A stretch of 64,000 nt of DNA from positions 23,542,535-23,606,534 of the forward strand of contig OY783203.1 of the NCBI GenBank assembly GCA_963678705.1, in the 5' to 3' direction. Below the pieces are notes generated by a model that ran no database searches, was not told the origin of the DNA, and saw only the letters and a list, made by a program, of their open reading frames with translations. Positions 1-64,000 of this stretch are shown here, piece by piece. The translations under genes and the position numbers were made by a program. Positions within the stretch are counted from its first letter, which is position 1; the number at the start of each line of letters is the position of its first letter. The stretch is from Panorpa germanica. Taxonomy: Eukaryota > Arthropoda > Insecta > Mecoptera > Panorpidae.

Positions 1-1639
1 CAATTTTCCAAAAGTATCACAACATTACACAAAGCGGGTTGAACATTTTGAATTGAGCAACTAAAACAATTCGTTTACTTAGTTTAACTTCAAAGTTAAG
101 TTTCTTACAAAATAGATACTCTAAAGGACATTATTATACATGTAAGTACAACAAATTTGAATATTTTGATTAATATAAATATATTAATTATATTTTAAAT
201 TTAATTTTTTTTAAAACTTAAAAGTGGTATAAGATTATCAAATTGTTGGTATTTATAATAAATGTAAAAAAAAGTTATTTTAAATTCTCTGTTTAAATGT
301 CAGACTGAAAACGTTCTGAAACCGGTTTATAAATAACGATATTTAATGACATTCTTTTGTATTTTGTAAAACCAAAATTTGAAGTACTTTCTGCAAATGC
401 TAATTTACAAATATAAGTCTATTTTCCTTTTTAAAGTTTTTTTAATAAAAATGTACTCTTGTGAGTTTTTGAAAAGTTATAAAATAAAAGTAATTTTTTT
501 TTAATATAAAATTAGAATTCATTTTAAAACTGAACTAAAAATTAAAAAGACTAATGGTTATAATGGACAATTTCGGTAGTATGCTTTACTAAATCCACAA
601 TTATGTACTGCACGTGTTAGCTCATTGAGGCAAAATACCCCAAATAAGATAATAATGATAATATTCGTACTGGGGTTATACCGAGTAATGAAGGCTGAAA
701 ATACATTTTATAAATTTCTAGTTCTACTATGAGATTTTCATTAATTTCTTATTTATATTCTATTACAGTAATGATGCATTGATAATGATAATCGATTTTC
801 AAATATATCAGAAAGCAATCAAAAATGTTTTCTTTCATTCAATGTTTGATTTTATGCTCCAATGTTTCGGGTATACTTGCATTTTAGGATTTTTAGGACA
901 GCACTGAAAGAATTAGGAAACCTGTGGTACTCATACACAGAAATCAGACAGAAAATAAATATTTCACAGGTCGAAAGGAATTTCTGGTGACTCTAATCGA
1001 AATTAGAACCGGATGTTTCTTTATTCTGCATATCGGAATTTAAATAATAAAAACCTATAAGAATTGTATTTCTGCTGATGTTATGTACGATGTTATATAT
1101 TCACAACAAATCTGCGACGACCTCTTATAATAAATTTTGTGAAAATATTGAGGTGTAATTTCTGAAACAAACATATTTTACATTCTTTTTGTATTATTTG
1201 ATTATTATATTACTATAGTTTTAACAGCTAAGTTGTATCTCGCATTAATTGTAATGTAATAATTGTGTGTTTTGTAGATTATATGGTTAGTATATTTGTT
1301 TATCATTTGGTGAGTTAATTTCATTACTAATAATGGAATAAATTATTCCATCTCCAGGCATGAAACACTAAGTGTTAGAGTGTACGAACTACCTCGGCCA
1401 CCCAGAAGACTATTCTCATTCATGACAGTTCTCATGGACATGAAAATAATATGTACGGTGGTATATATTCGTTCTTCGACTATGTTCGTAACTCGAAACA
1501 GTATTTCACATAGAAATTAATGCAAATTCATTATGCTGTTTCATCACTCCGCTAGCTTTTCGATAACAAAACAATATGCAAAAGAAAATGCTTCTTGCAT
1601 ATTAGCGTCTCGCAAATACTATATCCAGTAAGCTGCTTT
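1..1639. other. AT-rich noncoding stretch
   Basis: No open frame with recognisable protein similarity and no clear repeat was seen on either strand. The sequence is very AT-rich with many homopolymer A and T runs. It reads as ordinary intergenic or intronic insect DNA. Confidence 0.5.
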
Positions 1640-2045
1640 TCATTAATCTAAAGTAACAATAATTCTTCTACTTCTTCTAACCTTTAGCCACATCAACCGT
1701 CCTTAGCGCATCTTATTTACAGATCGTACAAGATAGTACAGATCGTTGATTTAGCCATGTCGTACTGTTTGGCAAGATCAAAAACACGAACACCATTCTC
1801 ATGTTTAGCTGTTATTTCCTCTTCGTTACTGTTATAGTATACTTATGCTTTTTTACACCACTGCCACTAACACTTTTCACTTAATACATTTAATACAATT
1901 GTTTCAACAATGCTGAAATAGCGGCAGCGGCATGTTTATGAATTAGTTAGCATTAATTGCAACTCGAATTAAAATTTATTCGGAAATTATGTGCGTAACC
2001 CGAATTATTCGTATCTAGAAGTATTCGTAACCCGAAGCATCACTG
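1640..2045 (-). mobile_element. Tigger/pogo-like DNA transposon fragment
   Basis: Reading the minus strand from about 1830 down to 1700 gives a helix-turn-helix peptide containing GVRVFDLAKQYDMAKSTIC, typical of the CENP-B/Tigger N-terminal DNA-binding domain, followed by a stop. The right edge on the + strand (about 2018-2045) carries the motif TTCGTAACCCGAAGCATCACTG, which resembles a Tigger-type terminal inverted repeat, followed by a TA at 2046-2047 as expected for a TA target duplication. The catalytic DDE part is absent. A related TTCGTAACTCGAA motif lies near 1485-1500 in the same orientation, so the left end is not defined. Class call good, boundaries approximate. Confidence 0.65.
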
Positions 2046-2047
2046 TA

Positions 2048-2764
2048 ATAATGTTTTTCTCAGATTGAGGTCACGAATTTTTTTTTTTGGTTGATGACCT
2101 CTTTCATTATAGTCTGCATTCAAAACGATTTTGTACGTAAATTCTACGTTACCACCAATCAGTAGGCTAAAAAGCACGTCCAATATTGATTCAAATTTGC
2201 AGTTGTGCGTGAGACAAGAGGCGCTTAAATATATTATTAGTAGAATTAGGACCGTCTTAGGCGATGCAAATGCATTTTGAGAATTTAACTTACGTAAATC
2301 ATGAAGGTTATTTCGTCGTTTCTGTTCTGCAAAATATTATGTTCTGAAAAACTAATTTTTAAAGGATATCACTTTCTATTCACATGATTAGTAAGTAATT
2401 CTTGTAACATAGTAATTATTTTTTTTAGCCGTCAATATGAGCGATCTATGCTACAATTCGTGATCATTAAGCAAATAAATATCCTTGTAGCAACTTTCGT
2501 AGAAAAATTTTATCTAATTTATTTGCTTTTATTAGAGTATGTAGGACTGAAATACTCACGTTATACTTGCAAGAGTTTTCAAGTACTGGCTTAAATGAAA
2601 AAAGAAATTGATTTGAGCTCGTTATTGGGCGTTATTGTCTTCGTGTAAGAATTCTGCAAAAAAATTCATTTATTTGTCAACTGGTTCGGATTTTTGTTTT
2701 TAACTGAGAAAGGAAACCTATACTCAGTGGTTGGGGCAAGTGAAGTATTTATAACTAGCGTTAA
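2048..2764. other. AT-rich noncoding stretch
   Basis: Nothing recognised. Short open frames here are small and composition-driven. Confidence 0.4.
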
Positions 2765-3450
2765 CCTATATTATAATGTTCCAACTGAAAGTTTATATGT
2801 TTATATGTGTACGCGATTCGTATGGTGGCTCGAAAACGGCTCTGCAAATTTTCTTGAAAACTGTCTGTTTCGTAGAGAAAAAAATTCTAAGACTTTTGGC
2901 GTTCTCGGATTTTTCCCTGAATTTCCTAGAATTTCGTAATTTTGGAAACACTAAAAAAAATTTTTTACTTTTTGGTCTATAAATTTTAATTCATAAAATA
3001 TAGAAAGTTGAAATTTTAAATATATATATTACGGTGTTCAATGCTAACATTTTTTGAAAATTCGAAATTGAAAAATTAAGTTGAAAAAATTAGGCTCAGT
3101 AGGAAACTTTGGAGAAAAGTCAAATTTTGGATTGTGTAATAATTGATTAAATATGATATTAAAAAAGAATAATTCAAAATTCTAAAATTTTATTTGGGGG
3201 CACAGGGGCGGCTTTAGTCGAGAGTAAAAATTGGACTAGAAAGTTGAAATTTTATATATAAGCTAACTTTGGTACCTATTTATTTACAAATCGGAAAAAA
3301 AAGTTGGTCAAATAATGAACGAATTGAAAAAAATATATTTTTTTAGTCACTTTATATGAAAAATTATTTGCTATTATATGTAAAATAAATATGGAACGAG
3401 TTTAATATTTCAATGTAAAAATGGAAATAAAATTCAATTCACACACGTAA
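2765..3450 (+). repeat. Helitron-like repeat family A, copy 1 (3' end missing)
   Basis: It starts with CCTATATTATAATGTTCCAA and continues through the family hallmarks: a GTATGGTGGCTCGAAAACGG box near 2820, an AAATTCTAAGACTTTTGGCG box near 2881, and a later block matching the full-length copy at 31146-31999 (TTATTTGGGGGCACAGGGGC near 3190). The CTAG 3' terminus of the complete copies is missing. No coding capacity is visible. The open frames here (2694-2982) are translations of the repeat and not genes. Confidence 0.7.
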
Positions 3451-3471
3451 CTGTAGTAATAATTATAAACC

Positions 3472-3700
3472 TCAATGAGTAGCAGCGGTGCGAACTGCAT
3501 GGAGCCGCCTTTGGTACAGATTTTGGTGGCAGTAGAAAATTTCCTTTTCGTTAACTTCCTTGTATGATTCCGAACGTTGCTTTAAATCAGTATTCAATGT
3601 GTCAAATATAGGAAGAAATGTTTGTATACGAAATTTTTCGATATCATTCAGATTTACAGTCTCCGATGGTCCTCCCAAAAAAGTAATGTATGTGAGCAAA
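3472..3700 (-). pseudogene. ZMYM1-like hAT transposase fragment
   Basis: A minus-strand frame of about 75 residues contains EKFRIQTFLPIFDTLNTDL followed by KQRSESYKEVNEK. This resembles the middle of ZMYM1-type hAT transposases, where a conserved block has the form F-R-x-x-x-FLPI-x-D-x-L. The frame ends without the C-terminal dimerisation region. The same transposase class is represented by other parts of the protein at 62574-64000. I see no terminal repeats or target duplication here, so this is a decayed fragment. Confidence 0.5.
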
Positions 3701-5044
3701 TTATTTTTCGTGCACAGTCTTTACAGTCAGCACTTGAATTTGCTTTCTTTGACACCTGATTAGTACTGATCCAGTTTACTCGTGCAAAGTTTTGGTGCAA
3801 CGTCCACTATAACGATATTATTTTGCAAACTTCTGCTTGTTTTATTGAATATAAATTTGAATTAAAGCAATTTTTACTATAATACCGAGTAAAATCAACA
3901 AAAACAATAAAATTAATTTTAAATAATTCAATTTTTTTTAGATATTTTAAAGTAATGTAAATATTTGTATACATTTTAAAAGATTAATTAAGAAAATTTT
4001 AAGTTATGTATTTTTATTATTTCTTCTTTAAATTCAGTAAAATTTTGTTCAAAGTTCTGTTCATTTTGTTCATTAAGTCGGGGGCCTGGAGTATAAGATA
4101 CATTTAATAATTTGTAATGGGATATTTCGTGTGTTAGTGTAGGATAACAAATGCTTTAATTTATGAAGAGTCATACATACATTCTAGACTGCACATAGTA
4201 ACGCGTAATGTCGTTATAAAATAATCCGCATTTTGATTAAAGGTTCAAAGGCACTTCAGTTATTTTACTTATTACAATAAAAAGTTCGGGTTGAAATGAA
4301 AAAAGAACTACATGATAATAAACCACTGCATCAAATAGTTTACTGAGAATACTTCTCATAAACAAAAAACATTGACTATCACACACTAGTGCAGTCTCAG
4401 GATTATGCGGTACGGGAAGTAGATTTTACTATCCACATAGATACTTGTAAATGTTTATCGATTTTGAACAAGGTAAGTAAAGTATTTATAACTTAAGCGA
4501 ACAATAGACAAGGGTTGACAAGAGTCTATTGTTCAACACGGGTAAACAGAGAACCCATTGCAAACGTATACAGCGGTTTTTCTTTTATCAAATCTATTTA
4601 TTAAACTGAGTGGGTACTAGACCGCTTTGCTCCAGATCACTTTTAAATTTTTTTAGAAGTACCGCCGAAGGATTGAAACATTTTTGTTTCATAAAAATGC
4701 TACCTAGAATTTTTTAAAATAGCATAACTGATAGGGTTTTATTAGTGACGCATGCTTAAGTCACATTAGTCTGTACCTTAAAAGTACAACACATTCAGTA
4801 CACTCATGTCTAAATAATGTCAACTTATGAATAAATATATATATATATATAAATGTTGGATGTCGCATGTTTAAGTCGCACCAGTGTGTACGATCGAGTC
4901 GCGATGGTGCGTGCAGAAGGGCCTGGTCGTGAGATTGCCTGTAACCACATCTGTGCAGATTTTGGTGGTATTAGGTTAAGTTGATTACAGTCGTGTACTG
5001 CCATCTATAGTTAGTTTTTATTTTGTATCTAGTATATCACACGT
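3701..5044. other. AT-rich noncoding, with a short direct repeat
   Basis: No gene recognised. A block around 4742-4772 (GACGCATGCTTAAGTCACAT) recurs at about 4861-4892 in the form TGTCGCATGTTTAAGTCGCA. This may be a duplicated terminus of the mariner remnant that follows. A short TA run sits at 4834-4851. Confidence 0.4.
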
Positions 5045-5300
5045 GTTTAGTGTATCTCTATGAAATAGAAAATTTATATCGATCCATATTTTTGGATGGA
5101 AAAACACGCGAAGAAGTAAAAAACTAAGTTGGATGTTGTCTATGGGGACCCTTTACCATTTAAGACTAGCGTAAGATATCTGATCAACGAGTTAAAACTT
5201 GGTCGTACATTTGTTCTTAATGACGAGCGACCGGACACGATTTTTTGGAATTCGAAGGGAATAATAAAGAAAAAACGATCACGGTGCAATACTACATTCT
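5045..5300 (+). pseudogene. mariner transposase N-terminal fragment
   Basis: The frame 5129-5314 reads VYGDPLPFKTSVRYLINELK and then LGRTFVLNDERPDTI, matching the second helix-turn-helix of mariner transposases (usual form VYG-S-P-S...V-x-W-x-x-F-K-R-GRTS-x-x-D-x-x-R-P-GRP). Upstream, another frame gives YRSIFLDGKTREEVK, the first helix-turn-helix. The frames are shifted and stopped, so it is dead. The matching catalytic end lies at 5845-6005, after a LINE fragment. Confidence 0.65.
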
Positions 5301-5436
5301 TTTTTTTTCATTAATTAAATTTAATAGCACCTCCCAGGCTTCCGCCCATATGTGAAGTTTGGCCACTTATTCCATCCTCCTTAATTTTTTACATTTCAAT
5401 TACATTCATATATAATTATATAAGAACTAATAAAAG

Positions 5437-5775
5437 ATGTACAAAAAAACTTGTTTTAAATCAATTTATCTAATTTACTCTTTAATCTTTTCCGCCGTGA
5501 AATTATCCCAAATCCCTTGCTCTAATTCTTCTTCTTCACTTTCTATTCCTATCTCTACATCCCTTCTTCTTCTTACTTCATCTTTCTTCAATAGCATTTT
5601 TCTAGTTTCAAAAATCTCCTTCGCTAAATCTAGACTTCCAATTTGTCTGATTTTTATTATATCTTAAAATTTAACTCTCGCTTCATAGTGGTCTGGACAT
5701 TCTTTCAATATATGCATCAGTGTTTCCCGTTCACCACATCTGCACCTATCATCACTCTCAACTCTAAGCTAGACT
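5437..5775 (-). pseudogene. LINE C-terminal fragment with zinc-binding motif
   Basis: The minus strand from about 5770 reads RCRCGERETLMHILKECPDH and then an Arg/Glu-rich tail. The C-x-C...H-x-x-x-x-C arrangement is the usual zinc-binding tail after the reverse transcriptase in many insect non-LTR retrotransposons. No reverse transcriptase core is present. It lies between two pieces of mariner transposase, which suggests insertion into that element. Confidence 0.6.
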
Positions 5776-5844
5776 AATATTTAATGGATCCATGGTCGCT
5801 TACTAAAAAAAATAGGAGCAATAGTACAGCGAATGTCCGATTCT

Positions 5845-6005
5845 ATAAGAAATTGTAGAAGACACTACATTTGGCTATGAAAAGATTCCTGTTTCACCAT
5901 TGTCGCGGTCAAATTGCATGAACTGCGCTATGACTTGACCTGTCGTACTCGACCTGGCTCCATGTGACTTCTTTCTGTTCCCTAACATGAAGACATGGCT
6001 GCAGA
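5845..6005 (+). pseudogene. mariner transposase C-terminal DD34D fragment
   Basis: One frame gives KLHELRYDL. After a one-base shift the next gives LDLAPCDFFLFPNMKTWL, the highly conserved mariner block containing the third catalytic aspartate (SPDLAPxD-Y/F-x-LFP). With the N-terminal fragment at 5045-5300 on the same strand this is probably one mariner copy, split by the LINE fragment between them and lacking most of its middle. Confidence 0.7.
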
Positions 6006-6370
6006 GGCGGATTAAATGTCTACAGCGCCCTAAACCAACACCTCATCTGAGGTATTATAAATTATAACTACTAATATATGTATTGAGAGTGAAGAAAGGC
6101 GAAGCCAGAAGTATTTCGACTATAATAAGAGCAGCGGCGGCTGATAGTGGCCTGTGACTACTCAATATGAGCATCATTTTTTCTTAGCCCCCACGCAAAA
6201 TCATTTGTACCTAAACCGGGTATATGATCGCATGGTGCCATCTTTAGATCTCACGTAAACCTATTTTATCTTGATATATTTGACTACAAACACAACTTTT
6301 GGGAGTCAAGTGTGGTAACAGACCGTAAACGTAAAAGTACATTTAATTAAAATTGATTCTACAATATTTG
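6002..6370. other. possible hAT-like terminus, otherwise unassigned
   Basis: At 6002 the sequence CAGAGGCGGATTAAAT resembles a common hAT terminal repeat (CAGxGGCGGATTAA). No matching inverted end or 8-bp duplication was found, and the match overlaps the end of the mariner frame, so this is tentative. The rest shows no coding signal. Confidence 0.25.
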
Positions 6371-6375
6371 AGCTA

Positions 6376-6575
6376 TCCTATATTATAATGTTCCAAGTGT
6401 ATATTTATATGTTTATATGTTTATTTGTTTATTTGTTTATATCCGCATATTTTCTTTAAAATTTCCTATTTCGTAGAGAAAAAAATTCTAAGACTTTTGG
6501 CGTCCTCGGATTTTTTGCTGAATTCAAATCATACAGATGAATAAGAAGTCGCTTTGTGACGGGGGTATACTCTAG
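6376..6575 (+). repeat. Helitron-like family A, short internally deleted copy
   Basis: A 200-bp copy keeps both ends: TCCTATATTATAATGTTCCA at the left and GGGGGTATACTCTAG at the right. It lies between A (6375) and T (6576), as expected for Helitron-type insertion between A and T. The middle 600 or more bases of the full copy (31146-31999) are missing. A weak hairpin, GTCGC-TTT-GTGAC with one G-T pair, ends about 15 bases before the CTAG. Confidence 0.6.
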
Positions 6576-7435
6576 TTTTTTTTATAAACCGATAATACTT
6601 TTAATTATACCCGGTTCTTTAATTAAAGAATAATAGAATTATATTTTGCTCACAATGTTCCTCAACTGAGTCCTTTCGTCCTTTGTTGAAGTAAACCCGA
6701 ATAGGGTTACAAAACTATTTAAAACGCGTGACCTATAACCCCTCAACCGGAAGTAACAATAACAAGTTAAATATTTAATAACTACATGCCATAAATCATG
6801 TAAGAGTCACGACAAATTATTTCAACAACATTTTATAGCGCGGGGTTGGCTTATCAATTACAAAGTTATTATAATATTAAGGGATGTTTACAAAGAGTTC
6901 CACCTAGAACATATCGTGATCATAACAGTATGAACCCTATTATTATTAATTTACATTAGTGAATTACATGCTCATAATTATGAACTATTTAAATAGCCAG
7001 TGGTGGAAAACAAAAATATTTTATATTTGATTTATTTTTGATATTTTTTTCTTAGGGCATTTACCATCAACTATTGGTAAGTTGCAATGTAAATAAAATG
7101 ATGTATTAATTATTTATAGTAATTATTTATAGTAAGTGTAGTAAGTATAGTAAATATTTATAGTCCATTAGCAGTCCTTCATAAAAATGTTACAGTTAAT
7201 AAACTTTGTATGTAAAACTTTCCTTTTTAACACTCATGTTTTAAAATTTTAATGCAATATTTTCCTTCAATTATGTAAGAAATCAAATCCACATATAAAA
7301 TTTCTATTTTATTGTCGCAATTTCTTCTTTTGAGAAAGATTCGTTTCACAATATGTACTTAAAAATTCATGTAAAAATGCAAAACCATAATGCTGACCAT
7401 AAATAATCATCCTTCATCATTATATATTTAATAGT
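6576..7435. other. AT-rich noncoding stretch
   Basis: Nothing coding recognised. A local run of related short units (ATTATTTATAGTAA variants) lies at about 7110-7165. Confidence 0.4.
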
Positions 7436-7439
7436 TTTG

Positions 7440-7890
7440 ATAGCTCCCGACGCCCGCTGCACTGGAAATTTGCGATTTTTTATATTTTGTCTTTAATAAC
7501 CGTCTATGCCCACGTTCCAACTTTTAACGTTCTAGCACTTTTGCAATGTTGCTCCCAAAACTTACCGCCGCTTCTGAATTAAAATTTTGTTGTTCTTTTT
7601 ATTGGTAAATACGAGTATGCACAATAATAATCGCGCTGTTACTGAATACAAATTTTAAGTTTCCAATAAATGACAATTATGCACAATAATAATCTCAATA
7701 AACACCCATAATTTCAGTTTTCTATTTATTCTAATTCTTGAGATATTTGCAAAAATATTTTTTGGAAATTTCCCGTTTTTCCAGAATAACTTTTAAATTC
7801 AGGGACAATTTCCGGAACACAGAAAGTCACAGAAATTTTTCGTCTACAAAATATTAAATTTAAAAAACTTTGTAGGCACCGTTTAGAAGA
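7440..7890 (-). repeat. repeat family C, copy 1
   Basis: Read on the minus strand it matches the copy at 55320-55900: a start with ATGGT...TTCTAAACGG, then a TATTTTGTAGA box, then AGCGGCGG and the AAATTTCCAGTG box. The family is noncoding. Its opening block (an AACGG box followed by an AAATTTTT/TTTTGTAGA box) has the same general layout as family A, so the two may be related. A (TA)n tract begins exactly at its minus-strand 5' end. Confidence 0.5.
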
Positions 7891-7898
7891 TAGTATAT

Positions 7899-7943
<45 letters not shown>

Positions 7944-7961
7944 ATATGGTATATATATATA

Positions 7962-8001
<40 letters not shown>
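7891..8001. repeat. (TA)n microsatellite
   Basis: About 110 bp of almost pure TA dinucleotide with a few interruptions (GG and AG), directly abutting repeat family C. Confidence 0.95.
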
Positions 8002-8003
<2 letters not shown>

Positions 8004-8339
8004 TTCATTTTGTGTTAATTCTTGCTTGCAATGTTTTAACGAGAGAACCGATATTGATATAGGAATAGTGTGCTAGTTACCTGAAGATGACCTCAAGGAT
8101 GGTGGAAAGCTGCTAGGATCTTTTCATAATAAAGTTATGTTTTCTATGTTTTCATTTATTTATAATTAATTGTGTGCTTTTCGGCTTTACAATCTACCGT
8201 ATTATATTTCTTAATACATATGATTCCTATATACATTCAAACATAAAACTAAACTTTATTAATTTTAGTTAAAAGTAATTATTTATTTAAAACTAAACTT
8301 TATTTATTTATTAAAACTAAAAATTATTCTAGACTTTTA

Positions 8340-8840
8340 CTACTTCCAAAAGTGCTTTCTGCTTCTTCTTCTCTTGACCTTCTCTTTTCGTGTTCCCCAT
8401 GAAAACCAGATAATGAGATTAATATTTATTCTAATGTTTCTTGTTCCTTTTCCTTATTTCACCCATCCACCTCTTCCGTCACTGCCTCCCTTTAATAGCT
8501 GCACAATATTCTTCTCGCTCATTACTTTTTCCTTCTCCCAAATCCTTTTATATCTTGTGTTGTAATTGCTCTTTTCGATTTTTTTCATTCTTTCCTGTTG
8601 CTGTATCTCGTTGTCCCTTCTCCTTAGCTCATCTTCCACCCTTGCGCCTCCTTCTCTTCTTATCTCTACCTTTCTCGATCGCCATTCCATTCCTTTAATA
8701 TTACCATATCGCCATAATATTCCTATCTCTTTTTCGGGTCTCCTCCCACCTGCTAAATCCACCTTCCTCACATTGCTAAATCCACCTTCTTCGCTACCTT
8801 CAATATCTGCGCCTCTTCTCCATTGTTCTTTTTGAATGTA
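8340..8840 (-). pseudogene. LINE 3' coding fragment (minus strand)
   Basis: A minus-strand frame of 105 residues (8771-8454) is Arg/Glu/Lys-rich and contains NYNTRYKRIWEKEK and then EKNIVQLLKGG, matching the C-terminal part of the LINE at 50390-52800. The + strand open frames here are pyrimidine-rich shadows. The reverse transcriptase is absent, consistent with 5' truncation. Confidence 0.6.
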
Positions 8841-9750
8841 TTTCTATGTTAAAGATTTATTAAAGATATACCTAATAATTGAATGGCGTTTATGGGTTTT
8901 CCATTTAAACGGTGCAACATTACGAACATTATACTAGTAGAAAACTAGCGCTTCACCTACTTACTAAATTTTACCTATATATCTCAAATTATTTTCAGTA
9001 ATTACTCGTTTAGACAAATGGTTTTTAAAATCATTTTCATTTACTTCAAATCAACAATTTACCATAATTATGACAGTATTAAACAATTACTAGCGCCCCT
9101 TAACACCGTCAACCATAACGCCACTGCTCCCTAGCCCCCTAGCTTCCCATCCTTCCCATTCGGACACTATTAATTCCAATTCCCTGCACTACTGCCCCTA
9201 TTCCAGAACCACAACAAATGCTCTGCAGAACCCCTACCTCGCAGAGCCACTGTTCTCTATCATCCCTAACCCAAGCGCCATTGCCTCATAACCAATCTGC
9301 CCTCACTACTACACAAGGAATTCGATACCTCTGATCTTCCGCAATCAACTTCCCGCAATTTTTTGTAATTAGTACTTTACTGTAAACCTATATAATACAT
9401 TTCAGCTTTACATCTACATTTTAGTATTAGTCCTCCCACATGCTTCCGCTACTGAATTAATTTTGTGAAATTTTTGACATAGCGAATTTACTCGTATTAA
9501 AATAACATTATTGCATCTATCTATCTCTCTTTAACTCATTATTTCATACTCATCCCTTACCAATAGAATCTATTTCTTACACCCATAGCAAGTATTGAGA
9601 AATTCCTTTTGACCATCTTAAGTTTAAAAAAGGTTTACAGAATTTGAATTACATAAGACAATAGGATCATGATTTTGTTTATAACTAAGGTGGGTATATA
9701 ATAATGTTTATGACGAGACGAGGTTTACTTTACTTTATTTAGTATGAAAA
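8841..9750. other. noncoding; C-rich segment and repeat trace
   Basis: No gene seen. About 9090-9350 is C-rich and G-poor compared with its surroundings. About 9395-9480 (TTAGTATTAGTCCTCCCACA) resembles 49005-49070 (TTAGCATTAGTGCTCCCTAC) and shares a CCGCTACTGAA box with the reverse strand of repeat family C, so it is probably a related repeat fragment. Confidence 0.35.
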
Positions 9751-9754
9751 GGGG

Positions 9755-9815
9755 AGTATAGATTCCTTTTAGGATCACGATAGGTCTAAAATTTCGACTC
9801 GGGAAAGTTCATACC
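9755..9815. repeat. short interspersed repeat shared with 27224-27290
   Basis: The reverse complement of this stretch contains CCCGAGTCGAAATTTTA followed by ACCTATC, found nearly unchanged at about 27248-27280. Both also carry an ATTCCTTTT box nearby. No class could be assigned. Confidence 0.4.
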
Positions 9816-10229
9816 AAATTGCATATTTATATCTATATTATGAAGCTACTTAACTGATTAGCAGAAGTGGATAGAACCAGGTTAACTACCTTACAAATAG
9901 TATTTATGATCGCCGGAACAAAATATAAACCTATATTTAGAATACTTATGGTTGTAAAAGTTACACTGAAGGATGCATGAGTGAATTCTTCATACGTTGC
10001 TGACACCTCCGCTAGTGTGATGTTGGAGTATTCCAATTTAAATAGTGATTTACGACTGAATTATACACTCGTATATATATAACAAAAAAACTATTTTGTG
10101 CAATTGCAATCCTTTGTTGTTGCATAACAATAGGACTCAGTGACTTGTTATAAAAGTATTGTTTCTATTGAATCCATTGCTTACACTAACAAATTTTTGG
10201 AAATCATCTAACATTCCAGCTATCAAACC

Positions 10230-13200
10230 GAAAATTAACCAGGGGAAACTGTAACCCCCACAAAGCGGACGACAAATAAGGGAATGCTCAACTCGGCTTG
10301 CCGGCGAATAGGAGTAAAATAAAATAGGTCCAGCGGATCAGCAGGTTTTTACGGAGTTTTTATTCTCCTCAACAAAAATGGACAAATAAGTGGCAAATAA
10401 CATGAAAAAAAAAGGATTATGAGGTTACGGGACAGTGGATCGGATCCCCAGAATCGGTACGTACGGCGAGTAAGCGAGTGGGCTCCCGCGAACCGTCAAC
10501 AGGCGACCGATCAGTATTACTGGTAGGTGATCAGGCCAGGGTAATGGAATTAGAGAAGACGCTGACTAGCGAAGGTACCCTTTTAATAAAAATGGGTTGG
10601 CGAAGACCTCTCTGAAGAGATCTACCTCAGTGGAAGACGCAGCAAATATAAGAAGAGAAATATTAAAACAAAATCCCCAGTGCATGCAGAAAGGTCTAGC
10701 GGCTTCTGTTGCAGGAACAAGTACCCAAATACAGAAAACTATGACACTTCCATCTCAGTCAATGAGTACGGTACAACACCAAATAAATAGCGGAAATGGG
10801 CATATTAATCAAATACCAAGTGCCGCTGAAAAAGTGAAAGAGAAGCAGCAGCTTCAAACTAACAGCGATGATCAAACTAGCTATGAAGATGCTTGGAGTA
10901 AGATAAGCACCAAAAAGCGACCTCATAACAGCCCAGAAGAAGAAATGAATAAAAAAATTAATTAAACCACCTCCAATATTGTTGGAAGTGTAGGAAACAT
11001 AAATCAACAAGCTTGACTTCTGGAACAAATTGCAAAGCAAAACTAAGTCTTTAGGATTATTAAAAAGGATGAAGTAAAAGTCAAGCAAAAACGATGGAAA
11101 TTACGATACCATAGTAAAGGAGCACAGAATACCATCCCTACCAGAAAAAACAAGACCGTACCTTCAAAGTAGTGCTGAGGAACATGCATAGCTCATGTGA
11201 AGTAGATGTGTTGCACATGAGGAGATAGAGGAATACGACCACAACGTTATCCATATTATCAATATCGTCATAGATTGACTAAAACTCCCCTGCCTATGTT
11301 TTTGTAGATTTAAAACTCAGGAAAATAACATAGAAATTTACAAAATTGAGTTTTTATTTAACACAAAAATACATTTTGAACCTCTCAACAGAAATAGAGA
11401 GATTAATCAATGGTCACGATGCTAGCGATACGGATATACCAAAAACTTCTGCGAGGAGCATAAAATGCGCGCAAGAGCATGCGACTCGGGAATGCCCTAT
11501 ACAAAGAAGAACAGACAACGTCAAATTTGTTCTATGTCAACGTACCCAGCTAATTACAGAGGATGTCTAATATAAAAAGACCAGCAAAAAGAAATACCAG
11601 CCACTAGCAAAGAAGAAAATTCCACAACAATACTTAGGTGGAAGGCAAGCTATTCCCCTAAGCCAGACATACAGACTCATCCGGATAAGGATACCATATA
11701 CGCTAGCAGTAAGCCGGGAGGAGCAAGAGAATCAACCCCACCCTGAAAACACCTGTAATACTAACAATATTACATATCTCAAACAAATGATGAAACGGCT
11801 AATGGAACAAATGAGGACCATGCAACTCTTTAACAACTCTTGTTACAAAAATTAGCCTTTATGGAGTATAAAACAGCACTCTGGAACGTCAATGGCTTGT
11901 CTCAGCATAGACAAGAAATTCAAACATTTTTAAATACCAACAAAATTGATATAACGTTAATATCTGAAATTCATTTTACAAAAAAGAGCTACCTGCAAGT
12001 AATAAATTACTCAACGTACCACACAATGCATCTAAAAGGAACTGCTCATGGCGGAACAGGTATTATTATAAGGACTTACATTAAATACCACGAAGCAAGG
12101 AAATATAAGCAGGAATACATACACAGGATTAGAATGGACCTGTCAGGATATCAGCAATTTACTGCCCACGAAAACACTCTATATCAGAAATTCAGTTTTC
12201 AGATCTGTTTCAACTCCTTAGGGAATCAATATATAACAGGTGTAGACTTTAATGCTAAGCATCCACAATGAGGTTCTAGACTGACAAGAACTAGGGGGCA
12301 CTGTACAAAACCACCACCAACATGAAGCTAAAAGTTATCTGCAAAGACGAACCCACCTACTGACAACTGACAGAAGCAAAATTCCTGATATTATAGACTT
12401 CTTTATGATCAAGGGTATGTCAAGAAAATACTGTGGCGTCTGAGCCCGTTAGACCTCTCATTGGATCATTCTCCTATCATTATGATATTGAGTAGTCAAT
12501 TTTTAAACAACAGCAGATCTCAATTCCACCAATACGTAGAGAAACCGGAAAATGGGCAAAGAGCAGTGAATAAAAAGCAACGATATTTGCTAAACATCTG
12601 GAAAAACTTTTTGTTCCTCACCCCGGTGAAATACGATCAGAACAGAAACAAGAGATACTTAAGAACGGTACATCAGCTAGAATAGCCAATTTTAGAATTA
12701 AGGAGATCAAAGACATAGTCGTAACCATATTTAAACCATAGGACATTTCCAGATTACGACGTAATAACTGGTAAAATTCTGAAAGAACTACCTACCATAG
12801 GATACAAATACTTGACCCAGCTATATAATGCTATTATAAAAACTAGCTTCTACCCTCATAAATCATCATGATTCCTAAGCCAGGAAAGAATCCGCATGAT
12901 ATTATGTTCTATCGTCCAATAAGCCTCCTTCATATTTCCTCCAAAGTCGTCAAGAAATTACTCCTCTTGACATTGACACCTATTGATTTAAGCAAATTAC
13001 CAGCCTGGTTTTCAAAAACACCAGTTTGGTTTTCGGCAAAACCACGTAATGATAGAGCAAGTTCATCGAATTGTGAATATAATCCATGGTAGTTTTAAGA
13101 ACAAACGGTTTTGTTCGGCAGCGTTCCTTAATATAACGCAGACAAAGTTGGCATACCGGGTTTCTTTATAAAATCAAGATGCACCTACCGATACAATATT

Positions 13201-13915
13201 AAACGATATTCAAATCATACCTCGAGGACAGACACTTCCTGTTAAAATACAACGACGCAACAACAAACCAGCACCATAAGAAAGTGTACTTGCCTCTTCT
13301 TTACCTACTGTATACAAGAGATCTACCTACAACGCCTCAAACAAACGATGCGCCAACTACGTTTGCAGACGATACTGGTGTATAGCTGTAGTCGTCATAA
13401 TCCTGTAATTGCTTCACAAAACCTTCAGCTAAATATAATCGTAGTACAAAAATGGATCACGTAGTGGCGCATCAGAGCCAATGAATTCAATTGCGAACAC
13501 ATCACATTTACGCTAAAGAAAGAAACATGTCCACCAGTGTCATTCAATAAAAAAATCATTTCACAAGTGAATGCTATTAAACATCTAGGAATTCACTTAG
13601 ATCGACGTCTGACTTAGCAAAAGCACATTCTCACAAAACGTAAGCAACTTTGGCTCAAGCTACAAAGAATGTACTGACTACTAGGCCATAAGTCTAACTT
13701 ATTTGCCGAATGTAAACTATGGCTGTAAATGCTAACGAGTTATGACCAAGAAATATATTCATCCCGACCTACAAGTACCAAGGGTCAAAGACGAAATTAT
13801 AAAGCACAGACACCGACTAAATGACCACCGAAACACCCTTACAGAGAACCTGATGAAAGTGAGAAGAGAGGGAAAAAAAGAAAATTACCAGCTTTTCCAG
13901 GAAAATTTCAAGAAC
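10230..13915 (+). mobile_element. Jockey-clade LINE, broken in both ORFs
   Basis: ORF1 (gag-like) remains at 10597-10965, encoding a polar protein with SYEDAWSKISTKKRP. A zinc-knuckle remnant follows near 11430-11570 (KCAQEHATREC, then VLCQ where a cysteine pair is expected). ORF2 begins at about 11855 with an endonuclease: ALWNVNGLSQHRQEIQTFL, LISEIHFTKKSY, HGGTGIII, which is the Jockey EEP form. Reverse-transcriptase pieces follow: MIPKPGKNPHD and YRPISLLHISSKV (12868-12970), then frames with DKVWHTGFL- and TFADD-like residues. The C-terminal region ends at about 13742-13915 (HPDLQVPRVKDEI). Many frameshifts and stops make it inactive. The 3' end abuts repeat family C. Confidence 0.85.
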
Positions 13916-13919
13916 TCAG

Positions 13920-14050
13920 AAGGTTTTAGAAATTTGTCCTCTACAAAATATCAAAATTTGAAAAACGTTGTATGCTTCGTTTGGAATATACCGTATAAGA
14001 TTTTGATACTCGATAAAGACGTCTTTTTAATATGTATGATTTAAATTCAA
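13920..14050 (-). repeat. repeat family C fragment
   Basis: The minus strand matches the 5' portion of the copy at 55320-55900 (box with CAAAATC, a mid box ending in TTTTGTAGAGGAC). It lies immediately after the end of the Jockey element. Confidence 0.5.
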
Positions 14051-14100
14051 CAAAGAAAACCGTAATTTTAATTCTATTTATTTTTCAGTAAATACAATAT

Positions 14101-14289
14101 TACGGGTTTCCAGAGAAATCAGGGAAAAGTCCGAGGACGCCAAAAGTCTTAGAAATATTTACTTTACGAAATAGAAAATTTTCAAAAAGATGCGTTAGGC
14201 CCTTTTCGAGCAACCATACGATTCAAGTAAACATATAATCAAATGAAAATACAAACAAATAAACATATATACTTGGAACATAATATAGG
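14101..14289 (-). repeat. Helitron-like family A, 5' fragment
   Basis: On the minus strand it begins CCTATATTATGTTCCAAG and runs through the CGAAAAGGG and AAGACTTTTGGCG boxes to the GGAAACCCGTAAT box, where it stops. It represents the first 190 bp or so of the family. Confidence 0.65.
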
Positions 14290-15082
14290 CTTCATCTCGT
14301 CGCGAAGCGACGTATATATAATATTTGTGATTAAATTTAAAGTTAGCTGTTAAATTGATCACATTGAAAAATATTAGTTTTAATTCATTTTCGCTAAAAA
14401 AAAGATATTCTTTTTAATTTATCTTCATCCAATTCTCTAAATCTACTATTTACTCTAAATAAGCACTGTATTGAAAAATGTCCGGTACCGCTTATAAGCT
14501 GTATCATTCCTACATTTTCAATAAAATTCCTCTGCATCTACGCTACACATCTCTCACTTGCAGCAGACGCTCAGCAGTCTTAATGGTCCTAAGACCATTT
14601 TCCTTGCGCCTCCGCTCTAGCGGAAGCGGAATATTAATTTTTATAATTAATATTTCACTGTTAACCTACACACTAAATTTCATCCTTATAAGTACATTAT
14701 TTTTAAATAATTGCTCGATAAGATAAATGTTTGTCAAAATTTATTTTCACTCATTTCACTGTAAGCCAACCAATTACTTCAATTAATTTCTGTTTTAAAC
14801 AATATCCAGTATCTCACTTCAAACCATCCCTAAGCCCAGTGCCTTCCTTCCTTATCACTCTGTAGTCCAAGATCCCAGGACCGGCAGACATCACTTATTT
14901 TCTGATGAACAAAATGTGTAAGATTGAGTATTGGCCATTTTTCAGGTATCAAGTAATCAAGGTTTATGTATCACTCACTCTCATGCGCACGGATAATGTC
15001 CTCTTGCTCCTACTCAAAGTGGAATTAAAATTGGGTCTAGGGGATGTTTGGCCCCTTGGATCAATCTGTCCTCTTGTACAAC

Positions 15083-15086
<4 letters not shown>
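14290..15086. other. noncoding; small palindromes
   Basis: No gene recognised. A perfect 6-bp stem hairpin, CGTCGC-GAA-GCGACG, lies at about 14297-14312, and AATATTAATT...AATTAATATT forms a palindrome near 14630-14655. The frame at 14478-14726 has no recognisable similarity and is not called. Confidence 0.35.

Positions 15087-15153
<67 letters not shown>
15087..15153. repeat. (TA)n microsatellite
   Basis: About 67 bp of uninterrupted TA dinucleotides. Confidence 0.95.
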
Positions 15154-15158
<5 letters not shown>

Positions 15159-15167
15159 TGGACGTAG

Positions 15168-15290
15168 AAAGTTTTAGAAATTTTTCCATCCTGAAAAATT
15201 AAAATTTGAAAAACTTTGTGGGCGCAGTTTAGGAGATACGATTTTGACACCACGTATACTACCATGACTTCTTATGGGTTCCATATTAAA
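15168..15290 (-). repeat. repeat family C fragment
   Basis: The minus strand carries the CAAAATCGTAT box and the AAACTG-CGCCCACAAAG equivalent of the family opening block. It is short and lies beside a TA tract, as copy 1 does. Confidence 0.45.
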
Positions 15291-16020
15291 AGTGGAACAG
15301 ACATACCATTTTAGGATTACGAACAATATAAATAGTAGATAATGAAAAATATTAAACAAAAAATAAATTAATTTACTAACCAAACCACTACCACACTATA
15401 TTGAAAACTTCTGTAAACCCTTATTAAAGCGACTGTTGCGTGCGAATGGCCAATAAACAATAAAACCATAATAAACCAGCATATAATAAAACACTTGATC
15501 AAATATACAAAGCAATTAATTTAACTGACTTCATAGTAATTAGGTATTCGAAATTAGAATTTAGGGAGAACGCAGAGTTTTATATACGTCTCTTCCTCCT
15601 GTTGACGTGTCTGACGCATCAATCTAGCGCAAGTGACAGCGTCGCGTCGCGTTTGAGCATAGATAACTATTTTAATTTGAATACTACAATACCTACAACA
15701 TACATACGAAGATATTGTAAATAATGTGCAAGTAACGAACAGAATTGTGAATGTTGTGTTATAACAACGGCGTCAATTGTTTTGTAAGATGACCGATAAG
15801 GAAAATAACCCCTAACAGGTATAAGAATAATAAAGTGGGCGTCAAATAAGTAACTGCATGTACTTTTGCTTTACTACAACAACGCTCCAACTCAATACAG
15901 TTGCAAACAATGTTAACTATTCCAGACTTGACTCTTTGTGACTATATATTGCAGTTATTAAGCCATTCATTTAAAAAATGACTCTAAAAATGATAAAACT
16001 TTTAAAATATATATATATAT
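15291..16020. other. noncoding stretch
   Basis: Nothing coding recognised. A short TA run lies at 16008-16027, just before the repeat at 16028. Confidence 0.35.
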
Positions 16021-16027
16021 ATATATA

Positions 16028-16370
16028 CTAGCTGTCCCGGCCACGCGTTGCTGTGACTAACGTTTTTGTCATATTACATTACATAGCGCCATCTATTGAA
16101 TATTTACTCAATCTAGTCAACAGAATATTTACTCAATCTAGTCAACAGATGTCGCCATCATCGTCGCCAGATGTCATATGTCATATACAGATAATTAATA
16201 GACAAATAATTTGCAATAAAATAATATTGCAATCATAAATTGAGAGGTAAGCTATCCTATCTTTCAAGTTGGATCAAACTGCACACGGTGTACAAATTTG
16301 ATTAAAATCGGTTAAGTAATTTAGGAGTCCATCGCGGAGAGACAACGTGACACGTAATTTATATATATTA

Positions 16371-16371
<1 letters not shown>
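16028..16371 (+). repeat. ACTAGCTGTCCCGG-type interspersed repeat
   Basis: It opens with ACTAGCTGTCCCGGCCACGC and closes with AAATTTGATTAAAATCGGTT and AATTTATATATATTAAGA, a layout I know from widespread arthropod interspersed repeats that often abut microsatellites. An internal duplication, ATATTTACTCAATCTAGTCA, occurs twice (about 16097 and 16127). It is flanked by TA tracts on both sides. The superfamily is not certain. Confidence 0.6.

Positions 16372-16415
<44 letters not shown>
16372..16415. repeat. (TA)n microsatellite
   Basis: About 44 bp of pure TA immediately downstream of the interspersed repeat. Confidence 0.95.
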
Positions 16416-16416
<1 letters not shown>

Positions 16417-16429
16417 TCTGTATTGCTTT

Positions 16430-17165
16430 GTATTTATTTAACGTTTTTGCCGTCAGGCATTACATTCTTCATCATTAATTTTACAAATTATATTGTTTTT
16501 TTTTTATTTTTATCTTAGTCTAAGTTTCTTATTAAGTCTCTCTTCTTTCTATTATCTTACTTGTTTTCATCGCTTACTGCCAGCAATTTCTCTGTCCGCT
16601 TTTTGCTATCTACCTTGTTGTACACATTCCCATCAACATTAAGCCTCTTCCCATTTGTTCTCCTTCCTTCTTGTCTTTCTCCTTACTGCCGTCATCCACC
16701 CACTTCCCGTTCAATATCTCTCCCAGGCATAATCCACTTTCCATCTTTTCCAAACACTTATTCGTTTTGGAATCTCTTTTATTTTTTTATTTTTATTTCG
16801 ATGCAATGTACTGCAGGAATAATTCGGTGCAATATAGTAACTTCAAACTCCTTCTTCTCTTGACCCTCTCTCTTCATTCATTCTCACCATTTCCTCCTTC
16901 TCCTTCCTTCTTGTTTGTATCTCCGTCTCTTACCTCTTGCCTTCCTTGTCTCTTCTCGACAAACCCTCTCATTATTTCACTATCCTTCCTCCTTTCTGTC
17001 TTCATTTTCTCTTCTCCTGCCTTTTACCTCCTTCATCCATTTTATTCTCTCTTTTTCATTTAGTATTTTTATCAGTTCCACTATCGTTTCGTTCTTCACT
17101 CTCTTGTTACACCTGCTCTTGATGTGCCACAGCGTTTGCTCCTCCCTGTCACATACCCAGTAAAG
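16430..17165 (-). pseudogene. LINE 3' fragment (minus strand)
   Basis: The minus strand starts at about 17165 with a zinc-binding peptide of the form YWVCDREEQTLWHIKSRC, then a Lys/Glu-rich tail, like the C-terminal end of the LINE at 50390-52800. The 3' end on the + strand (16430-16470) reads TTTATTTAACG...GGCATTACATTCTT, the same tail as the LINE ending at about 57405. The pyrimidine-rich + strand frames are shadows. It is 5' truncated. Confidence 0.6.
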
Positions 17166-17482
17166 TTTATATTACCTAACTGTTTTATAATGCTTTAAAA
17201 GTGACATATGATAATAAACAAATGTAAGGTTCCTGAAAAGAAATACTTAAAAAAACGTTCCAACCCTTTAAATAACTTTTTTAAATTCAGTTTGACCCTG
17301 GTATATTCGTATATATAAACCGAATAAATTACTGTAAAGAGTATTGTTCCTGTGCGTCGTTTGCGACTGCGAGTTACTCATTTAATACTAATTTATGGAA
17401 GACACGTGTTCACGGTCTCTGGCCCTCTCACTACCAGAACGCACCTTCCGAATGCAATTACTCAAGGAACTATTTATTACAT

Positions 17483-17484
<2 letters not shown>

Positions 17485-17565
<81 letters not shown>

Positions 17566-17591
17566 TCCCTGTTGTATATATATATTTATAA

Positions 17592-17651
<60 letters not shown>

Positions 17652-17682
17652 TTATATATATATACATCAGGGAAACATTTTT
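17485..17682. repeat. (TA)n tract with a bounded palindrome
   Basis: Two TA tracts. The second is flanked by inverted arms: GTTTCCCTGTTGTATATATA at 17563 and its near-perfect complement ending CATCAGGGAAAC at 17676, with TTTATAAATG/CATTTATA inside. The whole 114-bp block can fold on itself, resembling a small foldback element built around a microsatellite. Long YIYIYI frames here are not genes. Confidence 0.85.
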
Positions 17683-17689
17683 TGAATAT

Positions 17690-18351
17690 CCTGAATATGA
17701 CGTTAAGATGCATGGTACAAAATCCGTCTTGAATCGACCGATAATGGTGTAACTCGGATCGAAGCGACCAAAGATGTTCATGGTCTGTCTTGAGGCGATG
17801 AAATGTTGAATTGGTGGACTGTATTTTTGTAGACAAATAGATTTTGAAATTTTATATAAAAATCGTTTATTTACTTCTATAAACTTCACTTCACAGATAC
17901 AAATAAAAAATATGTTTAATTAATCAAAGAACAAGATAGATATATATTATAACTGGATAATTACACTGGATATTGATTAGGTTATAATAACTGGATAATT
18001 GATTTAATACTTATTACGTTAGGGTCTTAGAGAATTCTGCTGATTTGTATCAACTACTGCTTAGAAGAAAAAACAGAAAGAGACATAAATATGTAGAGGA
18101 AAGAGATGTAAATAAGAACTGAATTTATAACTAAATTAAATAGTGAATGCTATTTATATAAAATAAAATAATATAACTAAATTACTATTGCATAATAATG
18201 AATACAAAATATATCTTTTAGTTAAATTTAACCAATGCATAATATGTTACTTCAGTTACATCACTTGGTAGTTCTAATTCTGTTGGTTGTTAACCTTTAA
18301 ATAAATGGTGTCCAGCGGGAATGTTTCAAGTTTAAATTATCATTACTCTTT
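17690..18351. other. AT-rich noncoding stretch
   Basis: No gene recognised. A short near-repeat ATAACTGGATAATT occurs twice (about 17949 and 17988). Confidence 0.4.
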
Positions 18352-19400
18352 TATTAGTGTGGCTAGGAGCGCAGGAGAGGTAGCGTCTGTTGTGCCGTCT
18401 TTGCGGATTAGTTTGTAACCATGCAGTGGAGCAATATTGAAAGTGTGGAGAATCGTTGATTCGACCGCGTTGTGCTCTCTGTTTACACTTTGATATTCGG
18501 CGGTTCAACGATGGTCCGAGCACGCAGCTTATATGGTCGTGGATACAAAAATTCCAACAAGAAGTGACAATGGTTAATAGGCCGCACCCTGGACCGTCCT
18601 CGTCAGCCACAACGCCAGAATGTGTGCTACAGGTGCATCAAAAAATCATTAAAATCAGTGAGAAAGATTGCCACCTCTACAGGCATTAGGAAGTCAAATG
18701 TGCATATGATTTTGAAAGGAAAATAAAACTTCATCCTTATAAAATGCAAATCGTCCAAAAGCGATTATGTTTTAAGAGAAACGTAAGCCCGAACGAAGTT
18801 GGAACGTTTTCGGACCCCCAGAACGCTTGGAAACATATTGTTTAGGGATGGACTTTGCACTGCCCTAAAACAATAATATGGTGCGCCATTTCTGCTCATG
18901 GAATAATCGGTCCATATTTTTTCAGTCAGAGAGAAATTGTCACTTCCTCGGTATAGTGACATATGATTGATGAGGTTTTAGTATTCCAATTGAAGTGTTT
19001 CACGGACGCAACAATAGAACTCATTTTCAGTAAGATGGGGCAACTTCACATACCGCCGGGGTCTCAATGTTGAAGTTAAGTGAAATTTTCCCTTTATATT
19101 AATAAGCAAGTACGGAGACATACCCTGGCCACCTTGATCATCGAATTTGACGCCGTGTGATTTTTTCTTGTGGGGTTATCTTAAGTCTTAAGTGTACTAC
19201 AACAATCCCCGTACCATAACTACTCTTCAAGAAAATATCCGGCGTGAAATCGCTGCTATCACCCCAGTGCTTTGTTCGCACGTACTTGCCAGTGTGAGGG
19301 TTTGCTTACAAGAGTGTATTACGAGAAATGGATGTCCCTTGGAGGGCATTGTTTCTATAAAGTGAAATCCGCAGACCCTGGTTATGTTTCTAAAATATAA
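18352..19400 (+). pseudogene. dead Tc1/mariner-type transposase
   Basis: The helix-turn-helix half is readable: RRFNDGPSTQLIWSWIQKF, then RPHPGPSSSATTPE, a frame shift, and a SVRKIATSTGIRKSNVHMIL-like stretch. The DDE half follows in several frames: TIIWCAISAHGIIGPYFF near 18875, a DGATSHTAG-like catalytic block near 19035, and an FLWGYLKS-like plus ENIRREIAAITP tail near 19160-19260. This order matches insect Tc1/mariner-superfamily proteins with a DUF4817-type N-terminus. Stops and shifts are numerous. Terminal repeats were not found. Confidence 0.75.
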
Positions 19401-19802
19401 TAAATATTTAAAACTTATGTTAAAAAGCAGAATCGTACATATTTTCAGCACTGTGCTTAGGTTGTGAATTCTTGAGGTTGATGTACAGGAATTAAAGATC
19501 TTTAATTAATTTTAATATAACAATCTACTTGTTTATTTGATCAAAGATAAATCACAAGTTTTAAATATTAATCATAATAATTAAGACTTTAAAAATATAA
19601 CAAAATCAAGTAACATTCAGGAAACTCGGTGGTTGTAATAAGTTATAAGCGGTAGTTGCTAATCAGAGATGTTTCTCGTTATCAGGTTGAAAGTGTTTTG
19701 CACCAAAAGGGTACGTAGTAAGAAGTGCATAAAATGATGCTCAATGACGTAAATGCTAAAAACTAGTTTCTGTGTTATACTTGTTACAATGAAAATTGAT
19801 AT
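19401..19802. other. noncoding stretch
   Basis: Nothing recognised between the mariner-type remnant and the SINE. Confidence 0.35.
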
Positions 19803-19818
19803 AAAATCAATTAATAAA

Positions 19819-20088
19819 GACGACACAGTGGGCGAGAGCATTGATGCTTAACGCCGACTGCTGTGTCTTCGGGTTCGATCCCCGGAACAGATATATATTT
19901 TCTGGGTTTGGTTATTATGAACTTATATTGATTATGGTCATACATAATCGTACATTTATTAGGCAGTGGTGCAGCCCACATATATGAGGCCACGACACCA
20001 TAAATACTGCCAACATTGAAGGAGGTCGTCGGTGATAGGACTCAGCATCGGAAATAGGCTGACGTTAAATAAAAAAAAAAAAAAAAAA
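19819..20088 (+). mobile_element. tRNA-derived SINE with perfect target duplication
   Basis: A 270-bp element is flanked by a 16-bp perfect direct repeat, AAAATCAATTAATAAA, at 19803-19818 and 20089-20104. The head carries a polymerase III B-box-like sequence, GGTTCGATCC (19872-19881), within a GGG...CCC stem as in a tRNA T-arm, and an A-box-like GTGGGCGAGAGC about 40 bp upstream. The body ends with GGCTGACGTTAAATAAA and a 20-plus A tail. Antisense or partial copies of its tail occur at about 26360, 32093, 38780 and 42785, so it is a family. The parent tRNA cannot be named from this copy. The perfect duplication suggests a recent insertion. Confidence 0.88.
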
Positions 20089-20104
20089 AAAATCAATTAA
20101 TAAA

Positions 20105-21609
20105 ATAGAAAACGAAACAATAAATTAAGGACATAAAATGTCTACTTTATCGACTACAAATGGCGAATTTACTTCACTTGTCGGAATACAAATGAAGATA
20201 AAGTTGATGCGAACTATAATTGGAGTAAAATAGTGATAGAAACGTCACTAAATAGGACACTTCACCTCTCCTGATTTGATCCCTAATCCTAATTTTCTAA
20301 TTAACTGATAATTAATATTAATTGAACGTATATGGCTTTTCTTTTTGGTATGAAGCCAAATTTTATTGTATCCATAATTGATTCTCTGCGAGAAACCTCT
20401 AATTTAAATTCTATTTAAAAGATATTACGCGATTTTTTTTTAAATATAATTCTTTCAACGTAAACACAATTGCATTGTGAATCATATCTTCATTTTTATA
20501 AAACTGACCGCTATATAAATATTACGATTAAAACTTTAAATGTCCAATAATTTTTTACAGGTAACAATAATATGAAATATATTTAGTCATTTTAATAATA
20601 ATAGTCATTTTTATAACTTTCAGTTTCAAAAAAATCAGTAATATCTCGACATCATGCCCGATTCATACCCTCTTCCTTTCAATCAATTGCAATCTCTGTT
20701 ATAAAACAAAATGTGAAAGAGAAAAGAAAAACATCAAAGTGCATCCTCAAACGTGAGATACTAGTTACAACTGTTTCTAGCACCACATAAAGTTTTAATA
20801 CTATAACGGTGCTAAACAAGTACAAATAAAATCAATATCTTATTATTCTACACACTTCAAACATACTATAATATCAAAAATATGGGTAAAAATTAAGTGG
20901 TTAAACAGGATTTCAAATTTTAAATCAACTTTTTGATATCTACAAATATTGAATAACCAGTAGATATATATTTAAAAAAAAATTCAACAGATTCGACCTT
21001 AAAAATGTTGAATTCATTAGATTTATAAATATTTACGTTTGACAGCTGAAAAATGGTGACAAAATTAAAATTGCATTTCTGACTGTAAAATCTATTTTGC
21101 CCCTATTATAGTCATAACGAACATTTAGTTCAAATAAAGCACTATCATGAAGAGTGACTTACTTGTGCGTTTATTCTGCTAGTGGTGGGTAACTAACAAT
21201 GTAATATCACGTAGTATGGAGTAGATACTGCATTTAACACGATGATATTACTTTAAACTTAAATCTCTATTGCAATGCAAATTGTTAAATGTTAGTATAT
21301 TGATGAACCCTATCATGCAGAACCACGTGTTTCTAAGTATCTAAAATCCATTTGTCAAAAATGTCCAAACAGAAAAGTTGTAACCCAATTATACCAAACG
21401 CCGATATACTCGTACCACATGAAATGGTCCCCTTCAGACTATAGAAATTTCTCGGATGTTTCCCTTTTGCCTTATTGAAGTTCAGTATCTACAGTCAGAT
21501 GATGTTATTAGGTTTTGAACGTTTTTTATATTTAAAAAAAATATATATAGTGTGCTAGATAAATGTTAAAGAATTAATGACTTAGATGTAAAACTAACAT
21601 TTAATTTTG
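20105..21609. other. noncoding region upstream of the Fez gene
   Basis: No transposon or gene recognised. It is the likely 5' flank or an intron of the Fez-type gene. A good splice acceptor (TGTTTGTTTCAG) lies at 21628-21639. Confidence 0.4.
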
Positions 21610-22671
21610 ATGACCATTAATGCAAGGTGTTTGTTTCAGAAACGTGCCATGATTGACTTTCCGGAAAATCAAGTGACTGACGTAATACTTCACACAGAAA
21701 AACCAGCAGCGTCCATGCTAAAATTCTCCATAGAAAAAATAATGCAACCTGATCTTAGGCAAAAAGTTTCCTCTTCACAAACATCAGCAGTCATAACAAA
21801 CATAGATTCAGCATTCAAAAAATATGTCCCAATATCCCCATTAAAGCACGAAGTATTGATGCGACCATTGCACCACCATTCGGATCATCCAAGTAAAAGC
21901 AATATATATCCCCTGTCATACATAGAAAAAAACTCAATAAAAAAATCTTCCAAATCAACAATTAGCCCTACTAATGCACAGTTTCAGAACCAAAAAGGAT
22001 TTGCGTGCCCAGAGTGTGGTAAAATTTTCAACGCCCATTACAACCTAACTCGTCACATGCCAGTTCATACCGGTGCTAGACCATTTTTGTGCAAAATCTG
22101 TGGGAAAGGCTTTCGTCAGGCATCAACGCTTTGCCGACACAAGATTATTCACACGGCAGAGAAACCACACAAATGTGTTACCTGTGGGAAAGCGTTTAAC
22201 AGATCCTCTACATTGAACACCCACATGCGAATCCACGCGGGTTATAAGCCCTTCACTTGTGAATATTGTGGAAAAGATTTTCACCAAAAGGGCAACTATA
22301 AAAATCATAAGTTGACTCATAACGGTGAAAAAGCTTTTAAGTGCTCTATTTGTAATAAAGCTTTTCATCAAATTTACAATTTAACATTTCATATGCACAC
22401 GCATAATGATAAAAAACCCTTCACATGTCAAATTTGTAAAAAGGGTTTCTGCAGAAACTTTGATCTTAAAAAACACATGAGGAAGTTACACGAAAATCAA
22501 TTTTTAACAAGATACTCAGCATCATTTTCGGCTCCTAATACGCCACAAATTCCACAGTTGGAGTCTTATTCTGCTATAATTCATCCGTTTTATATACATC
22601 ATACTAACTCACAATTATTTCAAAAAACTAATTTTTCTCATTCTGAATTTAACGCTTTTGCAGGATTATGA
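21610..22671 (+). CDS. erm: Fez-family zinc-finger repressor (earmuff/FEZF)
   Basis: This is a DNA-binding transcription factor. In animals Fez proteins specify forebrain and intermediate neural progenitor fates, recruiting Groucho-type corepressors. Seen here: an eh1 repressor motif, FSIEKIM, at residues 39-45, a polar linker, then six consecutive C2H2 fingers at about residues 131-294. The finger order and content are those of FEZF (finger 1 [14 protein letters not shown], finger 2 [14 protein letters not shown], finger 3 [14 protein letters not shown], finger 4 [13 protein letters not shown], finger 5 [14 protein letters not shown], finger 6 [15 protein letters not shown]). A 60-residue tail follows. 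The first ATG in frame is 21610, but a strong acceptor ends at 21639, so the exon may begin at 21640, with ATG 21649 as the first start or an exon further upstream. The frame is open throughout and looks functional. Confidence 0.93.
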
Positions 22672-23240
22672 CAATCTTAAGAATATTTTTTTTATAACGT
22701 TAACTAAAATCATGATTTTAGATCAAGATCAGATAAGATAGCAATCTTGTTTAATGTACTCATTTAAAAAAGCACGCACAAAACCAACATACGAATAGGA
22801 AATGTAAATGTTACCCGCATTTTGTCGTTACTATTATTCAACGTCGAAATAATAAGTTCTGTGAGACCTCTGTGAAGCATTGCTACTTCTTTTTCAATAA
22901 TTTTCTGTTATCTCTCATCAAAGTCTATTGCACTCCTTAGTTGGCCAAATGAAATCATGTGTAGACCGTGTAGCCAGCGCCATATTACATCATTAAACAT
23001 TAAGCATAAGCTGCATCCTGGGGGCCCGCACTCCCCTCTGTAGTGCGAAAAAAAAAGAAAAAGAAAAATTAAATATTTAGTTAATTTTAAAATAATTAGT
23101 TTTGTGGGAATTTTCATATCATGAATTTTTTGTCTGGAACGTGTTCGTTTTCTATTCAGTCGTTCATAGGAAAGGTCCTTTTTATGAGCTACAGACATTG
23201 CAACGACGGTTCACTGCTGAATTAAAAGCGGAGTAGGTTT
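22672..23240. other. noncoding region after the Fez gene
   Basis: Probably 3' UTR and intergenic sequence. No repeat identified. A small G/C-rich patch, GGGGGCCCGCACTCCCC, lies at about 23019-23036. Confidence 0.35.
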
Positions 23241-23246
23241 ATGATT

Positions 23247-23765
23247 TATGACCGGAGTTATAAACTTAAAACTAGCAGGGGTATAAAACTTAATTGAATT
23301 CTACATTTTAGAGTCTGCAAAATATAAATATTTAAATGAAGAAATAAATAGATGTAATCTTTAGTACGGATCGTGATTTTTTTAATGAATATTATTCATC
23401 TTCAACAATACTCGTTATATTAGTTTTTTACATTGTTTTGGTGATTCAAAAATCCACGATCGGCAGGTCTGCGTTAGGTTTAAAACCTCTGTCTTAGCAT
23501 CGTATAAGTCATAAACTTTACACTAGCAAGGAAGGCAGGGGTATAAAACTTAATGGAATTTTACTTTTTAAAATCTGCAAAATATAAATATTTAAATGAA
23601 GAAATAAATAGATGTAATCTTTAGTACGGATCGTGATTTTTTTAATGAATATTATTCATCTTCAACAATACTCGTTATATTAGTTTTTTACATTGTTTTG
23701 GTGATTCAAAAATCCACGATCGGCAGGTCTGCGTTAGGTTTAAAACCTCTGTCTTACCATCGCTA
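23247..23765. repeat. 260-bp tandem duplication
   Basis: Two adjacent copies are offset by 260 bp. For example, AATATAAATATTTAAATGAA begins at 23321 and 23581. From there to the CCTCTGTCTTA box the copies are almost identical, differing mainly near the left edge, where copy 2 has a short insertion (AAGGAAGGC). No coding content. The high identity points to a recent tandem duplication. Confidence 0.9.
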
Positions 23766-24164
23766 AGTACTATCTTCGTTTATATACATTCTATTCGGGA
23801 ATTGAGGGAGATAGCGTCTGTCTATTACCGTTAAAGAAATATTATACAAGTATACAAGTGTAACGGTGAAGAATATATTTTACTTGTCTAACGCATCTCG
23901 TTTCTCTCTCACTTTTAATAAATAAACTTTCATTTACAGAATAAATGAAATGAATGTGAATTTAAAAAAAATATATCCATGTGGGAAAGAAACAGAAATA
24001 CTTAATGAATGATGTTGGAAAAAGAAAGAATATTATTATGAAAAACTAATATTTATTTCTTACAATGGACCTCGGTAGTCGATCATAACTCCATAAATGC
24101 TGTCAGAACCGTTGTTTGAGAACTGATATCAGTTTCTTATAATATAACGTAATTAATTTGAGTG

Positions 24165-25290
24165 GATTAAACCAACGGCTCTCAAACTTTTTACATCGAG
24201 CCCCCTGCATAATCCAGCTGTAAACCGGGCCCCCTACATGTAAGCGTACTATATATTATAAGGTAGTCGCATTTGACATTTTACAGTCAATTTTTATTTA
24301 GTTAAATTTTGCACATTCTTTGCATACTCTAATGGGGCAATAGGTTTAATCATAATCAAACAACAAATTCTATACAAAGAATTACAATTTATTTAATTAT
24401 TTTAGCTACTATAGTACATAATTGTTATTTGTAGCTCAAAGCAATAATAATAAAAAGAGTTTTAGTGCGAAGGATGTGCTTGTTTTTTTTCTGCGGATAG
24501 TTTCTTGAAACGCGGTGTCAGTTCTGATAACGCTACTCTGAGTTCCTAGGTCGCATCCAGTCTTGAGCGATATTTACTCTTCATGGTAGCTAGAGCAGAA
24601 AACCCAGTTTCACAAGAATAAGTGGTGGCGAATGGAGCTAGTATTTTCAATGCCCTTTCACTCAAAATTGAGTGTTCCTTTTGTACACCAATCCAGAATG
24701 ATGTGAGAGAAGATTGTTTAAACTTCATTTCAAGCCCAGTGTCACCTTGGAGGTCAATGAGATTTTTTTTTTCTTCATGTTGAGGAGGCACTCATCGGCT
24801 GATGGTTTGAACGGGTTTTGAATCCATGCCAAACCATCCAAGAACTCATTAAAATATTTTTCAAAACGACATTTGAGGATTTCTAAGTGTTTAAGAAAGC
24901 ATTTCTTTGCATTGGTTGGAATAGTTTTGAGATTCATTTCTTCAATCATAATTTTAAAATTAGGAAATAGCTTCAAATTGTCACTTTTCAGACCGCTCTC
25001 GTACAAACTTAGCTTTATTACAAATCTTTTCACAATTTCAGTACTTTGCAGAAGGTTTGCATCTTTTTTCTATATTTTCTGATAAACTAAAAAAAATAAA
25101 ATATTCGGCACTCTTACGACGTTGACTAAAAGTTATACACTTCTTGTAATTTTAAAAATAAAAAGTTTGCTTTATTATTTTGTAAGTTAAATTTAATTAA
25201 TTTTTCGACCAAGCTTTGGGCCTCCCCTGAGCCTTCATTGCGCCCCCCTTGGGGGTTGCGCCCAACACTTTGAGAACCGCTGGATTAAAC
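24165..25290 (-). mobile_element. hAT transposon, truncated, with 8-bp target duplication
   Basis: The element spans 24173-25282 and is flanked by a perfect 8-bp direct repeat, GATTAAAC (24165-24172 and 25283-25290), diagnostic of hAT. Its ends are inverted: CAACGGCTCTCAAAC at the left, and CAGCGGTTCTCAAAG as the complement of the right. The minus strand encodes the C-terminal end of a transposase in two overlapping frames (25033-24725 and 24791-24546). The second contains FATTYSCETGFSALATMKSK, the hAT dimerisation motif. The 1.1-kb length means most of the transposase, including the catalytic N-terminal parts, was deleted. Confidence 0.92.
24546..25033 (-). pseudogene. hAT transposase C-terminus, frameshifted
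   Basis: The upstream frame (25033-24725) contains LFPNFKIMIEEMNL, FLKHLEILKCRFEKYF and AWIQNPFKP. The downstream frame (24791-24546) continues with LIDLQGDTGLEMKFKQSSL, KEHSILSERALKILAPF and the ATTYSCETGFSAL dimerisation block. The break lies in a long A run of the coding strand (T run at about 24762-24775), so a homopolymer slip is the likely cause. It resembles ZBED5/FAM200-type hAT proteins of animals. Confidence 0.8.
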
Positions 25291-26355
25291 CATTTCCGAA
25301 CCCCAGATGGTTAAAACTTTTATAATGGTTCGAGATGACAGTAGCACGGAGCCGTTCGACATTTAACATTCTTGCTTGCAGTTCTTAATATGACATACTG
25401 AAACAATTTAAATACAAAAGATACGACCTTTTGTTTTTCTTCAAGCTGTCCTTTTAGCGACAATTACGATTTAATATAGACATTTATTTTCGATTTAGTA
25501 GTACTTGTTCTTAAAATGCGGAGAATATGATCAATTTTGTCAATAGTAATAAGAACTCAGCTGAACGGTGGAACGACTATAGTTAATAAAAGAGTTATGA
25601 GAACCATTGTCCATTAGCATTGTAATATATATGTAAAACGTATGTTAATTTAAATAAAATGTATATTAGAATTAAAATATTGTTATTATTAGAGCAAATA
25701 TAATTGACAAGAATTTCTCTATTATATTTCCTTAAAAATCCATTATTTCCCAAATTTCATACTTTTTATTTAATAAAACTTAAACATTAAAGATAAACGT
25801 GATTGATTACTCACTAAATTTATTTATCATTTTATTAGTAACAAATATAAATATTTCGTATCTATTTTCGAAGTTGAGTAAAGGAAATAGATTGGAACTT
25901 CTGATATTAAAATTTTAACAACCACTGAATGCTATTGGAGAAATTTTGTTTTGAATTAAATGTTTTTTTTTCTTGAAATTAAATTGCATAATAGTAATTT
26001 CTCTAAAAGTATACTACAAATCTATACGTCATTTCAGTTAGGTGATTCTGCAAATTATTAAAACTCAATAGCTGCGGATGATAGATTGCTGATGACATTC
26101 TTTAGGCTTTCTGTACAATTAATTAACAGACATATTTTTAAGTAATGAACCTACATATTAATTTATTATTACTTTAGATTTTGTATAAGTAATAACCGAA
26201 AACTATCGCTCCAAAAAGAGTTGTTTGTTCCGCACTCTGGTTCGGATCACCACGGACCAGCATATTATATAATACAGATATATTAGGTATACTTAGGTTT
26301 AGGTATATATGTTGCACATCTCAACGAAAAATACCAAATAAAAATAATATTTCTT
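25291..26355. other. AT-rich noncoding stretch
   Basis: No gene or clear repeat recognised. Confidence 0.4.
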
Positions 26356-26357
26356 TT

Positions 26358-26412
26358 GTTACTTTATTTAATGTCGGTCTATTTCTGATATTGAATCTCA
26401 TAATCGACGACT
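26358..26412 (-). repeat. SINE tail fragment
   Basis: TTTATTTAATGTCGGTCTAT followed by ATTGAATCTCATAATCGACGA is a diverged antisense copy of the SINE 3' end seen at 20030-20075. Confidence 0.55.
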
Positions 26413-27449
26413 GTACAGAAAGTGTAATTCGCGGGACTTCAGTACGCGAATTTACTTGTTTCAATGTGATTTCTCAAATTTCCTAGTATTAGATATATTA
26501 AAATAAGCGAAGGCCATTATTTAAGTTAGCAAGTGGCCACCCCTAGCTACTGGCATTTTGAACTCGGCCTAATCTTAAAACATACATGCGTCGATGAGCT
26601 GGCCTCACTATTTACTAATAGAGTAAATTACACCCTCACAACATTTTGAGAATCAACATATGGGGTTTTTGAGTATAGAACACAGAGATGGCTATATAGC
26701 ATCTCTAGCTTGCTTACTCAGATTAATTAGGAACGATTTATGATGCCAATTTAGATTTTAGCGTGAGTCTAATTTTGTTCATGAATCAAAATACATCTTA
26801 AAGCTTGTCGATTATCAGGTTCCGAATTCCTGATCGACGCACGACTTCACAACACATTTTAATTGCTAATTGACATTCCAATACTGCGATTTTCCGTTAA
26901 ACCAATAATTCTGATTCTCCGTCATATATGTGTAATTAAGTTATTTGAGTGATTGACTTATACTGAGTGTAAATATCAGATAAATATTTTGGTGAAATAG
27001 ATCGCTAGCCGCACGTTTGGTTCCAACGTGTGATTCAAATATTGGAAGATTGACATGGCAAGTTTCGTAGTACACGGTGGATTGAATGTATAATCCGAAT
27101 GATATTTTATTAATTTGTTGATATTATTGAAACTAATAAATAAACTTTCAAGTATACATCCTTCCATTGTTGGACGTTCGTGCACAAGTGCATGACATAT
27201 GGATCAAGTGTGTGGTGGGGTAGAAAAATTCCTTTTGACGCGGTCAACCCGAGTCGAAATTTTATACCTATCCTGATTCTAAGATGGATATTTGCACTTC
27301 TTTCATCCTAAAAACAGTAAAGTGAACCTCATCTCATCCTAAACGTTATTATATGACCCTCGCCTGATCCTAAATAAAATCATGATCCGCGTCTTATTTT
27401 AACACAAACTCTGTGAACTTCATTTGAACCCCATAGACCGGGCGCTGGC
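26413..27449. other. noncoding stretch left of the long-inverted-repeat element
   Basis: No gene supported. About 27224-27290 repeats the short motif block seen inverted at 9755-9815. The minus frame 26976-27185 has no recognisable similarity. Confidence 0.35.
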
Positions 27450-27511
27450 GGTAAGTGAGTATGCATAATATGAGGAACGAATTCTGACAACTTATATGAG
27501 TTCTAGCTGTC
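27450..27511 (+). repeat. outer part of the left inverted arm
   Basis: Matches the reverse complement of about 30671-30732 with only a few differences, including GAGGAACGAATTCTGACAAC. It ends at the TTA where the Harbinger element is inserted. Confidence 0.85.
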
Positions 27512-27861
27512 TTATGCCGGTTTTACACCAGATAGACAGTTGCATAAAACTGCAACAAAATGATGTTTTTTTTAAAAGTTGCATCACTGTTTACACCAAC
27601 TAGACAGTTTTTGCAACTTTTTTGTCATTTATTGCAGTTGTTTGCAACGTTCACATGTAAACAATAACAGATATACGCGGAATGCAGTTGTTTATGTTAT
27701 GTCCGAGAACACGCGTATCAAGATATGCGACTTCGAGTAAACAGCTTCGTTATCAAAATGTCTTGATATTTCTACAGGGATGCGCAACCTTTTCTGCAAA
27801 TTCCAGTTATTATTTTATAACCATAATTTTTGTATGTTCAGACGCCCGCAAATCCGTAACA

Positions 27862-27926
<65 letters not shown>

Positions 27927-28902
27927 TGTGTGTGTGATATATAAGTACTACTAAATATTTACCCAAATGGCATTTGATCGTTATAATTTTGTTATAACAA
28001 GTGGTATTTGTCATTCAACCGTAAAAAATATAGTAATATCAATTTTATTGGTCTTACCTTGATATAATCTTGAAGAATGTCATACAGGGCCTCACATACC
28101 TCCGGTACTATTCCAGATACTGAAGAAGTTGAAACTTTGCATAAATATTTTAATGTTTGATAACTGTCCCCAGTGGCTAAGTATCTCAAAGTTAATGCAA
28201 GACGTTCCTTCACCGAAATTGCATTTCTGTAATTTGTATTTTTTTTTGCAATTTTTGGTCCGACTAAATTTATTAATATTTCAAAATCAGAACTTGATAT
28301 TCTGGTGAAGTTGTGAAATGAGGATCGTAATTCTCCATTTAATCCAACATCGTCATTATTTAAATCAAGTAATAACTTTTCAGTCTCATAATCAAATCTC
28401 CTTTTTAGTAAAGAGCTCACCCAATATCTGCGTTTTTTTCTTGATATATCGTTTATTAAAAAAATCCACTTTCAATTATAAAATTTTCGTCGTCGGACAT
28501 TGTGCCTGCTAGCCAAATGATAAACAACAACTGACAAGCGAAAATATTCACAAATACCAAACTGCGTGTTCAAACCAAGAAGAATAAAGCAACGCAACCG
28601 TGTTTCTTTTGATCTTTACCGACTCGAGATGGGACTCTGTTGTGTTGCAAACAACTGCAATAAATGACAAAAAGTTGCAAAAACTGTCTAGTTGGTGTAA
28701 ACAGTGATGCAACTTTAAAAAAAAACATCTTTTTGTTGCAGTTTAATGCAACTGTCTATCTGGTGTGAAACCGGTATTATGGGTCTGTTCCATGCAAATA
28801 GTCTGTTGCCGTGCAACGTGCAAAAGTGCAACTCGTTGTGTTGCACCACATTGCAACGTTGCATAAAACTGCAACTGTCTATTTGGTGTGAAACCGGCAT
28901 TA
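27512..28902 (-). mobile_element. PIF/Harbinger element A, with TTA target duplication
   Basis: The element spans 27515-28899 and is flanked by TTA at 27512-27514 and 28900-28902. The terminal inverted repeats start TGCCGGTTTTACACCAGATA (left) and, complemented, TGCCGGTTTCACACCAAATA (right), continuing GACAGTTGCA. The right side holds a second, internal copy of the terminus (about 28760-28775, complement GGTTTCACACCAGATAGACA). It encodes a truncated transposase on the minus strand. The uninterrupted right arm of the host element shows the pre-insertion sequence at this TTA. Confidence 0.93.
27992..28500 (-). pseudogene. HARBI1-like transposase, N-terminal exon only
   Basis: The minus strand starts with ATG at 28500 (MSDDENFI). 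A frameshift follows, then a frame with LLKRRFDYETEKLLLDL, FTRISSSDFEILINLVGPKI, YRNAISVKERLALTLRYLAT and GIVPEVCEALYDILQDYIK. These are the DNA-binding and pre-catalytic segments of Harbinger nucleases (HARBI1 family). Just after DYIK the sequence is AAG|GTAAGA, a good splice donor at 28057, so the ancestral gene had an intron there. The downstream catalytic DDE exon is missing from the element. Non-autonomous. Confidence 0.85.
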
Positions 28903-29167
28903 TATAACAATAATATAAATGTTGCCAGTTGAAATTTTACCGCACTTTTTTTTATCCTCCATGTAAATATTACTATGATAAATCCTATATCAGTGCCTGT
29001 AAAGCGTTGAAATTTAACTTTTTAGGAGTACTAATTAGGTTTAAGGGATAAAGTATTGTAAAAAATAAGTATTAATTTAAATAATATACAATAATAATGC
29101 AAAAAAGTTTATTTGCTATAAAAAAACAATCGAAAATGTTGATTTTGTTAACTACCAGACAAATGTT
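28900..29167 (+). repeat. inner part of the left inverted arm
   Basis: Continues the arm after the Harbinger insertion: TATAACAATAATATAAATGTTGCC and onward match the reverse complement of about 30671 down to 30405 at high identity, including a TTTAGGAGTACTAATTAGGT block. Confidence 0.85.
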
Positions 29168-30300
29168 ACTGTACTTTCATTTCATGAACTACACTAACTA
29201 TGTCCGGGGTGTCACATTTTACCTACAAGACATACTTAATTTACCCGGGGAAGTTGTAAATGAATTAAAAAGAGGTGCTTTCTGTAAAGCGAGTAAAGGG
29301 AAAACTTAATTGAGTGGCTTATGACTTAGCGTTAGAGCAATCACAAAATTGATCATCTGCAATGACTGGAAGCTTGATAGGTATAACGCTATAGGTTACT
29401 TTTGTATCCATTGTAAAATGCAATGCACTCTGCTATGTTGTGATACCTTAAAATAAACCCTTAAATTGATTCGAATTTTCATTTTTCATAGCGAATGGAG
29501 TAAAAATTGAATTCAAAAGATGAGCAGGATATTAAAATACATCCACAAAAGATTGCAATGTTTTAAGGGTTAACGAGGAATGTGGTCATTTAGAAGCAGA
29601 CGCAAGAATGTTTTCAAATATATTTCATGCGACAAAAACCAAAGTACTGAAATCATAATTAACGCTCCTATACCGACGTTTTAGTCCTTGGGATTTATTT
29701 TTGGCCTAAGCTTAGAAATATTTGGTAAAGGGTTCACATAAAAAAACACGCCCTTGGTTGTCATTTGGTAGCCGAATCCGTTGGTATAGATTCTGCAGTG
29801 CTTTGGCAGCATTTCATGTTTTAACCAGTTGCGATAAGAAAAATTGCTTGAAAGCTAAATCACTTGATTTTATCCAGAAAGAACTTTCATCCTTTGGCAA
29901 TGAATTTTTAGATCTTGAAAGATTCAAATGAGGTCTTACCTCATACCTCTTAATGTGCACTTACCTATTTAACAATCTAAAACTGACAGCGGATGAGCTT
30001 ATAAGCTCATATGTATCTATAGATACAAACAAATATTTAAAAATATTGGGTTTGGCTTAAATTTACTTCAAATTATATGCACTTCTAATGCACTATATTT
30101 GCATTTTCTGAGGGATTCAGCTCACACGTATATTTGGAGAAAAATCTACAGAACCCCTGATAGTACCTTGATTTTAGTAAATATGAGTATGAACTAAAGG
30201 GTTCTTGCTTGTACCCCAAACAAATAACTAAAGCACCTCTGCCGGAATCCTTAATCAATCCTTGTAAATACAAGACAGATTGTCATACCAAGTAATTGCA
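29097..30300 (+). pseudogene. decayed repeat-associated protein, possibly PIN/FEN-like
   Basis: Frames in order, all on the + strand. First, NYVRGVTFYLQDILNLPGEV and KRGAFCKASKGKT (29097-29310), followed in another frame by a DLALEQSQN and TGSLIGIT stretch. Next, CGHLEADARM (about 29583), a II-INAP stretch and, if one missing base is allowed for, a TDVLVLG block (about 29665-29690). Then CSALAAFHVLTSCDKKNCLK (29790-29850), and finally a SAHTYIWRK and APLPESLINPCKY tail (30115-30270). I recognise this series (Y-x-R, LP, LALEQ, GG-IG-T, HxEADxR, DTDVLVL, H-x-LTGCD) from uncharacterised, repeat-associated animal proteins. The EAD and DTD acidic pairs recall XPG/FEN-type PIN nucleases, which is my inference. 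Stops and shifts show it is dead. Confidence 0.6.
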
Positions 30301-30404
30301 AAAAATTGAATATAAATTGTGTTTCATTGTGTAAATGTATAGTACATAATTGGAAAAATGTTTAAATGAAACTAAATGTTTAGGCAACATATTTTTTTTG
30401 TGAC

Positions 30405-30732
30405 ATGTTTCTAGTTGTTATCAAAATCAACGTTTTTGATTATATTTTTTTTTATAGACAATGAACTTCTTTGCATTATTATTGTATATTATTTAACTTA
30501 ATACTTATTTTTTACAATATTTTATCCCTTAAACCTAATTAGTACTCCTAAAAAGTTAATTCTAACGCTTTACAGGCACTGATATAGGATTTCTCATAGT
30601 AATTTTTACATGGAGGATAAAAAAAGTGCGCTAAATTTCAACTGGCAACATTCATATTATTGTTATATAAGGCAGCTAGAACTCATATCAGTTGTCAGAA
30701 TTCGTTCCTCATATTATGCATACTCACTTACC
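30405..30732 (-). repeat. right inverted arm, uninterrupted
   Basis: Reverse complement of the left arm. It retains the continuous sequence GCTGCCTTATATAACAATAA (complement), i.e. the unoccupied TTA site corresponding to the Harbinger insertion point in the left arm. Confidence 0.85.
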
Positions 30733-31145
30733 TTCACGCCTGCACTACCAAATGGTCAAAAGGAATGTTGTGATATATTTTTATACCTGCTTATGGCTGT
30801 ACGACATGGATTTTATTGTTAGGGATGAATATGAAATAATGAGTTAGAGAGAGAGAGATAGATAGATGCACGTGATTATATTAGTCGTTTATAGTATTTC
30901 ACTTCACTTTGTATTTAGATTTCGTTGAATAAAGATATAACTTTTGAGTGTAAATAATAAATAAATGACATTAAATTAAATCAATATTTTACTTCACCTA
31001 ACTAACTTTTGTAATAGCAAAATTATAAAACAAACCAGTAAATGAAAGTAGTTGCGAAAATTGTAGAAATCGATGGTAAGTACAAATCGTGTTTAATTGA
31101 ATTTCTCTTTCTTTTTATATCATGAATATTTTTTTTAATCAAGTT
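30733..31145. other. noncoding stretch
   Basis: No gene recognised. A short GAGAGAGAGATAGATAGAT run lies at about 30845-30866. Confidence 0.4.
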
Positions 31146-31999
31146 TCCTATATTATAATGGTCCAACTGAAAGTTTATATGTTTACTTGTTTATATGCTC
31201 CAGCAATTTGTATGGTGGCTCGAAAACGGCTCCATGCTTCTTTTTGAAAATTTCCTATTTCTCAGAGAAGAAAATTCTAAGACTTTTGGCATACTCGGAT
31301 TTTTCCCTGAATTTCCTGAAAACCCGCAATTTTGGAAAAAACTAAAAAATCATTTTTTACTTTTTGCTCCATAACTTTTAATTCATAAAATATAGAACGT
31401 TGAAATTTGGCATGTGTATTACGATGTTCAATGCTAAAATTTATTGAAAATTAAAAATTGAAAAATTGGAAAAGGGGGCGTTGAGAATATTAGTGGGCCC
31501 GGTATGAAACGATAATAAAAAATGTTATTAAAAAAAAAGTATTCAAAATTGAAATATTTTATTTGGGGGCACGGTGGCAGTTTTTGCCGAGGTTAAAAAT
31601 TGAGCTAGAAAATAGAAATTTCATATATGGGCTTACTTTGGTGCCTAATTTACAAATCGAAAAAAAAAATCGCAGATTTTGAAAAAAAGTTGGTCAAATA
31701 ACAAATAAGTTGAAATACACTTTTCGCTAAAAGGCTAAGGCTAACTTTGGCACCTAATTTACAAATCGAAAAAAAAAATCCCAAATTTTGAAAAAAAGTT
31801 GGTCAAATATCGAATAAATTCAAAATATATTGTTGAAAAAAATATATTTTTTTTAGTCAATTTTAACGAAAAATTATTTTATTATTGAGCGAGTTAAATA
31901 TTTCAATTTGAAAATAGAATTAAAATTTGAAATGTAATTACGAATTATTTTGTGGGATTTAAATCATACACACCAAAAAGGGGAGGGGGTAAACTCTAG
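31146..31999 (+). repeat. Helitron-like family A, full-length copy
   Basis: An 854-bp copy begins TCCTATATTATAATGGTCCA and ends GGGGGTAAACTCTAG, followed by T. It contains all family blocks: GTATGGTGGCTCGAAAACGG, TAAGACTTTTGGC, CTGAATTTCCTGAAAACCCG, GTTGAAATTTGGCATGTGTA, and repeated AAATTGGGCT/TGGTACC-type blocks near its 3' half. A TC 5' end, CTAG 3' end and T after the end fit a Helitron-derived non-autonomous family, although no strong 3' hairpin is visible. No coding capacity. Confidence 0.65.
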
Positions 32000-32007
32000 T
32001 TTTCTTA

Positions 32008-32660
32008 TCCTATATTATAATGTCCCAAGTGTATATTATATGTTTGTTTGTTGCTGAAATTCCTATGGTAGAATGAAAACGGCTCCGTCAATGTTTTTTT
32101 TTTTTTTTTAATTTAAATTATTTAATGTCGGCTTATTTCCGATGCTGAGTCCTATCACCGATGACTCAATGTTTTTAAAAGTTTGCTATTTCGTAGAGAA
32201 GGAAATTCTAAGACTTTTGGCGTCTCAGAATTTTCCACTCAATTTCCTGGAAACTCGTAGTTATGGAAAAACTAAAAAAGAATTGTTACTTTTTGCTCTA
32301 TAACTTTTATTTTGTAATAGATAGAAAGTTGAAATTTGGTATGTGTATTACGGTGTTCAATGCTAACATTTTTTGAAAATTAGAAATTGAAAAATTGGAA
32401 AAGGGGGCGTTAATTAGAGGGCCCGGTAGTAAATTTTAGAGAAAACTCAATTTTTGGATTACTTAATATTGAAATATGTTATTAAAAAAAAAATTCAAAC
32501 AAAAATGTTATTTGGGAGCACGGGTGCGGTTTTTGCCGAGGGTAAAAATTGGGCTAAAAAAATTAAATTTGATATATGGGCTGACTTTGGTACCTGGTTT
32601 ACGAATTAAAAAAAAATTCCAACTTTTGAAAAAAAACTGGTCAAATAACGACTAGATTAT
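32008..32660 (+). repeat. Helitron-like family A, copy with SINE insertion
   Basis: It starts TCCTATATTATAATGTCCCA directly after A at 32007, eight bases beyond the CTAG of the preceding copy. It is interrupted at about 32093-32165 by an antisense SINE tail, resumes with AAAGTTTGCTATTTCGTAGA, and runs into an inverted partial copy at about 32668. Confidence 0.65.
32093..32165 (-). repeat. SINE tail inserted in family A
   Basis: A T-run followed by TTTAATGTCGGCTTATTTCC and GCTGAGTCCTATCACCGATGA matches the antisense 3' end of the SINE at 19819-20088. It is 5' truncated. The flanking TTCAATGTTTTT and TCAATGTTTTTAAAAG sequences suggest a short target duplication (AATGTTTTT). Confidence 0.75.
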
Positions 32661-32667
32661 ATATAGT

Positions 32668-32870
32668 TCATATACAAAATTTAAACTTTCTAGTACAATT
32701 TATATTCTCGGCAGAAACTGCTCCCGTGCCCCTAAAATAAAATTTTGAATTTTTTTTTATTTATAATATACTTAATTATTCTACAATCCAGAATATGAAC
32801 ATTCTCCAAAGCTCCCTACCAGGCCCCATAATTTTTTCAGCACAACGCAGAATTGATAACATATCAGCTT
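32668..32870 (-). repeat. Helitron-like family A, inverted partial copy
   Basis: The minus strand reads GGGGCACGGGAGCAGTTTCT and onward, matching the family middle blocks, and ends with a TGGGGCCTGGTAGGGAGC block. It lies tail to tail with the copy at 32008-32660, giving an imperfect large palindrome. Confidence 0.6.
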
Positions 32871-33637
32871 AAATGATACCTAAAAAGAAAGGCCAATAAC
32901 CGAGCATGTTTTTAAAAAGGTTTGAACGATCGAGGCTATTTTATTTATTTTTCTAAATGCCATAAACTGCAGCAACTTTTTTTAATTTTAAAAGTTTTTA
33001 CATCTTCAAAAGCGTCTAGTATTTTTTTAAATAACGCAGATGCTTAAAACTTGGTTTATTAGATTAGGTAAACATCTGACAAATGCCAAAAAATAAAACA
33101 ATTAACATACCAACTTAAATTGGAGCACCATTGGCATTTAACTGTCAGAAATTATGTTTTTTTTAAAATAACAAAAATAGCAGTAAAAAATAAATTAGCA
33201 GACTTCGGTTAAGACATGTATGGCTCAAAATGGTCTAAATAGTGTCAACTATCATCCCCTTAAGACTTTGCACCTTGCTACCAAACACCCTGTATATATT
33301 ATCTTTGATATGGACAACTGGTACTATGATCTTACTAATATACATATTTATCTTAGTTCCCTGACGTCATATCTCTGAATTTAATGTATATGGCTGGCGT
33401 ACTGTCATATTTTTAGGTGGTTGCTGTGTTACGCAAATTTAATTAAAGTTTCTCGTATTTTATACAAATAGCGATAAGAAAAATAATAGTTGGCAGGTAA
33501 AATATTGATAGTTCTTATTATCCTAAAGCAAATACACTAACTCGTTCTGGCGTCATTGTTAATTATATATAACAAATTATTTTATTAGACTTTATAATAC
33601 TTTTCAGCACTATATATTGGGAGCTGCCAAAGAAATG
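32871..33637. other. AT-rich noncoding stretch
   Basis: Nothing coding or repetitive recognised. Confidence 0.35.
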
Positions 33638-33755
33638 TAATGCCGGTTTTACACCAGATAGACAGTTGCATAAAACTGCAACAAAATGATGTTTTTTTTA
33701 AAAGTTGCATCACTGTTTACACCAACTTGCACACATTGCAACGAAACCGGCATAA
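33638..33755. mobile_element. Harbinger MITE B (112 bp), with TAA target duplication
   Basis: The element spans 33641-33752 between TAA copies at 33638-33640 and 33753-33755. The left end, TGCCGGTTTTACACCAGATA, is the same as element A. The right end closes with AACGAAACCGGCA. Internal sequence matches the first 85 bp of element A and then jumps to the terminus, so it is a deletion derivative. Confidence 0.9.
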
Positions 33756-34581
33756 GAGGCAATATGCAGCAGATGAAATTAACTAACTAGCTAAACTACA
33801 TCATTAAAAATCAGGAAGGATTTTTGTTTTATATACAATTACATTAATTAAATAATTTAATATTTTTGTTTTTTTAGGAAGAGTTTTTATGTATATATAA
33901 ATACATTAATTACAATAAACATTGTTAACTAAAAATTGCGTTTTCTTTTTATTTATAAAATTTTTGATATTTATAATAATTCAAACATTCACTCATTGCC
34001 GCCTCTTTTGTGTCTTGCAAGAACTTCCCGCCCAACAAAGTTAGAGGATTCTAACAAATAACATGAATATATAATAGGACATATCTATGTCTGTTCATTT
34101 TTCTCTCCTTTTAAATAAGATAATTTAATTCATTTAATATTCTAGGGCACTGGATTAAATGGCGTATTTCTGAAATATGTACAGACAAGCCCATAAACTT
34201 TCATATAAATTATAGAGCATTTGTTTGTGTGGCATGAAGTTATCATAAGAGTTACTACATCATGGACCATTTCTAACATGCGAGGGGAGTTACCGATCTA
34301 TAATATATATATTATCTTTGATGTAGTCGATGTGTATATACACGTTGAAATTTTATTGACATATTAATTAAATATATTACATTTAGTAATAGTCAAAATT
34401 GTCTGTTTTTCTTACATAAACTATAATCAGATTATTGAAAAAAAAATTTAATAGTGTGTAATATATTTATTAACAGTTTAATTTATAAAACATTTATAGC
34501 AAGTAATTAACATATTCGTCAATGTAACACGTGTTTAAGAAATTAATAACTATTGTATAAATCATATTAATATATTGCTTT
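33756..34581. other. noncoding region upstream of IMPDH
   Basis: AT-rich with no recognised repeat. Contains the presumed promoter and 5' UTR of the IMPDH gene, but no core promoter element can be chosen with confidence. Confidence 0.35.
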
Positions 34582-37649
<3,068 letters not shown>

Positions 37650-38248
37650 TATTAATTAAAATATACAATTTTATTTTTTATAATTTTTTATGATATAGCT
37701 ATAAATTTTTAGAAACAATTATTAGCAAAATTTTGTGACTTATTTATAAGTCGAGAAAGTAAGATATGATTCGGAAATAGGTTTATTTTTTAGATTTCAG
37801 GCAGATTTTAATTATGTTCAATCGTTTTTATAGTTCAAATTATGAAAGTTCGGCGGCCACTCATGCTTAAAACAAGTTTTGGGGTATAAACTGCCGATAT
37901 AACTAATAAGCACCGACTCACTTATTTTTCTATAATGTATATAGAAACGACTAAGATAAAATTCATTATCGTATTATAGATTTATACCGCTCTTATAACC
38001 TCTTTTAAGTTTAAATCGCCGTCGAACTATCGTGATTTGGACTATAATATAATAATATATATATATATATATTTATTATATATATAGTTATTTACAGAAG
38101 ATTTAAAATTATGACTTGTTTATAAAAATCGTTACTGTTTATAATTTTTTTTTTTAATTAAACACTGAAAACTAATTTCAATTTAAAGCTTTACATTCTG
38201 GAAATGGGACTGTAATTAGAAATGTTTCAAATGTATTAAATTTAATAT

Positions 38249-38299
<51 letters not shown>

Positions 38300-38780
38300 C
38301 ATTACTTTTATAACAATAAATAATAAACAGAAAATTCTACGAATTTAAATATATGACGTCGTGTATATACATACATATTTTTTAAAATATTAACAGTATC
38401 TTTTCCTGATACGCTTCATTCTCTAACAGGCCATTATTATAACTATATATTTCACAACGTTATTTATGTCTATGTCAGGTCTTCCTTAAGATAAAAATAT
38501 AACCAATTAATTACTGTATAATTTTTAAAAATTAGTTTCCATGCAAAACCATGAGGCTTACATTTAGAGCAGTCAGGATAGTTATTCAACTATTCGCAAT
38601 ATTTTTCGCGATATATTCATGTTATATTGCACGCATATATTTTAATGTTATAATATAAATATTAATATGAATTAATAAGTAAAATAAAATTTATAATGTG
38701 TGTTAGTGTACTTAGTGTGCAGATTTAATCAAAAGTCGATATCGAAGCCACGGGTATATGTATAATGATAACAGACACCT
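37650..38780. other. 3' flank of IMPDH, noncoding
   Basis: AT-rich with TA tracts at about 38052-38072 and 38255-38285. No gene recognised. Confidence 0.4.
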
Positions 38781-38850
38781 TTTTTAAATTTATTTAACGT
38801 CTGCTTATTCTCTATGATGAGTCCTATTATCGACGGCTTCCTACTTTGTT
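38781..38850 (-). repeat. SINE tail fragment
   Basis: TTTATTTAACGTCTGCTTAT followed by GATGAGTCCTATTATCGACGG is an antisense copy of the 3' end of the SINE family. Confidence 0.65.
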
Positions 38851-39520
38851 AAAAAAAATTTTTTTTTATTATTATTACACTTTGTCTTTAAAGCTGAACA
38901 TTACTAATCTTTCCAAAATTCATCAGTCATACTGGTAATGTAAGTCAATTTTTTTTAACTTAATAGGAATGTGTAGCTGTAATTTCAATAATAAAAACTG
39001 AAATAAATAAATTTACATCACTGCAAAGTGTCTATTTATTGCTTGTTCTACAATAATCAGAAGTAATAAGCAATAAAAAAGAATACGGGATCACTGATAA
39101 TTTCTTCTGTTAAAATATAAAATAATTTGTAGTTTGGGTGGACCCGTACTTTATTTTCTAATAAACAACCAATGGACATGCAAACTAATTTTTGTACATA
39201 AGGCGCTTTTCCACCGGAGTGTTAAGCACTAGTTATAAATTATGATGCAAAATTCAGGTGGAACAGTTAGTGCCTTTAGTATTGTTCATTATTCTAACAA
39301 TTTAATAATCTATTCAATAATAATATTAGTACTAATTCCATAAGCTAATTTCCATATTTGTGAATGTTATATACTCATATTGATGTACATATATTTTTAT
39401 AATTTTTATCTACAAAAGTTTGTAAAGAAAAATGATTTATTTAATAAAATAAGATTATAACGATAGTGTATTTATTTAAACATATATATAGTCTGCTGGA
39501 CAGAAGTGTGTACGTATCGC
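38851..39520. other. AT-rich noncoding stretch
   Basis: Nothing recognised. Confidence 0.35.
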
Positions 39521-40440
39521 GGTTTTTTTTTGTAACGAACTAAGAAATGAAATTCAATGAAGACTACAATATGTAAAAGAGAAACTACTAAAAATTTATT
39601 GATTAGAAACCACCCAGTCTGACTAAAAAGTTTTTTTTAAATTTTAAGTTCGGTTATTTATTATATCATAATGAAGTATTATTTGTCAAACTCCTCAAGT
39701 CTTTAAGGGGGAGTGACGGGATAAGGGTTCCATTTTTTTTAAATTTATTTATATTAATGTGCGAAGTATTAAATTTATTGTGTAAAAATTTGAAGTTGAA
39801 GTAAAACTGTCTGAGATATAGAGTTTTAACTTCATCTCTGGTTTCGTTTCGTACTTCTTTGAAACTTTTTTTCACGTTTTTCTCACACTTAGCTTTTTCA
39901 GAGTCGGTCTCTCTAGGTGTCCAAAATCTACTGTACCGATCCTTTTGAAATTTTCACACTCTTTCTTTACATAAATGCCGAGGTAGCGCTGTCGATTTTT
40001 TTTTTATTTTAACGTATTCCAAAATAACAAAGTTTCTGATTTTTTTCATGAAGAATTGGTATTTTGACTTCTAAGTACTGTAAAAAAATTGAATAATCAA
40101 TAAGAAAAACTCGACAGGGTTACCTGCAGGAATTTGTCAACTAATAAAATCATTTGGTTTTTTTAATTCAAATAATTCAGTGATAAGTTGAAGTGAAGTG
40201 ATAAGAATGCCTCATTTCTTGAAATTTATTTGTGAAAATTTTAAAAAGTATTCTTCAAATGTCATTTTGTCATGTAGTTATTATAGAAATAATTATATAT
40301 TTACTGTGTCGTCAAAAAACATTATCGAAAATATGGTCGATATTTTTTGTATCGACCGATATCTTATGTCGACCTTACCCCCACTACACCCCCGACCCAC
40401 CCTTAATATCAGTAATGTGATACTAATCTGATTTGTTAAT
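39520..40440. other. unclassified, repeat-like region
   Basis: The minus strand reads like the noncoding part of a dispersed repeat (an AATTTCAAAAGGATCGGTAC box near 39940, and A-rich phrases such as TGAAAAAAATCAGAAACTTT). The right end holds GGTCGATATTTTTTGTATCG and CGACCGATATCTTATGTCGACC, nested complementary pieces (40333-40373). I find no second copy in this window and no coding signal. Confidence 0.35.
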
Positions 40441-40489
40441 CAAAAAAAGTCTGAAGGTATCCATAAAAAAAAACTAAGTTAGTTTAAAC

Positions 40490-41470
40490 CACTACTCCTT
40501 CTCCCTCCCGTTTCTACTCTGCATTTCTTCTCTACCTCCGTCAGTCACCTCTTCTCTTCACTGCCTCCCTTTAATAACTGCAAAATCTTCTTTCTCCTTT
40601 TTACTTTTTGCTCAAATTAATACTCAATGTGTTTTAGCGTTTATATCTCTCTCCCGCATACCTTGTACATCTTTCCTCTCTATTTTCCTAATATCTGCTG
40701 CCTTTCTCTAGGTGTCCCAATCTAAATCTTGCGATTCTTCTTATGTTGCTTGTCTCTTTTTCTCCTAAAAATTCCGGTATCTCTCTCCCAAATCCTCTTG
40801 TACCTTTCATTATATTTGCTTTTATCAATTTTTTCCATTCTTTCTTACTGCTGTTTTTCCTATCTCTCTGTTTCTTCTCCTTAGCTCTTCTTCCACACTT
40901 ATGCCTTCTTCTCTCTGCCTCTTCTGTTGCCATTCTGTTCGTTTTAAAGTACTCGTTTCTCCTTTTCGTTCCTCCCCTTCGTCCCTACTTTCTACTTTTT
41001 TTCCTTTTTTTCATTAGGATCTCGCATTCAGCATTTCATTTTCTCATTTTTTCCTCGAATTTAACTATTTACTACTTCGATTCTTATTTGGCCTCTTTGC
41101 ACCTCCTCTATTACCATATATTTCGTCGTGCACTTGTCCAGCCCTAACACCCATTTGACATACTTTTCCTGAATATTTTCCACCTGCTTTTCATCTTTCC
41201 TTTCCCATATTTCTGCTCAGTAAAGCATCATGTTCGTCATGAGCCTATCAAACATCTAGAGTCTTTTTTGTATATCCGCCCCAAACATCTTTTTCCCTAT
41301 TCTCCACACCCTTTCCATCGCTTTCTTTGCTACCTCTCGTACCTGCGCCTCTTCGCCGTTGTTAATTTTAAACGTGTACCCCAGATATCTAAATTTATCC
41401 ACCTCCTCTATGTCCTCTTCTTTGTATTTCCTTTATCCTTTTTCCTCCCCTACTAGAGTAATTCACCTCA
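40490..41470 (-). pseudogene. LINE fragment (minus strand)
   Basis: The minus frame 40933-40688 contains GFGREIPEFLGEKETSNIRR and IARFRLGHLEKGSRY, a block shared with the LINE at 50390-52800 (MRRIARFRLGNEEKGNRY) and the copy at 57405-59080. Further upstream on the minus strand (41460-41140) are MFDRLMTN and KYVKWVLGLDKCTT-like pieces, which follow the reverse transcriptase in this family. There are many frameshifts, and the reverse transcriptase core is absent. Confidence 0.7.
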
Positions 41471-41795
41471 ATGAAAGCACGAGCCCGAAAAAGTTTGGGT
41501 ATCCCTGTTCCAGACTTACAAGCATAAATAAAATATTGTCAACTATATGTTTATAATAAGGGAACGTATCAAATATGTAAATATATAATTATATAAAAAT
41601 AAAAACTTATAGATTATTTAGTTTAAACTTTTTAGCTAAAAATTCATAATTGGTTTATGAACCATAACTGAGTTTATATAAAACTGCACTGTATGTTGGT
41701 AAAGTAGGCTTTCAAAATCTCAAATATGCAATTATTTTTATTCAATTCTCAATATTGTAGAAGTTATTAACGATAGAAATAGTCATTTTACCCTT
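41471..41795. other. noncoding stretch
   Basis: Nothing recognised. Confidence 0.35.
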
Positions 41796-41799
41796 TAAA

Positions 41800-42385
41800 A
41801 AAAAATTCGAACTTTTTTTCAAAATTTGGAATTTTTTTTTCGATTTGTAAATTAGGTGCCAAAGTTAGTCTATATAAAAAATTTCAACTTTCTATCACAA
41901 TTTTTAACCCTCGACAAAAACCGCCCCCGTGCCTCTAAATAAAATTTTGAATTTTTCTTTTTTAATATGATATTATATAAATGCAAAATCCAAAATTTGA
42001 GCTTTCTCAAAAGTTCTCTACCCGGCCCCATAATTTTTTCAGGGCCCCTTTTATAAAATTTTAAATTTCTAAATTTTGTATTATGATCATATTTAAGAGC
42101 GTAATAAATTTCACCTTTCTAACTTTTACGATTAAAAATTTACATACCAAAAAGTGCTCATTTTTTTCCAGTTTTTCTTAAAGTACGGGTTTCCAGGAAA
42201 TTCAGGGAAAAATCCGGGGACGCTAAAAGTCTTAGAATTTTTTTTTCTACAAAATAAGCAATTTTCAGAAACATTGACGGAGCCGTTCTCGAGCTACCAT
42301 ACAAAATTCACTACTAAACATATAATAGATCATAAACATACACCTGGGACATTATAATATACACCTAGAACATTATGATAGAGGA
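41800..42385 (-). repeat. Helitron-like family A, 3'-truncated copy
   Basis: The minus strand starts with two successive 5' ends, CCTCTATCATAATGTTCTAG at about 42385 and TATTATAATGTCCCAGGTGT at about 42360, then the CTCGAGAACGG box, the AAGACTTTTAGCG box and middle blocks, stopping near 41800 before the CTAG terminus. The doubled 5' end is unusual. Confidence 0.65.
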
Positions 42386-43529
42386 TAGATTCGTTAATTT
42401 TTGGATATTTAATAAATTATAAACGCAATGTACATTTATTAACTTATATTTCAATAAAGAATTAAAATATCGACTCCCAAAAAATGAGAAAACGCTTAAA
42501 AGAAAATTCAATCAATTCAGTCAAATCAGTCAATTTGACCGCTTTGATCTATTCTATTTTACCGTTTTTTAAACCGAAAACGTTTGTTCTTGCGTACGGT
42601 TAACAAATATTTGCCAAATGAGAACGAACTTTGTCACTGTGTTGCTTTGTGTGAACGAAATGAGAAGACACATGTGTCTTTGTACACAAAAACCAAATGG
42701 TTGGACCACAACATGCAAGTGTGAACGCAGCCTATGAGACAACATAGGTTCAACTTATATGAACTGATGAACATACTCACTCATTGATACTCATTAATTA
42801 TTAGGCAGCGGTGATAGGGCAGGCGTTAAATAAATTAAATTAAAATATATGCTGTGGATTAAAAATTCTGTAATATAAAATTATAATAAATAAATATTAG
42901 GCATATTAATCATACTAATCGTAAATAAAATATTAATAACCTCAAAATTATCTTTTAAAATAATAAATAACCTCAAAATTATTGTAAACCCAATTATACT
43001 TACTCCATATGATAATAAAAGCAAAAACCATAAATAAATAAATAACTGTAAATTATTTAATAATGATTAATAAGTATAAGAAATAATTAATAAATTTAAA
43101 AAATAAATTAAATACAATATAAACAAGGATATATTTTGCAGGCAATGTTTTGCATTGTTTTGTGGCCAGCTGCTGTGGTTATGGTTGTTTTATGACATTT
43201 TATGGTTTACTTATCTAGAACATGAACAACTTTGACTTGGATAAATATATACGATATATCCTGTATCAGTTTATGAAATAATAAACCATGAATCTTCAAA
43301 ATTAGTTATATTATCTTTGCATCAAATCATACTGTTTCTTTATTTGCAATTTTACTGAATTTTACCAAATTTGACACAACAGGTTATTTAAATAAAATAA
43401 ATGAACTGTTCATTAACATAATGACATGGATTTTAAGTGATTTTAATTATGTCAAATGAAGTGTAATTTGTTAATACTCGTACTTTTATATATGTAACAC
43501 TATTGCCGGTGGATTTAATTGGGTTGAAA
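42386..43529. other. noncoding; SINE trace and MITE-like end, upstream of the ZAD gene
   Basis: At 42712-42734 AGTGTGAACGCAGCCTATGA resembles the end of a DNA-transposon MITE (GGCTGCGTTCACAC when complemented), but no partner end was found. At 42785-42840 TTAGGCAGCGGTGATAGGGC and GGCGTTAAATAAATTAAAT form a sense SINE tail fragment. The last 700 bp are AT-rich and presumably hold the ZAD gene promoter. Confidence 0.4.
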
Positions 43530-47212
<3,683 letters not shown>

Positions 47213-47262
47213 ATATAGCAGAAACCCTACAGTGTGTCTCAATAAAATAAATACAGACATAT

Positions 47263-47403
47263 ACCGATGGCTATACACAAACGCCTACATAGTGGGAGAG
47301 TCCTTATAATTGTGATATGTGTACTAGAACGTTTGTTTCAAGATCTATAATTATGTCGCATTAAAAGAAACACAATTACGATACCTTTTAAACATGGCAG
47401 AAA
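47263..47403 (+). pseudogene. tandem duplicate of the last ZAD-gene exon end
   Basis: From ACCGATGGCTATACACAAAC this copies 47083-47224 with a 180-bp offset. It covers the last one and a half fingers, the former stop and a little 3' UTR. It has a one-base deletion near 47292 and substitutions (for example ATAAAAAG changed to TTAAAAG, a stop), so it no longer codes. It lies downstream of the functional stop, in the 3' UTR or just beyond. Confidence 0.9.
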
Positions 47404-48130
47404 TATATATGAAAGTTTAATGCGCATTTATAATAAATCAAAGAAATAAAAAAGAAGTAAATTATTATATTTGGTTGTTTAATTTTTTTTTTGTCAAACT
47501 TTAAAATTAATCTTAAGATGGTTTCTAATGTCCGTAAATTTAATTTTATTTTCTTTCATTTTATTTTCGATATTGCTCTTATTACTAAAGACCTCTTACA
47601 ATGTTTGAAGTTTTTATGACATCGAGATCTTATATATCTCGACTATACATTCTATATAATCAATTACACGAAACAACAACCAAACCCATTAAATCCAGGA
47701 ATCGAAGCGAATTTTAAAGTAACTTTCAATTTAGACTAGATATGAATCTAATATAATTATAATTACAATAATGTAATATTAAAATTATGTTTTTAATAAA
47801 ATTTGAAGTATGATTATTAGTTTTTATTTACAAACAAACAAAACTAATTTATAAATAAACAAACTGCTTACACTAGATAAAATGGAAACCGTGACATATT
47901 TACACTGAATGTAATAGAACCTGAAGATAAATGGAGTAGAATAGGGTTTTATATAAATGTAATATAGTTTATATCAATTACTAGGCTTTTGTTTTATTTA
48001 CAAACATTCAAAATTAGAAACTTACCCAACTTAAATGAGCTGCTACTGGTGAACTACGCATGCGAAAGTTGTATGAACGACTGCTGTTAGCGTGGACCCT
48101 TCTCTTTCGATTGCCGTATTAGCCTTCATT
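47404..48130. other. AT-rich noncoding stretch
   Basis: Nothing recognised. Confidence 0.4.
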
Positions 48131-48134
48131 TGTA

Positions 48135-48420
48135 TAAGATCTACTTTTTTGATTTACCAGAAAAATGACAATAGTTTTAATAGAGCAACAAATTGTCATG
48201 AAAAATGTATAAGAAACTCAAAAAGTCGCAAGTGAAGTTTATCTTTTATTAAAAGTGGCGGTGAATGTTTATCACTCGCGCATCTTTTCGAGTGGTTTTG
48301 ATGTTTCCAAGATGATGCACGCCCGGGAAGTTTTTGCTCGTCAAAAATATTGAAAAAAGCAGTAATCTGATCAGATCGGATCGTCGGTTCGTCTGTTTAT
48401 GCAATTTGTGAAACTGAAGG
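48135..48420 (+). pseudogene. mariner transposase N-terminal fragment
   Basis: Frames give MTIVLIEQQIVMKN, SEVYLLLKVAVNVYHSRIF, a WF-x-x-F-x-DDARPG-like turn (about 48290-48330), and IRSDRRF near 48385, the order of the mariner helix-turn-helix region. It is frameshifted and stopped, with no catalytic part following. Confidence 0.6.
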
Positions 48421-49291
48421 AATATATTGAAGGGGAAAGTAATTAAATATGTATTAATTAAAAATAAAAAGTTTTACAAAATCAGTCTCGTTTAAAAATA
48501 GACATACCTCGTATATTTTAAAAAGAGTTTCTGGTTATCAATTCTTGATCAATTGTTTCTTAAATTTTGCATTATTTATATCGGTATGCATCGGACTGTG
48601 TTTAGTTGTGGCCCTGAATTGAAATATTAAATTTCAAATTGAATTTTATTTTTTAAAAATATGTTGTGTGTTGTTGCAAAATAAATATAATCTTTTAATT
48701 TGATTATTTTCAATTAAAAAGAAATTTTTCCTTTTAAAGAAAAAGTGCATAATAGAGGAAACAATTTTCTTAATAAAAAATGTTCAGGAATGAAAAAATA
48801 ATAAATATACTTTTTAACGTGGAAATGTTTTAGAATTTGATTAAATGAGAGAGCCGTGTCTTAATTTATATAAAACTGTGCAATACTCGGATAATTAAGA
48901 CAACTTCAGCGCGTAATGTTAATGAGTTAATGTAGTTTTTTTTAATATATTTTCGTTATTAATATATCAATCTATATCTGTATTCTAAATTTCAACTTTG
49001 TATTTATATTTTAGCATTAGTGCTCCCTACATACCTCCGGCACTGAACTGAATTTGTCAAATTTTAGGCACGAGCATCTATTTTGTTTGTATACAAGAAC
49101 ATATATACTAAATTATACCCTTTCATCTGTGTATATTCGATATTCGCCGATCAACTTTTTCTCGAGATGTTTGAATTTTTATTTCAATTTAACTTCAGTT
49201 CACGATGTCATTTCTTCTTACCTTCTCATACCAATTTTTACAATAATTGTTAAACAAAAGAAGTGAAGAAGATGACACAAGAGATGCAGTA
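48421..49291. other. AT-rich noncoding stretch with repeat trace
   Basis: About 49005-49070 (TTAGCATTAGTGCTCCCTAC) resembles 9425-9480 and may be related to repeat family C. No gene recognised. Confidence 0.35.
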
Positions 49292-50199
49292 TTATGCCGG
49301 TTTCACACCAAATAGACAGTTGCAGTTTTATGCAACGTTGCAATGTGGTGCAACACAACGAGTTGCACTTTTGCACGTTGCACGGCAACAGACTATTTGC
49401 ATGGAACAGACCCATAATAACGCTTTCACACCAAATAGACAGTTGCATAAAACTGCAACAAAAACTGGTTTTTTTTAAAAGTTGCATCACTGTTTACACC
49501 AACTAGACAGGTTTTGCAACTTCCTGGTCCTGGGATCTTGGACTATCATAAATAAAACAGTTTATTGTATTTTTTATATTAAATTTAATTAATAATATTA
49601 ATAGAGAAAAAAATAAAATAATAAATGGGACAAAAATAAAAAGTTATTACAATAACAAATTAAAAATAAATAAATAATATAATATAAGTCCTTTGCTTGC
49701 ATAATACTCCAAATCTGAAAATAAGAATTAAGTTAATACTAGATAAGTACTTGATATAAGGAATTATAGTTATGGCACCTACATATTTGGAATAGATTTT
49801 ATCTGTATACATACCGTGCTTATATATTATTAACTGCTTTGTTAATATTAAAATGCAAATCGGAAGAAGATTAATTGAAACGTATGTTTATAAAAATGTA
49901 TCAAAATAAATCACAAACAATTAAATACACAGACTGTACAAATATACTTCAGAGAAATACTCATGTTTGGATAGAAAGAGATAAAAGTATATTCATTTCA
50001 TGTTTCTCCCCTCTCTTGTATCGAATGTAACCGAGTTTCTTTCATCTTTACACTTTACCGACTCCGTGTTGTGTTGCAAAGAACTGCAATAAATGACAAA
50101 AACGTGTCTAGTTGGTGTAAACAGTGATGCAACTTTTAAAAAAAACCAGTTTTTGTTGCAGTTTTATGCAACTGTCTATCTGGTGTAAAACCGGCATTA
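49292..50199. mobile_element. Harbinger element C (902 bp), with TTA target duplication
   Basis: The element spans 49295-50196, flanked by TTA at 49292-49294 and 50197-50199. Ends are TGCCGGTTTCACACCAAATA and, complemented, TGCCGGTTTTACACCAGATA. A second internal copy of the terminus (GCTTTCACACCAAATAGACA, about 49420) follows the left end, mirroring element A's right side, of which 49295-49506 is the reverse complement. No transposase remains; the interior is AT-rich. Confidence 0.92.
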
Positions 50200-50389
50200 G
50201 ACGACAACCCTATGGCAGCTGTTGAGTCGACTCATAATGTATCAATATAATGTTGTGATACAAAATGACTTAAGTCAAAAATAATTAAATAAATAAAAAT
50301 ATAATAGTTCTTATATTCTATCAGGTTCGTGATTTAATCAACTACTAGGACAACAACAGGAATATTACGCAGTAAATTCTCTACCTCTG

Positions 50390-52800
50390 GTGGTGGTGTT
50401 GGATGCGAGGAGAGGAGAAAGAAATGAAGGTGAAGGGATAGAAGGCAGCAATTGAACGGAAGAAGTAGCGACGGAGGAGATAGAGGAAATTTAAGAGAAG
50501 ATGAAGGCAATAAGCAAGGAAAACGATGACGAGGAACTGTAAGAACTGAAGAAAACAAATTGTGGGACACAGAATGTAAAGAAAGAAAAAAAAAAGTTAA
50601 CAGAGAACTAAAGAGATGGAAGAGAGGAGAGTCAAGCAAAGAGGAATTCAAGAGGAAGCAGAAGGAATATTAGGATAAGATAAAGGATAAAAAAGGAGTT
50701 CAGAACAAAGATAAAAAAAGAGATAAAAGCGGAAAGGCAGGCATGGGAATACATAAATAGGGAGAATAGCCAATAGAAAGAACATAGGAGATGAAAATGG
50801 AAGAGTGGGCTAAACACTTTAACGGAATGCTAGGAGGAAAGAAAAGAAACGAGAGTACAAAGGAAGGAATAAAAATAAAGAGAAAGAAAATGAAATAGAA
50901 CTAAATGAACTGAGAACACAAATACAGAAACTCAAGAAAAAAAGAGCACCAGGTAGAGATGAGCTAGAGAACGAAGCGTGGAATGTAGGGCGGGAAATGA
51001 TTGAGGAAGGATTACTAAAAGCATTGAATAAGACATGGAAAAGAGGAGACTTACCAGAAAGCTGGAGAGAAAGGATATTAAGTCCAATATACAAAAGGGA
51101 AAACAGACACGAAGCCAAGAATTATAGGGGAATTACACTACTGAACACGGGATACAAAATATGCGAAAAAGGCTAGAAGAAGATGTAAAACAAGAAGGAA
51201 TAATTCCAAAAATTCAAGCAGGGTTTAGAAAGGGGATAGGTACGATGGATAACATCTACGCGCAGAATTACATAGTGGAGAAAGAGCTAAGTGCAAAAGG
51301 AGGAAAGGTATATGCCATGTTCATTGATCTTAGAGCAGCATTTGATATGGTGAACAGGGAGAAGCTGTGGGAGTTAGTGTGAAGGAAAGAACTTGATGAG
51401 AATAGAGTTGAAGGAATTGAAGATATTTATAGAGAGACAAAATGCGTTATATTCAATATACATAGCAGATATGGAGGAAGTAATGGAAAGGGGTCAAGAC
51501 GGAGGGGTGATAATCGGAGAAAACAGAAAAATATTAGATTACGCAGATGACATAGTCATTTGGCCATATATACCATTTTGGCGAAAAGGGAGTGGGAACT
51601 GCTGGATAGATCGACTGAGAAGATACCTAGACAGGTAAGGGGTAGAGCTAAACACGGAAAAAACAAAAATTATGGTGTTCCAAAAAGGAGGAGGAAAAAG
51701 CATAAAGAGAAAACGGAAATTTAAAACAGATGACATTGACGAAGTAGAGGAATTTAGATACCTCTTTAGAGGCGCAGATAAGGTGTGGACATTAGGGGAA
51801 AATGTGTTTGCTGTGAATATGCAAAAGAGGCTATGGATGTTTGATAGACTAATATCGAGTATGATGATGTACGGAACAAATATATGGGAATGAAAGGAGC
51901 AAAAGAATTTGAAAAGAATTCAAAAGAGATACATTAAATGGATACATTAAAGGTGCACGCCGGGATACATTATAATGGACGAACTAAAAAGAGACAAGAT
52001 AAGAAGCAGGAAAGAGAGCATTTAAGTACGAAGAGAAAATGAGTAACGCTGAAGGACAAATCTTAAGAAAAATTAGGGAGGAGAGTAGAAAGGAGGGTGG
52101 GAGAGGACGCCTGAAAAAAGGAAAGGAGTATTACGAAAGGAATGCAATGGCGACGGAGGGTGGAAGAGGAGCTAAGGAGAAGAGACAGGGAGACACAACA
52201 ACAGGAAAGAATGGAACAATTTGAGAAGAACAATTACAGAAAAAGATATAAAAGGATTTGGGAGAGAGATATACCACAATACTAAAGAGAAAAAGACATC
52301 AAAGAAATGAGAAGGATTGCCAGATTTAGATTGGGAAACGAGGAGAAAGGAAACAGATACTCGGCAAATTGCGAAAAAATGATGTACAGGGTGTGCGGAA
52401 CGGAGATAGAAACATTGGAGCACATTAAGTTTTCATGCGAGAAAAAGGTAATAAACGAAAAGAATATTATACAATTATTAAAAGGAGGCAATGGGGGGGG
52501 GGGAGTTAAATGGCAGAGAGAGAGAATATAAATGAGGAAAGAGAAAAAATGGCAGCGTTGAAACAGAAGGGAGAGTAGCAGGAGGAGCGAAGGAGTATCA
52601 GTTTTGGTTTTAATTTTATAAGGATAAATTCTTTTTTTTTTTTCATTTGGAAGGAGTGAGAATGTTTAGATTTAATAAGGATCAAAATTGAATAAAGCAC
52701 AATGACATGTAAATAAATGAGTTAAGGCACAAGAATGTAGTACCAAATGACAAAAACATTAAAATAAAATGATAAAAATATAATATTTGTTATAGTGAAT
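50390..52800 (+). mobile_element. non-LTR retrotransposon (LINE), frameshifted
   Basis: Pieces in order: a Lys/Glu-rich linker (ECKERKRKVNRELKRWKRGE, about 50570); RT start KKRAPGRDELENEAWNVG (50938) and GDLPESWRERILSPIYKREN; NYRGITLLNTGYKI; GIIPKIQAGFRKGIGTMDNI (51200); AMFIDLRAAFDMVNREKLWE (palm motif A); LDYADDIVIW at about 51534 (palm motif C, intact YADD); LNTEKTKIMVFQKGGGKS; YIKWIH; a basic C-terminal region; RIARFRLGNEEKGNRYSANC; and a zinc motif YRVCGTEIETLEHIKFSCEK (about 52386-52445). The 3' end is an A/AAAT-rich tail. Frames change often, so it is inactive. The endonuclease is absent or unrecognisable. I associate this RT type with the Jockey/I group of Hymenoptera, but the clade is uncertain. 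Confidence 0.8.
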
Positions 52801-52839
52801 ATTAATATTGCAAATAGTGACAGAAAAAGTGAAGGTCAG

Positions 52840-53950
52840 TGTGGCTGCGGAGAAAAGCTCTCACTTTGGTCAACGTAGTATTTGGATTAAAAGGATATTG
52901 CAAGAGATGCAAAATCTAATCCTGATCACCAGCAGATTGCTTACAGATTGGGGGAAAATCTACTAGCAGTACAAAAATGGCTGTAGTACCAAGCCACTTC
53001 CAAAGAGAAGAATGAAGCACTATCCACCGTTCACATTAAAACTGCAGCACGAGAGCACGGTACATGGATGCAAGGAATCAGAGCAAACTGCAATATATAC
53101 TGAAGCAGAAAAATGGTTTCGAGCATCAGAAGAGGAGAAAAAACAAAGTTGTTAAAAGAACATTTAAGTAAGCTTCAAGCTATAGTTAAAAATAATAAAA
53201 TAACCTCATTTAACACGCATCCAAACAATGCCGAGAGTAATGAAGAATAATATACCGACGAAGAAGAGTTGGCAAAAGAAATGACGTGTGAACGTGGGAA
53301 TGGAAGTATTGCATCCATTACATTGAGATACAAATAAACGTTGCGCATGGAACTCCGAATAGAGCAGCAACCCAAGCAATGAATGGCATAAAAACAAGTT
53401 GGTACACTTTTGAGAACAAGCAGAATAGACCAATAAGGATTATGGAAAAGTGGCTCCATTTTTCTTGTCTCCCAAAAATCATACTGGAGGATCTAAAACA
53501 AAAAAATTTAAGTTAATGTCAGCGACAAATCATTTAAGCAGCAGATATAAAATACCATTATCTATGTTTACGATAACATTTAACAAAAAGGAAGACATTA
53601 AACATAGCTACGATATAAAAGAGATTGCCGAAATAAAGTTTACGTAAAAGCTATCAGAAAACAACAGGTCATACCGCAATGCAAGATATATCAAAAATTC
53701 AGACACATCAAGAGATACTGTAACAGATCCCCACAATGTATTAAATGCACAAATAAACACTGGAGCAAGGAATGCGATAAACTGGACACAGCAGTACCAT
53801 CGTTTGCAAATTGTGGAGAAAATCTCCTAGCCAACTATAGAGGGTGCGTAATCGCGAAAAGCAAACAGGAAGAAAGAGACAGAATACAAGAAAACAGAAA
53901 TAAAGCGAGAGATAGTCACGAAGGTCAGTCACAGAGTAGTCTTATTTAGA
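52840..53950 (+). pseudogene. Jockey-type gag (ORF1) remnant
   Basis: The frame ending at 53950 contains three zinc knuckles: QCKIYQKFRHIKRYC, QCIKCTNKHWSKEC and FANCGENLLANYRGC, the triple-knuckle region of Jockey ORF1. The first and third have lost a cysteine each (IYQ and FAN for the expected C). Upstream, 53450-53647 gives PLSMFTITFNKKEDIKHSYD, the pre-knuckle domain, in another frame. It is followed by the tag ARDSHEGQSQSSLI and a stop. No ORF2 follows. Confidence 0.75.
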
Positions 53951-53959
53951 ATAAAATTC

Positions 53960-54150
53960 TCGACATGAAAAAACCGCTTTAAGCGGATCTACTATAAACT
54001 ACTAACAGATCTTCTATAAACTAAAATTTTCGGCGACTCAACATAAGAAGGGTATGAAGAGTACATTTAAAAAACCGCTTTTACCGACACCACGGGATCT
54101 TCTATGAATTAAAGTTCTTAGCGACTCTATGAACGTATGTAAAGTTCAAC
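53960..54150. repeat. imperfect tandem repeat of about 100 bp
   Basis: AAAAAACCGCTTTAAGCGGA and GATCTTCTATAAACTAAA with CGGCGACTCAACATA are repeated as AAAAAACCGCTTTTACCGAC and GATCTTCTATGAATTAAA with TAGCGACTCTATGAAC. Function unknown. Confidence 0.6.
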
Positions 54151-54399
54151 AAAAATGTACAAGAAAAATGTAGTGTGAGTTCTATTGAGTTATGGAAGCA
54201 GTGTAGTATATTTTTTAACAACTATTGTTCGTGGTTCTATTGTTGAGTTGAAAGAGAAGAAGTACACAAGTAACAAAAGAATTTTGACAGTGCTAAAGAA
54301 AAAAAACGAAAAGATGATAAATAGTAGGAAGGATTCAGAGGAAAATAAGAAGGAGGGAGTGAGGAAGAGGGTAATTGAGAGGGTCAGGAGAATAATTGA
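54151..54399 (+). other. unassigned, purine-rich
   Basis: A + strand frame (54185-54457) is Lys/Glu/Arg-rich (KKKNEKMINSRKDSEENKKE) but has no recognised motif. It may be LINE-derived low-complexity sequence, so I do not call a gene. Confidence 0.3.
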
Positions 54400-54920
54400 A
54401 AGAGAAATGGGCTTGTATCCTCATTTTTTAGTGGTCGATTTTTCAATTGTTGATTGAAATTGATGTTAATAAATGTGTATTGGTGTGTCTATTTTATTAA
54501 ATATCTAAATATTGACGGAGATATAGCAATTAAACGTTTGAATTGTAGTTTTAGCGCTAGAAATAGTTGGCCATATTTGTATGACGTGAAATGCATTTTA
54601 ACGTCAGTTATTTGTTGAGTAAGTCAGTGCGGTAATGTTCTATAGCTGTTGATAGTCAAATAATCAAGTCAAGTCAAAGAATAATAAGTCTTTATTTTAT
54701 TTAACCCTGTTACGGCAGACATAATATTGAAATTTTATTGTTCCTTGAAATAACTGTGAATAATATTTGATATTTTGATACATAAATGCATATAGCAGAG
54801 ATTTATGAGCTGTAAGGTTGTCAGCGATTGTGATGTCACATGCATTTGGAATGTGTACAACGTTGAATCCCTTTAATAACTAAAGAGACAATATGCCTTT
54901 TTTAATTGTTAATATCTCTT
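54400..54920 (+). repeat. interspersed repeat E, copy 1
   Basis: AATGGGCTTGTATCCTCATT, CAATTGTTGATTGAAATTGA, GACGGAGATATAGCAATTAA and TATAGTTTTAGCGC-type blocks recur at 59280-59470. A later block (ACAACGTTGAATCCCTTTAA) recurs at about 61835 as ATAACGTTGAATCCATTTAT. Copy 1 is contiguous. Copy 2 is split by an RTE LINE and a MITE. Confidence 0.7.
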
Positions 54921-55319
54921 AACAAACCCCTTCCATCGTCACTTACATTGTCTCATCATCACCCACTTTCCATTCATCCATCTTCACTTACTACATCACC
55001 AACACTACAAGCTCTCGCCACTTTATTCCCGCTTGACCGAAGCAGTTTGGAGAAGATCAGTCTTCTGGTACTGCAATTAAAGACAGCAAAATGCCAATAT
55101 TCCCAGCAAATCTCGTCCTAGACGAGCAGTGGTTGCCGATATTATGAATATAGGCCTAGATTTTCTGTCTTTAGCTCTACTGAAGGGTGTCCACTTGCTA
55201 ACTTAAATATTAAACCTCGCATATTTTAATATATCTAATACTATGAAATTTGAGGAACCACATTGAAAGAAGTTGGAATAAATCCGCGTAATGAAGCCCC
55301 GCGGATTACAATAGTTGTC
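54921..55319. other. noncoding stretch
   Basis: A C/T-rich patch at 54925-55020. Nothing else recognised. Confidence 0.35.
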
Positions 55320-56130
55320 AAAATGTTCCACCGTTTATATGAAGAACCTATAAGAACGCATGCTATGAATATATATCCGGTATCAAAATCGTATATGGTA
55401 TTTTCTAAACGGCGCCTTCAAAATTTTTCAAATTCTGATATTTTGTAGAGGACGAATTTCTAAGTCGTTGAAATTTTTCCACAATTTAAAATGAAATTTA
55501 AAAAAATACATTTGCAAATATCTTACAATCTGAAAGAGATAAAAACTGAAATTTGGAGTGTGCATTGAGTCCAATATTTTAGTTCAGTAGCGGCGTGAAT
55601 TTCGGGGGGCAATGTTAAAATGTAGGTTTGCTGTAGACAGTAATTAATGAAAAAAATGAAAACCCCAAATTTCCAGTGGCGGCGGGAATTGAGACGTTTA
55701 AAGTCAGAAAAATAGAATAAAGAAAAATGAAACTTGAGGTATGTATTGGCACACTAATTGCGCATATTTACTAATAATTGGAACATTAAAATAGTCAATA
55801 GCCCCAAATATCAAATTAAAAAAAATATTACTATATATGTGCATATTTGCGAAAAACAGTTTTACCTCAGTAGCGGCGCGAATTTGGCAAAGAGGGGGCG
55901 GGCAGGGAAGGCTTTGCTAAAGAGCTCAATTGTAAAATTGAGTATGTGGAGGGTCTCTATAAACGATCATTTATAAAAGGTAAAGAGAATATTTACAAGC
56001 AAAATAGATTGTTATGACTAAAATTTGCCAATTTTCTTCAGTAGCGGTTGTAAATGGGTAGACTAATATTATATCGTAAATATAAATTTAAAAGTAAGTT
56101 GAAAGTGAAGTTTTAATTATGTAAATAAAT
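55320..56130 (+). repeat. repeat family C, longest copy
   Basis: Begins near CCGTTTATATGAAGAACC, then CAAAATCGTATATGG, TTTTCTAAACGGCGCC, ATATTTTGTAGAGGACGAAT and several GTAGCGGCG-type boxes (55590, 55877, 56041) spaced along it. Related copies lie at 7440-7890, 13920-14050 and 15168-15290. No coding capacity. The recurring GTAGCGG box suggests internal subrepeats. Confidence 0.55.
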
Positions 56131-56334
56131 TCATATAGTATCGAGTTGGAAGTGATTTAGCGGTGAGAAAGGGGGCGCTGGAAGTCAGCGCGCTAAGTTA
56201 CGGTGGTGCTCGAAGTAGTGGCAATAGTGGATAAGGACCGAATATGTGCTGCAAGTGTGGGCGGCGATGTAGGGGCATGAAATCGAAAGGGCAAGAATGG
56301 GAGATGAGGTAATTATGAGTGAGAAGCTTTTTTA

Positions 56335-57137
56335 AAAACAGAAATTATTTGTAGCAGAGCAGTCAAGTTCGAGGAGAAAATGTGTAATGCAGAAGCGAAA
56401 TCTTAAGAAAAATTAGGGAGGAGAGTAGAAAAGAGGGTGAGGGTGGAGGCCCGGAAAACAGAAAAGGGTATTATGAAAAGAATGGAATGGCGACGGAGGA
56501 GGCAGAGAGAAGAAGAGAAGAAAACACAAGTCTGGAAGAGGAGCCAAGGAGAAAAGACAGGAAAGAATAGACAAAATTGAGAAAAAAATTATAACAAAAG
56601 ATATAAAAGGATTAGGGACAGAGAGATACCACAATACTTAAGAGAAAAAGACACAAAAAACATGAAAAGGATTGCCAGATTCAGATTGGGAAACGAGGAG
56701 AAAAGAAACAGATACTGAGCAAATAACGAGGAAAAGATGTGTAGAGTGTGCGGAAGGGAGATAGAAACATTGGAGGACATTAAGTTAACATGTGAGAAAA
56801 AGGTAATAAGCAAAAAGAATATCGGGTAGTTATTAAAGGGTGGCAGTGAAGGGAAGAGGTGGATGGCGGAGATAGAGAAAAGGAACGAGGAAAGAGAAGG
56901 AATGGCTGAGTAAAAACAGAAGGGAGAGTAGCAGGAGGAGGGAAGCAGTAGCAGTAGCAGTTTTGTTTTTATTTTTAAAGGATAATTTTTAATTTTTTTG
57001 CATTTAGAAAGAGTGAGAATGTTTAGATATAATAAGGATCAAAATTGAATTAAGCACAATGATATGTAAATAAATGAGATAAGGCACAAGTGTAATGGTA
57101 AAAACATTAAAAATAAAATAATAAAATAAATAATATT
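56335..57137 (+). pseudogene. LINE 3' fragment, copy of 52020-52800
   Basis: Contains RIARFRLGNEEKRNRY and a CRVCGREIETLEDIKLTCEK zinc motif in broken frames, then a 3' UTR nearly identical to the LINE ending at 52800 (GAGTGAGAATGTTTAGAT, CAAAATTGAATAAAGCACAA). It is 5' truncated upstream of the reverse transcriptase. Confidence 0.8.
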
Positions 57138-57404
57138 CAATTGGGTTGGGAACTCCTTTTTAGCTCTTTATTGAAATATTGGTTATTAAACGTATATTGT
57201 TGTTTTTAATTTATGAAGTATTCAAAAATTGACGGATATACTCGTATATTTATTTAAAGTTTGAATTTTCTTTTACTGTGTAATATTTTGACTGTTATCC
57301 TAGTAGTTGATGACGTCGTAAACTGAAAATAATATAATAAGTAACGGTATTTATTTTTTATTTATATATTACCGCTTTAATTATAATAATAATAAATTAT
57401 TTAT
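57138..57404. other. noncoding stretch
   Basis: Nothing recognised. Confidence 0.3.
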
Positions 57405-59080
57405 TTAATGTTTATCTTTCGGCATTACATTCTTTTGCCTCAGTACAATACATTCCAATCCTTATATAGATATATATACATATCTATTTCCTTCTTCCAA
57501 AACTAAAGACAACAATATAAACTTTCCTAATAATCTATAAGAAAATACATGGTTTTGCATATTTAAGATGATTTAAATAGCTTCAGCCTTCCTCCTTCTA
57601 GATATGTTTGCCATCTGTTCCCTTCCATGCCCCTTTTAGGAGCTAATCCTATCTACTGCTGCCCACCTTGTCCACACATCCCTTATGTGCTCCAATAGCA
57701 CCACCTCTGATTTGCAAACCTTCACTTCCTTTCTTCTCTTCCTACTTCCATTTTCTTCGTACCCCAATCTAAATCTCGCAGTTCTTTTAACCTTCTTTAA
57801 GTCACTCTCATTTCCCCTCAAATACTCTGGCATCATACTTTCCCACAAATGTCTATATCTTGCGTTATATCTGCTGCTATCAATTTTGCTCATTCTTTCC
57901 TGCTGTTACACCTGTCTATCTTTGATTTCTCCTCTAGCTCCTCCTCTACCTTTCTTCTTGCCGTCCTCTTCCTCTCCACCTCCTCTGTCACCATTTCATT
58001 CATTTCAAAGTATCCTTCCTTTCTTTCATACCTCTACTCTTATTTTTCTCAGGACTGCAATTTCAGTCCAACCCATTTTTTTCATAAATCTCACTGCCTT
58101 TCTATCTGCTTGTACTCTAAGGCTGTTCCTCTTCACCTCTTCCAGAACCATGTACCCAGGCGTGTATCTGTCAAGTCCCAGTACCCATTTGATGTATCTT
58201 TCTTCGGTTCTTCCTATGTTCTCTTGCCCTCTATTCCCCAAATCTCTACTCCGTATAGAAGCATGCTTGTTATCAGCTTGTCGAGCAACCAGAGTCTCTT
58301 ACCAATGTTCACTCAAAAACCTTCTCTCCTAACCCCCATACCCCTCTCATTGCTAGTTCTGCTTTCTTAGTCACTTCCCTTATCTGCGCCTCCTCACCAT
58401 TACTTTTCTTAAATGTGTGTCCTAAGTCTGTCCTAATTCCTAACACTACCTCTTCTACTTCTTCTATACTCTCACCCTTTTATTCCTAAGCTCTTTTTTT
58501 TACTTACCGCCTCTCCCTTTTTTGAAAACTTACATTTTAGTTTTTTTTATGTTCAACCGTTCTAGCCGTTCTATCATTTTCTTTATCTCCCCTTCCCTCT
58601 TCACCAAAAGCACAATGTCACTGGCATAAGCAAGAGTCCATACTTTCATATTCTTGCCTATAGTCACCCACTCATCTTGCCCTTCTTCATTACTTCCTCT
58701 ATGTCTGCCATAAACAATGTATTATATTTAGCAGAAATAAACTATTATTTTATATTAATCAGGTATATTTTATTAACCAAAAGTACACTTGCATTGTGAT
58801 ATCACAGAGTACAGAATTACAGTTAGTAAAAATTAGAAATGAGAAGTAGAAGTGTCAATTACTAGAGGGCGCTAAATTTAAATCCAACACAATGCAAAAA
58901 GCATTGTCTGTCACGGTCTCCTCCGATTCTTTATCTCTCACTTTTATCCGCATACTAGTTTTCATTCCTCTTCCATCTAGCACTTCACATAACTTTTCTC
59001 TTACCACCGTGTCGAATGCTGCCTTTAGTTCTATAAACATAGCAAAGACCTTCCACTTTTTTCTCGTAGTACTTTACTAC
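57405..59080 (-). mobile_element. LINE, minus strand, frameshifted
   Basis: Read on the minus strand: MFIELKAAFDTVVREKLCEVL (59040, palm motif A) and ESEETVTDNAF. A gap of unrelated sequence follows (about 58735-58880), then a YASDIVLLVKREGEI block near 58640 where YADD is expected, so the catalytic pair is changed. Next come YIKWVLGLDRYTPGYMVLEE (58200), SRYNARYRHLWESMMPEYL (57880), VKRTARFRLGYEENGSR and a zinc motif with HIRDVW. The 3' end (57405-57445) shares the GGCATTACATTCTT tail with 16430-16470. It is a relative of the LINE at 50390. Pyrimidine-rich + strand frames of up to 215 residues are shadows. Confidence 0.75.
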
Positions 59081-59279
59081 GATGCTGCTTTGCGTATTAT
59101 TAAAGATGCTTTAATTATTAAAGGGACAAAAATAACTATTTGATAGTTAATAAGTTTGTAATATTGAGAAGTGAATAAAAATTATTGGATATTTGAGGAT
59201 ATTGATTTATCAATATACATTTACGTTTTATATAAATTCAGTTATGGCTCACAATCCAATTGTACTGTAAGGTCTACGA

Positions 59280-59515
59280 GAATGGGCTTGTGTACTCATT
59301 TTTTAGGGTTTTTTCAATTGTTGATTGAAATTGATGTTAACAAATGTATATTGCTGTAAATGTATATTGTATTTATTTTATTAACTATCAAAATGTCGAC
59401 GGAGATATAGCAATTAAAAGTTCAAATTATAGTTTTAGCGCTGCAGATGTCAAACTGTATATATTTATGACGTAAACATGTCTGACTATTAACGGACAGG
59501 TAAGTAATTTTTTTT
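59280..59515 (+). repeat. interspersed repeat E, copy 2 (left part)
   Basis: Matches 54400-54600, then is cut at 59502-59515 by the RTE insertion (duplicated target AAGTAATTTTTTTT). A later block of the repeat appears at 61790-61900. Confidence 0.65.
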
Positions 59516-61290
59516 GACCCGAGTGGTGACTGGGTGTGAAAGAATAGTCCCAATGTTGCTCACGCATGTCGTAAGAGGCGACTAAAATGGGTACCCAGTG
59601 TCTGGGGGTATAGCCGGGCACCCTGCCCCTAGGGATTATATCAGGGGACTGGTCCTTCAGGTTGGGGGTTGGGCGTGGTGCTAACAACTCCACCCCATAA
59701 AAAAAACCTTGTTACCAAATCTCAAGTAATTAAATCATCCGGACCGGACTTTAGGAGACGACCTGGCAAATTCTTCAAAGATCTGAAAATCGGAACACGG
59801 AACATTCGCTCTTTGTATCGAAGCAAGGTGCTCCTATTCTTGACCGAACAACTGGATAGTTACAGGGTGGACATAATGACTCTGCAGGAGATGAGGTGGA
59901 TTGGTGATGGAATCATTGAAAAGAGAAACCACACAGTATTCTTTAGCTGTGACAAGAAGAAACATATTTTTGGAACTGGATTTGTTTTGGATAAACGTTT
60001 TAGACACCTTGTCATGGATTTTGTGGCAAAATTTTTGTGGTAGTGAGAAAAATTAAAAAAGTTATGAAAAAGGATTGGTTTGATTTAGACTGTCAGATTG
60101 TAACTCAAAGAAAAAATGACACATATAAAAAGATGCTTAGTAAAAGACACTCGAGAACATCAGTGGAAGAATATAAAGTTGCAAGAAGACAGGAGAAGAG
60201 GGTCACAGGATTAAGAAGAAACTATTTCACGAAGAACTTTTTAAAGATGTCGAACATCTTAGAGGGTCAAGGGAGAGCAGAGCTTTCTTTCGTGAGATTA
60301 ACCTTGGACGACGGGATTTCAAACCTAGAACCAATCAGAATTCATCAAATATTCGGGACCAGATGGGGTGAAAACATTACACCATATCCTTTTATCAATA
60401 TGGGACAACGAGACACTTCCAGAGGAATGGAGACTTAGCACAGTTTGTCCCGTACACAAAAAGGGAGACATCCTTGAATGTTCTAACTACAGAGGAATTA
60501 GTCTACTCTGTACTGTTTATAAAAAAATTTCGTACATTTTGTTTAGTAGATTTCGTTCATTCGTGGAAAACATTTCCGGAGACTATCAGTGTGAATTTAA
60601 AAAGGGGAGATCTACTACTGACTAAATTTTTAACATCCGACAGATTCATATAAATTCGCAAAAGTTGATAGCTTTACATATCTAGGCTCTGAGGTTAACA
60701 TTAACAACAATAATACATCTGAAATACAGAGAAGAATCAATGCTGCCAATAGATGCTTTTACGGATTAAAGAAGTATTTAAAATCAAATCTAATTAAAAG
60801 GAAAACTAAACTATTGATTTATAAATGTCTAATCAGACCTATACTAACATATTCATCAGAAACTTGGACAACGACACAAAAAGATGAAAATGCTCTGGGT
60901 ATCTTTGAGAGGCGGATACTAAGACCTAATTTTGGAGGGACACAAGTCGATGGTGTTTGGCACAGACGCTCTAACAGAACTCTACCGCGCCTTCAGGGAA
61001 CCCGACGTTGTGAAATTCATAAAAATCCAAAGAATCAAATGGGCTGGCCACATTATTAGAATGAACAGTGAACGTTCAACACGGAAAATATTCCTGGCCA
61101 AGCCCACTGGAACAAGAACTAGGGGCTGACCCAGATGGGTTGACTTCCTAGAAAGGGATTTCGCCGCTCTGAGAGTGATCAATTGGAAGACCATGGCCAA
61201 AAAAAAAGGCCTGGAAGAAATTTTTTGAGAAGGCCAGGGCCCACCCGAGGCTGTTGAGCTACTGAAGAAGAAGAAGAAGTAATTTTTTTT
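59502..61290 (+). mobile_element. RTE-clade LINE with 14-bp target duplication
   Basis: The insertion is flanked by AAGTAATTTTTTTT at 59502-59515 and 61277-61290. The 5' region has CGTAAGAGGCGACTAAAATG (about 59570), typical of the RTE 5' UTR. The endonuclease reads KIGTRNIRSLYRSKVLLFLT, YRVDIMTLQEMRWIGDG and FGTGFVLDKRFRH (59760-60020). A linker ends at WFDLDC (60073). RT fingers: ETLPEEWRLSTVCPVHKKGD, CSNYRGISLLCTVYKK, DYQCEFKKGRSTTD (to 60624). Then the frame jumps directly to FTYLGSEVNINNNNTSEIQR, RINAANRCFYGLKKYLKS and ILTYSSETWT. The palm with the YADD motif is deleted. The element ends with a GAA-rich tail, as RTE elements often do. Non-functional, but the perfect duplication suggests a fairly recent insertion. 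Confidence 0.92.
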
Positions 61291-61384
61291 ATGGGTAAGA
61301 CTTTTGTGTTACGTTTGTTATCTCTTTTATACTCTGTTGTATAAAAGTCAACCAAAAGTACCTTTGACACAGAACTATTAGTCC
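61291..61384. other. noncoding spacer
   Basis: Sequence between the RTE insertion and the MITE, possibly part of repeat E. Nothing else recognised. Confidence 0.3.
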
Positions 61385-61756
61385 CTCCGCACACGAGTCG
61401 ACTGATTGCAAACTAGTCGAGCCGTGTTTCGTGACTCTGTAGAATTTTTAACAATTGCATAATAGGAGATTTTATTGTGTCGTATTTGTATGTATATATG
61501 TATTTAAATATTTTTGAATAGTCTTTGTGCACATATCTACTCATGATGTCCCCATCAAAAGCATGCAGCCAAGCTTGCCCTGCGACCGAGAAACAGAGTC
61601 GCTGAAAACGTTTAAACACGTTTAGTTTCGTTCGTGTCTTGTGTTTTCTGTCACTCGTATACACGTTCGTTCTCTCACTAACAATACAGTTCCATTCTCA
61701 TTCGGTTTGGGCAGATACGGGGCTAAGGTTTGCAATCAGTCGCCTCATGTGCGGAG
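61385..61756. mobile_element. 372-bp MITE with 29-bp inverted ends
   Basis: The left end, CTCCGCACACGAGTCGACTG at 61385, and the complement of the right end, CTCCGCACATGAGGCGACTG from 61756, both continue ATTGCAAAC. 27 of 29 positions agree. Internal sequence has no open frame of interest. No clean target duplication is visible, so the superfamily is unassigned. Confidence 0.8.
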
Positions 61757-61789
61757 TACCTTATACATATAAAAAATAACTGACCTATC

Positions 61790-61900
61790 TCTTAATAGTG
61801 AGATATGTTTACATCACATGTATTGGAATTTTCTATAACGTTGAATCCATTTATTAATTATATAGAAATAATGACTGTTTTGATTGTAAATATTTTCTAA
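61790..61900 (+). repeat. interspersed repeat E, copy 2 (right part)
   Basis: GATATGTTTACATCACATGT and ATAACGTTGAATCCATTTAT match 54825-54880 of copy 1. Confidence 0.55.
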
Positions 61901-62573
61901 AATATCGTGAGTTATTAAAAAATAATTGAACATTTGAGATCCTGGTAGCCAACTAAATCAATATATTGCACAGTTTTATAGAAATTAAGACATGGCTCAC
62001 AAGCCCATTACACAAATAATTTTATGTTTTAAAATATGGTGAAGAAGATTCAAAATTATTTCAAATTTTTCATATTTCTTGTAATATATCGGGCGAATAA
62101 AAGGAATTATTAAACGAATTATTATTATAATAAATTTAATTACCAGCAGATTTTTTATGTAAATATTTATACAGTACACTCACGATAGGCACGAGTCAAG
62201 GACTGTTACATGGATCAAAAATTATTATTTTCCGTTTGTCGATGTGAATTTAAGTCGTAAACAATTTGTCTGTGCATGTGATGATAAGAAGTTAATCTGT
62301 AAACTGCAATTTTTTAAGGTCATCTGTATGATTATTTTCAAAACTGAGAAATATTGATATTGCAAGTGGAAAAAACTAACACTATAGGGACTATGCGTCA
62401 TGACTTTAAAGACAACTGTTGGTACAAATTGTTAATTAAAATTATCATTAATTAACACAAGAACTTAAAGGATAATATTAATAAATTGTAATCGAGGTAA
62501 CTCGGAGAGCTAGAGGAGCCTATATCCATTACATTGTACAGTTTGTAATTTTAACTATTAATTTCTTCTGTTC
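61901..62573. other. AT-rich noncoding stretch
   Basis: Nothing recognised. Confidence 0.35.
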
Positions 62574-64000
62574 CAGCGCCGGATTAGCCACGTAGCGGAT
62601 GTAGCTTATACTACGGACTCCGCGTTTCTGGAGTCCCGCACATAGAATATTATTTTTCAGATCTTCGAATTTCAATAATATTTTTAAAAGTGTTCACACA
62701 TATTGTTGAACTGTGGTATCTATACTGTAAAACATTAGTGTTAGTGCCATTTATATTCATAATTCAAATTCAAAATGTCATTTTTCACATATACACATAA
62801 ACCACCAAAAAAAAAAACTCATGTGAGAGATTGGTTGTGTTATTCAGAAACTTCAGAAAGGACAACTTTTCTGTTTAGTTTCCAAAGTTACTGATTCAGA
62901 CTGTTCGTTACGGATTTCGAAAGAACGATTTGACTACTAGAAAAACGCAAATAATTTATTTAAAAGACAAGACAAAGAAAAGACAGAAAATAAATTTGCT
63001 GTTAGTTTGAAAAAAAGATGCACGTGTCGATTGTCAATTTACAAAACAAATTGAGGCCGAACAAAAACATTGGCGGACACTTTTAAAAATTATTTCAGCG
63101 AATTGTTTCAGTGATTCCATTTTTGGCAGAACGAGGTAGTGATGAAACTATAAGTTCTCTAAATAATGGAAATTAATTAGGTTTGTTAGAATCAATAGTA
63201 AAATTTGACATTTTTCTGAATCAGCATATAAATACTTATGCAAATAAAGAGAAAGGACATAAATCCTACTTATCAAAAACAACATGCGATGAATTTATTC
63301 ATCTAAATGCGTCCAAATGCGAAATGTAAGTACTATTCAATATCACTCGGCGCTACTCCAGACATTTCGCATGTACCAACTTACTCTTATAGGCGCTATG
63401 TCTTACCATCTGGACCAGTGGACAGATTTGTAAAGTACTTGGGTATAGAAGGTCATAACTCGCCCAAAGTTTACTTGGTCTTTTAAGGAAAAATGGCATT
63501 GATATCAAGGACTGTCGTAGTCAAAGTTATGACTATAGCAGTAGTATGAGTGGAAAAAGGAGATAATTAAATACGCACAAAACATTTACATTGAGATTAG
63601 TTGCTAAGTGTGCCGCAGAATGTTTTACTGAAGCTTCCAATTTATTTAGATTTTGTTGCAAGTCTCTATACATTCTTTTCTGCTTCAAACACGTGAATGG
63701 CATCTCAAGCAACATTAATCAAAAGGTAGAATGTCGTAATCAGGTGTACGGTCTAGTTTCAAAGATGAGTAAGCTGGAAACGGAAATAATGATCATTTTA
63801 TGGAACGCTTTCAAGCGTCTAGCGCTTCATTACAGTCACCTGATCAAGACCTTACACGGGTACGTTAAAGCAATGCGAGCTGCATTTTTAGATTTTGAAA
63901 CCAAAGCCAAAATCCTGACAGATTGTTAAGAATATCAGCAACAATCTCCAAGACGACATAAGTCGTGTTTCTCAAATATAGAAATAGTTTTACGAATTTA
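62574..64000 (+). pseudogene. ZMYM1-like hAT transposon, left part, decayed
   Basis: CAGCGCCGGATTAGCC at 62574 resembles a hAT terminus. Peptides in successive frames: VRDWLCYSETSERTTFLFSF (about 62823), RIVSVIPFLAERGSDETISS (63100), a LLESIVKFDIFLNQHI stretch (63185), YRRYVLPSG-like and VDRFVKYLGIEGHN (63390-63455), RKNGIDIKDCRSQSYD (63480), and 63591-63929 with KCAAECFTEASNLFRF, KMSKLETEIMIILWNAF and FLDFETKAKILTDC. This is the order of ZMYM1/hAT transposases found across animals. Stops and frameshifts throughout. The element runs past the window edge, so the right terminus and 8-bp duplication are not visible. Confidence 0.8.

Follow-up and report, generated by a model that had tools for sequence, protein, structure and literature searches.

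The window, by which we mean the whole 64,000-nucleotide stretch of Panorpa germanica DNA analyzed here, carries between positions 27434 and 30747 what is likely a decayed, internally deleted cut-and-paste DNA transposon, with AcademX, a lineage within the Academ superfamily, as the best candidate. A sequence-only reading of the same DNA had proposed an undescribed mobile system. We set that proposal aside because the longer relatives described below combine a probable DDE-type core with a nuclease and make 3-bp target duplications, a plan that fits AcademX; the window copy probably belongs to a known kind of transposon, in decayed form and with internal deletions.

Ends, arms, and genomic copies of the window element

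The inverted ends of the element are ∼350 bp long and both begin with TAG. The outer boundaries were placed by comparison with other genomic copies, and the TAG termini of the window element, of the C16 element (a nuclease-bearing element on contig C16 with ends similar to those of the window element), and of the relative L002 were set by eye with other copies already seen. The left inverted repeat lies on the plus strand in two pieces, an outer one at 27434-27514 that begins TAGACCGGGCG and an inner one at 28900-29169, and the right inverted repeat occupies 30400-30747 and begins TAGTGCAGGCG on the minus strand. The arms pair as 27450-27515 plus 28897-29169 against 30400-30732, with 97% identity over 66 bp (E 6.7e-27) and 89.5% over 277 bp (E 3.6e-101), and the arm-to-arm alignment contains 307 identical positions, 21 mismatches, and 12 gap positions. 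The inverted arms that had been described as enclosing coding remains are thus real, with the left arm split and the true ends lying further out. Flank comparison places the trinucleotide CCA on both sides, at 27431-27433 and 30748-30750, as a 3-bp target duplication.

A nested element on the minus strand (27515-28899) with inverted ends TGCCGGTTT interrupts the left arm and is flanked by a TTA duplication at 27512-27514 and 28900-28902; the right arm still shows the uninterrupted insertion site. Its open reading frame (27992-28471, minus strand) has a weak Pfam match to HTH_Tnp_4 that falls below the cut-off (E 0.00014, 21.8 bits, cut-off 27) and no DDE match in the same search, and we call the element PIF/Harbinger-like on the strength of this weak match. 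PIF/Harbinger elements have inverted ends, a 3-bp TWA duplication, and a protein with HTH and DDE parts, and the nested element resembles them in the first two respects. A partial second terminal repeat at 28858-28903 (46 bp, 85%) means that its right end is doubled. Three other places in the window (33638-33727, 49291-49522, and 50029-50199) match the ends of the nested element at 82-100% identity and are probably short non-autonomous relatives of it. Elsewhere, the window contains a 260-bp unit repeated head-to-tail at 23275-23762 (1.9 copies, 97%) and long open frames at 21598-22671 and 36189-36683, which may represent a Fezf-like zinc-finger gene of the C2H2 type and an IMP dehydrogenase exon, respectively.

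We searched the genome (464 Mb in 249 contigs) with a query consisting of the left arm and about 150 bp in addition. With 40 of 111 candidates scored, the search gave at least 46 matches that merge to at least 35 loci; this and the other genome match counts given here are lower bounds. Ten inverted pairs occur among the 35 loci, five of which enclose nuclease coding and five of which are 372-884 bp long. Eight of the 35 loci, including that of the window, have a coding match no more than 3 kb away. This count and that of the pairs with nuclease coding come from a comparison of all 46 arm rows with 23 of 132 coding rows chosen by eye; the 132 rows stem from a search with the C16 nuclease, which gave at least that many matches in the genome. 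Seven other copies were fetched and compared directly; nuclease remains are present in five (L005, L006, L008, L009, and L010) and absent from L004 and L007. Altogether, nine arm loci, the window and L005 among them, have the same coding beside or between the arms. The arms recur genome-wide together with this coding, and the earlier proposal that they are the ends of a transposon tied to the protein therefore stands. Two window-family copies, L058 (C3:13358520) and L059 (C21:23759630), share their left flank and differ in the right one, and they therefore cannot be counted as independent sites.

Coding remains and fuller relatives

Between the arms, the window retains the ordered motif series NYVR, LP, LALEQ, SLIGIT, HLEADAR, YTDVLVLG, FHVLTSCD, and a Pro/Cys-rich tail, much as the sequence-only reading had listed it, distributed over three frames that are broken by frameshifts and stops. 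We take this series to be one known from unannotated animal proteins. All three coding pieces lie on the plus strand. The first (29139-29391), which overlaps the inner edge of the left arm, corresponds to residues 729-817 of the L001 protein described below, the C-terminal part of its probable DDE-type core, and bears NYVR, LP, LALEQ, and SLIGIT. The second (29554-29973) is decayed XPG/FEN-like nuclease coding in several frames, with HLEADAR, YTDVLVLG, and SCD, and the third (30024-30362) is the decayed C-terminal Pro/Cys-rich tail, also in several frames. In a frameshift-tolerant alignment with the L001 protein, 29170-30420 scores 170, where 100 tiles from elsewhere in the window average 40.3 (SD 4.35, maximum 55), and 29139-29391 scores 72 against a mean of 35.5 for 264 tiles (SD 4.5, maximum 61). 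These scores lie far above chance and indicate that the window coding is homologous to L001. A tblastn search of the window with L001 recovers the HLEADAR stretch alone (E 0.43), a closer relative from the P. germanica genome matches the window at E 2.1e-10 and 1.0e-16 (eight sequences searched), and the genome-wide search with the C16 nuclease matches it at E 7.8e-9. Pfam gave no match of note for the protein pieces of the window.

Decay and deletion are visible in these remains. The first piece retains the D and the E of DLALEQ, which are invariant across four aligned members, and the window copy is without the stretch that bears the other conserved D of the core. The nuclease retains the last three of five acidic motifs, with YTD in place of the DTD of its relatives, and copies of the window family have a common gap directly after the GCD stretch.

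Relatives were sought in prokaryote assemblies with a consensus of the motif series as bait. Two were found. L001, in a Planctomycetota bin, is a 1466-residue open frame that runs off the contig start, and L002, in an assembly of a Bathymodiolus (mussel) symbiont, is a broken copy that has the nuclease and tail alone between inverted ends of its own. Both are taken to be host contamination, and no relative was found in viral, phage, and plasmid collections. The L001 query, run on the genome of P. germanica, led to a 2.2-kb family with ends TAGCCCGG. Thirteen of its 15 fetched copies have both inverted repeats (about 340 bp), and L033 and L040 have the right one alone. These copies encode the nuclease and tail without the core, and their open reading frames begin at varied points along one longer protein. 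A copy of about 6.4 kb on contig C8 (the C8 copy) has ends that match those of the 2.2-kb elements. Its coding begins with an N-terminal part in which Cys/His pairs occur, followed by the core (FDQPLY, LGAFHLLMSFLG, and IEQ), the nuclease, and the tail. It carries stops and frameshifts, and hence no intact full-length copy of the C8 family was found. The core, nuclease-like part, and tail lie in a single coding region in both L001 and C8; in L001, the core corresponds to residues of about 490-860 and the nuclease to about 985-1320.

Other copies fill in this picture. In L014 an element end adjoins the core, and L024 is a further deletion copy that keeps part of the core. A member of a second family adjoins the 2.2-kb element of L034; this member has arms of about 750 bp (96%) with TAA on both sides and all five nuclease motifs in a broken frame, and it gave no match to the C8 core. 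The 797-residue open frame of L012 (C8:229554-233921) has a core 26% identical to that of the C8 family and, as judged by this comparison, represents a third, distant core lineage. Contig C3 carries several near-identical 2.2-kb elements inside a stretch of 150 kb (about 13.38-13.52 Mb); L041 and L042, which are among them, share flanks, which makes local duplication likely.

An alignment of four core-bearing members shows a conserved D, GxFH, and D...EQ, a pattern that suggests to us a probable DDE-type transposase. Neither PDB nor Pfam linked the core significantly to a named transposase family: a PDB profile search gave nothing relevant, and Pfam returned for the core-bearing members DUF6589 alone, below the cut-off in two of them (E 0.003 and 0.00087). 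No Pfam model covers the transposon protein, and the Pfam matches of L001 include no helicase. In the literature search, DUF6589 went unmentioned, and a query combining Academ and XPG gave nothing on the present transposon.

The nuclease part shows five acidic motifs (D, D, E-x-E/D, DxD, and GxD) in FEN order in four members, at intervals of 40-44, 75-105, 24-26, and 54-59; the corresponding intervals in archaeal FEN-1 are 53, 73-74, 21, and 61. Comparison with XPG proteins by hhalign was marginal (P 0.54, 0.13, and 0.073 in three runs), with 3 of 60 column shuffles scoring as high in the P 0.13 run and 1 of 100 in the P 0.073 run. A PDB search with a seven-row alignment returned three matches at E up to 10, all of them to Exonuclease 1 (best E 0.042), and PDB searches with three- or five-row alignments returned no XPG match. 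Of the XPG/FEN-type PIN nuclease suggested earlier, then, the motif order and spacing hold, and they make the part appear XPG/FEN-like, whereas the profile statistics remain marginal. The transposon protein shares with the XPG/FEN/EXO1 nucleases five acidic stretches in the same order at similar spacing; it differs from them in that the nuclease lies within a transposon protein with a Cys-rich tail and in the marginal profile similarity. In one member, the tail itself weakly matches Tesmin/CXC (E 0.12).

Target duplications and assignment to a lineage

Of 19 copies drawn from several families, 15 have identical 3-bp flanks, the CCA of the window among them, and none has identical 4-bp flanks. 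When flanks were shuffled 100,000 times, a mean of 2.8 identical 3-bp pairs was obtained, and no shuffle reached 15. The four copies without a 3-bp duplication are L035, L043, C8, and L007, and two of three further copies also have identical 3-bp flanks. Within the 2.2-kb family, the flanks are identical in 11 of 13 two-ended copies (10 of 12 without L042); L033 and L040, which have no left end nearby, were excluded from this count. TAG termini are present in every family examined, L002 included, with one copy excepted; L008, a window-family copy, has TTTAC in place of TAG.

The AcademX nuclease is of the XPG type and is located after the DDE core. The fit with AcademX rests on this plan, as the longer relatives place a DDE-type core ahead of a nuclease, and on the 3-bp duplications; the assignment was made by description. 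As described in a 2023 paper (PMC10045372), AcademX encodes a nuclease, unlike AcademH, and makes duplications of 3 or 4 bp, the sister lineage AcademH has a helicase and duplications of 9 or 10 bp, and duplication length is related to which of the two enzymes an Academ lineage encodes. Compared by such described features, the present elements are like AcademX in having a nuclease beside the transposase and a short duplication (3 bp here) and differ from AcademH with its helicase and longer duplications. They differ from AcademX in that many copies keep the nuclease without the core. Curated Academ elements of bivalves, in which the superfamily is abundant, average 5565 bp (PMC10294476), to which the C8 copy, at about 6.4 kb, is comparable; Academ elements are also described as abundant in a whitefly (PMC9143410). 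KolobokP likewise pairs a DDE transposase with a nuclease, though one of the His-Me finger type (PMC9587614), whereas the motif order here is that of XPG/FEN. The failure of named transposases to match the core significantly, and of any Pfam model to cover the protein, would also be expected of a DDE-plus-nuclease transposon of a still unnamed superfamily that resembles AcademX in its working. We consider this unlikely, given that the protein plan and the 3-bp duplication fit AcademX.

In the AcademX assignment that we prefer, the DDE-type core would bind the long repeats, excise the element, and insert it with a 3-bp stagger, and the XPG/FEN-like nuclease may trim branched intermediates. Deleted copies, that of the window included, would have been moved in trans by the protein of fuller relatives and then have decayed. 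For the window copy, the order of events would be movement, loss of function, insertion of the Harbinger-like element, and decay.

Copy numbers, selection, and nuclease-only elements

The TAGCCCGG repeat gave 980 candidates, of which the 40 scored are 96-100% identical. Nuclease coding lies within 3 kb of 33 of these 40 repeats (six also have a scrap of the core), a core scrap alone near two, and neither near five, as counted from all 40 repeat rows together with 50 of 121 nuclease rows and 20 of 45 core rows. Of the 121 rows for the 2.2-kb nuclease open reading frame (121 of 603 candidates scored), 27 span all 333 residues with an identity of 97% or higher, and 23 of the 27 are stop-free. The nuclease of a second family, whose protein is about 41% identical to that of the 2.2-kb family, gave 163 matches with 150 of 401 candidates scored; at least 35 rows among the matches listed cover its 240-residue query fully at 92% or more, and 28 are stop-free. 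For the C8 core, all 53 candidates were scored and 45 matches resulted; four of these matches extend over 300 or more of the 359 residues with an identity of 91% or higher. Among the matches listed, nuclease-bearing copies thus far outnumber core-bearing ones in several diverged families; the searches that began from nuclease-bearing copies favor such copies.

Purifying selection on the 2.2-kb nuclease-only open reading frame is not supported. Relative to the majority sequence, 14 copies show 11 synonymous, 50 non-synonymous, and 3 stop changes, with a dN/dS of 1.26, or 0.98 when each change is counted once; L042 was left out of this set because of the flanks it has in common with L041. The changes look neutral, and the open frames can be explained by youth. 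These results bear on the proposal that the nuclease-only elements are independent transposons with the XPG-like nuclease as the mobilizing enzyme. The excess of nuclease-bearing over core-bearing copies among the matches listed is in its favor, as is the ∼750-bp-arm family, which has every nuclease motif and gave no match when compared with the C8 core. We nevertheless regard it as very improbable, since core-bearing and nuclease-only copies have common ends, the reading frames of the 2.2-kb family start at varied points along one longer protein as internal deletions would make them, and dN/dS in that family is near 1. An origin of the arms by local inverted duplication, or from an unrelated inverted-repeat element around a host gene fragment, has nothing in its favor beyond the single window copy taken on its own and is vanishingly unlikely, as the genome searches rule out a local duplication, with the arms at no fewer than 35 loci and the same coding in most of the other fetched copies, and the same protein lies inside different ends in other families and in L002.

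A further reading of the nuclease-only copies may be put forward, although we think it quite unlikely to be correct: "half-transposons" that lack the DDE-type core and keep the XPG-type nuclease might be the successful unit in P. germanica, having arisen several times. Its cases would be the C16 family, the 2.2-kb TAGCCCGG family, the ∼750-bp-arm family, and L002, some of which would have multiplied recently with the gene open. Academ elements in which many copies have the nuclease without the core are not known to have been reported. If the nuclease favors its own copy and the core is supplied by rare fuller copies, labor would be divided between the halves of a transposon, and, to our knowledge, no such division is known.

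These findings tie a motif series of unannotated animal proteins to a transposon with defined ends and a target duplication, so that such genes could be recognized as transposons. The near-identical recent copies would allow direct tests of transposition and of the role of the nuclease.
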